In this document: in pieces, positions 1 to 43,990 of the stretch
Layout of the letters: every line of letters starts with the position of its first letter
Numbering within the stretch: position 1 is the stretch's first letter
Source: Phycisphaeraceae bacterium
GTDB taxonomy: Bacteria > Planctomycetota > Phycisphaerae > Phycisphaerales > Phycisphaeraceae
DNA: 43,990 nt
NCBI GenBank assembly: GCA_020831765.1
Contig: JAFIFY010000088.1
Span: 1 to 43,990, forward strand
Reading direction: 5' to 3'
Made by a program: the position numbers and the translations under genes
The notes under the pieces: model-generated
Told to the model about the DNA's origin: nothing
The model's input: only the letters and a program-made list of their open reading frames with translations
Databases searched by the model: none

Positions 1-1
1 A

Positions 2-127
2 CTGGCCGTAACCCAACAGCGCAACGCCAAGGCCGCCAGAAGCCATCGCAAGCAAACGATCCGGCGATTACATGAGTTGGGCATTACGCTCAATACCCTG
101 ATACGATGTCAATGGAAGCCGACATAG
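2..127 (+). CDS. Partial CDS, C-terminal end of an unidentified protein (possibly a transposase)
   Basis: An open frame enters from the left edge and ends at a TAG at 125-127. It gives about 41 residues, basic and helical in look (RNAKAARSHRKQTIRRLHELG near the middle), ending in RCQWKPT. The composition resembles the C-terminus of a transposase or another DNA-binding protein, but no family is recognised. The start lies outside the window. It is a better candidate than the long minus-strand frame that covers the same bases, which has no protein-like features. Confidence 0.35.
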   Translation: MAVTQQRNAKAARSHRKQTIRRLHELGITLNTLIRCQWKPT

Positions 128-553
128 CGTTGTAGTATTAAGTTCGAGCACGGGCGAACGGCATGGCCTGATCAGGAATTCACAACGAATTCCACAAGCC
201 TCTCCCGATGGGCGGCCGCGGTCGCTTCGCCACGGGCCCGCTCTTCGACCCCCTGCCGCCGACAGAACCCTCTCGGTAAGCTCTTTCAGGCTCGGGCCGT
301 CGGGCTCCCCGCCGCAACTCATCGATTTTTCACGATGTCCGGCCCGGGGCTCGCCGCACGAATCGAGCTCCGGGTCCGGAATCGGGCTCCGGCAGGCATG
401 GGCACGTTTCTTCGGAATTGATCTCAACCATCGATCAGGCACTTTTCCCGCCGGGGTGACTTTTCCGCGACGCCGGTCGCGACTATTCTCTGTGGAGGCG
501 GTTATGCGAACCCGGTCGGTGCCGGAGCGACCGACCGGCGTGCGGAAGGCGAG
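128..553. other. Gene-free stretch upstream of the desaturase
   Basis: There is no convincing gene here. A minus-strand frame of 182 codons spans 68-616, but it is arginine- and proline-rich, has no motif, and looks like a by-product of high GC. The promoter of the desaturase gene is presumably in this stretch, but no clear -35/-10 pair was identified. Confidence 0.5.
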
Positions 554-556
554 TTG

Positions 557-1597
557 ATGTCTGATGATCAAGTCAAAGAGGGGAAGTCCGGTAAGGAAGT
601 TCTGGAAGAGACTCATCCCTTTGCCATGGAATCGCCCGTGCGAAGCTGGTGGGCGGTGATCTCGACCGTCTCGCTCTTGTTCGCGACGCTGGTGCTGGCC
701 GGCGTAGCGCCGTGGTGGCCGGCACGTCTGGCCCTGTCACTGCTCGGGGCGCTGCTTCTGGTGCGTACGTTCATCCTGTACCACGACTACCTGCACCGTT
801 CGCTGTTGCGAAAGTCCCGACTGGCGCGGCCCCTTTTTCATGTTTTCGGCATGATCACGCTGACCCCGCCGCGCTACTGGCGCTTCAGCCATAATTTCCA
901 CCACGGCAACGTCGGCAAGCCGGTGGAGTCCGAAGACGGTGACCAACTGCTGTTCACATCCGACCTCGGCTCGTTTCCGCTGATGACGGTCGAGAAATGG
1001 AAAACGGCCACGTGGCGGGAGCGCTTTCATTATCGGCTGGCACGGCACCCGCTGACGCTGCTTATGGCGTACCTGACCATTTTTCTGTTCAGCATTACGA
1101 TTCTGCCGCTGCTGAAATCGCCGAAACGCTACTGGGACGGCGCGTTGGCGCTGGTCATGCACGGCGCTCTGGTGGCGGGGCTGTGGCTGCTGTTCGGTTT
1201 CGATGTGCTGTTTTTCAGCTTCCTGTTGCCGTACGCCTGTTCGGCGGCGATTGGTGCGTATCTGTTCTACGCGCAGCACAACTATGAAGGGCTGCACGTC
1301 CTCGAGCCCGAGGAGTGGAGCTACTACCGCGGGTCGATCGAGTCATCGAGTTTCATGGACCTCGGACGGATCATGCACTGGTTCACGGGCAACATCGGCT
1401 ATCACCATGTGCATCACCTCAACCCGCTGATTCCGTTCTATCGGCTTCCGGAAGCCATGGCCGCGGTGCCCGAGCTCCAACTGCCAAAGAAGACGACGCT
1501 GCTGCCGCATGACATTTTCAGGTGCCTGCGACTGAACCTGTGGGACACCGAGCGGGGTGAACTGGTGACCTTTCAAGCGGCGCGGCGGGCGACGTGA
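557..1597 (+). CDS. Fatty acid desaturase family membrane protein
   Basis: This is a membrane-bound di-iron desaturase/hydroxylase of the FA_desaturase type, which introduces a double bond (or hydroxyl) into an acyl chain at the cytoplasmic membrane. All three histidine clusters of the family are visible: HDYLH (about residues 76-80), HNFHH (about 112-116) and HHVHH (about 282-286). A further conserved-looking AQHNYEGLH lies before the last box. Hydrophobic segments at about 32-50, 58-75, 165-185 and 195-235 fit four membrane passes. A TTG lies directly before the ATG at 557; the ATG is preferred because AAGGCGAG sits at suitable distance. The gene stands alone, so the substrate (phospholipid acyl chain, carotenoid or other) cannot be told from context. 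Confidence 0.9.
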   Translation: MSDDQVKEGKSGKEVLEETHPFAMESPVRSWWAVISTVSLLFATLVLAGVAPWWPARLALSLLGALLLVRTFILYHDYLHRSLLRKSRLARPLFHVFGMITLTPPRYWRFSHNFHHGNVGKPVESEDGDQLLFTSDLGSFPLMTVEKWKTATWRERFHYRLARHPLTLLMAYLTIFLFSITILPLLKSPKRYWDGALALVMHGALVAGLWLLFGFDVLFFSFLLPYACSAAIGAYLFYAQHNYEGLHVLEPEEWSYYRGSIESSSFMDLGRIMHWFTGNIGYHHVHHLNPLIPFYRLPEAMAAVPELQLPKKTTLLPHDIFRCLRLNLWDTERGELVTFQAARRAT

Positions 1598-1787
1598 ACA
1601 TGCCGCCGGCCTGGCCGGAATGCCGGCGCGACTGTGGACTCGAACCGCCGGGGTGTTTCACGACCAGCGAATGGTCGGGCGGGGACGGCCAATCCGTGCT
1701 GATCCGTCAGGCGGATTCGGGCGTGCGGTAAGATGGCCGGGACACCCGGGCGACGATTCCTGAAAAACATCGGTTCGAAGAAGAAGT

Positions 1788-2453
1788 ATGAATCCAAAGG
1801 AAACTGCCAAGAGCTACGATGAACTGGCTGCCCATTGGAATGGGGAACACTTCAACCGAAAGAATGGGATTTTACAGCACCAGAGGGCATTGCGGTTTGC
1901 CAAGAGCAAAGCTCTGGCGATAGACATCGGTTGCGGCAGCAGTGGAAGAATTATCGACTTGCTGATCGCCGAAGGCTTTGACGTCGAAGGCTTGGACATT
2001 TCACCCAGAATGATCGAGCTGGCCAGGAAGCGGCACCCTGAACAAACCTTTTATCGGTCGGACATATGTGACTGGGTTTTTCCCAGGAAGTATGATTTCA
2101 TCTCGGCCTGGGACAGCATCTGGCATGCTCCTCTTGGCAGCCATGAAGCGATCCTGTTAAAGTTATGTGCCGCTCTCAATGAGGACGGAATACTGATTTT
2201 TACAAGCGGAGGCCTCGATAGGCCGGACGCAGGATGCAATTCCTTTATGGGGACGCCGCTTTACCATGCCGCTTTGGGCATACCACAACTTCTCAAGATC
2301 ATCGATTCCGCTGGCTGCATCTGTCGCCATCTCGAGTATGATCAATACCCGGAACTTCACATTTACCTGATCGTCCAGAAGGCTGAACGAGGCGGTGCAG
2401 GCAATGTGGGACGGGGTGACTTGGCCTGCACGGGAAAACCCCATCCAGTCTGA
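1788..2453 (+). CDS. Class I SAM-dependent methyltransferase
   Basis: The 221-residue protein has the Rossmann-type methyltransferase core. The SAM-binding glycine motif is AIDIGCGSSG (about 44-53), followed by the acidic end of strand 2 in VEGLDIS (about 66-72) and a motif IV-like segment FISAWDSIWHAPL (about 105-117). It resembles small ubiE/tehB-like methyltransferases of unknown substrate. The core is clearly poorer in G+C than the flanking genes and uses AT-ending codons more often. The last 20 or so residues (RGGAGNVGRGDLACTGKPHPV) are GC-rich and may not be native. This suggests acquisition by transfer, with the 3' end altered at the junction. It converges on the epimerase gene. Confidence 0.85.
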   Translation: MNPKETAKSYDELAAHWNGEHFNRKNGILQHQRALRFAKSKALAIDIGCGSSGRIIDLLIAEGFDVEGLDISPRMIELARKRHPEQTFYRSDICDWVFPRKYDFISAWDSIWHAPLGSHEAILLKLCAALNEDGILIFTSGGLDRPDAGCNSFMGTPLYHAALGIPQLLKIIDSAGCICRHLEYDQYPELHIYLIVQKAERGGAGNVGRGDLACTGKPHPV

Positions 2454-2571
2454 ACGAGAGTCTCAACGTGCCGGTGGGCTTGGAAGGCGATCGTTGGGTC
2501 AACGAGGCTGACATGACCGACGCTCGACTGAGCATCCGATCCCCACGAATCACACACGCAAGCCCCGCCGG

Positions 2572-3456
2572 TTACCGGCCCGTCATCGCCGCGGCGATCT
2601 GTTCCGGGGGTGTGGGTCGCCAGCCGCATAGTCGGGTGATCGAGATGTTATCCACCAGCGGCGTGTTGTCGTCCATCTTCTTTCGCTGGGGCACATCGGG
2701 GTAGAACTTCGCGATGACCTGGGTGGTGGTCCAGCCCAGGCCATTGGCTTGGCAGGCGGGGAAGAGGGTGTGCAGGCCGGTGAAGTCGGCATCGACCAGA
2801 GCCAGCAGCAATCGGGCCGCATCATTCATGGGCAGGAAGCTGAAAAGCTCATCCACCGAGTGGCCGGGGTGGTAGTCCTCGATGCGGATCGGCAGACGTT
2901 CGAGCCTGCGGGCCATGTGATGGGGCGGCGGCACGGCGGGAAAACGAACCGCCGCGGCCGTCATGCCGTGAGCGCGGCAGTAGTAATCCAGTTGAACCTC
3001 ACCCACCTGCTTGGATAAGCCATAGGTATTCCCCGGACACGCCGGCAGCGCTCCATCGCCGGGCAGGTAGGCGATCGAACTGGCCATCACATCGCAATCG
3101 GCGACCGTCCGCCGGCCGCTGATGGCCTGCACGGAGCTGGCGAAGATGATCTTGGGCACACCAAGCTGCGCGGCGGCCTCGAACATGTTGGCGTTCATCA
3201 CCACGTTTTCATTGAACACCGTCTGGGCATCGGCCGAATGCGGGCCGCTGTGGTTGGCCAGATGCACCACCGCATCGCAGCCTTCGAGCACCCGATAGGG
3301 AACCGCGCGATCCAGCAGATCAACCACCTCGACCCGCACCGGCAGATCGCGACGGATCGTCCGGTCCACGGCACGAACTTCGTGCCCGGCTTCAACCAGC
3401 GCCCGGGCGGTGTGAGGGCCGATGCGGCCACAAGGTCCGGTCAGCAATACCTTCAT
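2572..3456 (-). CDS. NAD(P)-dependent epimerase/dehydratase (extended SDR)
   Basis: This 294-residue extended short-chain dehydrogenase has the nucleotide-binding motif GPCGRIG (residues 7-13), an acidic residue after strand 2 (VRAVD, about 31) that favours NAD over NADP, a serine in FASSVQ (about 106-110), and the catalytic YxxxK as YGLSK (Tyr145, Lys149). The family acts on nucleotide sugars or similar carbonyl substrates. The C-terminal part lacks the specific motifs needed to name GalE, RfbB or GMD. It begins with ATG at 3456 and is divergent from the lipid kinase gene, with about 140 bp between them for two promoters. Confidence 0.88.
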   Translation of the reverse strand: MKVLLTGPCGRIGPHTARALVEAGHEVRAVDRTIRRDLPVRVEVVDLLDRAVPYRVLEGCDAVVHLANHSGPHSADAQTVFNENVVMNANMFEAAAQLGVPKIIFASSVQAISGRRTVADCDVMASSIAYLPGDGALPACPGNTYGLSKQVGEVQLDYYCRAHGMTAAAVRFPAVPPPHHMARRLERLPIRIEDYHPGHSVDELFSFLPMNDAARLLLALVDADFTGLHTLFPACQANGLGWTTTQVIAKFYPDVPQRKKMDDNTPLVDNISITRLCGWRPTPPEQIAAAMTGR

Positions 3457-3595
3457 GTTTCGTTCACCTATCGATCACTCGCCAGGTCGATGAGCCGGAG
3501 TTCGGCATCGGGCGGCCGCTCCGTCGGCGATCTCCCAGCCGCGCCCGGCCATCTTCCAACCCAAATCTGATCCGCCTGGATATAGACTGTCCCTT

Positions 3596-4474
3596 GTGCG
3601 TATCTGCATCATCGCCAATCCGATCGCCGGTGGAGGCCGGGGCCAACAACGCTCGGCTCGACTCGAAGCTCTGCTTCGCGCCAAGGGCCATACGGTCGAG
3701 CGATACCTGACGACCAAATCCGGCGATGCGCGGCAACGAGCGACCGAGATCATACCCGCTACCAACCTGATCATTGTGGTCGGGGGCGATGGAACGTTGA
3801 ACGAGGTCATCAACGGCCTGCAAGATCCCCTGGCTGTCCCGATCACCCAGTTACCCATGGGGACGGCCAACATCGTGGCTCGCGAGTTCGGCCTGCCATT
3901 CGATGCCGACGCATTGTGCAATCATCTTGAGCGGTTTTCCGTCCGACTGATCGATCTGGCCGAGGCCAATGGCCGGCGCTTCATCGCGGTGCTCAGTAGC
4001 GGCTTTGATGCCCTGGTGGTGCGCCATGTGACCCGGGCGCGGAGGGGCAAGCTGGGCTTTGCCAGGTATGCCCTGCCGTTGATTCGAACCCTGATCCAGT
4101 ACCGTCGGCCTCGCCTGATCATCACCATCGATGGGCGCGACTACCACGGCGCGCAGGTCTTTGTCTGCAATATTCGGAACTATGCCGGATTTTTTCAGAT
4201 CGCCGATCGGGCGGACCCGAGCTCGGGCATGCTGGAGGTATGCATCGCCCGGCGGGGCGGGCGACTGAGCCTTGCGAGTCTGCTGTTCTCGGCCTGGTGG
4301 CGACGGGTCAGCCGCCGCAAGGATGTCGATCTGGTCAGCGGCCGGGAGATTGAAATCCGCGCTGAGGGGCCGTCGGCTCCGTTTGAGATCGATGGCGATG
4401 ATGCCGGGGACACGCCGGTACGGATCAGCATCCAGCCTCGCGGGCTTGCGCTTTTGGCGCCGGCCAGTTCGTAA
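3596..4474 (+). CDS. Diacylglycerol/lipid kinase family protein (YegS-like)
   Basis: The product is a 292-residue lipid kinase with the DAGK catalytic domain. The ATP-binding signature GGDGTLNEV is at about 63-71, preceded by the N-terminal IIANPIAGGGRG. The PMGTANIVARE segment (about 86-96) is the second family signature. The length matches YegS/DgkB-type enzymes (about 290-320). Members phosphorylate diacylglycerol, phosphatidylglycerol or sphingoid lipids; the substrate cannot be chosen here. The start is GTG at 3596, giving MRICIIANP, which aligns with the expected N-terminus. Confidence 0.9.
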   Translation: MRICIIANPIAGGGRGQQRSARLEALLRAKGHTVERYLTTKSGDARQRATEIIPATNLIIVVGGDGTLNEVINGLQDPLAVPITQLPMGTANIVAREFGLPFDADALCNHLERFSVRLIDLAEANGRRFIAVLSSGFDALVVRHVTRARRGKLGFARYALPLIRTLIQYRRPRLIITIDGRDYHGAQVFVCNIRNYAGFFQIADRADPSSGMLEVCIARRGGRLSLASLLFSAWWRRVSRRKDVDLVSGREIEIRAEGPSAPFEIDGDDAGDTPVRISIQPRGLALLAPASS

Positions 4475-4586
4475 GCGAAACCGCCGATCGAGCGTTGGCG
4501 GATGATCCGGCCCAAAGCCCGGCCGCGGACCAGCAGGGCAAGCCGCGATCGCGCCGGGTCACTTCGCCCCGCCAGCGTCGTCACGA

Positions 4587-5228
4587 TCAGATCAACGATT
4601 CCAGAGCATCGACAAATCGCTGCCTGAGCAGTTCCAGCGTCTGGACATCTTCTTCTTCGAGGTCCAGGAAAACCGGGTCGATACCGCTGAATACCGGCAG
4701 ATACTGGCCGGCCGGCACCCCAACCTCCTGCCCAACCTCGACCCGCCGGGGCAGAATCTTCCAATCCCGGTCCACGCGATTCATGAACACAGGGAGAAAG
4801 GCGGGCTGCTGGTTCTGGGCATCGACGATGCGAACGACCACCACCGCGAATTCCCGCTCGGTGAACGCCTCGGCCACCTCGATCCGTCGAATGCGGTTGG
4901 CCTCGTTGAGGTACCGCGTGAGCAGGGCATCGATCAGCGTGTCTACGTTCTCCCGGTAGTCGAGGCTGACGGTGATGAACCTGTCCCTGAGGCGTTCGGT
5001 CACCTCCTGGCGATTGGCCACGGTAAGTGTCTGAAGATCGGCGATGAAAACCCGCACAGCGCCGCGCGGCGAAAGCACGGGGCCGGCCTGTTCCGGGTCA
5101 GGGGACGAGCGGGGCTGGGGCGGCATTTCAGTGCAACCGGCGGCCGACAGCGCGATCGCGACGACCAGCGGCGACCAGAGCAGCCACAGCGCCCGAACGG
5201 GAGGCAAGCGAAGAAAACACGGATACAT
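4587..5228 (-). CDS. Putative lipoprotein of unknown function
   Basis: Starting from the ATG at 5228 (AGGAG lies 12 nt upstream) the protein begins MYPCFLRLPPVRALWLLW, a signal peptide that ends in a lipobox-like SAAGC. After about 30 further residues there is a mixed alpha/beta domain (about 60-210) with no recognised family. It contains VRVFIADLQTL and EVAEAFTEREFAVVVVRIVDAQ and ends in a short acidic tail. A TTG start at 5264 in the same frame is possible but would place a non-signal extension in front. It lies about 50 nt downstream of frr on the same strand and may be co-transcribed with it. Confidence 0.7.
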   Translation of the reverse strand: MYPCFLRLPPVRALWLLWSPLVVAIALSAAGCTEMPPQPRSSPDPEQAGPVLSPRGAVRVFIADLQTLTVANRQEVTERLRDRFITVSLDYRENVDTLIDALLTRYLNEANRIRRIEVAEAFTEREFAVVVVRIVDAQNQQPAFLPVFMNRVDRDWKILPRRVEVGQEVGVPAGQYLPVFSGIDPVFLDLEEEDVQTLELLRQRFVDALESLI

Positions 5229-5277
5229 GGGGTCGACGGCTCCTGGCGAAAAGTAACCTTCCAAGGACCAACGCCGA

Positions 5278-5844
5278 TCAGACCTCTTGAATTTCCTTGG
5301 TCTTCAAATCGATGGCCTTATCGATCTGCCCCTCGTACTTCTTGAGCAGTTCCTGGACCTCATCGTGCGTCTGCTTGACCTCATCCTCACTGACGCCCGA
5401 GTTCTTGTCCTTGCCGATCTGATCAATGTGCTTGTTGGCGTCCCGGCGCGCGTTGCGCACCGCCACCTTGGCCTGCTCCCCCATCTGCTTGACCGTGGCC
5501 ATGAGCTGCTTACGCCGATCACCGGTCAGCGGCGGAACGCTCAACCGGATCATTTTCCCATCATTGATCGGATTCAGCCCCAGCCCGGAAGTCTGGATGC
5601 CTTTGATGATCGCCTGCGTGCTCCCGGTATCGAACGGCTTGATGGCGATCGTGGAAGCGTCCGGCGTGTTGATCAGGGCCAACTGGCGAAGGTCCGTGCT
5701 CGAACCGTAATAATCCACCTTGATGTATTCGACCAGGGCGGTCGAGGCCCGGCCGGTCCGCACGCCTTTGAGTTCACTCTTGAGGTAATTGACGGCCTTT
5801 TCCATGGCATCTTCGGCATGCAGCAGTTGCTCATCGAGGTCCAT
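5278..5844 (-). CDS. frr: Ribosome recycling factor
   Basis: This cytoplasmic factor splits the post-termination ribosome together with EF-G. The 188-residue length is typical (about 185). Family landmarks are present: LKGVRTGRAS near residues 25-34 (tip of the three-helix bundle with the conserved RTGRA), IAIKPFD (about 66-72), GLNPINDGKMIRLSVPPLTGDRRKQL (about 88-113), VRNARRDAN (about 128-136) and the C-terminal helix ending KTKEIQEV. In many bacteria frr follows pyrH and tsf; here no such neighbour is present upstream, so it is an isolated copy of an essential gene. Confidence 0.97.
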   Translation of the reverse strand: MDLDEQLLHAEDAMEKAVNYLKSELKGVRTGRASTALVEYIKVDYYGSSTDLRQLALINTPDASTIAIKPFDTGSTQAIIKGIQTSGLGLNPINDGKMIRLSVPPLTGDRRKQLMATVKQMGEQAKVAVRNARRDANKHIDQIGKDKNSGVSEDEVKQTHDEVQELLKKYEGQIDKAIDLKTKEIQEV

Positions 5845-5856
5845 GCATCTGATTCC

Positions 5857-6264
5857 TTAATCCTTACAAGTGCGGTCGCCGACCGACAAAGCGGCCCACG
5901 TCCGACGGAAAACGGCATCGGCCATCGGGTCGCTCGGCCCGGCCGGGTTCGGCTCCCGAAGACGAGCCCGGCCTCCGGTCAAGTGTCCATCAGGATAACC
6001 TTTTTCAGGTTCCAGCGTTGCGGCCCACCGCCCCCCTTCCGGCCCCGGATTTGATCGCCGCGCAAGGCGTGATGGCATTTCCAGCATCACCGGCCGGCAG
6101 TCGCCGCCGCGCGGCCGCCGGTGGCCCGATACCACCGCCAGCGTCTTCGGGAACATCTCCGCCCGCCCCTGCCCCGGCCCCCTCCGGAGAGGCGGCGTCC
6201 GCGCCTCGCCGGGCCCAACCTTGAGGTCCACATACTCGTCCAGCGTCCGCCCGATCCGATCCAT
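5857..6264 (-). CDS. Possible small hypothetical protein upstream of frr
   Basis: A frame of 135 codons begins at ATG 6264 with AGGAGA eight to nine bases upstream. The first 17 residues (MDRIGRTLDEYVDLKVG) look protein-like. The remainder is rich in Arg, Gly and Pro and lacks any motif. Either it is a poorly conserved small protein or only the beginning is genuine and a frameshift follows. It ends just before frr. No family is recognised. Confidence 0.28.
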   Translation of the reverse strand: MDRIGRTLDEYVDLKVGPGEARTPPLRRGPGQGRAEMFPKTLAVVSGHRRPRGGDCRPVMLEMPSRLARRSNPGPEGGRWAATLEPEKGYPDGHLTGGRARLREPNPAGPSDPMADAVFRRTWAALSVGDRTCKD

Positions 6265-6592
6265 CGCCGTCTCCTTAGAAGGGTTCGCCTGCGGGCACCA
6301 CGCCCGTCTGCACACGTGTTCCCCTCAAGGGGGCGATTCGTAAACGCTGGGAGAAAATTTTCGGCACCTCCGCCCGTCGAGCAGGCCAGAGAAATCACGG
6401 CCAGATACTTCTTGCGTGGGTTCCCTCCCTCGCTAAACTTTTAGCAGCTCTTGAGAGCGGGCCTGGGCGTAGCGCGGAGATGTGCCCTGAAGCGATGGAA
6501 CGGCCGAACCGTGATGACAGTGTCTCCGTCACGACCCGCAAGCGGAGTTGTTTTGATCGCGTTAACCTAACGTTGGGCCACTACCACGCAAC
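6265..6592. other. Gene-free stretch with a cassette-type junction at its right end
   Basis: No coding region is seen. The right end carries a GTTGGGC heptamer at 6572-6578 (it fits the integron core site pattern GTTRRRY), about 15 nt before the next gene. The local composition is slightly richer in A+T than the flanks. Confidence 0.4.
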
Positions 6593-7018
6593 ATGAGCTA
6601 CGACCTTGGAGTTTGGTTTCCGCACGAGCGACTGAGCGACGCAGACGCGGGGAAGCTTTACGTCGGGCTTTGCGAGGGCACGGCGGACCATCCGCGAGCG
6701 CATCCGGCAGTGGACGCCTTCTATAAGGAATTAACCGCCAAGCACCCGGAGATTGACACCGTTCCAGATGACCGGATTGACGACCACGACTATTGCCCGT
6801 GGAGTTGTGCGCTCGACCGTTCGCCGGGCCATGTCATCATGCCATGCGTCTGGTCAAAGGCGGACTATGTGAATGGGCTCATACGAGAGTTGGCTCGCAA
6901 ACACGGCTTGGCAGTCTTCGACCCGCAGGCCGGGCGCATCAGCTATCCCAAATGCGCGCCGTCGAGTTCGGCTGCACCGAAGCCGGGGAACAAACCTTGG
7001 TGGAGATTTTGGCGATGA
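6593..7018 (+). CDS. Conserved-looking hypothetical protein, possible gene cassette
   Basis: The 141-residue protein begins MSYDLGVWFPHERLSDADA and ends in WWRFWR. The N-terminus and the DHDYCPWSCALDRSPGHVIMPCVWSKADYV segment are typical of a family of small uncharacterised cytoplasmic proteins that start with MSYDL. No catalytic motif is recognised. It begins only 15 nt after a GTTRRRY-like heptamer, and its stop codon is followed within 10 nt by a long imperfect inverted repeat (7025-7152), the arrangement of an integron cassette. No ribosome binding site is evident, which is common in cassettes. Confidence 0.7.
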   Translation: MSYDLGVWFPHERLSDADAGKLYVGLCEGTADHPRAHPAVDAFYKELTAKHPEIDTVPDDRIDDHDYCPWSCALDRSPGHVIMPCVWSKADYVNGLIRELARKHGLAVFDPQAGRISYPKCAPSSSAAPKPGNKPWWRFWR

Positions 7019-7024
7019 CGAGGA

Positions 7025-7152
7025 CGTGACCTAGCCAGGCTGCTGCAGCGAGCCGCCGCCCCGCAGGTCAGTCGGACGGTTCGGGTAATTTGTCGGCGAC
7101 TGGCGCAGCTAACCGGGTTTGGCGGCAACGGTCACTGAGCTTGGTCGTTACG
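7025..7152. repeat. Imperfect inverted repeat, attC-like
   Basis: The left arm (7025-7060, beginning CGTGACCTAGCCAGGCT) and the reverse complement of the right arm (7118-7152, beginning CGTAACGACCAAGCT) align with only a few mismatches and gaps, and both continue into a GCCGCC block. The overall span of about 128 bp falls in the length range of integron attC sites. The outer heptamers are degenerate relative to RYYYAAC/GTTRRRY, so the assignment is tentative. Confidence 0.35.
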
Positions 7153-7279
7153 CCACCTCTCACACTCGCCCTGCCACCAGGCGAACGGCAGGTTCGTCAC
7201 TCGCGTTGCGCACGAGACGCTGGACGGCGACATACAATGGGTCGGTGATGTGATTGAACCGACGAACCGGGATCCACTG

Positions 7280-7516
7280 ATGAACGAAACCAACGATTCC
7301 ACCGGCCGGACGCTCGATCCGGAGTTCGTGGCCAAGCTGGCCTGCCCCGTCACTCGATCGCCGCTCAGGCAGGAAGGCGACTGGCTTATCGCCGCTGAAG
7401 GCGGTCGGCGTTATCCGATTCGCGACCGAATCCCGATTCTCCTGGCCGAAGAGGCGGTCATGGATGATCCGGCGGGCACAGACGAAAGCCAGGACCGCTC
7501 AACGCCCGGTTCCTGA
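7280..7516 (+). CDS. Trm112 / UPF0434 family protein
   Basis: From the ATG at 7280 this 78-residue protein carries FVAKLACPVTRSPLRQEGDWLIAAEGGRRYPIRDRIPILLAEEA. That matches the small zinc-ribbon-like Trm112/YcaR fold: CP..xxPL near the start and YPIRDxIPILL at the end. The usual second cysteine of the CPxC motif is a threonine here, as in many bacterial members. In other organisms Trm112 is a partner and activator of methyltransferases; bacterial roles are poorly defined. A GTG at 7250 in frame is an alternative start. Confidence 0.75.
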   Translation: MNETNDSTGRTLDPEFVAKLACPVTRSPLRQEGDWLIAAEGGRRYPIRDRIPILLAEEAVMDDPAGTDESQDRSTPGS

Positions 7517-7714
7517 TCCGCTCGATCGACCGATGCGCGGCGACGTGACGGCTTAGGAACAGCTTTTGCCCAAAGACTCCGCCAGGCCCAGGCTCGGTCC
7601 GCTGCGACGATATCTGCACCCGGTTTCCGGACTTATTCTCCGGCGATCGGTCATGGCCCCGGATGGGTTCCCGCTGGCGAACGGAGCGTTGAGTACGGCG
7701 GCTATACTCGGGTC

Positions 7715-9103
7715 ATGTCCACGGCCAACACCCAGCAACGGACGAAAAGAACCCTTGACCTGGCGCGGCTGCACGATCAGCCCCCACCGGCATCGATCGA
7801 GCACGAGATGTGCCTGCTGGGCGCGATGATCCTTGATTTTCGAATGGTCGGCGAAGTCATCGGCAAGGTCGGTGAGGAAGATTTCTACCAGGCACGCCAT
7901 GCCGCGGTCTTTCGTACGCTCACCGATCTATACGATGCCAACGAGCCGATCGAGATGCCCGGGATCGTCGAGCGCCTGCGTGGCAAGGGGCAGCTTGAAG
8001 AGGTCGGCGGCGTGGATTATCTGCTGCAGCTTGCCTCGAACGTGCCGGCGCCCACAAGCGCTCCGTACTATGCCAAGGTTGTTCGTGAAAGCGCCATCCG
8101 CCGTAGACTGATCGAAACGGCCGCCTCCATCCTTGACCGTGCCTATCGAAGCGATGAGCCGGTCCTGGAACAGCTCAACACCGCCGAGAGCGAGATTTTC
8201 CAGCTTGCGCTCAGCCGTGCCCAGAACGAAGCGGTGGCGCTCAAGCAACTGATCGATGAAGCGTTCAAACAACTCGAGAGCAGTCAGGGTCGCGTCCTCA
8301 CCGGGTTGGATACGGGCTTCGCGGATCTGAACAAGTTCACCAGCGGCTTCCACAAGGGTGAGTTGATCATCGTCGCCGCGCGTCCCTCGATGGGCAAGAC
8401 CGCCTTTGCGCTGAACATCGCCGAACACATGGCGGTGGACAGGAAGATGCCCGTGGTCGTCTTCAGTCTTGAAATGAGCCGGGTTCAACTGGCCCAGCGC
8501 ATGCTGTGCAGCCGCAGCGGCGTCGATGCCCAGGCCCTTCGATCCAATACACTCAGCCCGCATGATTTCGAGCGGCTGTTCCGCGCCGCTCCAGAGCTGA
8601 GCGATGCCCCGCTCTTCATCGATGACACACCCGGCCTCGACCTCCTGAGCCTCAAGAGCAAAGCCCGGCGGCTGGCCGAACGCCATCACATCCGGGCGAT
8701 TTTCGTGGATTACCTTCAATTGATGAGCTGCCCCGGCAGCGCTGACAACCGCCAGCAGGAGGTCAGCGCCATCTCACGCGGCATCAAAGCGCTGGCCCGT
8801 GAATTGGATGTCCCGGTGGTCTGCCTCAGCCAGCTCAACCGCGGGCCGGAGAGCCGTGACGGCAATCGACCCCGCATGAGTGATCTGCGGGAAAGCGGCG
8901 CCATTGAACAGGATGCCGATGTGGTGCTGATGCTTCATCGCGAGGACTATTACAAGCCCAAGGGTGAGGACTTCCAGCCCAGTAATACCGCTGAGTGCAT
9001 CATCGCCAAGCAGCGAAATGGTCCGACCAGCACCGTCCGGCTGGTCTTCAACGGGTCAACGGTTCGGTTTGGCGATTACGCGGCCGGCTACGAGGACCAC
9101 TAG
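7715..9103 (+). CDS. dnaB: Replicative DNA helicase DnaB
   Basis: The hexameric 5'-3' helicase of the replication fork. The 462-residue length is typical. The N-terminal DnaB domain (about 20-130) begins at SIEHEMCLLGAMI. The RecA-like C-terminal domain has the Walker A ARPSMGKTAFALN (about 222-234), a FSLEMS segment (about 250), Walker B IFVDYLQLM (about 329-337) and the arginine-finger region LRESGAIEQDADVVLMLHRE (about 390-409). No intein is present. The start ATG at 7715 gives a short basic N-terminal tail before the domain. It converges on, and overlaps by four bases with, the lipoprotein gene on the opposite strand. Confidence 0.97.
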   Translation: MSTANTQQRTKRTLDLARLHDQPPPASIEHEMCLLGAMILDFRMVGEVIGKVGEEDFYQARHAAVFRTLTDLYDANEPIEMPGIVERLRGKGQLEEVGGVDYLLQLASNVPAPTSAPYYAKVVRESAIRRRLIETAASILDRAYRSDEPVLEQLNTAESEIFQLALSRAQNEAVALKQLIDEAFKQLESSQGRVLTGLDTGFADLNKFTSGFHKGELIIVAARPSMGKTAFALNIAEHMAVDRKMPVVVFSLEMSRVQLAQRMLCSRSGVDAQALRSNTLSPHDFERLFRAAPELSDAPLFIDDTPGLDLLSLKSKARRLAERHHIRAIFVDYLQLMSCPGSADNRQQEVSAISRGIKALARELDVPVVCLSQLNRGPESRDGNRPRMSDLRESGAIEQDADVVLMLHREDYYKPKGEDFQPSNTAECIIAKQRNGPTSTVRLVFNGSTVRFGDYAAGYEDH

Positions 9104-9855
9104 CCCGGTGCGCGGCGATCGGACGTATCTTCCGGTTCCACCTCCACCGGCGCATCGCCGATCCATGCTCGATCGACGGTGAACGCGCCCACGCGATACA
9201 CCGATTCAACGACCAGGTCCGGCCTCAGGTGCGGCTCGTGCGCTCGCCAGTCATGTTCCGGCAAGCCCAGCAGCAGCCGATGGGGCCCGATGCGGACACA
9301 GAACAGCTCCTGGCCATCCACCCGCCACCGTTCGGGATCGACGATCAGGCGCTTAGCATCGGTCGTGGCCAGGATGCTTTCGATCTCGGCGACGGTCATC
9401 TCCGCATGCAGCGTTCGCGAGCCGCGGTCACGGACGGTTGTCAGCGGAAAGATCAGCCCCTGTCCCGGTTGAGGTGGATCGCCCAGCCCCTCGCCGCGCA
9501 CCGGTTGCAGCCACGTCATGCCGACAACCCTTCCCGCCCCATCCAGCACCAGGACCAGCCGACTGTGATCCGGGCTGATGTGTACGGCGATGCGTTGGGG
9601 CCGGTGGGTCAGCGTGTCCACTTCACCCGCTTGCGGATGAATACGTCGAACCTGCTCGATCACCTCCATCGGTGACATGCCGGATGCGATGTGGACCGGT
9701 TCGGTCACGGGCTGGCGACCAGCGCACGCCATCAAAAGCAACGGAAGCAGCACCAGGGAAAAGCACGCCAACAGCCGCCTGAACGCGATGACGTTTGAGT
9801 GGTGGCCGATGGTCATATGGCTGTTGCTTTCGGGGTTGGGAGCCGACACATCCAA
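9100..9855 (-). CDS. Putative lipoprotein of unknown function
   Basis: The protein has a signal peptide with RRLLACFSLVLLPLLLMAC, a good lipobox (LMAC), followed by a domain of about 210 residues without a recognised family. Visible segments include MSPMEVIEQVRRIHPQ and a strand-rich LVLVLDGAGRVVGMTWLQPV. The first frame codon is TTG at 9855; ATG at 9816 would give a shorter, more usual n-region and could be the real start. It starts 21 nt after the stop of the LptF-like permease gene, so the two are likely co-transcribed and the lipoprotein may act in the same envelope pathway. This role is inferred from position only. Confidence 0.65.
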   Translation of the reverse strand: MDVSAPNPESNSHMTIGHHSNVIAFRRLLACFSLVLLPLLLMACAGRQPVTEPVHIASGMSPMEVIEQVRRIHPQAGEVDTLTHRPQRIAVHISPDHSRLVLVLDGAGRVVGMTWLQPVRGEGLGDPPQPGQGLIFPLTTVRDRGSRTLHAEMTVAEIESILATTDAKRLIVDPERWRVDGQELFCVRIGPHRLLLGLPEHDWRAHEPHLRPDLVVESVYRVGAFTVDRAWIGDAPVEVEPEDTSDRRAPG

Positions 9856-9876
9856 GCGCGGTTACCAGCTCGCCGC

Positions 9877-11547
9877 TCAGTGCCGGATGATCCGGCGATA
9901 TAGCAAAACGCTCACCGCGGCCAGTCCGAGCACCCCGCTCCACAGGATGGGGATGCCGACGGCCGAGGCGTTCAGGCGCGCAGGATTGACGCTTGCGGTC
10001 TTGCCCGCCTCGGAGATCATCACCAGCATCAGCGCGGCCAGAAACGCCAGCAGATAGACCACCAGGGGCATCTGGCCGCGCAGTCGAATGGCGAGGATCG
10101 CGGTGAAGATCAGCAGCAATCCGCCACCCACAGCGCCAACGGCACGGTAGTGAAGCATCATCAGCGTTCGCTGATCCAGTATCATCAGTTCCCGATTGAG
10201 CCGGTCCAGTTCAGCGCCGATGGCGTCATACTGGGGATAAGCGGTGCCGGCATGCTCGATCAGCGCATCGAGTTCAAGCTGTTCGACATGGCGTGGAAGC
10301 GGGTGGGGCCAAACGGTTCGAGGAAGTTCGACCTGCGGTCGCTCGGTGGTCGTATCCATCTGCCAATCGCGAATGGTCACATCGCCGGCCAGGGTGACGA
10401 CGATCCGGGGCTCGCCGCGGTCATCGATCACGTTGAGCAGCGCCTGCCGCGCCCGCCAGTATCGCTCCTGCCTCCCGGCCCTGCGGAGGTGGACCCAGAT
10501 CGCCTCATCCCCTTCGGCCATCGCCCGAAGCACCGTTCCTCCGGTGTCGCGTTCGTATCGCCGGGCGTGGATGTGATATTCCACATCCGAATCGAAGCTC
10601 TGGCGCAGTGATAGAAACCGGCCTTCATCGATCCGGCGTTCGATCTCCTGCAAAGTATGAACCTGTCGGATGCGGGCGATCAGGCTCCGTTGCGCAGCGC
10701 GGACCGCCCCGAACCGCTCGGGCGACCGGCGATATCCGCGAAGTTGCGTATAGGTCAGAAATTCCGCGCGCTCGCGCCACGGCCTGTCCAGGCTCGCCCA
10801 GAGGGTGGACTCGCGGGTGAACCCGCTCATGCCGGTATCGACCTGAAAAACCGCCGCGTCCCGCCAGAGGATCGATACCCAGGACCGATCATCGACATCA
10901 TAAAAGAGCAGGTCCGCCGACGCGGCGGTGAAGTCCGAACGCAGCCTGCCCGATCGCGGATCGACCTCTCCGATCGCCACACCGTCCAACGAAAGCCATT
11001 GAATCGGCTCATGATCCTCCTCGCGCTGGGGCCACTGACCGCGTGGAATCTCCCTGGCCTGATCGGCGTAGATGATCAGGTTGCCCAGGCGCAGCGGCTC
11101 GCGCGTGGCGACGCGGCGAAGCAGAATCTTGGCCATGTCCCGCTGCACCAGCTCGGCGGCGGCGCGAAAGTATCGAGGCACCAGTGAATTGCTCAGGAAC
11201 AGGAGCGTCGAGCTGAGCACGACGCCCAGGATGATGACCGGCAGCAGGATTCTAAGGTAGTCCACACCCGCGGCCGAAAGCGCCATGATCTCCGAATCGC
11301 TGCTCATCCGCACGAACACCATCGTGGCCGCGAACGCCGCGCAGAACGGCAGCGTGAACCCCACCAGGGTCGGCGCTGAATAAATCACGAATCGGAGCAG
11401 GTCGGTGGGCGAAAGCATGCCGCTGGCCATCGGCTCGATGGCCAGCGCCAGGGCCACGAGAAGCGAAAGGATCGCCGTGCCCAGAACGGTCAGGCGAAGA
11501 CAGTCGAACATGACTTGTCGATAAACGATCCAGGGCATCGATGCCAT
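9877..11547 (-). CDS. LptF/LptG (YjgP/YjgQ) family permease, enlarged
   Basis: This is an inner-membrane permease of the lipopolysaccharide export family. Three N-terminal membrane segments (VLGTAILSLLVALALAIEP; FVIYSAPTLVGFTLPFCAAFAATMVFVRMSSDSEIMALSAAG; ILLPVIILGVVLSSTLLFLSN) and three C-terminal ones (LLLIFTAILAIRLRGQMPLVVYLLAFLAALMLVMISEAGK; IPILWSGVLGLAAVSVLLY) flank a periplasmic domain. The SDSEIMALSAAG segment is the family signature. At about 556 residues it is much longer than the usual 350-390, because the periplasmic part is extended by some 180 residues. ATG at 11547 is chosen; 11538 and 11556 are alternatives. Only one permease is present, whereas Lpt transporters need two, so a partner must be elsewhere or it forms a homodimer. 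Confidence 0.85.
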   Translation of the reverse strand: MASMPWIVYRQVMFDCLRLTVLGTAILSLLVALALAIEPMASGMLSPTDLLRFVIYSAPTLVGFTLPFCAAFAATMVFVRMSSDSEIMALSAAGVDYLRILLPVIILGVVLSSTLLFLSNSLVPRYFRAAAELVQRDMAKILLRRVATREPLRLGNLIIYADQAREIPRGQWPQREEDHEPIQWLSLDGVAIGEVDPRSGRLRSDFTAASADLLFYDVDDRSWVSILWRDAAVFQVDTGMSGFTRESTLWASLDRPWRERAEFLTYTQLRGYRRSPERFGAVRAAQRSLIARIRQVHTLQEIERRIDEGRFLSLRQSFDSDVEYHIHARRYERDTGGTVLRAMAEGDEAIWVHLRRAGRQERYWRARQALLNVIDDRGEPRIVVTLAGDVTIRDWQMDTTTERPQVELPRTVWPHPLPRHVEQLELDALIEHAGTAYPQYDAIGAELDRLNRELMILDQRTLMMLHYRAVGAVGGGLLLIFTAILAIRLRGQMPLVVYLLAFLAALMLVMISEAGKTASVNPARLNASAVGIPILWSGVLGLAAVSVLLYRRIIRH

Positions 11548-11639
11548 TCTACCCATCCCGGGCGTCAAGGACGGTCAGCGGGCGCGGCATGGGACATGAT
11601 TCGGCGGGCGTGCCCGAAAGAATCGCCATGTCGCCGGGT

Positions 11640-13688
11640 TCACCGGCCCGGGCGTCCACGCGCCCTTCCCAGCGCGGCCAGTGGGAAGTAATGCCGATAA
11701 AGGTTGTAATTGATCATGAACGCCCGCTCGAGGTCCAGACCCTGTCCCAGCGTTCCAGCATCGCGCGGCAGGTCGATTCGCTGGCCCACGCCATAGCCGG
11801 GGAAGCCGGTGCCCGTGTATTCCGGCTCATCCCAGGTGCCATCCTCGCGCTGATGCGCCTCCAGAAACGCCAGGCCGCGCTCGATCGAATCGCGGTCATC
11901 GGGATGATCGGCGGCGAGGATGGCCATCAGCGCCCATCCGGTCTGCGATGCCGTGCTCGGCCCCACGCCGCGCAGCTTGTCATCCATGTAAGAAGCGCAC
12001 GATTCGCCCCAGCCCCCGTCATCATTCTGGTGGGCAATGACCCAACCCACCGCCTTGCGGATCCACGGCTCATTCATATCAAACCCCGCGGCGCGCAGGG
12101 CCGGAAGCACCGAAGCCGTGCCATAGATGTGGTTGACACCCCAGCGGCCGAACCAGCTTCCCTCCGTCTCCTGCTCCGACCGGATATAGCTCAAAGCCCG
12201 CTTGAACACCGGATGGTCCGTGCTCCATCCCTGCAAGGCCAGCGCCTCGACCACATGCGCGGTGACATCGACACTGGGCGGATCGATCAACTCGCCGAAA
12301 TCGGCAAAGGGAATGCGCGTCAGCCACGGGTGGGTGTTGTCACGATCGAACGCGGCCCAGCCACCGTTGCGGCACTGCATCGCCAGCACCCAATCGGTGC
12401 CTCGCTTGATGGCCGTATCGATCCGTTCACGACCCGGATATTGATCCCGAATCCGCGCCAGCACGCCCAGGATGACGGCGGTGTCATCGACATCGGGGTA
12501 GTAGCGATTCGCCCGCTGAAACGCCCAACCACCACCGGCCACGCCACGCACCGTGATGCTCCAATCGCCATCGAGCAGCACCTGCTGATCCAGCATCCAG
12601 TCCACGGCTCGCGCCATGGAAGGATCATCTTCCAGCGTGCGGCCGCAATCCAGCATCGCCTGAAGCGCCAGCACCGTATCCCAGATCGGCGATTCGGATG
12701 CCTGCAGGAATGTGCCGCCATGGCGCTGGTAGGACCAATGGGCATCGAAGGCTCGAAGCCCGCCCTGCAACACCGGATGCGATGTCGGATAACCTTCCTG
12801 GTTGAGGGCCATAAGCGCGTAGATCCACGGCGGCTGAATGCCGCTCCAGGCGCCATCGGCATCCTGATGGCGGACCACCCATTCCAGGCAGAGCCGGATG
12901 GCCGCTTCACGCCCCGGCTTGATCGGCATCATGCGGTAAAGGCGAAGCATCCGATCGGCCAGGTAGAAAGGGCCTTCCCAGGAGAACCAGGAATGTCTGC
13001 GCTTGAGATTGAAGTCCGGATGGTCGCGGCCATCGGGGAACAGTTCATCGAGGCGCTTCTCCGGCGGCAAAGGCTTGCGGGTTCGCCGCGCACAGAGAAT
13101 GGCCAGCGGAATCATCGTGCCCCGGGCCCACGAGGCGAACTGGTAGATATTGAACGGCGCCCAGCGGGGCAGCAGGATCATCTCCGGCGGCAGGGCCGGC
13201 GTCTTTTCCCATGACCATTCGCCGACGAGGCAAAGCCAGTATTTCGTGAAGTTCCGGATGTGGGCCAATCCGCCGTGATCGAGAATCCATCGCCGCGCCC
13301 GGGTCAGCGGGTCGCTGTCGGGCGACAACCCGGCGATGCGCAGCGCGGCATAGCACTCGACCGTGGTGTTGATATCACCGCCATGGGAGCCGTGGTACAC
13401 CTGCCAGGCCCCATCCTGGCGCTGCCGGCTCAGGATGGCCCGCACCACGCCTTCATACTTCGGATCATCCTCGACCCCCAGCACATGCATGGCCATGATC
13501 CACTCGGCCTCCATGCAGCAGTTGCTTTCGAGCATCCCCACCCAGAAGCCATCCTCGTTCTGATGGCGATGCAGCCATCCCACCGCGCGATCGATGGTTC
13601 GGTCCAGCGGTGTGGACGATCGATGTTCCGCCGGTGTCGCGCCGGCTCGAATCGGGGCTGCGGCATGCTGGGTGGTGATTGAACTCAT
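11640..13688 (-). CDS. shc: Squalene-hopene cyclase
   Basis: The enzyme cyclises squalene to hopene at the membrane, the committed step of hopanoid synthesis. From ATG 13688 the product is 682 residues, within the family range. The catalytic acid motif is PDVDDTA (about 396-402; DxDD form). Several QW repeats are visible: QNEDGFWVG near the N-terminus, QDADGAWSGIQ, QCRNGGWAAF, QNDDGGWGES, and near the end QREDGTWDEPEYTGTGFPG. An upstream extension to 13820 is open but Pro/Arg-rich and is not part of the fold. No hpn genes lie next to it; in many bacteria shc sits in such a cluster. A G-quadruplex-prone tract lies just upstream. Confidence 0.95.
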   Translation of the reverse strand: MSSITTQHAAAPIRAGATPAEHRSSTPLDRTIDRAVGWLHRHQNEDGFWVGMLESNCCMEAEWIMAMHVLGVEDDPKYEGVVRAILSRQRQDGAWQVYHGSHGGDINTTVECYAALRIAGLSPDSDPLTRARRWILDHGGLAHIRNFTKYWLCLVGEWSWEKTPALPPEMILLPRWAPFNIYQFASWARGTMIPLAILCARRTRKPLPPEKRLDELFPDGRDHPDFNLKRRHSWFSWEGPFYLADRMLRLYRMMPIKPGREAAIRLCLEWVVRHQDADGAWSGIQPPWIYALMALNQEGYPTSHPVLQGGLRAFDAHWSYQRHGGTFLQASESPIWDTVLALQAMLDCGRTLEDDPSMARAVDWMLDQQVLLDGDWSITVRGVAGGGWAFQRANRYYPDVDDTAVILGVLARIRDQYPGRERIDTAIKRGTDWVLAMQCRNGGWAAFDRDNTHPWLTRIPFADFGELIDPPSVDVTAHVVEALALQGWSTDHPVFKRALSYIRSEQETEGSWFGRWGVNHIYGTASVLPALRAAGFDMNEPWIRKAVGWVIAHQNDDGGWGESCASYMDDKLRGVGPSTASQTGWALMAILAADHPDDRDSIERGLAFLEAHQREDGTWDEPEYTGTGFPGYGVGQRIDLPRDAGTLGQGLDLERAFMINYNLYRHYFPLAALGRARGRPGR

Positions 13689-13780
13689 CGGGGTTCCGTG
13701 GCCTTGGGACCGGAGGCTTGGTGGGATGGTATCGATCTCAGGCGAGGCGGGGTTGGCTTGCCGGGGGCCGGCGTCATTCC

Positions 13781-13809
13781 GGGGGCTGGGGCGTTCCGGG
13801 GGCTGGGGG
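13781..13809 (+). repeat. G-quadruplex-prone tract upstream of shc
   Basis: Four runs of four to five G are separated by 2, 6 and 2 bases (runs at 13781-13785, 13788-13791, 13798-13802 and 13805-13809). A fifth run precedes them at 13763. This satisfies the canonical G3+N1-7 pattern with room to spare. The G-rich strand is opposite to the shc coding strand and about 95-120 bp upstream of its start codon, so it lies in the promoter or leader region. Confidence 0.6.
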
Positions 13810-13998
13810 CCGCGTGCCACGATTCGGGGATCGGCGCGTGTATATTCGGCGCTGGCCTAATGTTAGCCGCCACCCACCTCCGGAAACCGCACAACAGCGA
13901 ACCCGGAACCTTCGCTTCAGTCCAGCGTAAAGTCCCCATCCCGGCGTTGGATGTCAAGTTCCGGAGAAGTCAGCCCGGGCGGATCGGATCATCGCCGC

Positions 13999-16545
13999 TT
14001 ACCGGTTGCCTTCTGCTTCGTTGACGACCTGACCGGCGATATCGAACAGGCGGCGGGCATGATCCTGCCAGGGGAGCGCGGGGTAGCCTTGTGCCACCAT
14101 GCTGTGTGCCTGGAGCATGTTCGCATGCTCATGGATGACATCGTGGGCCGCTTCCTGAAGCGATTCGCTTAGCAGGGTTCGTTGTTCTGAATTATCCAGC
14201 ACCTGCTCGATGGCGATGCGGGCCTGGGTTTCCTGGACACCCTCGCGGAACTGCTGGAAGCTGGTGGTCGGCTCGGGGCCCTCCGGGCCGGGGGCCAGGA
14301 AGAACTCGGAATTGCGCATCAGGTTGACATGGCCTCGCATATCCAGCGTTCGCCGGAATGCCGGGCTGTCGCTGGTATCACGCGGGATCGGCCAGTAGTC
14401 GAGCATGAATCGGCTGACGCCCTGGAACGACCGGTTGCGTGAGCCGTCCGCCGCGCTCGCGCCGGCCAGGGTTCGATAGCTGCCGGGCATTCGCCGATTG
14501 CCTGAGTAACTGTGGAAGTGGAAACGGGCCACCGTGACCTGGGGGAAGTGATGGTTCCATCCACCGATCAACTGACCGCGACGGCGCTGTGTATCGCCGC
14601 CCCACGGCTGCTCGTGAAATCCGCCCACGAGGCCGTCAATAACCAGCCGCCCATCCCGCGCGCTGTAGCCTCGCGAATGCGAGTAGACATTCCACTTCAC
14701 GTCAGGTGCGATGCGACTGAAAAAGTCCACCACCTCGCGCGATGGCTTTCCATCATGCGCCACGCCGATCAGCGCCGCATCCCGGCTCCAGCCCAGTTCA
14801 TCCATGATCTTCAGGATGCCATCGATCGCCGGCTTCCAGAACTCCTCACCGCCCCGGGTTCCAAACCAGGGCGCCTCCTGGCGTGAAACCGTTCCGGTAT
14901 CCGGATCAACGATCGTGACCGTCGCGGTGCCTTCGTTGCCGCGCCGCCCACCCTGGATTACATCCCAGAGCAGCATGCTCAGGAAGCGCGGCTGGCCGCA
15001 TATCTCGTCGTAGAGCTTCAGGTATCGACGCGCGTGGCTCAGGTCCACTTCATATCCATCACCCCGCTTGACCCATCGCACCAGCGTTTCGGGAGCACCG
15101 AAATGCGTATCCAGCGCCATGGGAATCCAGAGCACATTGTTGCCGACCGAAGCCATGTGGCCAAAGACTTCTTCGAGCAGTTTGAAGTGTTCATCGGACC
15201 AGATCGGAACGCCATACCGCGCCGCGGTGTTTTCGAAATTGTGCATCAGCCCGACGATGCCCTCGAATCGCCCGGTTTCCGGCATCACGAAGCGGCCCAC
15301 TTCCAGGATGATGGGCAGAACCTGCCGCGCACCGCCGGCCTCGACCGTTACCTGCCCGGTGTATTCGCCCGGCGTCGCATCCGGCGGGATGGCCACCTCA
15401 AGCCAAGCGCTGTGAAGCTCAGACGATGGGGTTGGCGTGCGGGAGAGCACATGATGGAAGGCGCTTTCAAAGCCATCCTGACCGCCGAAACGATCGCGAT
15501 GCTCGGTCGAACCATAGAGAATCGTGAACCGGTCGCTGTTGATGGTGGCGCGGTCCGGCCCGGTGAGCGAACCGATCGCGATGCGCGGCGATTCGATCGG
15601 TGTGTTGCTTCGGACCACGATCGGCGCGGTGGCGATCCCGTTGCGCGGTCCAACCAGTCGCACCGTACCGGGGCTGAGCTTGGCCAGCGCATCGGCGGTC
15701 GCGGAATCGACCTCCTGCAGCGGATTGGCCGCCCGGATCGCGACATGGGACGTGTTGGCCGCGGCACCTGTGGCGCCGGTGCCGGTCAGCGTCAGCTCGA
15801 TCAGGGCACACTTGGCCCAGAAGTCGCGGACACGTTCCCAACCCTGCGCCTCGAAGAACCGATGCTGATCCGGCTGGGGCGCGGCGTTAAGCATGATCGC
15901 CAGAACATTCTCACCCCGGACCAGAGCCTCGCGAGGCAGCGCGATGTCTTCAAGACGCCGGAGCCTGTAAGTCTCCATATGCTCAAGCAACGGGCCATCG
16001 ACATCATCAGCGACTCGCCAGGTCGGGTTGCCCTCATGGGTGTAATACGCTTCCTTCGGATACTCCTCGGCGGGCGTGTCGAAGGTGATCTCGCCCTCGG
16101 GCATGTGGCCGCGCGCAATCGGTTGGCCATTGAGATAGACCACAGCGCCGCCGAGATACCGCATGTTCAGGCGCAGTTGAGCACTGGCCGGGTCAGAGAC
16201 ATCGAAACGAGCGCGAAGCAGAATGGAACCTGCGCCCTGATGACGATTGCCATAGCCCCAACGATTGATGCCCGATGGAAAGCGGCCGGTGGCCAGCGGC
16301 CAGGCGCGGTCATCGAACGCAGGCGCATACCATTGTCGATCCGGATATCCCGCCGGCGGCGCGGGCCAGTCGGCAAGCTCCTGACCAATATTCTTGCGAG
16401 CCTGACCTCGGGCGATATAGGCGTAGCTGAAGGCGCTTTGCTCAGTAAGAACAGCCTGCTGCCCGGCCAGACCGGGTGAGGGCCATAGCAACATGCCCAG
16501 AAGGAACACGGCCAGACAAAACGAAGCGCGGCGAAGGTGATTCAT
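13999..16545 (-). CDS. Secreted glycoside-hydrolase-like protein (DUF4091/DUF6067-type)
   Basis: This 848-residue protein starts at ATG 16545 with GAGGAC upstream. It has a clear Sec signal peptide (FCLAVFLLGMLLWPSPGLAG). An N-terminal beta-rich region (about 30-260) resembles a galactose-binding-like module: FPSGINRWGYGNRHQGAGSILLRARFDV and MRYLGGAVVYLNGQPIARGHMPEGE. It is followed by a linker domain with AWLEVAIPPDATPGEYTGQVTVEAGG and then a barrel-like region (about 440-780) with conserved-looking Trp and acidic residues, as in the glycoside hydrolase domain proteins abundant in planctomycetes. It probably acts on external polysaccharide; the substrate and catalytic residues cannot be named. 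Confidence 0.75.
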   Translation of the reverse strand: MNHLRRASFCLAVFLLGMLLWPSPGLAGQQAVLTEQSAFSYAYIARGQARKNIGQELADWPAPPAGYPDRQWYAPAFDDRAWPLATGRFPSGINRWGYGNRHQGAGSILLRARFDVSDPASAQLRLNMRYLGGAVVYLNGQPIARGHMPEGEITFDTPAEEYPKEAYYTHEGNPTWRVADDVDGPLLEHMETYRLRRLEDIALPREALVRGENVLAIMLNAAPQPDQHRFFEAQGWERVRDFWAKCALIELTLTGTGATGAAANTSHVAIRAANPLQEVDSATADALAKLSPGTVRLVGPRNGIATAPIVVRSNTPIESPRIAIGSLTGPDRATINSDRFTILYGSTEHRDRFGGQDGFESAFHHVLSRTPTPSSELHSAWLEVAIPPDATPGEYTGQVTVEAGGARQVLPIILEVGRFVMPETGRFEGIVGLMHNFENTAARYGVPIWSDEHFKLLEEVFGHMASVGNNVLWIPMALDTHFGAPETLVRWVKRGDGYEVDLSHARRYLKLYDEICGQPRFLSMLLWDVIQGGRRGNEGTATVTIVDPDTGTVSRQEAPWFGTRGGEEFWKPAIDGILKIMDELGWSRDAALIGVAHDGKPSREVVDFFSRIAPDVKWNVYSHSRGYSARDGRLVIDGLVGGFHEQPWGGDTQRRRGQLIGGWNHHFPQVTVARFHFHSYSGNRRMPGSYRTLAGASAADGSRNRSFQGVSRFMLDYWPIPRDTSDSPAFRRTLDMRGHVNLMRNSEFFLAPGPEGPEPTTSFQQFREGVQETQARIAIEQVLDNSEQRTLLSESLQEAAHDVIHEHANMLQAHSMVAQGYPALPWQDHARRLFDIAGQVVNEAEGNR

Positions 16546-16823
16546 CGATCGTCCTCAGGGGGCAAGTTGATGCGTCGGCGTGCTCAGGCAACGCCTTGAT
16601 CCGCATGACATTGCCACTTACGGGCAGAAAAGCGGCATGCGGGGCGGGCGTTTCCGGCAAGCACGGCGGTTTGGGGCTCCTGGGCTGGATGAAGAGTGTG
16701 TGAATTCCCAGCGGCCGGTCCGGGGGCCGTCCAGGCGACTCGGAACGTGCGTAAGATACTTGATAACATTGGCTTAGGCCACTTACTCACACTCAGCGCC
16801 TCAGGCGGCCCCGATAGGGTCTT

Positions 16824-16853
16824 TTGCCCAATAGAACTTTTTTGGGGTAAAAA
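16824..16853 (+). promoter_or_regulatory. Candidate mraZ promoter
   Basis: TTGCCC (16824-16829) and TAAAAA (16848-16853) are spaced by 18 bp and lie about 70 bp before the mraZ start. They overlap the first of the GGGG repeats, which would suit repression by a protein bound to those repeats. The assignment rests on consensus similarity only. Confidence 0.4.
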
Positions 16854-16888
16854 TGGGGAAGAGGGGTTGTATGTGGGGAAGAAAGGGG
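16843..16888 (+). promoter_or_regulatory. GGGG repeat array, likely MraZ operator
   Basis: Five GGGG boxes begin at 16844, 16855, 16863, 16875 and 16885, three of them as TGGGG. They form two similar copies of TGGGGAAGA followed by GGGGTT (from 16854 and from 16874). MraZ is known to bind direct TGGG-type repeats spaced by about one helical turn in front of its own gene, so autoregulation is the natural reading. Confidence 0.6.
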
Positions 16889-16923
16889 TTATTATGTCCG
16901 CTCGATGGTAAGGAGTCTGATGG

Positions 16924-17421
16924 TTGATCTTCACCGGCCATTATCCGCACACGCTCGACGCCAAGAATCGCCTGGCGATTCCAGCCGAGCTTCGGCAGCG
17001 TCTCAAAGAGCGGTGCGGGCTGACCGACGAGGATGCCATCTGGGTCTACGCGACACCGGGCGAGGATGGGTGCATCGAGATTCTTTCGGTGCCGGACTAC
17101 GAAGCGACGGCCAGGAACCTCGAAGATGCCCAGGCCGACATCGACTCGCCGGAACTGATTCGCACGATCAAGGCATGGTTCCGCAATTCGTTCAAGCTGG
17201 AACTGGACAAGCAGGGCCGGATGCGGATTCCCGAGCCCCTGCTGGCGCGCCGGCCGATCGGGCAGAACGTCGTGGTCGTGGGCAACAGCGACCGCATGGA
17301 GATTTACTCGGCCGAGGCCTTCCAGCGCATGGATGAGCAGGACCGCCAGGCCGAATCGACGGCACAGACCAATGCCTTGTTCAACAAGGCAAGACGACAT
17401 CGAGGCCGAGGATCGGCCTGA
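16924..17421 (+). CDS. mraZ: Transcriptional regulator MraZ
   Basis: MraZ is an AbrB-like DNA-binding protein that normally regulates the division and cell wall (dcw) cluster. The 165-residue product shows both SpoVT/AbrB-like repeats: FTGHYPHTLDAKNRLAIPAELRQ (about 3-25) and FKLELDKQGRMRIPEPLLARRPIGQNVVVVG (about 89-119). The start is TTG at 16924, with AAGGAG at suitable distance; a nearby ATG is out of frame. In most bacteria rsmH, ftsL and ftsI follow directly, but here none do: the gene is followed by a structured non-coding region. The last codons and the stop lie in or next to the first GGA-loop hairpin of that region. Confidence 0.93.
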   Translation: MIFTGHYPHTLDAKNRLAIPAELRQRLKERCGLTDEDAIWVYATPGEDGCIEILSVPDYEATARNLEDAQADIDSPELIRTIKAWFRNSFKLELDKQGRMRIPEPLLARRPIGQNVVVVGNSDRMEIYSAEAFQRMDEQDRQAESTAQTNALFNKARRHRGRGSA

Positions 17422-17953
17422 CGGATCGCAAGGGCAAGTCGGCAACAGGCAAGTCGCCCATGGACGGGCGGACGGAAACTGGGCCTGAAGCCGTGGACGG
17501 TCAGTGGGCTCGGGGATGGACCCCCGGACCCCCGACCCCGGACAGCGGAAACCCGGCAAGGAAGCCGGGATGGGTTGCTGAACAGTGGTGACAGGCTCCG
17601 CCAATGGCGGCATCGTTGGATGGATGCCGCGGCGGAGCCGGAAACGCGGACAAGACCGCAAGGTTCATGGATGAACCGGAGGTCGGGCATGGGCTGCATT
17701 GGGCGGGTTTGCCTCAGGCCACGGACGGCCGGGGGCACGACGCCAGCGCAACCCGAAAAGAAAAGGACCATTCGCGGAGCCCGTTGCCTCTGCTCAGGGA
17801 TCGAGCATCCGAGCTGCGGTAACGGGTAGCTTCCAGGAGGCCCATGGACGGGCCACAGCAGCGGGTTCCGCGAATGGTCCAGAGTATTCTTCGGTTCAAG
17901 GATGAACCGTTGACCCATTGGAGGCTCACCTGCTCATGGACGATCAGGTGGCC
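17403..17953 (+). ncRNA. Candidate CsrA-binding (CsrB/RsmZ-like) RNA with at least twelve GGA-loop hairpins
   Basis: The plus strand folds into many short hairpins whose loops contain GGA: 17403-17419 (loop AGGAU), 17455-17470 (AUGGAC), 17490-17501 (UGGA), 17511-17526 (AUGGAC), 17552-17569 (AAGGAA), 17607-17630 (GUUGGAUG, itself inside a 9-bp stem 17594-17602/17631-17639), 17662-17677 (UGGA), 17717-17730 (ACGGAC), 17791-17807 (AGGGAUC), 17839-17854 (AUGGAC), 17892-17909 (AGGA in CAAGGAUG) and 17927-17950 (contains AUGGAC). A 20-bp stem with two G-U pairs (17765-17784/17861-17880) encloses two of them. CsrA/RsmA binds A(N)GGA in hairpin loops, best as CARGGAUG. CsrB, CsrC and RsmX/Y/Z sponge RNAs have this design. 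RNase P RNA and tmRNA signatures are absent. The 5' end is unknown: only 34 nt separate the mraZ stop from the second hairpin, so it may be an mraZ 3' UTR or be processed from that mRNA. No clear U-tract terminator is seen. Confidence 0.65.
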
Positions 17954-18069
17954 ACCGCTTTTCGCTCGTGAGTATATCACAAGCCCGACGGTCGCCAAGC
18001 GCCGTCCCACCGATCACCGTTCCATGTATTCCGCCGCCTGGTCAAGGGGATCGATATCGCCATGGGCGT

Positions 18070-18375
18070 TCAGGCCGCGCGACGGTCGTTCGGCGGTTGA
18101 CCGACTTCATCACGGCCGACCATGATCTGAAGGGCACGAGCCAGGCCGCGAATCGTCAGCGGATTCTGACCCAGCGCGAAGAGATCACGCACGCGAACCA
18201 GCCGGAAGATGCGCCCATCGGCGGCCTCGAACCGGTGAACCGGCAGCGCGCCGGTCCGCACGGCGTGTTCGATCTCCTCCACCGAGCGGCCGAGGATACG
18301 CGGCGCGGTATCCAGCGGCACGGACTCGCCGAGCCTGGCGTACCACTGCTTGAACGTCACCTGTTGCTTGGGCAT
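18070..18375 (-). CDS. Small hypothetical protein with an HTH-like N-terminal half
   Basis: The 101-residue protein starts at ATG 18375, with GGGAGAAG upstream. The segment RILGRSVEEIEHAVRTGALPVHRFEAADGRIFRLVRVRDLFAL (about 27-69) reads like a MerR/excisionase-type winged HTH in which a helix pair is followed by a hairpin with a bound side chain for DNA. No named family is certain. It converges on the 3' end of the GGA-hairpin RNA region and is divergent from trpB2. Confidence 0.6.
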   Translation of the reverse strand: MPKQQVTFKQWYARLGESVPLDTAPRILGRSVEEIEHAVRTGALPVHRFEAADGRIFRLVRVRDLFALGQNPLTIRGLARALQIMVGRDEVGQPPNDRRAA

Positions 18376-18607
18376 ACGAGCTTCTCCCTGATCTGATCTC
18401 CGTTAATGCTTTTCGGCATGATGGTTGAGCGGCTTTTGCTCTCAAGGGAGCCCGGACGTGCCGCCGCAGCGCGGCCAGGCCCGCCGGAACCCTCTCATGA
18501 CAACCGATTCGGGATTCAACCAAAAAGGTGGCCGAAAACGAGAGTTTGAGGTAGAGTTATCTTTCGACCGGGTGACCCAACGACTGTTCGACCGGAGAAA
18601 CCGCCTG

Positions 18608-19981
18608 ATGACCACCAAGTACCTCCTCCAAGAGGAAGACATGCCGCGCCAGTGGTACAACCTCGCGGCCGATCTGCCCACGCCCATGCTTCCACCGCTC
18701 GGGCCCGGCGGCCAGCCCGTCGAGCCACACCACCTTCAGGCCATCTTTCCGGAAAACCTCATCGAACAGGAGATGAGCACCCAGCGCTGGATCGATATCC
18801 CCGACCCGATCCGCGAGATTCTCTTTCGCTGGCGGCCAACCCCCCTTCGCCGCGCTGTCCATCTGGAGCGCTATCTCCAGACACCGGCGAAAATCTTCTA
18901 CAAGGATGAGAGCGTCAGCCCCGCCGGCAGCCACAAGCCCAACACCGCCGTCGCGCAGGCCTGGTACAACCGGGAGGCGGGCATCCGCAAACTGACCACC
19001 GAAACCGGCGCCGGGCAGTGGGGTTCGGCCCTGGGCTTTGCCTGCGCCATTCTCGACATGGAATGCAAGGTGTACATGGTTCGGATCAGCTTTGATCAGA
19101 AGCCGTTCCGAAGACTGATGATGGAAACCTGGGGCGCTACATGCATCGCAAGCCCCAGCCGGGAGACCAAGGCGGGGCGCGATGTGCTGGAACGATCACC
19201 GGATACCCCCGGCTCGCTGGGCATCGCCATCAGCGAGGCGATCGAAGCGGCCATCTCCGATCCCGAAGGCAAGACCCGCTATTCGCTGGGCAGTGTGCTC
19301 AACCACGTCATGCTGCACCAGACCATCATCGGCCTGGAAGCGCGGAAGCAACTGGCCATGGCGGGCGTGAAGCACCCGGATGTGGTCATCGGCTGTGCCG
19401 GCGGCGGAAGCAACTTCGCGGGCCTGGCGTTCCCGTTCACCTGCGACAAGATTCACGGCGCATCGATCCGGATCATCCCCGTCGAGCCGAGCAGTTGCCC
19501 GACATTGACCCGGGCGCCCTTCGCCTACGATCACGGCGACACCGCGGGCATGACGCCGCTGATGCCCATGCACTCGCTCGGCCATGCCTTCGTGCCGCCA
19601 CCGATCCACGCCGGCGGCCTGCGCTACCACGGCATGGCGCCGCTGGTCAGCAAGGCGGTCGTTGAAGGGCTGATGGAGCCGCTTTCGATTCACCAGAGCG
19701 AGTGCTACCAGGCCGCGCTGACCTGGGCCAGAACCGAAGGTTTCATCTGCGCCCCGGAAACCAGCCACGCCATCGCCGCCACCATCCGACAAGCCAGACT
19801 CGCCCGCGAAGAAGGACGCGAACGCAACATTCTCTTCTGCTACTCAGGCCACGGACTCATGGACCTGGCCGGATACGAAAAATTCATGCGCGGCCAACTG
19901 GTCGATCACCCCCTGCCCGAAGAAGACCTGCTCAAATCCATCGAAGCCTTCGCCAGCTTCCCCAAACCCCAACCGGCGTGA
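18608..19981 (+). CDS. trpB2: Tryptophan synthase beta chain, class II (TrpB2)
   Basis: This PLP enzyme joins indole and serine (or an analogue) to form tryptophan. The PLP lysine lies in AGSHKPNTA (about residue 110) and the phosphate-binding loop is VIGCAGGGSNFAG (about 260-272). The N-terminal PRQWYNLAADLP and the length of 457 residues from ATG 18608 are typical of the TrpB2 subgroup, as opposed to the TrpA-dependent TrpB1. The upstream frame to 18425 has no family similarity, and GGAG precedes 18608. No trpA, trpC or trpD lies nearby. It may salvage indole or act in the pathway with an unlinked TrpA. Confidence 0.93.
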   Translation: MTTKYLLQEEDMPRQWYNLAADLPTPMLPPLGPGGQPVEPHHLQAIFPENLIEQEMSTQRWIDIPDPIREILFRWRPTPLRRAVHLERYLQTPAKIFYKDESVSPAGSHKPNTAVAQAWYNREAGIRKLTTETGAGQWGSALGFACAILDMECKVYMVRISFDQKPFRRLMMETWGATCIASPSRETKAGRDVLERSPDTPGSLGIAISEAIEAAISDPEGKTRYSLGSVLNHVMLHQTIIGLEARKQLAMAGVKHPDVVIGCAGGGSNFAGLAFPFTCDKIHGASIRIIPVEPSSCPTLTRAPFAYDHGDTAGMTPLMPMHSLGHAFVPPPIHAGGLRYHGMAPLVSKAVVEGLMEPLSIHQSECYQAALTWARTEGFICAPETSHAIAATIRQARLAREEGRERNILFCYSGHGLMDLAGYEKFMRGQLVDHPLPEEDLLKSIEAFASFPKPQPA

Positions 19982-20188
19982 ATCGCAGTGTCAGGCTGGA
20001 TCACGGCATCAGCATCGATGGGCGCTTCTCCTATTGGTTGGCGGTTGCCCGAGTGGCAGGCGCTATTTGATCACTGCTTCGGAAAAAGGGACTGGGACGG
20101 CATCGGAATGGCTGCCCTGACCTCATCCCAAGGCAGACGGTACGGCCGCTCATTGTGACATTAATCCATGGAGCGAGGCAGTTACCCA

Positions 20189-20599
20189 TCACGCATCGAG
20201 CAGCAACTGCAGTTCACTGGCAAGCGGCAAAAGTACTGTCTGATCTGTGCGGAATGCAAACCTAAGCCGCTGATCAAATTCCTGGTGCTCAAATATCTCG
20301 CCGGAAATGAAAACGTGGCCCATCTCGTTAACCTCAAACGCAAGATAATCGACCTCCCATTGCCCCTTAATGATGCACTTTCCCGAGAGCGTCGCCGCCA
20401 TTGTTCGCAATGCAGGTACGACCTCCGCCAAGACCACATCGTCGAAGTAAAACGGCCGCTGGCATGAGAATCCACCTGAACGCACAGAGAGGTCGCACCT
20501 AAAGCAGCCATCGCCATATTTTTCCACCTGCGAAAGACGCACTTGCTTGGTGGCATCGTTCGTCTGCAGTTCTATCATGTCGACGACAATCTGCGACAT
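20189..20599 (-). CDS. WapI/DUF6228-like immunity family protein
   Basis: The 136-residue protein contains CFRCDLSVRSGGFSCQRPFYFDD (about 32-54) and HVFISGEIFEHQEFDQRLRFAFRTDQTVLLPLASEL (about 95-130). These match the pattern of the small beta-rich WapI/DUF6228 immunity-type family. No polymorphic toxin or secretion gene is adjacent. Lower G+C and AT-ending codons set it apart from its neighbours and suggest recent transfer. The assignment rests on remembered family pattern; the role as an orphan immunity gene is inferred. Confidence 0.7.
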   Translation of the reverse strand: MSQIVVDMIELQTNDATKQVRLSQVEKYGDGCFRCDLSVRSGGFSCQRPFYFDDVVLAEVVPALRTMAATLSGKCIIKGQWEVDYLAFEVNEMGHVFISGEIFEHQEFDQRLRFAFRTDQTVLLPLASELQLLLDA

Positions 20600-20814
20600 C
20601 TAAGGCCATCCTACCGCAGTCTTGGTCTGCAAAGCCAGCCGCCTCGACCTGCCGTGGAAATTTTATTCTCAGGCTGAGTGAAAGTCCGGCAACCAGGCAT
20701 TGAGGCCGTTGGCCGGTTCGATGGTTGCACGTGATTCGCAGGCAAGGACGCGCTTCACTTTGCGCATTCTGGCCGATTTATTCAGTGGCGCGGCGACTGA
20801 TCCGACCCGTACAC

Positions 20815-23679
20815 TCAAGGCGCTTCGCCTTCCTGGGGCAGGTTGCCGAGCTGGTCGAAGTAGCGGCGGATGACTTCCCGGGAGCGGACGGGGACGCGGT
20901 TTTCGTTGATGGCTCGGCGCATCTGTTCGGCGGCTTCGCCGGCCGCATCGTGGAAGGGCACTCGGCTTTCACCGGCCCGTCCTTCGCCCGGACGCCGGCC
21001 GATGACCTGTTGCGGGCCGCCGACATCGCGTTCACCGGCGCGCAGGGCTCGGACATCATCGGGTCGGCTTGCCGGTCCATCTTCGCCTCGCGCGGCCGAC
21101 GCCCCATCACGCCCCGCACCACGGCCGGGCATCGGTTCGGGTGAACCGGGACTGGGCATCGGCTGACGATCGGCGATGGGCGGTTGTTGAGGATCCTCGC
21201 CGCGCAGTCGCCGCGCGGTGTCACGCAATCGATCGCGCGTCTGGCGAAGCCGGTCATGCTCACGTTGCTGCTCGCTGAATCGCTCGAACTGGCGGCGGAC
21301 ATCCTCGCCCGTGGGCCTTGGGCGTTCGCTCTCTTCCGTGCCGCCGATCCCTTCGCCATTGGCATCACCCGGCCCGCGCTGGCCTTGCTGTTCGCCAGGC
21401 CGCTGCGCTGGTTCACCGCCGGGCTGATCGCCGGGCATGGTGCCGGGTTGGCCATCTTCACCACCCGGCTCGCCAGTCCGCCGGGGGCGGGGGCGGGTCT
21501 CATCGCCCGGCTGCGGGAAGCCTTGCTGTTCGCCATTCTGGCCCGATGGATCGGGTTGACCGGTGGCTGTGGGATCCTCGCCCGCTCCCGGTTGAGCGCT
21601 GGGTTGACCGTTGGTTTCCGCTCCCGGCTGCTCGCCGGGTTCATCGCCTGATCCCGGTGATGGCTGAGGTTGTGTGCCGTTCCGCTCCTGGGTTGGACCA
21701 GGCTGCGGCTCACCGCCCTGATCCGTACCGGGTTGCGTGCCCGGCTCCGTACCCGGTTCCGCGCCGGGTTCAGCGCCGGGTTCCGTACCCGGCTCCCTGC
21801 CGGGTTGCTGCCGGGTCGTATCGGGCCCCTCGTGAGGCTGGCCCTGTTCGCCGGGTTGCTCACCGTCGGGTTGCTCGCCGGCGTCGCCGGGTTGCTCGCC
21901 GCTTGGCTGGGGCTGGGCTCCGTTTTCGGTTGGCTCGCCGGAAGGATCGTGCCGGGTTTCGCCGCGCTCCTGGCCGGGCTGATCCGCGGATGGTTGCGAT
22001 TCGGTCGCCGAGGGCTCGCCTTGATCGGGCTGGCCATCCGGCGAGGTTTCCGAAGGCTGCTGAGGCGCGCCCGTATCCTGCTCGCTGCCGGGCTCGGTTG
22101 CATCGGGTGACCCGGCCTGATCGCCGGTCTCAGGCTGGCGTGGCGTATCCCCGGTTTCGCGGTCCGGCGTCTCCTCTGAAGGCTGCTGCGCTTCGGGTGC
22201 TTCGGGTGATTCCGAGGGTTCTGAAGCGTCAGGAGCCTGGGCGGTGTCCGGAGTCTCCGGCGTTTGCGCGGGTTCGGGGGCTTCCGGGGTTTCCGGGGGT
22301 TCGGTGGTGTCTGGCTGCTCCCAGAGTGATGGGTCTTCAAAGAGGTCATGTCGCGAGGGGCGAGGCGGATCGGACTCGGATGGCCGCACGGCATCGCGCA
22401 TCGAGCGTGCCAGATCGCGCAGTGAGCGTCCGGCCCGTTCGCGTTCGCGGGCCGCCTGAAGATCGCGTTTGGCTTCTTCGATCATCTCCCGGGCCGACTC
22501 GGGATCGTGCCCGGCTTCTTCGAGTGCCTCCTCCAGGCGGCGGGTCAAGTCCTCCATGGCCGGGGATGGATCGTCTTCCCGGCCGGCCTGCTCGCGAAGG
22601 CGCGATTCCAGTTCCCGATGGCGACGAAGCGCATCGCTTTCCAGATCGCTTCCGGTACGGTCCATCTGTTCCGACAGCCACTCGACATCGTGCCAGAACC
22701 GCAGCCGATCCTCCTCGGACATGTCCGGATCGCTGAGCGCTTCTTCCAATCGGCGGCCGGCTTCATCAAAGTCGCCTCGCCTAAGGGCATCGGCGATATC
22801 ATCGCCCGGCCCCGGCTCGCCGTCATCCAGCTCGAGCTGGCTCAGGCGATTGCGCACCTCGCGCATCAGTGATTCACGCCGCTGGAGCGAACGTTCCAAC
22901 TCGCGTTCGGCCTGTTCGATCTTTCGCGCCGCCTCGGCCGGATCGCGCCGTTGGGCCAGTGCCTGGCGGGCTTCTTCGACATGTCGGCGTACGCGCTCGA
23001 CTTCCTCCTCGGTTTCCGCGGCTTCGGGCGAGAGATCGCCCTGCAAAGCGCCATCATCCAGAAGACGAACGACCTGCGAGACGGCCTCATCCGCCTGTTC
23101 GATCCGCTGCTCCAATTCCCGCTCGGCCAGCATGGCGCGGCGATGGCCCAGAAGGTCCATGTCCGGCATGAAGAGCCAGGAAGCGGAAAAGACCAGCACG
23201 CCGCCCAGGCCGTAAAGCCACGGACGGGTCCAGTGCAGCGGCAGCGCCCGACTAAGCTCGAGCCGCGATGCCATGGCCGAAGCCTGATCGATCACCACCG
23301 GCGCGAATGGATGCCGCCGGTCCTCGGCCTCCAGACCCAGGGCCGTCGAGATCGAATCCTTCAACCCCAGGCGCTGATCGAGCATCACCGCCAGATGCGC
23401 CCCGGCCCGATGTCGGCCGATCAACACCAGCCCCACAAACGCCAGAAGAAACACGCCGGCAAAGCCCATCGGCAGCCAGCCTTCCAGAGGCAGCCCGGCC
23501 AGCCTGAACCCGGTAACGGTCAATGCGCCCAGCAAGGCCACCCCAAGGAGCAACCAACCTCCCCGGCTCAATCCAAACGAAAGCCCGGACCGCCAGGCCG
23601 CATGGCTCAGGCGACGGTGGAGATTGCCGAGTCTGGTTGGGGTTCGTTTGGTCATAACCTTCAATTCTAGACGTTCCAT
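20815..23679 (-). CDS. DUF4175-like membrane-anchored protein with very long low-complexity acidic tail
   Basis: The 954-residue product starts at ATG 23679 with AAGGGG upstream; an in-frame ATG at 23655 is an alternative. Three hydrophobic segments (about 35-60, 68-88 and 148-168) are followed by coiled-coil-rich regions (about 185-420: ELEQRIEQADEAVSQVVRLLDD, EAARKIEQAERELERSLQRRESLMREVRNRLSQLE). A long Pro/Gln/Gly/Glu-rich section (about 450-800) has degenerate EPGxEPG, EQPGE and TPETPD repeats. The last 100 residues are again helical (QQREHDRLRQTRDRLRDTARRLRG). This is the look of the DUF4175 proteins found near MoxR/DUF58 genes in planctomycetes and alphaproteobacteria; those neighbours are not in this window. 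Function unknown. Confidence 0.8.
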   Translation of the reverse strand: MERLELKVMTKRTPTRLGNLHRRLSHAAWRSGLSFGLSRGGWLLLGVALLGALTVTGFRLAGLPLEGWLPMGFAGVFLLAFVGLVLIGRHRAGAHLAVMLDQRLGLKDSISTALGLEAEDRRHPFAPVVIDQASAMASRLELSRALPLHWTRPWLYGLGGVLVFSASWLFMPDMDLLGHRRAMLAERELEQRIEQADEAVSQVVRLLDDGALQGDLSPEAAETEEEVERVRRHVEEARQALAQRRDPAEAARKIEQAERELERSLQRRESLMREVRNRLSQLELDDGEPGPGDDIADALRRGDFDEAGRRLEEALSDPDMSEEDRLRFWHDVEWLSEQMDRTGSDLESDALRRHRELESRLREQAGREDDPSPAMEDLTRRLEEALEEAGHDPESAREMIEEAKRDLQAARERERAGRSLRDLARSMRDAVRPSESDPPRPSRHDLFEDPSLWEQPDTTEPPETPEAPEPAQTPETPDTAQAPDASEPSESPEAPEAQQPSEETPDRETGDTPRQPETGDQAGSPDATEPGSEQDTGAPQQPSETSPDGQPDQGEPSATESQPSADQPGQERGETRHDPSGEPTENGAQPQPSGEQPGDAGEQPDGEQPGEQGQPHEGPDTTRQQPGREPGTEPGAEPGAEPGTEPGTQPGTDQGGEPQPGPTQERNGTQPQPSPGSGDEPGEQPGAETNGQPSAQPGAGEDPTATGQPDPSGQNGEQQGFPQPGDETRPRPRRTGEPGGEDGQPGTMPGDQPGGEPAQRPGEQQGQRGPGDANGEGIGGTEESERPRPTGEDVRRQFERFSEQQREHDRLRQTRDRLRDTARRLRGEDPQQPPIADRQPMPSPGSPEPMPGRGAGRDGASAARGEDGPASRPDDVRALRAGERDVGGPQQVIGRRPGEGRAGESRVPFHDAAGEAAEQMRRAINENRVPVRSREVIRRYFDQLGNLPQEGEAP

Positions 23680-23841
23680 GCCCCTTATGGTTCACCCAAA
23701 CCCCACAAAACGGGCGGAAAAACAGCCAGATCGCGTACTTTTGCGACCCACGGCCCTGATGCTCATCCGCGAGCACCTCGCAGAGCCCCGCGGATCGACT
23801 TGCTACGCTTCCGTGGCACACCGAGCTTATAAGGAGCCGTC

Positions 23842-25287
23842 ATGACCCGCTTGCCCGCCCAAGGCCCCTTTCCACTTTATCTGGCCAACCGCCCGGAAAC
23901 GCCCAACGCCGATCTTCAGGTCACGGACAAGTACCGCAACACACCGGCAGCGCGGGTCGCGTTGGCGGACGCGGCCATGATCGATCGAGCGATCGCGGCG
24001 GCGACCTCGGCAGCGCCCGAGATGGCCGCGCTGGCCCCCTACCAGCGCCAGGCCGTGCTGCGACATTGCATTGAGCGCTTCGACCAGCGCGCCAAGGAGC
24101 TGGCCACAGTCGTCTGTATCGAAGCGGGCAAACCGATCCGCGACAGCCACGCCGAGGTTACACGGCTGATCGATACCTTCCAGATCGCCGCGGATGAAGC
24201 CGTGCGGCCGCGCGGCCAGATGCTCAATCTCGAGATCGGCCCGAGGACCAAAGGCTATCGGGGCTGGGTGCGTCGATTCCCGATCGGGCCGTGCTCGTTC
24301 ATCTCACCGTTCAATTTTCCGCTGAACCTGGTCGCCCACAAGATCGCCCCGGCCATCGCCGCCGGTTGCCCGTTCGTGCTCAAGCCCGCCAGCCTCACGC
24401 CCATCAGCGCCCTGATCATCGGCGAAATCCTGGCCGAGACCGATCTGCCCGAAGGCGCTTTCTCGATCCTGCCGGCTCGCGTTGAGCAGGTCGAGGCGTT
24501 CGCCACCGACCCGAGGCTCAAGCTGCTGAGCTTCACCGGCTCGCCGGATGCGGGATGGAAGCTCCGGGCCAAGGCGGGGAAGAAGAAGGTCATCCTCGAG
24601 CTGGGCGGCAATGCGGCATGCATTGTGGATGCGGGATCGGATGTGGACGATGCGGCCAGGCGCCTGATCATCGGTGCCTTTTATCAATCGGGCCAGTCGT
24701 GCATCAGTGTGCAGCGCATCTACATTCATGATTCGCTTGTGGATGAACTCAAGCGAACACTGATTGAAGGAATCGGAAAGCTCAAGAGCGGTGATCCGCT
24801 GGATGAGGAGGTGTCCATCGGCCCGATGATTTCCGAGTCGGCGGCTTCACGGCTGGAGGAATGGATCCAAAGCGCGATCGCCGCGGGGGCGAAGCTGCTT
24901 TGCGGCGGTGGGCGCGATGGGGCGATGCACGAGCCGACGCTGCTGGAAGATGTGCCCGAGGATCAGCCGCTCTCCTGCCAGGAAGCGTTCGGGCCGGTGG
25001 CGGTGATTGAACGGTTCAGCGACTTTGAAGAAGCCCTGGATCGGGTGAACCGCAGCCGTTACGGCATCCATGCCGGGGTCTTCACGCCATCGATCGACCA
25101 TGCGTTTCGCGCGTGGGACCGATTGGAGGTCGGCGGCGTGCTGATCAACGAGGTGCCCTCCTTCCGCGTGGACAACATGCCTTACGGCGGCGTCAAGGAA
25201 AGCGGCATCGGCCGCGAAGGCGTGGCCTGCGCGATCGAATCCATGACCGAAGCGCGGACGATGGTGATCCGCTCGGCGACTCGATGA
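23842..25287 (+). CDS. Aldehyde dehydrogenase family protein
   Basis: A 481-residue NAD(P)-dependent aldehyde dehydrogenase. The catalytic cysteine is in GQSCIS (about 284-289), the general-base glutamate in ILELGGN (about 252-258), the oxyanion Asn in FNFPLN (about 156-161), and the cofactor lysine in FVLKPAS. The C-terminal PYGGVKESGIGREG is the family's closing signature. The fold and length suit semialdehyde or glyceraldehyde-3-phosphate (non-phosphorylating) type enzymes, but the substrate is not determined. The start ATG has a strong AAGGAG. Confidence 0.95.
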   Translation: MTRLPAQGPFPLYLANRPETPNADLQVTDKYRNTPAARVALADAAMIDRAIAAATSAAPEMAALAPYQRQAVLRHCIERFDQRAKELATVVCIEAGKPIRDSHAEVTRLIDTFQIAADEAVRPRGQMLNLEIGPRTKGYRGWVRRFPIGPCSFISPFNFPLNLVAHKIAPAIAAGCPFVLKPASLTPISALIIGEILAETDLPEGAFSILPARVEQVEAFATDPRLKLLSFTGSPDAGWKLRAKAGKKKVILELGGNAACIVDAGSDVDDAARRLIIGAFYQSGQSCISVQRIYIHDSLVDELKRTLIEGIGKLKSGDPLDEEVSIGPMISESAASRLEEWIQSAIAAGAKLLCGGGRDGAMHEPTLLEDVPEDQPLSCQEAFGPVAVIERFSDFEEALDRVNRSRYGIHAGVFTPSIDHAFRAWDRLEVGGVLINEVPSFRVDNMPYGGVKESGIGREGVACAIESMTEARTMVIRSATR

Positions 25288-25325
25288 AGGCGCTGGTATG
25301 CGATTGCCGGGCCGGTTAAGCAACA

Positions 25326-25356
25326 TCGCCGTCCGATCCTGACGATCCGACGGCGA
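25326..25356. terminator. Intergenic hairpin between convergent genes
   Basis: An 8-bp stem (25326-25333 with 25349-25356) plus an inner 4-bp stem lies between the convergent aldehyde dehydrogenase and response regulator genes. There is no U-tract on either side, so it could be a weak bidirectional terminator or simply an mRNA 3' end stabiliser. Confidence 0.35.
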
Positions 25357-25435
25357 GTGCCTTCGTCTGAATGATTGTCTGTCCCACGGGTCACAGTGTG
25401 ACGATCTGGACCATTTATCCAGTTTGCGAAGTTCG

Positions 25436-26014
25436 TTAAGCCGAGGCCGTCACCGCGTGCTCGATGGTCTCGATCACCTGCCGGATGTGGAACGGCTTCT
25501 TGAGAAAACCATCAAAGCCCCGCTGCAGGTAGGCCTGGCATTGTGTCTCGGAAAGTTTGCCCGTCATGGCGATCATGCGGGTGGATTGCAGGTCCGGGTT
25601 GGAGGTGACCATCTTCAGAAGATCCTCGCCCTTGACCTCGGGCAGGTGCATGTCCACAAGAATGACGTGCGGCCGGAACTTCTCGCATTCGATGCCCGCC
25701 GAGAAACCGGTATGCGCCATGCGAACCTCGTAGTTGGCCTGTTCGCTGAGCACCTTGTTGATGACATCGAGGATTTCCGATTGCTCATCCACGATCAGGA
25801 CGCGGGTCCGGCCGCTTTGCAGTCCATCCAGCGGAATGTTGTGCTCGCGCATGAACTTGATCAGTGAGGGCAGTGGAATGCGTCGATCCTTGGACCCCGG
25901 AATCCGGTACCCCCTGAGCTGGCCGGAATCAAACCACTTGCTCACGGTGCGCGGAGCCACGTTGCAGATTCGAGCCACTTCACCGGTTGTAAGAATGTCT
26001 TTTTGCCTTGGCAT
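25436..26014 (-). CDS. Excisionase-type HTH plus receiver domain regulator
   Basis: The 192-residue protein has an N-terminal MerR/excisionase-like HTH (about 8-58: LTTGEVARICNVAPRTVSKWFDSGQLRGYRIPGSKDRRIP) followed by a CheY-like receiver (about 71-190). The receiver is intact: acidic pair Asp76-Glu77, phospho-acceptor Asp121 in ILVDMHLPEV, Thr151 in AMTGK and Lys173 in LKKPF. So it should be phosphorylated by a histidine kinase and bind DNA. The order (DNA-binding domain first) is the reverse of the OmpR/NarL types. No kinase gene is adjacent. ATG 26014 is preceded by GAGGAGAAAG. Confidence 0.9.
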   Translation of the reverse strand: MPRQKDILTTGEVARICNVAPRTVSKWFDSGQLRGYRIPGSKDRRIPLPSLIKFMREHNIPLDGLQSGRTRVLIVDEQSEILDVINKVLSEQANYEVRMAHTGFSAGIECEKFRPHVILVDMHLPEVKGEDLLKMVTSNPDLQSTRMIAMTGKLSETQCQAYLQRGFDGFLKKPFHIRQVIETIEHAVTASA

Positions 26015-26250
26015 TTCAATCTTTCTCCTCGAAACTCCCTGTCAAGCATCCTCTCGCGGGAGCCTGACCGGTTTTTCATCGTCCGACCGGGCAGACGGGT
26101 TAAACGTCAGAACGCGAAATGATGACGGTTTCGATGGCGCGGCGTTGTCCGTATGATCCGGCGCGATCAAAGCGGTCCCCGGACGCCCGGAAACGGACAC
26201 TCTTTGAGCGCGATGGCCGGAAATGATCGAGTCGTCCGATAAGCGATGGC

Positions 26251-28020
26251 TCAGATTTCGTAGGCCCAGCCCACGCCATCGAGTTCAGCCGGATCGACGT
26301 TGAACGACTGCGCCGCCAGTACGCGGGCGCGGGCGATGGCCAGCTTGGCACTGTTGAAGATGCCCTCGGTCGCGGGAAAGATGTTCTCGCGGCCGATTCG
26401 ATCGGCCAGGCCGTAACGATCGATCAACCGCATCGCCTCGGGACGAACGCCACACATCAACAGCGCTCCATCACGCTCGCGCAGCAGGCCGTTCAACCGA
26501 TCCAACACCCCGAGAATCGTGGCATCCATGGAATAGGTGCGCTTCAGACGAAGAATGATGATCCGGGCGCCGCCGGCCACGAGTCGGTGGAGCTGATCCT
26601 GCAAATCCTCGGCCACGCCAAAGAACAGGTCGCCTTCCATCTGCAGGAAGATGATCCGTTCACTGCCCGAGCGGTTGTGCAGTGGCCGCTCCAGGAACGG
26701 GCCGCCTTCGGTGGGCACCATCTGCATGAGCTTGAGCCGGCCGGCATGACGCAGATACAGGCCCAGATTGAGGATGACGCCGATGAAGATCGCATACTCC
26801 AGGTGGGTGATCAACGCCGAAACCAAAGTCACCGCACACACCAGGAAATCAGAGCGGCTGGATCGGGCCATATGCCTGATCGATCGGAAATCGATCAGCG
26901 AGAAACCAATCACAAAGAGCAGCGCCGCCAGGCTGGCAAGGGGCAGATATTCGCCCAGCGGGGCGACCAGGAGGACAAGCACCACCACCATGGCGCTGTT
27001 GTAGAAATTGACCAGTCGCGTTCGACCGCCGGCCATGCGATTCAGGGCCGAACGGGTGAAGCTGCCCGCGGCGGGAAAACACCCGGCGAAACTCGAAAGC
27101 ACATTGGCCGAGCCCACCGCCAGGAACTCGCGGTTGGAATCGATCCGCTCACCGGTACGGACGGCGATTCCCTTGGAGATGCTCACGGTCTCGAGCATGC
27201 CCAGAAGCGCGATCGCCAATGCTCCGCCCAGAATGGCCTGCCATTGTCCCCAGGTTAACACCGGAAAGCTCAGCGGCGGCAATTCCTTGGGCAACGCACC
27301 CACCACCGAAACCTGCCCGCTTGTCCAACCCAGGATCGCCACCAACAGCGAACCGGTCAGAACCGCCATCAGCGCACCGGGGATTCTTCGGCTGACCTGC
27401 CCAACGATCAGAAGCGCCGCCAGGGATGCCAACCCCAGGACAACGGTCCGCCAATCGGTCTCGCCCAATCGCGGAAGGGTCTGATGAAGAATGCCGATCG
27501 CCCCGGGCAGATCGCCACTCAGCCGCGCCGCGGGCAGACCCAGAAAGTTGGGTACCTGCTTGAGAATGATCAGCAGACCCGCCCCGGCCGTGAAGCCGAT
27601 GATCACCGAGCTGCTGACGTAACGCGTGAGATTACCAAGCTTTGCGGCCGCAAAGGCGAGCTGGATCGCGCCTGAAAGCAGCGCCAGGGCCGCATAGATG
27701 GCCAGGAATTCCGAACCTTCAGCGCCCGTGAGCCGGCTGACGACCGAAGCGGTGAGCAGGCTGATGGCGTTGGTCGGACCGACGGAAAGGTAGTTGGATG
27801 TGCTGAAAAGCGCGGCGATGGTGGTTTGAATGATCGCCCCATAGAGTCCGTAGATCGGGTCAACCCCCGCGATCAGTGCGTAAGCCATGGCCTGGGGAAT
27901 GGCAAGGATCGCCCCGGAAAGTCCGGCAAGCAGGTCGGCTCGCAGCTTGCTCGTTGAATACCCTCGCAGGCTCTCCGCCACGGGTTCCCAAGGCCACTTC
28001 ATCGACGCACGCAAGTTCAT
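26251..28020 (-). CDS. SulP family inorganic anion transporter with STAS domain
   Basis: This 589-residue inner-membrane transporter has the SulP N-terminus (LRADLLAGLSGAILAIPQAMAYALIAGVDPIYGLYGAI, about 26-63) with the conserved AIPQAMAYA segment and GLY. About 12 membrane segments follow, then a C-terminal cytoplasmic STAS domain (about 450-565: FLQMEGDLFFGVAEDLQDQL, IIILRLKRTYSMDATILGVLDRL). The family carries sulfate, bicarbonate or dicarboxylates. The ion is not predictable from this sequence. ATG 28020 is taken as start; ATG 28002 is possible; no strong ribosome binding site is seen. Confidence 0.93.
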   Translation of the reverse strand: MNLRASMKWPWEPVAESLRGYSTSKLRADLLAGLSGAILAIPQAMAYALIAGVDPIYGLYGAIIQTTIAALFSTSNYLSVGPTNAISLLTASVVSRLTGAEGSEFLAIYAALALLSGAIQLAFAAAKLGNLTRYVSSSVIIGFTAGAGLLIILKQVPNFLGLPAARLSGDLPGAIGILHQTLPRLGETDWRTVVLGLASLAALLIVGQVSRRIPGALMAVLTGSLLVAILGWTSGQVSVVGALPKELPPLSFPVLTWGQWQAILGGALAIALLGMLETVSISKGIAVRTGERIDSNREFLAVGSANVLSSFAGCFPAAGSFTRSALNRMAGGRTRLVNFYNSAMVVVLVLLVAPLGEYLPLASLAALLFVIGFSLIDFRSIRHMARSSRSDFLVCAVTLVSALITHLEYAIFIGVILNLGLYLRHAGRLKLMQMVPTEGGPFLERPLHNRSGSERIIFLQMEGDLFFGVAEDLQDQLHRLVAGGARIIILRLKRTYSMDATILGVLDRLNGLLRERDGALLMCGVRPEAMRLIDRYGLADRIGRENIFPATEGIFNSAKLAIARARVLAAQSFNVDPAELDGVGWAYEI

Positions 28021-28333
28021 CGTGGCTACAATCTACAACGAAGCGGCCCGCCGGTGGGGTGTGGCCGCTCACGTGCGGTTCCGCCAACGCAATTTCAGGC
28101 GAACAAGAGATGTCCATCCAGGCATGCCCAGAGAGTCAGCACCCGTGGCGCGGTGATCGTCGTGATGCGCCATGGACCGGCATGGTGGCGCGACGTATCC
28201 CCGCGCCGGGCCCGACCATGTACCGGTCGAGGCTTGCGCATTCTCAAGCGGGCGTGCATTTGCGTCGAATCAACGACTAGGGCGTCTCGGTCAGCGGCGA
28301 GGACCGGTCCGGGATGATGGGAACGGCAGGGAC
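28021..28333. other. Divergent intergenic region between SulP gene and sigma factor gene
   Basis: The stretch holds the upstream regions of two divergent genes. Frames that run through it, including a 54-codon extension of the sigma factor frame, lack protein character. An imperfect hairpin at about 28168-28194 is present, but no promoter pair stands out. Confidence 0.4.
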
Positions 28334-29356
28334 ATGGGAAGTTCGCGAATCAAATCCGATCTTGAAATCTACCTCAAGCAGATCGATGAGCTGCCCCTGC
28401 TCTCGGCTGACGAGGAGAAGGAGCTCTGTCGGGCGATCATCCGTGACAATTGCCCCATGGCCCGTGAGCGTATGGTCCGCTCCAATCTCCGGCTGGTGGT
28501 CTCCATCGCCAAGCGATACGGCAACCGCGGCCTGCTCTTGACCGACCTGATCGAAGAAGGCAATCTCGGGCTGCTTCGCGCTGTGGAGGGTTTCGATCCC
28601 GAGCAGGGCGCCCGGTTCTCCACCTACGCATCCTGGTGGATCAAGCAATCGATCAAGCGGGCCCTGATCAACGCCGTGCAGCCGGTCCATATTCCGGCCT
28701 ACATGGTGGAACTGATCGCCAAGTGGAAGAAGGCGGCCCTGGAGCTTGAAGATCAACTGGGCCGGCAGCCAACCATCCAGGAACTCGCCGAGGCGATGGA
28801 CCTGCCGATCCGCAAGATGCGGATCATCCGCAAGGCCGTGCGGGCCTTCCAGAGGCCGGCTCGGTCCGACCCGGCCATGGGCGAAGAAGGCCTGACGATG
28901 GCCGAACTGCTCACCGATCACCGCCATCTGACGCCGGAAGAGAACGTCCTGAACGAAGATGAACTGGCCACCATCCGGCAACTGCTCGACACCATCGATG
29001 AACGCGAAGCCACCATCCTGCGAATGCGTTTTGGCATCGATGGTCACGAGCCGCTGACGCTCAAGGAGGTCGGAGAGCGCGTCGGGCTGACGCGCGAGCG
29101 TGTTCGGCAGATCGAGATCGAATCCCTTCGAAAGCTCAATGAACGCATGACCAGCGAATCGCCGCTGTCAGTTCCGCCGACACCGGACAAGCCCCGCCGC
29201 CGAGTACGCAAATCCACGTCCACCCAGAACGGCACACATCCAACATCTTCTGAAGTCGACGCCCAGCATGAAACCGCCAGCGGCAAGCGCACCGCCGGAA
29301 GCAGGAAGAAGGGCAGGCGTTCCACATCAACGGCCCGCGCCGGCAAGAACACCTGA
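28334..29356 (+). CDS. RNA polymerase sigma factor, sigma-70 family (RpoD/RpoS-like)
   Basis: From ATG 28334 the protein has 340 residues. Region 1.2 is [24 protein letters not shown] (about 8-31), region 2 has [60 protein letters not shown] (about 50-112), region 3 follows, and region 4.2 has [28 protein letters not shown] (about 240-268). It lacks region 1.1 and the long non-conserved insert of a primary RpoD, so it is probably a group 2 (alternative, RpoS-like) factor or a short primary factor. The final 65 residues form a Lys/Arg/Ser/Thr-rich tail ([14 protein letters not shown] ... [20 protein letters not shown]) that is unusual in the family. Confidence 0.93.
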
Positions 29357-29429
29357 TCGATTCACCTGGCCATCGAAGGCCCATCGCGACACCGACGAAT
29401 GACCCGGAGGCATCGTTGCCGATGATCGG

Positions 29430-30473
29430 CTACACCATCTCGGCCCGCGATTCGAGAATGACATCGCGCTCGATCGCGCGGGCGATGCGCCCAAGCGTCG
29501 GCACCAGCTTGCCCAGTTGGTCCGGTGTGATGGACTGTCCGCCGTCGGTCATGGCGTGGACCGGATCGGGATGGACCTCCAGCAGGATGCCATCGGCGCC
29601 CGCGGCCACGGCGGCCTTGGCCATGTCGGACACCAGCCGCGCATGACCGGTGCCGTGCGAGGGATCGGCCACGATGGGCAGGTGGCTCTTGTGATGGATT
29701 TCCGGGATGGCCGAGAGTGAGAAGGTGTTTCGCGTGTGGTCTTCGAAGGTGCGGATGCCGCGCTCACAGAGAATGACATTGGGATTGCCCGCGGCCAGGA
29801 TGTACTCCGCGGCCTGAAGCAACTCATCGATGGTCATGGACATGCCGCGCTTGAGCAACACCGGCCGGGGCTGGCGGCCGCAGGCTTCCAGCAGTCGATA
29901 GTTCTGGCTGTTGCGGGTGCCGATCTGGAGACAGTCGGCGTATTCGGCGACCAAGTCAACTTCGCTGGGCGTCATGACCTCGGTGATGATGGCCAGGCCG
30001 GTGGCTTCCCGGGCCTGGGCGAGCATCTTCAGGCCGTCTTCGCCGAACCCCTGGAAGGTGTAGGGATTGGTCCGCGGCTTGAACGCCCCGCCACGCAACG
30101 CATGCGCGCCGGCCTTCTTGACCAGGTGCGCGGTCTCGATGATCTCCCGCTCGCCCTCGACCGAACACGGGCCGGCCACGATCGGCACCTCGATGCCGCC
30201 GAAGATGCACTGCGAGGAGACCACGACGGTGGACGTGGTCGGCCGAGCCTCCCGCGCGGCCATCTTATAGGGCGCCAGAATCGGCACCACCCGGTCAACA
30301 TTGGAGGCCAGCTCCAGCTTGCCCTTGTCCTTCTTGCGGTCATCGCCGATCACCGCGACCACGGTCAGGTCCGTGCCCACAATGACATGGTCGCGCAGAC
30401 CCATCTCGCGCACGAGTTGACAAACGGTCTGGACATCGGATTCGGTTGCTTCGGGCTTCATGACAACAATCAT
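29430..30473 (-). CDS. aroF: 3-deoxy-D-arabino-heptulosonate 7-phosphate synthase, type I-beta with ferredoxin-like regulatory domain
   Basis: The enzyme condenses phosphoenolpyruvate and erythrose 4-phosphate, the first step of the shikimate pathway. Residues about 1-66 form the N-terminal ferredoxin-like regulatory domain ([25 protein letters not shown]), as in Thermotoga-type enzymes where Tyr/Phe bind. The barrel carries [33 protein letters not shown] and [11 protein letters not shown], with the metal and substrate residues of the family. ATG 30473 is the start (GGAG eight nt upstream); a GTG two codons earlier is less likely. The 5' leader contains a complete attenuator, so expression should respond to aromatic amino acid supply in addition to allosteric feedback. 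Confidence 0.95.
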
Positions 30474-30519
30474 TTCCACGGCTCCATATCAAGGTTCATC
30501 GATCCGATCGCGGACCGGA

Positions 30520-30551
30520 AACAAAAAACCCCGACGCTCGCCGCATCGGGG
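30520..30551 (-). terminator. Attenuator terminator in the aroF leader
   Basis: On the minus strand a 9-bp stem (CCCCGAUGC with GCGUCGGGG, one U-G pair, 30551-30529) has a GGCGA loop and is followed at once by UUUUUUGUUU. It lies about 50-80 nt before the aroF start codon, between a leader peptide and the structural gene. The 5' half is also perfectly complementary over 10 bases to 30593-30602 upstream, which would break the terminator. Confidence 0.88.
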
Positions 30552-30581
30552 TCAGGGGGATTCGGTTCATCCAGAGAACAA

Positions 30582-30653
30582 TCACAACCCGTCCGATGCG
30601 GCTGATCCGCCGGTAAACCAGAAAGCAAAAAAGACGGGTTGGGCTGATTTCAT
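30582..30653 (-). CDS. aroF leader peptide (Phe/Trp-rich attenuation peptide)
   Basis: A 23-codon frame begins at ATG 30653 and ends at TGA 30582-30584. Residues 8-13 read FFAFWF: four phenylalanine codons and one tryptophan codon within six, recalling the pheA leader of enterobacteria (FFFAFFF). An AGGT lies eight bases before the ATG. The base segment covering codons 5-7 (30633-30641) pairs perfectly over nine bases with the segment covering codons 21-23 (30585-30593). The latter region also takes part in the antiterminator. Ribosomes waiting for charged tRNA-Phe at codons 8-13 would cover the first segment and release the second. Confidence 0.85.
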   Translation of the reverse strand: MKSAQPVFFAFWFTGGSAASDGL

Positions 30654-30673
30654 GTTCGCTACCTGTGTCCTCC

Positions 30674-30702
30674 ATTGTGCGCTCTCAAATAGGCAAAGGC
30701 AA
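30674..30702 (-). promoter_or_regulatory. Candidate aroF leader promoter
   Basis: TTGCCT (30702-30697) and CACAAT (30679-30674) are 17 bp apart on the minus strand and would start a transcript near 30667, about 14 nt before the leader peptide ATG. Consensus match is moderate at both boxes; the spacing and position fit the attenuator that follows. Confidence 0.5.
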
Positions 30703-30869
30703 GCGAAGATCGAAAATTTTGCGCTTCTCCGCCTCCGACGGGCCAGCCAGTCGGCCGGCCGGCCCGGTCTGGCGATCCTTGCCCCATGCATCTTCAGAAC
30801 GCTACCATGCCGACAATCACCGCCCAGAGGCGAGCCGCCGTGGCGAGATTCATAACCCGATAACCAGGC

Positions 30870-31694
30870 ATGGAGCCCAACTTGCCCCATAGTCCGTTCA
30901 TCACCGAGCCACCACGGCCCATCGGGCTTGGGGCCGTGGTGTGGGGCATGACCCGCCGACCGGTTTTTCTCATCATCACCGCCCTGCTCATCGTCATCGC
31001 CGCGCCCCTGTTGATCGGCGGGATCATGCTGCTGCGGATGGCGCTGGCCGAATCGGTGCATGAGCGGCTTCTGGCCCATGGGACCCGGACCGATGGCCAA
31101 GTCGTGCATGTCCGCATCAATCACAACGTGAATATCAACGATGTGAATCCGCGTCGGATCACGTTCAGATATTCCCACGCCGGCCAGGAGCGGACCGATT
31201 CCATGCAGACGCTTGATGTGCGTGAGGCGGACCAGTTGCACACCGGCGATCCGGTCCGCGTGGCCTATCTGGACGACGAGGCGACCCTGGTTGACCTCGA
31301 GCCCATGGATTTCAGGATTTTTTATCTGGTGGGATTGATCCCCTTGAGCCTCTTCGCCGTTCCGGTGACCGTCGCCGCGCTGATCATGTCGGGCATGCTG
31401 CTCAAACACGGCTTGAACGTTCGAGCCACGCTCCGCGATGGGATGGTGCGCTCCGCCACGGTGCTCATGATCACCCCCGCATCGGGCCTGAGTGTTTTCG
31501 GACCATCCCATGTGCTGCGGTTTGTCTACGGCAATGAAGCGGGCACGGCCGTGGAAGGCAGCGCCAAGACGGCTGATTCGGAGTTGATCAGCCATCTACA
31601 GCCCGGTGATGCGATCCACGTACTCGTCCGACCGGGACACCCCACCGCCGACCTGATCCTCGATCGCCAAGTCCAAAATCGCCTGGGCGCGTAA
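30870..31694 (+). CDS. DUF3592-type integral membrane protein
   Basis: The 274-residue protein has a long hydrophobic segment near the N-terminus (VFLIITALLIVIAAPLLIGGIMLL, about 32-55) and another at about 150-178 (FYLVGLIPLSLFAVPVTVAALIM). The loop between them (about 70-145) is beta-rich, with GTRTDGQVVHVRINHN ... ITFRYSHAGQERTD ... GDPVRVAYLDDEATLVDL, the DUF3592 pattern. A second similar beta module follows the second membrane segment (ATVLMITPASGLSVFGPSHVLRFVYG). Function unknown. It is divergent from the aroF leader. Confidence 0.75.
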   Translation: MEPNLPHSPFITEPPRPIGLGAVVWGMTRRPVFLIITALLIVIAAPLLIGGIMLLRMALAESVHERLLAHGTRTDGQVVHVRINHNVNINDVNPRRITFRYSHAGQERTDSMQTLDVREADQLHTGDPVRVAYLDDEATLVDLEPMDFRIFYLVGLIPLSLFAVPVTVAALIMSGMLLKHGLNVRATLRDGMVRSATVLMITPASGLSVFGPSHVLRFVYGNEAGTAVEGSAKTADSELISHLQPGDAIHVLVRPGHPTADLILDRQVQNRLGA

Positions 31695-31820
31695 CGCCAA
31701 GAGAGATGACCCTGGCGCGGCGAACGCGGTAAGCATCCCCATTGCGCGGTCGGCGGTGGTGGGTTTCGGACATGGCGGCTATCTTGATCGCTGTGCCTTG
31801 AGCCAACAGGATGTGCGCGG

Positions 31821-32084
31821 ATGCCCACGCTGGACTTGAAGGACGCCATTTTGACGGGTCATGCGACCGAGCAGATGCAGGCGAGGCGAATTTCGCATGA
31901 GCAGGTGCGGGCGGTCCTGGCGACGCCGGAGCGGGTGTCGCCGGTGCGTGAGGGGCGCGTGGTCGCGCAAGGGATGGTGGGCGCATATCTTTTGCGTGTG
32001 TTTGTGGATGTGGACCGGACACCGGCGGAGGTGGTGACGGTTTATCGAACGACTAAGATTGACAAGTACAGGAGTAAACCATGA
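31821..32084 (+). CDS. DUF4258 domain protein, putative toxin of a two-gene module
   Basis: The 87-residue protein has TGHATEQMQARRISHEQVRAVLATPERVSPVREGRVVAQGMVGAYLLRVFVDVDRTPAEVVTVYRTTKIDKYR. This is the DUF4258 pattern: an HA..RM..R-like helix near the start and a strand with VVTVYRT..I..Y at the end, resembling RelE/BrnT-like small proteins. It overlaps the next gene in an ATGA, so the two are translationally coupled. DUF4258/DUF2283 pairs recur in bacteria and are often treated as candidate toxin-antitoxin modules, but the toxic activity is not shown by sequence. Confidence 0.8.
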   Translation: MPTLDLKDAILTGHATEQMQARRISHEQVRAVLATPERVSPVREGRVVAQGMVGAYLLRVFVDVDRTPAEVVTVYRTTKIDKYRSKP

Positions 32085-32281
32085 AGGTCATTTACGATCC
32101 ACGAACGGACACGCTCACGGTGCGATTCAAGCCCGGCGAGGTGGCGGAGAGCGATGAATCGAAGCCCGGCCTGATTCTTGACTTCGATGAGCAGGGCGGC
32201 CTGCTGGCGCTGGAGATTCTGGATGCTTCCAAGCATGTGGAGGAGACGCGATCCGTCCAGATCGAGGTAACTGCGGCGTAA
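32081..32281 (+). CDS. DUF2283 domain protein, putative antitoxin partner
   Basis: The 66-residue product begins MKVIYDPRTDTLTVRFKPG and continues with ESDESKPGLILDFDEQGGLLALEILDASKHV. That is the whole DUF2283 domain: D...D.L.V.F, then a strand pair with LDFDE.G.LLGLEILDAS. AGGAG lies at the right distance from ATG 32081. It shares four bases with the upstream DUF4258 gene. Confidence 0.85.
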   Translation: MKVIYDPRTDTLTVRFKPGEVAESDESKPGLILDFDEQGGLLALEILDASKHVEETRSVQIEVTAA

Positions 32282-32440
32282 TCCGTCCGCCGCTGCGGGG
32301 TGAGCGTTCCATCGTCCTCCCGTGTCAGCTTCACATAGCCCAACGCCCCCGAGTCACAAACCGTCACCCCGTAGCTCCAACCCGGACAGCGGAAACCGGA
32401 TGCGCCCTTCCATCGAACGGGTGTCCCGGTGTTGAAGTCA
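32282..32440 (-). pseudogene. Possible remnant of an unidentified gene
   Basis: On the minus strand the segment reads PVRWKGASGFRCPGWSYGVTVCDSGALGYVKLTREDDGTLTPQRRTDY, which looks more like real protein than the usual antisense frames here, then runs into the complement of the DUF2283 gene. No start is convincing and no family is recognised. It might be the stump of a gene interrupted when the DUF4258/DUF2283 pair arrived, or it may be accidental. Confidence 0.2.
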
Positions 32441-32442
32441 TG

Positions 32443-32480
32443 AAAAAAGCCGCGCTGGATTCTGGTGGATCCAGCGCGGC
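32443..32480 (-). terminator. Intrinsic terminator of dnaK
   Basis: On the minus strand a perfect 12-bp stem (32480-32469 with 32460-32449, GC-rich) has an 8-base loop and is followed by six U. It lies about 70 bp after the dnaK stop codon. Confidence 0.92.
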
Positions 32481-32549
32481 GTATGGTCAGGCCCACAGGT
32501 TCATCCATCGCCCGGCGGCATGCACCCGGACCGACGGGCGCGGGGCGGT

Positions 32550-34454
32550 TTACTTCTTCACTTCGTACTCGGCATCGATGACATCATCATCCTTGGCGCC
32601 GGCTTCGCCGCTCGATTCGCCGCCTTCGGCACCTCCGGATGCGGCGTTCTGCGAGGCGGTCTGCTCATAGATCGCCTTACCCAGTTCCTGCAGGGCGGCC
32701 TCAAGCTCCTTGATGCCCCGCTCGATCGCCTCGACATCATCACCCTTGATGCGCTCTTCCAGCGTGTTGGCCGCGCTTTCGATCTTGCTTCGCACTTCGG
32801 CCGAAACCTTTTCGCCGTGCTCTTCAAGCTGCTTGCGGGACTGGTAGGCCAGGTTCTCGGCCTGGTTGCGTGCATCGACCAGCCGCCGCTTGTTGCGGTC
32901 CTCGTCGGCGTGAAGTTCGGCATCCTTCTTCATCTTCTCGATCTCGTCCTCGGAAAGCCCGCTGGAGCCCTTGATCTCGATGGACTGCTCCTTGCCGGTT
33001 CCCTTGTCCTTGGCCGAGACGTGGAGGATGCCGTTGGCATCGATGTTGAAGGTCACTTCGATCTGCGGCGTGCCGCGCGGCGCCGGGGCGATGCCTTCAA
33101 GATTGAAGTGCCCAAGCGTCCGGTTGTCCTGGGACATCTGCCGCTCACCCTGGAGCACATGGATGGTCACGGCCGTCTGGTTGTCCGAGTAGGTCGTGAA
33201 CACGTTGCTCTTGCTGGTGGGGATGGTCGTGTTGCGTTCGATCAGCCGGGTCATGACGCCGCCGGCGGTCTCGATGCCCAGCGAGAGCGGGGTCACATCC
33301 AGCAGGAGGATGTCCTTGACATCGCCCTGAAGGACGCCGCCCTGAATCGCCGCGCCGATGGCCACCACTTCATCCGGGTTGATGCTCTTGTTCGGCTCGC
33401 GATTAAAAATCTCCCGGCAGATTTCCTGCACCTTGGGAATTCGCGTCGAGCCGCCGACGAGCACCACCTCCTGGACATCCGACGGCTTGAGCTTGGCATC
33501 ATCCAGCGCCTTGAGCACCGGATCACGCAGCCGCTTGAACAGGTCATCGCAGAGCTGCTCGAACTTTGCGCGGCTGATGGTGATCTGCAGGTGCTTGGGC
33601 CCCTGCGGTGTGGCGGTGATGAACGGCAGGTTGACCGTGGTCTCCTGCATCGTCGAAAGCTCGCACTTGGCTTTCTCGGCCGCCTCCTTGAGCCGCTGCA
33701 GGGCCATGGCATCTTCCTTGAGGTTGATGCCCTCCTTTCGGCGGAACTCCTCGGCCAGATGATCGATCAGTCGCTGGTCCCAGTCGTCACCACCCAGATG
33801 CGTATCGCCGTTGGTCGAGAGCACCTCGAAGACACCCTCGCCGATATCGAGAATCGAGATATCGAAGGTGCCGCCGCCAAGGTCGAACACCGCGATCTTC
33901 TCGTTCTTCTTCTTCTCCATGCCGTAGGCCAGCGCCGCGGCGGTCGGCTCGTTGATGATGCGGTCGACCTTGAGCCCGGCGATCTCGCCGGCTTCCTTGG
34001 TGGCGTGGCGCTGGGAATCGTTGAAGTAGGCCGGAACGGTGATCACCGCGGCCTCGACCTTCTCGCCCAGATAGTCCTCGGCAACCTTCTTAAGCTCGCC
34101 CAGGATCATCGCGCTGACCTCCTGGGGCGTGTAGCTCTTGTCGCGCACCTTCACCTTGACCAGCTCATCCGATGCGCCCACCACTTCATAGGGCACCATC
34201 TTCTCTTCGGCCTGCACCTCGTGATGGCGGCGGCCCATGAACCGCTTGATCGAGAAGATCGTGTTCTTCGGATTGGTGACCTGCTGGTGCTTGGCCGGCT
34301 GGCCGACCAGCCGCTCACCCTTGTCGGTAAAGCCCACGATGGAGGGCGTGGTTCTGGCGCCCTGGCTGTTGATCAGCACCTTGGGCTGGCCCGCCTCCAT
34401 GATCGCGACCACCGAATTGGTTGTTCCAAGATCGATTCCGATTGTCTTTGGCAT
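32550..34454 (-). CDS. dnaK: Chaperone protein DnaK (Hsp70)
   Basis: The ATP-driven cytoplasmic chaperone. The nucleotide-binding domain shows [13 protein letters not shown] (N-terminus), [30 protein letters not shown] and [12 protein letters not shown]. The linker [16 protein letters not shown] leads to the substrate-binding domain with [22 protein letters not shown] and the lid region. At about 634 residues it has the standard length and ends [15 protein letters not shown] 34454 is favoured because GAGG is six bases before it; a second ATG is directly in front. No grpE or dnaJ is adjacent, and no CIRCE element was found upstream. Confidence 0.98.
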
Positions 34455-35061
34455 CATTCACCTCGTTCATTGGCTTGCGTATGGCGGTTGCCGCCGCGCC
34501 CGATCGACGGGCCGAAGCTGTCGCCACGGAGGCCGAACCGGCTCCGCGCGTCGGGGGCATGGGACAACCCGCGGTAAGACACCGTGCAAACCCGATGCCG
34601 CCTGAATCCCCCATAAGCCCGCCATTTACGCCCATAAACCGGGGTTTGAGCCCGCCGCGCCTGCCAAGATCGAGCCGCGCCCCAGACCCCCTGCCATATT
34701 GGCAATCCGCCGCCCCATCCCGGAACGAATCGCCCAGGCCCGTCGCGGCAACCGGCCACCGCAAGCGGCCTGGTCGCCATGGCTGAACACACCACGGGGC
34801 TCTTGCACAGGGGCACCAGCGGCTCATCATCGCTCAAGGGCGAACCGCCAGAAAGTGCCGCACGGACCGCTCCGAACCGCCGCCATGAGCCGGAAAGGTC
34901 GCCCAAACCCCGATTTTTCAGGCTCAAAGAGCCCCGAATTGTGGAAAACCCCGAAAAAATCGGGGTTTGAGGGGGGCTGCGCTTTTACATTTGCGAAACT
35001 CCAGTAAAATAAAGGCCACACGGACGGGTCCCATCCCCAACAGTCGCAAGGAGAGTCGACC
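34455..35061. other. Divergent intergenic region between dnaK and the HU-like gene
   Basis: About 600 bp hold no convincing gene. The left part is GC-rich. The right part contains a 14-bp perfect inverted repeat (34905-34918/34955-34968) and the upstream region of the HU-like gene, where TTTACA (34984-34989) and TAAAAT (35005-35010) are 15 bp apart and could form a weak promoter. No TTAGCACTC-type repeat for HrcA was seen near dnaK. Confidence 0.5.
34905..34968. repeat. 14-bp inverted repeat with nested hairpin
   Basis: AAACCCCGATTTTT (34905-34918) and its exact reverse complement (34955-34968) flank 36 bp. The right arm also forms a tight local hairpin with AACCCC at 34947-34952 (loop of A residues). 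The two folds are mutually exclusive. It lies about 15-100 bp upstream of the putative promoter of the HU-like gene. Confidence 0.75.
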
Positions 35062-35412
35062 ATGGCAAAAAAGAAAGCCGCCACGAAAACCAACACTGAT
35101 GCCAAGAAGCCGATGAACAAGAGTGCCGTTTACAACGCCATCGCCGAAAGCACCGAGTTGACCCGCAAGCAGGTCGCCGGGGTCTTCGACGAATTGTCCA
35201 ACCTGATCAAGAAGAACCTGGGTCCGCGCGGCCCCGGCGTCTTCGTGGTGCCCGGTCTCATGAAGATGGTCACCGTCAAGAAGCCCGCGCAAAAGGCTGG
35301 TGCCCGCATCGTGCGTAATCCCGCCACCGGCGAGATGATGCCCAGCAAGGCCAAGCCCGCATCCCGCAACGTCCGCATCCGTGCCTTGAAGAACCTCAAG
35401 GACATGGTGTAA
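35062..35412 (+). CDS. HU/IHF-like DNA-binding protein
   Basis: The 116-residue product has a Lys-rich N-terminal extension (MAKKKAATKTNTDAKK) followed by the HU fold: MNKSAVYNAIAESTELTRKQVAGVFDELSNLIKKNL (helices), a strand region FVVPGLMKMVTVKKPAQKAG, and the DNA-binding arm with ARIVRNPATGEMMPSKAKPASRNVRIRALKNLKDMV. It bends or compacts DNA as a nucleoid protein. AAGGAGAG stands before the ATG. It is followed by a hairpin terminator. This lysine-extended form is usual in planctomycetes and related phyla. Confidence 0.92.
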   Translation: MAKKKAATKTNTDAKKPMNKSAVYNAIAESTELTRKQVAGVFDELSNLIKKNLGPRGPGVFVVPGLMKMVTVKKPAQKAGARIVRNPATGEMMPSKAKPASRNVRIRALKNLKDMV

Positions 35413-35481
35413 TCCCCAACGTCCCGCGGCGCGTGCTCAGACCCTGAACCCGCGCCTCGTTTTCGTCCGTGTTTGAACGTG

Positions 35482-35517
35482 ATGGGTCCTGGAACTGCTC
35501 CGAAGTCCAGGACCCAT
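35482..35517 (+). terminator. Hairpin terminator downstream of the HU-like gene
   Basis: A perfect 12-bp stem (35482-35493 with 35506-35517) has a 12-base loop and can extend further with flanking GAAC/GTTC. The following bases are only moderately T-rich. It also lies 100 bp after the end of the convergent lyase-like gene, so it may serve both directions. Confidence 0.7.
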
Positions 35518-35615
35518 GTTCATTTAATGGCGACCGTCGGCCCGGGGCCGATGAAGCCGCCCACCGGACGATGCCTGAATCCCCGCGAAAAGCACGCATC
35601 GCCGGCCAGCGCGCT

Positions 35616-37325
35616 TCACGGCTCCCGATCGCGACGACGCTGGACCTGATCGAGGTAAAGCGACTGGGGCTGGAGAAAAGCGCCTCGACCGATGCCCTCG
35701 ACATGGTCGGGCGGATCGGTTTTCTCACCGCCCCGGCCGCTGGTCCGCACCGCCGATCGCGGGCCCTGCGTGCCGATCACGTAGCCGTATCGGGCCTGCT
35801 CGCTGTGAACGATCGGGCCCCCTTCGCCCTCACCCCGCGTATTCCAGAACACCGAATGCGCCGCCGTGAGGTTGTGACGCGGCACGCTGCCGAACGGCCG
35901 ATACGCCGCCTGAAACCAACTGCTTCGACCAATGCACTGATCGAAGAGATTGGAATGGCTCAGGTGCATGTGATGGTCGCTGCTGCGTCCGGCCGTGCGC
36001 TGCCGACCGGTGGCACCGGTGGCCAGGCCCGTGTCGCGATCGACGCACCGATGAAAGACATTGCCCGAGCTTGCCATGTGCGAAAGTACAAAGCCGTGGC
36101 GGCTGAACTCGGCCACGCTGTTGAGCACCAGACATTCGTTGCAGTTGGTCAGACGGTACATGTAACCGTTGCCGCCACCCCCGCCGTACTGACCAAAGCC
36201 GAATCGGCAATCGGCGATGGTGATGCCCCGGCACCAGTTGAGCAGGATGCCGTTGCTGAGGATGTGGGTTCCGGTGTTGTTGCCTTCGGCCCGGAAGCTG
36301 TGGACATTGCGTATCCATGAATCGTGCACGCGTGTCATGCGGATTGCCGCCGAGGCGTGGGCTCGACCGGCCGCGGTGTGCTCGCGGCGGTAATCCTCCT
36401 CGCCCCACCCATCACGATCATCGATCTGCATGTTGCCGATGGCAAAATCCTCGAGGCCGATCTCTCCGGGCATCGACCCGGCCGCCGCCACGCGGGCATG
36501 GTCACGCCGCCTCAGGTCATACCGGGTCGGCGCATCGATCTCGATCACACCGGCCTGGGCATCGATCGCGGTCACCCTGCGGTAATACGCCGGCCCGCCG
36601 AGCCGCGCCTCGTGCCCCAGCCATTCCGGCTCGTGGTGTTCGCGTACCCATTCCGGCGTCACATCCGCCAGCACCACCACATATCCCCCCACCTCAAACA
36701 AACCGGTCTCCGCCACCGGAACCCGCCGCGTCGGCCCCATCAAGTCGCGGGTGATCGGTGTCGAAGGAGCCCGGGGATTGCGCCAGTTGGCGTCCGCGGG
36801 GCCGGCCACACTGATGATGGCACTGGATCGCATCGACCGGGTTTCGTTGAGGAGAAAGGTCTTATCCGGACCATCGCCGCGCAGAACAATGTTGCCCGAT
36901 CGGATTCGCAGTGCCGCCCCGTCGTTCACGGTCAGCCGGTATGTCCCCGCCGGGAGCATGACCACGCCGCCGCCGGCCGCGGCCGCCGCATCGATGGCCC
37001 GTTGAATCGCCTCGGTGCTGTCGGCCTCTCCTGAAGGGTCGGCCCCGAACCGCGAGTCATTGACATTGAAGACCGGCCCTTGCACGCGAGGCAAGGGCTG
37101 ATCGCCACGACGATAGCCGGCGTAGGAGAAATCCTGAATCAGCTTATCGGTGGCAAAGTTGTGGGAATCGACCGTCGGGGGAGACCAATCGTCCGGATAA
37201 AGCTCGCTGCGCCACATCCGCTCGGGATCATCACCAGTCGGCTCATCGGCAGGGGCGAGCGCGGCGGGCAGGGCGATCAACGTGACCAGAAAAGTGACCA
37301 AGGCCATGGGAATGACGGCGGGCAT
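35616..37325 (-). CDS. Secreted right-handed beta-helix protein, pectate lyase superfamily
   Basis: The 569-residue protein starts at ATG 37325 (AGGTAAG upstream) with a signal peptide (MPAVIPMALVTFLVTLIALPAALA). The N-terminal signature of Pectate_lyase_3 proteins is clear: FNVNDSRFGADPSGEADSTEAIQRAIDAAAAAGGGVVMLPAGTYRL (about 87-131). Beta-helix turns follow, e.g. NIVLRGDGPDKTFLLNETRS and GITIADCRFGFGQYGGGGGNGYMYRLTNCNECLVLNSVAEFSRHGFVLS. Such proteins bind or cleave uronic-acid-containing polysaccharides. Catalytic residues cannot be fixed here. It is exported and may work together with other secreted carbohydrate-active proteins of this organism. Confidence 0.85.
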   Translation of the reverse strand: MPAVIPMALVTFLVTLIALPAALAPADEPTGDDPERMWRSELYPDDWSPPTVDSHNFATDKLIQDFSYAGYRRGDQPLPRVQGPVFNVNDSRFGADPSGEADSTEAIQRAIDAAAAAGGGVVMLPAGTYRLTVNDGAALRIRSGNIVLRGDGPDKTFLLNETRSMRSSAIISVAGPADANWRNPRAPSTPITRDLMGPTRRVPVAETGLFEVGGYVVVLADVTPEWVREHHEPEWLGHEARLGGPAYYRRVTAIDAQAGVIEIDAPTRYDLRRRDHARVAAAGSMPGEIGLEDFAIGNMQIDDRDGWGEEDYRREHTAAGRAHASAAIRMTRVHDSWIRNVHSFRAEGNNTGTHILSNGILLNWCRGITIADCRFGFGQYGGGGGNGYMYRLTNCNECLVLNSVAEFSRHGFVLSHMASSGNVFHRCVDRDTGLATGATGRQRTAGRSSDHHMHLSHSNLFDQCIGRSSWFQAAYRPFGSVPRHNLTAAHSVFWNTRGEGEGGPIVHSEQARYGYVIGTQGPRSAVRTSGRGGEKTDPPDHVEGIGRGAFLQPQSLYLDQVQRRRDREP

Positions 37326-37524
37326 GGGCTTACCTCGATGAAGGTGGGTGACCGAAGCCGTCTAACCCTAGCCGCCCATGTCCGGTGTTCAAGTCCGGCC
37401 GTCCGATAAGGCTCCATGCGCATCACACCGGACGTGACCTCCGGCCGATCGCTCGGGCTTGCCGATGCTCAAAGGGAGGTGGCGGGCACGCCCGGCAAGC
37501 GGTCAACCGCCGGATGGATCAAAC

Positions 37525-38739
37525 ATGGCACGAATCATCAACAGCAGTGCGGCCAAGGGAGCATCCCGGGCCAAACTCGGCGAGGCCGCCGGGGACCAGA
37601 ATCGAAGTGACTCTGCCGATTCCACCCTTGCCGCGCAGATCGCCACGGCGGAGAGGATTCTCGGCCGAGGGGTTGGCGGCAGGCCGGCGGTTCAAGCCAC
37701 CGCGCGCCGATCCGAAAACATCGCCCGAAAGATCGACATTCGCCCGACGATCTCGACAACGGCCATCAGCCGCGCCTCGGCCCCCCAGCGCGACCCGCCC
37801 CCGCCGGCCATCCCGTCCGCCGCGGCCAGGCAGATCACCAGTCTGGATCGATGGATTCAATCCCGCATGGAGCAGCTTGCCGAGCTGGACCAGCGGCTGG
37901 ATGAGAAGGTCAGGCGGCTGGAAACCATGGAAGCCAGGCTTGATGCCCTGAGCGTCGATCTCGACAGCCGTTCGCGGCAGGCAAAGCCGACCGACGATGA
38001 TCTCCAGGTCGCTCGGGAAGCGGTCGAGCGGATGATCGACGATGCGATCAAGCGGGCCACCGACGGTGCGGGCCGGATTCTTGAGCGGATCGAATCCCGA
38101 GCCGCGAACCTGAGCCAGATCGAGACCAACGCCCAGGAAAGCCTGACCGAGCTGCGGGTGGCCGCGCAATCCATCCTCAGCGACCTCACGCAGCAGACCC
38201 ACCAGACCATTGACCAAGGTGTGCGGACGTGTGCCAAGCGCATCGAAGAACAACTCGAGCATGCACGGTCGGAAGCGGCCGGTGTGACGATACCGGTGGA
38301 TGAGCGAATCGAGGAGGCGCGAGAACGGATCGATGCGTTCACGGTCGAGGTGGGCCGCCAGGTGAGCGGCATTTACGATCACGCCCGCAAACTCGCCGCG
38401 GAATCGCACCAGGGCATGCTCGAACAACTGCGGCAGGCAAGGGATGAGTTGAATCACCGTCATGATCAGCTTGCCGAACATGCCCGCACGATCGTGATGC
38501 AGGTTCGCGATGAGTCGGACAAGCTGACCGATCCGGCATCCAAGGCCATCGATCGGATGCGACAGAAGATGCGCCTGCTGGAAGAAGAGTGGCGAACCAT
38601 CCTGGAAAAGCGACTCAACGAGTTCACGTCAAAGGCTTCGGAACAACTCCACTCGATCCAGGGGAATGCCGCTTCGACCCATGGGCGGATTCAAGACACG
38701 CGGGATTCGCGACCACCTGATCTTCGCGATGCGGCATAG
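37525..38739 (+). CDS. Coiled-coil protein of unknown function
   Basis: From ATG 37525 the product has about 404 residues. An Ala/Arg/Pro-rich N-terminal 110 residues precede a very long alpha-helical coiled coil (about 115-395) with heptad-like spacing: RMEQLAELDQRLDEKVRRLETMEARLDALS, RMIDDAIKRATDGAGRILERIESRAANLSQIETNAQESLTELRVAAQSILSDL, and HARKLAAESHQGMLEQLRQARDELNHRHDQLAEHARTIVMQVRD. There is no signal peptide or membrane segment. It resembles apolipoprotein- or kinesin-like scaffolds; no family is recognised. An earlier ATG at 37459 is possible. Confidence 0.7.
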   Translation: MARIINSSAAKGASRAKLGEAAGDQNRSDSADSTLAAQIATAERILGRGVGGRPAVQATARRSENIARKIDIRPTISTTAISRASAPQRDPPPPAIPSAAARQITSLDRWIQSRMEQLAELDQRLDEKVRRLETMEARLDALSVDLDSRSRQAKPTDDDLQVAREAVERMIDDAIKRATDGAGRILERIESRAANLSQIETNAQESLTELRVAAQSILSDLTQQTHQTIDQGVRTCAKRIEEQLEHARSEAAGVTIPVDERIEEARERIDAFTVEVGRQVSGIYDHARKLAAESHQGMLEQLRQARDELNHRHDQLAEHARTIVMQVRDESDKLTDPASKAIDRMRQKMRLLEEEWRTILEKRLNEFTSKASEQLHSIQGNAASTHGRIQDTRDSRPPDLRDAA

Positions 38740-38786
38740 ATCGCCTCGGTGGCGGTGGAGTCGATCGGCGATGCTACACTTGGCCC

Positions 38787-39968
38787 ATGCCCATCGTCGA
38801 ACGCCCGTGTGTGATTCAACCGTTGACCTCCGGTCCCCTGGCGCACTTCTTCGGTTATTACGACAAACCGCCGTGGGATCGGACCGGCCGGTGGTTGCTG
38901 TGCCTTGAGGCCCGGGAAACCGGCCGTATGCCACAACCCGATGAACCGGCGACGATCGGGCTTGTCGATCTGAACACCGGCGAGTGTCAGTCGCTTGCAC
39001 GGACATTGGCCTGGAACTGGCAGCAGGGCGCGATGCTGCAATGGCTTGAGCAGAGTCCGGTGCCGACCATCATCTTCAACGATCGGATCGATGATCAGCT
39101 TGTCAGCGTTGTGCTTGAAGTCGAAACCGGCCGACGTCGTGTCCTGCCGCGCCCGATCTACGCGGTGGATCGATCGGGCCGGTTCGCCCTATGTCTGAAC
39201 CCCGCGCGGCTGGCCCGACACAGGCCGCTGGTCGGCTACCGGGGCGTGGTCGATCCCTGGGCGGATGATCCCCACCCGGCTGACGATGGGGTCTGGCGAA
39301 TGGATCTGGCCACCGGCGAATCCGAGCTGGTCCTGTCGCTGGATGAGGTCGCCCGGCTCAGGCCGGCCGAGTCCATGCGCGGGGCGCATCATCGCTTCGA
39401 GCATGCCACGATCGCGCCGAATGGTCGGCGGTTCTTCGTGCTGCACCGCTGGCCCCGACCGGGCTCGGGCCGACCATTCCATGATCGACTGGTGACTGCG
39501 GATACCCGGGGCGGTCAAACCCGCCTGCTGGCCGGTGATGATCTGGTCTCGCATTTCGACTGGCGTGATTCGGATCACATCCTGGCATGGGCGCGGGTCG
39601 AGGGCGAGGGGGACCATTTCTTTCTGTTCGAAGACCAATCGGCCCATCATCAGGCCATCGGGCCGGATGTGCTCACGCGCGATGCCCACTGCTCCTATTC
39701 GCCCGATCGGACGTGGATTCTGGGCGACAGTTACCCCAACCGCGAGTTGGAGCAGGAACTGTGGATTTATCACGTCGCCTCGGGCACCCGCTACACCATC
39801 GGCCGCCTGGCCACGCAGGAACACCTCCGCAAGAACGGCGCAATCCGCTGCGACCTTCACCCGCGCTGGAGTCGGGATGGGCGAACGGTCTGCATCGACT
39901 CGGCACACGAGGGGGCCAGGCAGATGTACGCCGTGGATGTCGAACCGATCATTTCATCGTTCGCGTAA
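38787..39968 (+). CDS. WD40-like beta-propeller protein
   Basis: The 393-residue cytoplasmic-looking protein has several blades of PD40/TolB type, e.g. GLVDLNTGECQSLARTLAWNWQQGAMLQWLEQ, VVLEVETGRRRVLPRPIYAVDRSGRFALCLN, WRMDLATGESELVLSLDEVARL, HATIAPNGRRFFVLHRWP and LHPRWSRDGRTVCIDSAHEGARQMYAVDVE. The FFGYYDKPPWDRTGRWLL near the start is typical of a subgroup found next to carbohydrate genes. No signal peptide is seen. Ligand and function are unknown. It lies between the coiled-coil and the GNAT-nitrilase gene on the same strand. Confidence 0.78.
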   Translation: MPIVERPCVIQPLTSGPLAHFFGYYDKPPWDRTGRWLLCLEARETGRMPQPDEPATIGLVDLNTGECQSLARTLAWNWQQGAMLQWLEQSPVPTIIFNDRIDDQLVSVVLEVETGRRRVLPRPIYAVDRSGRFALCLNPARLARHRPLVGYRGVVDPWADDPHPADDGVWRMDLATGESELVLSLDEVARLRPAESMRGAHHRFEHATIAPNGRRFFVLHRWPRPGSGRPFHDRLVTADTRGGQTRLLAGDDLVSHFDWRDSDHILAWARVEGEGDHFFLFEDQSAHHQAIGPDVLTRDAHCSYSPDRTWILGDSYPNRELEQELWIYHVASGTRYTIGRLATQEHLRKNGAIRCDLHPRWSRDGRTVCIDSAHEGARQMYAVDVEPIISSFA

Positions 39969-40099
39969 CTTTGGACGTTTTCCCGGGCATTTGCCCGATT
40001 TTTCAATTCGGCCGCCAGGCGCATAAAATCTCCAGAGCGACGCGACAAGTCTTTATCACCCCGCACCCCTTTCGTCGCGGTTTGGGATATGAGAACTTC

Positions 40100-41779
40100 A
40101 TGAGCAAACGAACCTTGGACAAGAAAGTGAAAATCCGGCTGGCCCGCCGCGAAGATGTCCCTGCGCTGGCGGAGCTGAACCGCATCGCCTACCCGACGCT
40201 GGCCGAAGATGATGTGGTCTGGGGAGAATCCCATCTCTTCAGCCACCAGCGCGTCTTTCCCGAAGGCCAGTTCGTCGCCGATCTGGGCGGCAAGGTGAGC
40301 GGCGCCGCGGCGAGCCTGATCGTTGATCTCGGCCGCGATCCGCTGCGCCATCACACCTGGTCCGGCATCACCGACAGCGGCTATTTCACCAACCACGACC
40401 CGGAGGCCGACACGCTTTACGGCGCGGATGTATGCGTCCATCCGGATTATCGGGGACATCACATCGGCCACCTGCTCTATGAAGCCCGCCGCGATCTCTG
40501 CCGGCGGCTGAATCTTCGCCGGATTCTCGCCGGCGGAAGGCTCTGGAACTATCAGGACCACGCCGATCGCTTCACGCCGTATGAATACGCCCAGCGCGTG
40601 GTCAATGGCGAAATCCGCGACCTCGTGCTCAGCTTCCAGTTGCGCGAAGGGTTTCAATTGCGCGGCGTGATGGCCAACTACCTGCACGATCGGCGAAGCC
40701 ATAACCACGCCAGCCTCATCGAATGGCTCAACCCCGATTACCAGGCCGAGCCCAAAGGCATTCGCAAGGCGCGCATCGCCTGCGTCCAGTACCAGGTGCG
40801 CAAGATTCGATCCTTCGAGGATTTCGCGCGGCAGGTGACTTATTTCACTGAGATCGCCTCGGATTACAAGAGCGATTTCGTCCTGTTTCCCGAGTTCTTC
40901 AGCGTGCAACTGCTCAGCTATCTCGATGCCCTGACCCCGCAGGAAGGCATCCGCAAGCTCGCCTCGTTCACGCCGCGCTTCACCCGGCTGCTCCGCAAAC
41001 TGGCCATGAGCTACGGCATGACCCTGATCGGCGGCAGTCAACCGGTGCAGGTGCCCGCGCCCGAGGGACAGCACGATGGGCATCGACTGGAGAACGTGGC
41101 CATGGTGTTCCTGCCCGATGGAACCATCCATCAGCAGCCGAAGCTGCATATCACGCCCAACGAGCGGCACTGGTGGGGCATCTCGGGCGGCAATGATCTT
41201 CAGGTGTTCCACACGCCCAAGGCGAAGATCGGCGTGCTGATCTGCTATGACGTTGAGTTCCCCGAGGCGGTTCGCTACCTGGCCGATGAGGGGATCGAGA
41301 TTCTCTTCGTGCCGTTCTGCACCGACAATCGCCAGGGCTATCTTCGCGTTCGCTACTGTGCCCAGGCGCGGGCGATCGAGAATCAGATTTACGTCGCCGC
41401 CGCCGGCACCGTGGGCAATCTGCCGGATGTGGACAACATGGACATCAACTACGCCCAGGCCGCGGTGTTCACACCTTCGGACTTCGCCTTTCCGCGTGAC
41501 GGGATCGCGGCGGAATCGGATTCCAACGATGAAACCCTGCTGATCTGCGATGTGGACCTCAACAGCCTGGCCGAGACCCACCATGGCGGCACGGTGACAC
41601 CGAGACTTGATCGACGCCTGGACCTCTTCCAGATGACGGCCACGGTATCTTCGGCCCGCAAGCGCGAGAAAGACGAACATGATGGGCCGCTGGGCGATCA
41701 ACCCCGCGCCGAGCGACCCGGCCGCTCAGGCCCGCATCCCCAACCGGCCGAAGACGACGGCCAACCCACGCCGGGATGA
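40100..41779 (+). CDS. GNAT acetyltransferase-nitrilase fusion protein
   Basis: From ATG 40100 the protein is 559 residues. The N-terminal part (about 8-190) is a GNAT N-acetyltransferase: VKIRLARREDVPALAELNRIAYPTL, with the acetyl-CoA loop in DVCVHPDYRGHHIGHLLYEARRDLC. The C-terminal part (about 230-520) is a carbon-nitrogen hydrolase with Glu in LFPEFFS, Lys in PKLHITPNE and the catalytic Cys in VLICYDVEFPEA. So an amidase/nitrilase and an acetyltransferase share one chain, a known arrangement in some bacteria with unknown substrate. The final 50 residues are Pro/Arg-rich and poorly structured. The ORF continues upstream to 39587, but that part overlaps the beta-propeller gene. Confidence 0.9.
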   Translation: MSKRTLDKKVKIRLARREDVPALAELNRIAYPTLAEDDVVWGESHLFSHQRVFPEGQFVADLGGKVSGAAASLIVDLGRDPLRHHTWSGITDSGYFTNHDPEADTLYGADVCVHPDYRGHHIGHLLYEARRDLCRRLNLRRILAGGRLWNYQDHADRFTPYEYAQRVVNGEIRDLVLSFQLREGFQLRGVMANYLHDRRSHNHASLIEWLNPDYQAEPKGIRKARIACVQYQVRKIRSFEDFARQVTYFTEIASDYKSDFVLFPEFFSVQLLSYLDALTPQEGIRKLASFTPRFTRLLRKLAMSYGMTLIGGSQPVQVPAPEGQHDGHRLENVAMVFLPDGTIHQQPKLHITPNERHWWGISGGNDLQVFHTPKAKIGVLICYDVEFPEAVRYLADEGIEILFVPFCTDNRQGYLRVRYCAQARAIENQIYVAAAGTVGNLPDVDNMDINYAQAAVFTPSDFAFPRDGIAAESDSNDETLLICDVDLNSLAETHHGGTVTPRLDRRLDLFQMTATVSSARKREKDEHDGPLGDQPRAERPGRSGPHPQPAEDDGQPTPG

Positions 41780-41867
41780 TAAGAATCCACCCATTCACAC
41801 GTCCGGGGTCCAGCCTGTCGCGGATGCCCGGTGGGCAGCCGATATCTCCCTGTCAGGTCACCACCAC

Positions 41868-41939
41868 CTATGCCCGCAGGCAGCGCGCGGCCATCTGCTC
41901 GATGGACAGGTTCGAGCCGTAGGCCAAGTATAGCGGCAT
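41868..41939 (-). pseudogene. Truncated gamma-glutamylcyclotransferase-like gene
   Basis: From ATG 41939 the minus strand encodes MPLYLAYGSNLSIEQMAARC and then stops three codons later. Y(F/L)AYGSNLxxxQMxxRC is the N-terminal signature of the GGCT/AIG2-like family, which normally continues for 100-150 residues. No continuation is found in other frames downstream. It is therefore a stump of a cyclotransferase-like gene, next to the insertion sequence at 42.1 kb. Confidence 0.65.
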
Positions 41940-42130
41940 GGCAGGCGGTCCGGGCGGCGGGATGGCGGTTCGATCGTAATCGCCGTATCGTTAAGTCTGC
42001 CGGGCAGTGGCGGACTGTGACAGGTGGGGGACGGCTCGGCCTGAGCTGACCGCGTGATGGGCTTGAGGTGTTCGGCGCCCTGGCGCGTGTCGCGATGAGT
42101 CGTGACGCGGCTAGTCCTTAACCCAGCAAG
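41940..42130. other. Gene-free stretch between the cyclotransferase remnant and the insertion sequence
   Basis: No coding frame with protein character and no clear regulatory site was seen. The right end leads into the left terminal repeat of the insertion sequence. Confidence 0.4.
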
Positions 42131-43902
42131 CCTTGGTGTACCTCAGGCTCGGCAAGCATGAAAAAACTCGAAATGCCCTCTGTTTTCGCATAGATTGTCG
42201 GTTTGATCACGGACCGCAACACCATGCGAAAAGGACATTTCGAGTGAGCAGTATTGAATCACAGAATCGACGGCGACACAAGCGGACCCTCAAGCGGCGA
42301 CGGCGACGGATCGGGCAACGGCTCAAGCACCGGCCCGGTGATGTGCGATCCGCGCCGATGTTGAACGCGAGCAACATTTACTACGACCTTGCCGACCGGG
42401 CCACGGCGACGCATGCCGGCGGCGTCGGGGCGATGCACCTGCTGGCGCAGCGCACCGGCCTGGTCGAGGCGATCAATGCGAACCTGCAACTTCTCAAGCT
42501 TCATCAGCCGTACCACGAATCGGATCACGTGCTGAACATCGCCTACAACCTCCTCGCCGGTGGACGTTGCCTTCAAGACCTGGAACTGCGTCGCTGCGAC
42601 GAAGCCTATCTCGATGGCCTGGGGGCCGACCGCGTGCCCGACCCCACCACGGCGGGCGACTTCTGTCGACGGTTCCGCGAGTCGGATGTGCTTGCGTTGA
42701 TGCACGCGATCAATGCGGTGCGGGTGAAGCTGTGGCAGCATCAGCCGGCGTCGTTCTTCGAGGAAGCGATCATCGACGCGGACGGTACGATGGCACCGAC
42801 GATCGGCGAATGCAAGCAGGGCATGGACATCTCCTACAAGGGCCAGTGGGGTTACCACCCGCTGGTGATCTCGCTGGCGAACACCGGCGAGGTGCTGTTC
42901 GTGATCAACCGGCCGGGGAACCGCCCGTCGCACGAAGGCGCGGCAAAGTATCTGGACATGGCGGCGAAGCTGTGCCGGGACGCGGGGTTCAAGCGAATCC
43001 GCTTCCGCGGCGACAGCGACTTCACGCAGACGCGCGAGCTGGATGAGTGGGATACGGCAAAGCATCGCTTTGTATTTGGCATCGCCGCGATGCCGAACCT
43101 GGTAGAACTGGCGGAAAACCTGCCTGAACAGGCGTGGCAGCGACTCGAACGTGAGCCGCGTTACCAGGTGAAGACCCAGCCGCGCACCGGGCCGACGAAC
43201 GTGAAAGAGCAGGTCGTGCGGGATCGTCAATTCAGGAACATCCGCCTGCAAAGCGAGGACGTGGCGACGTTCACCTATTCCCCCACGCTCTGCGGGAAGA
43301 CGTATCGTGTGGTTGTGGTGCGCAAGAACCTGTCGATCGAGAAAGGCGAGCAGCGGCTGTTCGACGACGTGCGGTACTTCTTCTATCTGACCAACGATCG
43401 CACGAAGTCCGCGTCGCAGGTGGTGTTCGACGCCAACGACCGTTGCGATCAGGAGAACCTGATCGCCCAGCTCAAAGGCGGGGTGCGGGCGCTGCACGCG
43501 CCGGTGGACAACCTGGTGAGCAACTGGGCGTACATGGTGATGGCGAGTCTGGCGTGGACGCTCAAGGCATGGTTCGCGTTGAGCCTGCCCGAGTCGCCGC
43601 GCTGGCGAACGAAGCACCGGGGCGAGAAGCGCACCCTGTTGCGCATGGAGTTCCGCACGTTCTTGAATCGTTTCATGAACGTGCCGTGTCAGGTGATCAA
43701 AGCGGGTCGGCGGATCGTGTATCGCCTGCTGGCATGGAATCCGGACCAGACGATGTTCCTGCGGACCGTGACGGCGCTGCGTAATCGGCCGATGCGCTGT
43801 TGATCGTTGAAAAGCACGATGCCGGGATACGGACGTCCCGGTCCGCCGCAGCCTCAGCCTTGAAGGATTGCTTCATGCTCCACATCCTCTGCCGCCCCAA
43901 GC
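42130..43902 (+). mobile_element. IS1380-family insertion sequence
   Basis: The element contains one full-length transposase gene. Terminal inverted repeats are visible but imperfect: the left end around 42132-42170 (CTTGG ... GCAAGCATGAA) matches the reverse complement of the right end around 43865-43901 (CTTGG ... GGAGCATGAA) at about two thirds of positions, the best block being AGCATGAA. Exact ends and the target duplication could not be fixed by eye. The uninterrupted transposase suggests a recent or still active copy. Confidence 0.75.
42244..43803 (+). CDS. IS1380 family transposase
   Basis: From GTG 42244 (AAGGAC upstream) the transposase is 519 residues. The basic N-terminus (NRRRHKRTLKRRRRRIGQRLKHRPG) suits DNA binding. 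The DDE core is seen as IIDADGTMAPTIGECKQGMDISYKGQWGYHPLVISLANTGEVLF (first Asp), FKRIRFRGDSDFTQTRELDEWD (second Asp) and DRCDQENLIAQLKGGVRALHAPVDNLVSNWAYM (Glu), which match IS1380 members. An upstream open frame to 42133 is part of the terminal region and not expected to be translated. Confidence 0.93.
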   Translation: MSSIESQNRRRHKRTLKRRRRRIGQRLKHRPGDVRSAPMLNASNIYYDLADRATATHAGGVGAMHLLAQRTGLVEAINANLQLLKLHQPYHESDHVLNIAYNLLAGGRCLQDLELRRCDEAYLDGLGADRVPDPTTAGDFCRRFRESDVLALMHAINAVRVKLWQHQPASFFEEAIIDADGTMAPTIGECKQGMDISYKGQWGYHPLVISLANTGEVLFVINRPGNRPSHEGAAKYLDMAAKLCRDAGFKRIRFRGDSDFTQTRELDEWDTAKHRFVFGIAAMPNLVELAENLPEQAWQRLEREPRYQVKTQPRTGPTNVKEQVVRDRQFRNIRLQSEDVATFTYSPTLCGKTYRVVVVRKNLSIEKGEQRLFDDVRYFFYLTNDRTKSASQVVFDANDRCDQENLIAQLKGGVRALHAPVDNLVSNWAYMVMASLAWTLKAWFALSLPESPRWRTKHRGEKRTLLRMEFRTFLNRFMNVPCQVIKAGRRIVYRLLAWNPDQTMFLRTVTALRNRPMRC

Positions 43903-43990
43903 CCATGCACTGAGGGCACGGTAGTCGCATGCGCGCCATGGCACCACGACCCGTCACGCGAACACGGATGCAGAGTTCGCTTGTTTAAGG

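Follow-up and report, generated by a model that had tools for sequence, protein, structure and literature searches.

A predicted leader-peptide attenuator with aromatic codons ahead of aroF in Phycisphaeraceae and related planctomycetes

Introduction

What governs the expression of aroF, which encodes the first enzyme of the shikimate pathway, in a planctomycete with a single recognised DAHP synthase gene? The question is raised by the DNA ahead of this gene in the window, i.e., the whole stretch of 43,990 nt analysed here (Phycisphaeraceae bacterium, GCA_020831765.1, contig JAFIFY010000088.1), where a sequence-only reading had proposed a complete Phe-dependent transcription attenuator. In the present study, we describe the parts of this leader, their recurrence in related genomes, and the amino acids that the leader may sense.

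The window's genome comprises 4.71 Mb in 193 contigs. The eight nearest named aroF records (L002–L009) come from planctomycetes, mostly labelled Phycisphaeraceae or Phycisphaera, at 61–77% identity. No class II DAHP synthase was found in this genome by a family search that was positive in 2 of 14 reference genomes used as a control, and the sole other match to the window's enzyme in its own genome (E ≤0.001) was 25% identical over residues 88–333; aroF is the only DAHP synthase gene recognised there. The next upstream ORF taken as a gene (30870–31694) lies on the strand opposite to aroF, and thus the terminator preceding aroF does not close a neighbouring same-strand operon.

The aroF leader in the window

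The features of the locus are collected in Table 1. The 23-codon leader with its FFAFWF block, the ten-pair 2:3 antiterminator, and the terminator with its U-tract were all present as first read, and both the 2:3 and 3:4 helices covary across the alignment of 43 leaders described below.

Table 1. Features of the aroF locus (positions in the window).
Feature	Position	Strand	Basis or remark
-35-like hexamer TTGCCT	30697..30702	-	4/6 matches, spacer 17; under promoter-scan threshold
-10-like hexamer CACAAT	30674..30679	-	4/6 matches; 20 nt ahead of leader ATG
Leader ORF MKSAQPVFFAFWFTGGSAASDGL + stop	30582..30653	-	ATG 30653 to TGA 30582, 23 codons
Putative regulatory codons Phe Phe Ala Phe Trp Phe (codons 8–13)	30615..30632	-	Sequence
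Segment 1 CAACCCGTC	30633..30641	-	Nine perfect pairs with 30585–30593; window p 0.01
Segment 2, within leader ORF	30585..30602	-	30593–30602 pairs with segment 3; 30585–30593 pairs with segment 1
Segment 3, predicted antiterminator partner of segment 2	30540..30549	-	2:3 covariation
Predicted 3:4 intrinsic terminator hairpin	30527..30553	-	U-tract 30526–30519; terminator scan and 3:4 covariation
aroF start	30470	-	ATG; alternative in-frame GTG at 30479; ORF list
aroF, type I-beta DAHP synthase, 346 aa	29430..30470	-	NCBIfam NF006421 (1.6e-135) and TIGR01361 (2.7e-106), both above cut-off

The antiterminator is made up of GCCGCATCGG (30602–30593) and CCGATGCGGC (30549–30540), and the 1:2 duplex of CAACCCGTC (30641–30633) and GACGGGTTG (30593–30585). 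Segment 3 is common to the antiterminator and terminator helices; the stem of the latter joins 30553–30543 with 30537–30527 in 11 pairs, the outer ones weak, around a loop of 5, and is followed by TTTTGTTT. This is the only terminator-like site between 29000 and 32000 and, since shuffled sequence is expected to give 1.6 such sites, it is not beyond chance when taken alone. The promoter-like pair was likewise found, but TTGCCT/CACAAT (spacer 17) has only 8/12 matches and went unreported by a promoter scan of the window that needs 9/12 (none found, 0.7 expected); transcription would be expected to start near 30667. No T-box or other RNA family of Rfam 15 matched the window above its gathering score, and the three matches in 30300–30900 were all at chance level. 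No comparable leader was seen ahead of the genome's prephenate dehydratase gene: one ORF there has a few aromatic codons, and no terminator was apparent by eye.

Recurrence upstream of aroF in related genomes

The order-level search covered 201 genomes, including all 51 available from the window's own family (f1) and nine of the sister family f6. Upstream DNA was sampled for 50 aroF genes (30 + 20 loci), and 49 of these were readable (41 from f1 and eight from f6). Excluded from the count were L015, with only 86 nt, and G154, G139, and G038, whose gene starts are missing or cut; G123 and G028, from the more distant family f3, also fall outside it.

Aromatic-rich leader frames before aroF in related planctomycetes had been put forward as a check on the proposed attenuator, and they are common: a short aromatic-rich ORF followed by an intrinsic terminator was found in 43 of the 49 upstreams (35/41 in f1, 8/8 in f6), so that the window's leader ORF has counterparts in 42 of the other 48, L007 (ZRK32) among them. 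The members of this set are kin, and their counts are not independent events. A further f1 upstream (L035) carries a degenerate GTG-started ORF with a terminator, and no leader was seen in five f1 upstreams of the 49 (L025, L031, L042, L048, and L062). A short ATG- or GTG-started ORF in which six or more of ten codons are aromatic occurs in 39 of the 49 upstreams, compared to 2 of 1960 dinucleotide shuffles and none of 189 tiles of the window; the 13 of 602 tiles of the fetched loci that also contain one are no clean control, because those tiles include the aroF upstreams themselves. The window's own leader reaches 5/10, a score that 35 of the 1960 shuffles and 2 of the 189 tiles attain as well. 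Taken alone, it is thus unusual but not extreme, and the set as a whole exceeds chance.

Among the upstreams without an attenuator, L025 has a tRNA-Thr gene near aroF, upstream and on the other strand (L025 2571–2645), and L031 (1328–1411) and L042 (1289–1372) each have a tRNA-Leu gene with anticodon TAG close upstream of aroF. In L048 and L062, no tRNA gene was found within the 801 bases.

Conservation of the pairings

The 43 leaders were aligned with MAFFT, disregarding structure (alignment A1). In this alignment, 82.3% of the cells of the 2:3 helix are paired, with double changes in 8 of 10 pairs, and none of 500 shuffles reached the observed value on any of five measures. Pairing falls to 28–45% when the partner is slid by 1–3 columns, a comparison biased in favour of the unslid helix because the window's own sequence served to define the structures. 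For the 3:4 helix, 90.5% of cells are paired and 7 of 11 pairs show double changes (0/500 shuffles on four measures, 3/500 on one). Scored sequence by sequence, 2:3 is stronger than in shuffles at p ≤0.05 in 37 of the 43 leaders (window p 0.005), and in 35 segment 2 pairs more strongly with the segment 3 of the same leader than, on average, with those of the other leaders.

The 1:2 pairing behaves differently: its nine perfect pairs stand in the window (p 0.01), but in the window's register only 48.7% of cells are paired across A1, the same as in shuffles, and it was rejected as a conserved helix. When each sequence was allowed its own best 1:2 duplex, there was a weak excess (mean z -0.79), with p ≤0.05 in 7 of 43 (L013, L014, L018, L046, L049, L058, and L059), L014 reaching p 0.005. 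The conserved switch thus appears to be 2:3 against 3:4, with 1:2 a local feature.

Position of the aromatic codons and proposed mechanism

Counted in codons ahead of segment 2, positions -13 to -5 are aromatic in 42–91% of the 43 leaders, and the block ends abruptly, with an aromatic codon in 38/43 at -5 versus 3/43 (7%) at -4. Exactly 13 nt separate the end of the last aromatic codon from the aligned segment 2 in 28 of the 43; the window, where the distance is taken to the CCGC in segment 2, is one of them. Measured to the first paired base of each leader's own best helix, the gap ranges from 1 to 17 nt, with 22/43 at 11–13. The block would therefore end at about the place where a stalled ribosome just leaves segment 2 free. 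In textbook attenuators, segment 2 follows the leader ORF. In the aroF leaders, its first ten bases lie wholly within the ORF (38/43) or overlap the stop codon (5/43), so that a ribosome at the stop codon could itself block the antiterminator.

From these parts, and from their conservation, covariation, and spacing, it is very probable that a leader-peptide transcription attenuator sets aroF expression according to the charging of aromatic tRNAs, and ribosome-mediated attenuation, as originally proposed for the window, is the reading that best fits its sequence and those of its 42 relatives. A ribosome would trail RNA polymerase through the leader ORF. When charged tRNA-Phe (or tRNA-Trp, and in most relatives also tRNA-Tyr) is scarce, this ribosome would stall within the aromatic block, its leading edge not quite reaching segment 2, which would then pair with segment 3; with 2:3 formed, the terminator would be blocked and aroF transcribed. 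When charged tRNAs are plentiful, the ribosome would reach the stop codon and cover segment 2, leaving segment 3 to pair with segment 4, and transcription would end near 30520. Slow translation of the leader under aromatic shortage would in this way probably let the cell make more aromatic amino acids. If the proposal is true, transcription and translation in these bacteria must be coupled closely enough for attenuation.

Folding was computed with a ribosome whose edge was assumed to lie 12 nt past the first base of the A-site codon, a figure from general toeprint knowledge. With the RNA ending after segment 3, the antiterminator is predicted at a probability above 0.5 in 41/43 leaders for a ribosome at each of positions -11 to -5. 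The count is 39/43 at -4 and 25/43 at -3, and no leader reaches this level with the ribosome at -2 or beyond; the loss is a consequence of the masking by the assumed footprint itself. With no ribosome, 2:3 still exceeds 0.5 in 31/43 (0.99 in the window), and thus an untranslated leader would not clearly be terminated. When the full leader is folded to equilibrium, the terminator probability is above 0.5 in 43/43 for a ribosome whose A site holds the stop codon, in 17/43 with the ribosome at -9, in 27/43 at -5, and in 34/43 with no ribosome. A clean switch on moving the ribosome from -5 to the stop codon is seen in only 16/43, and as proof of the switch equilibrium folding is not convincing. 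The model thus needs 2:3 to have formed before segment 4 is transcribed; formation of the antiterminator ahead of segment 4 is usual for attenuators.

Amino acids probably sensed

The proposed dependence on Phe held in that Phe occurs in 43/43 leaders, but it appears too narrow: Tyr occurs in 39, Trp in 38, and all three in 35. The window itself has four Phe codons, one Trp codon, and no Tyr codon. A given position may hold F, Y, or W (e.g., Y 17, F 8, and W 6 at -8), which argues that aromatic codons, rather than one peptide sequence, have been kept. Codon choice is also distinctive, with TTT:TTC at 135:59 and TAT:TAC at 39:24 in the 43 leaders, compared to 13:109 and 19:121, respectively, in 25 of the aroF genes; TTT may be the slower codon here.

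A leader that senses Phe only, with its Trp and Tyr codons incidental, would suit the constant presence of Phe, the composition of the window's leader, and the Phe-Tyr-Phe leader of Corynebacterium glutamicum aroF, which is described in a review as responding to Phe and not to Tyr (PMC11802643). Set against it are the Trp codon at -6 in 27/43 leaders, the Tyr codon at -8 in 17/43, and the joint occurrence of all three amino acids in most leaders, and we consider Phe-only sensing possible but rather unlikely. The leaders of the family, judged by their codons, appear to read all three aromatic amino acids and not mainly Phe.

Promoter placement and alternative readings

All 43 leaders have a sigma-70-like pair with at least 8/12 matches no more than 60 nt away (best of scan, without a shuffle control). 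In relatives, the usual form is TTGAC-16/17-(C/A/G)ATA(C/A)T, and the -10 box ends 6–11 nt ahead of the leader AUG in 40/43, so that the transcript would begin at the AUG or within a few bases of it. This placement suggests leaderless translation of the leader in those 40. The box lies farther off in the other three: 20 nt in the window, 21 nt in L021, and 15 nt in L019, which has an in-frame ATG 6 nt upstream of the leader AUG. The window's pair, weaker and 20 nt upstream, would leave it a predicted short 5' untranslated stretch of ~14 nt before the AUG.

The same placement recalls rnTrpL of Sinorhizobium meliloti, whose 5' end is the trpL ATG (PMC7298713), and with it another route, in which the terminated leader RNA or its peptide acts in trans, as reported for rnTrpL, or leader translation leads to reinitiation at aroF. 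Conservation falls on the cis-acting pairs and the codon block, however, and in the window ~110 nt, terminator included, separate the leader stop codon from aroF; such a route is improbable.

TnaC arrests the ribosome with tryptophan, and an analogous nascent aromatic peptide could stall on sensing a free aromatic amino acid. The FWFTR motif is indeed partly conserved in the aligned leaders, but most aromatic positions exchange F, Y, and W, the motifs of other families differ, and a stall at high amino acid levels would presumably raise expression, opposite to what a biosynthetic enzyme calls for; we regard peptide arrest as very improbable. A fixed terminator behind a chance ORF, with no regulation at all, would accord with the 1.6 terminator-like sites expected per 3 kb and with the unexceptional score of the window's leader on its own, but it is scarcely credible given that 43 of the 49 upstreams share the leader, the antiterminator, and their spacing.

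Reach beyond the order

The attenuator proposed above was also sought in upstreams hand-picked for a spread of families, 40 from the class and 40 from other classes of the phylum, with families f11 and f51 over-represented, only the best match per genome taken although many genomes have two or three, and one upstream (L169) short. An ORF with six or more aromatic codons in ten, plus a terminator, was found in 24 of these 80, a count made without a separate shuffle control, with TTG and GTG starts allowed, and with several start codons uncertain. The class set contributed 12/40 (f11 9/9, f9 2/2, f7 1/1) and the phylum set 12/40 (f51 6/6, f58 2/2, f92, f88, and f101 1/1 each, f69 1/2). Weaker candidates with 5/10 aromatic codons and a terminator are L112 (f22) and L120 (f16). 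Of the remaining 54, five (L098, L117, L146, L148, and L166) have an ORF with 4–5/10 aromatic codons and were not accepted, and 49 have no ORF with at least 4/10. Three leaders (L094, L108, and L116) lie 360–460 nt ahead of aroF. In a best-helix scan without a control, 2:3 is weak or implausibly placed in several of the class and phylum leaders, e.g., L093, L108, and L133. In L147 (f69), the leader MSIHKDTFSTIVSYVNFYYFRYYYRKGRFKV and a terminator precede aroF, and 2:3 is weak in the same scan.

The covariance model R1 gave a match at E ≤0.01 in 129 of 298 genomes of the class. Matches below ~1e-12 are the f1 and f6 aroF leaders, and among the weaker matches three, all from f11, lie just before aroF: L077 (8e-7), which was checked by eye and is a tenth f11 leader, G236 (1e-5), and G274 (1e-4). 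Many other weak matches align chiefly with the terminator end of R1; these other matches were kept out of the counts. In the window's own genome, R1 found, besides the aroF leader, two matches that are weak and partial, and no second copy was recognised.

These occurrences bear on a wider reading, to which we would give about even chances: an old pan-aromatic attenuator may govern entry into the shikimate pathway across much of Planctomycetota, its often leaderless peptide sampling tRNA-Phe, tRNA-Tyr, and tRNA-Trp together, such that a shortage of any one would yield more of the first enzyme, with codon choice and the fixed distance from codons to antiterminator tuned for sensitivity. Since paralogues are pooled in these sets, one origin with losses and several origins would look alike.

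Relation to known attenuators

The original account of the C. glutamicum aroR-aroF attenuator is reportedly that of Neshat et al. in 2014. The leaders of Escherichia coli pheA (pheL) and pheST are Phe-rich, as here, and share with the aroF leader a set of mutually exclusive hairpins. They precede different target genes (PMC11802643). The C. glutamicum system, described as attenuation with a Phe-Tyr-Phe leader (PMC4046766; PMC11802643), resembles the present one in having an aromatic-codon leader before a DAHP synthase gene and in raising transcription upon Phe limitation; it differs in phylum and in its short block, for which the accessible parts of these sources name no Trp, compared to four to eight aromatic codons in ten here, and the likeness drawn is one of description. 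In the Acholeplasma motif uORFC-13-1, too, aroF is preceded by an intrinsic terminator and by an upstream ORF that contains one or more Phe codons, but this motif has a ribosome binding site and is known from Acholeplasma and from environmental sequences of unknown organisms (PMC8632094). S. meliloti trpL is transcribed from the leader ATG, as the promoters of the 40 relatives suggest here, whereas the window would keep its short untranslated stretch; rnTrpL is, moreover, a Trp leader with trpE(G) as its target in an alphaproteobacterium (PMC7298713). A comparative study of Actinobacteria reports, in its accessible part, no conserved RNA structures before phenylalanine/tyrosine operons (PMC1262725).

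Leaders of this type had been described in the sequence-only reading as best known from proteobacteria, a view that has to make room for the aroF attenuators already in print for Corynebacterium and Acholeplasma, which also make the planctomycete leader a variant and not a new principle. No account of such an aroF leader was found in the accessible literature on attenuation and leader peptides in planctomycetes (including PMC4833913 and PMC2965389), a scope that leaves most subscription papers outside. What appears new here is the other phylum, the block with all three aromatic amino acids, the mostly leaderless arrangement as judged by promoter placement, the location of segment 2 in the ORF or over its stop codon, and the absence of a conserved 1:2 helix. 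A conserved three-amino-acid sensor at the shared entry of a branched pathway would differ from the textbook leaders that read one amino acid, and the natural variants (with or without Tyr or Trp, with or without 1:2, leaderless or not) could show which parts of an attenuator are needed.

Elsewhere in the window, the plus strand at 31821–32281 carries two small ORFs of 87 and 66 aa with a 4-base overlap, which we take to resemble a DUF4258 and DUF2283 pair.
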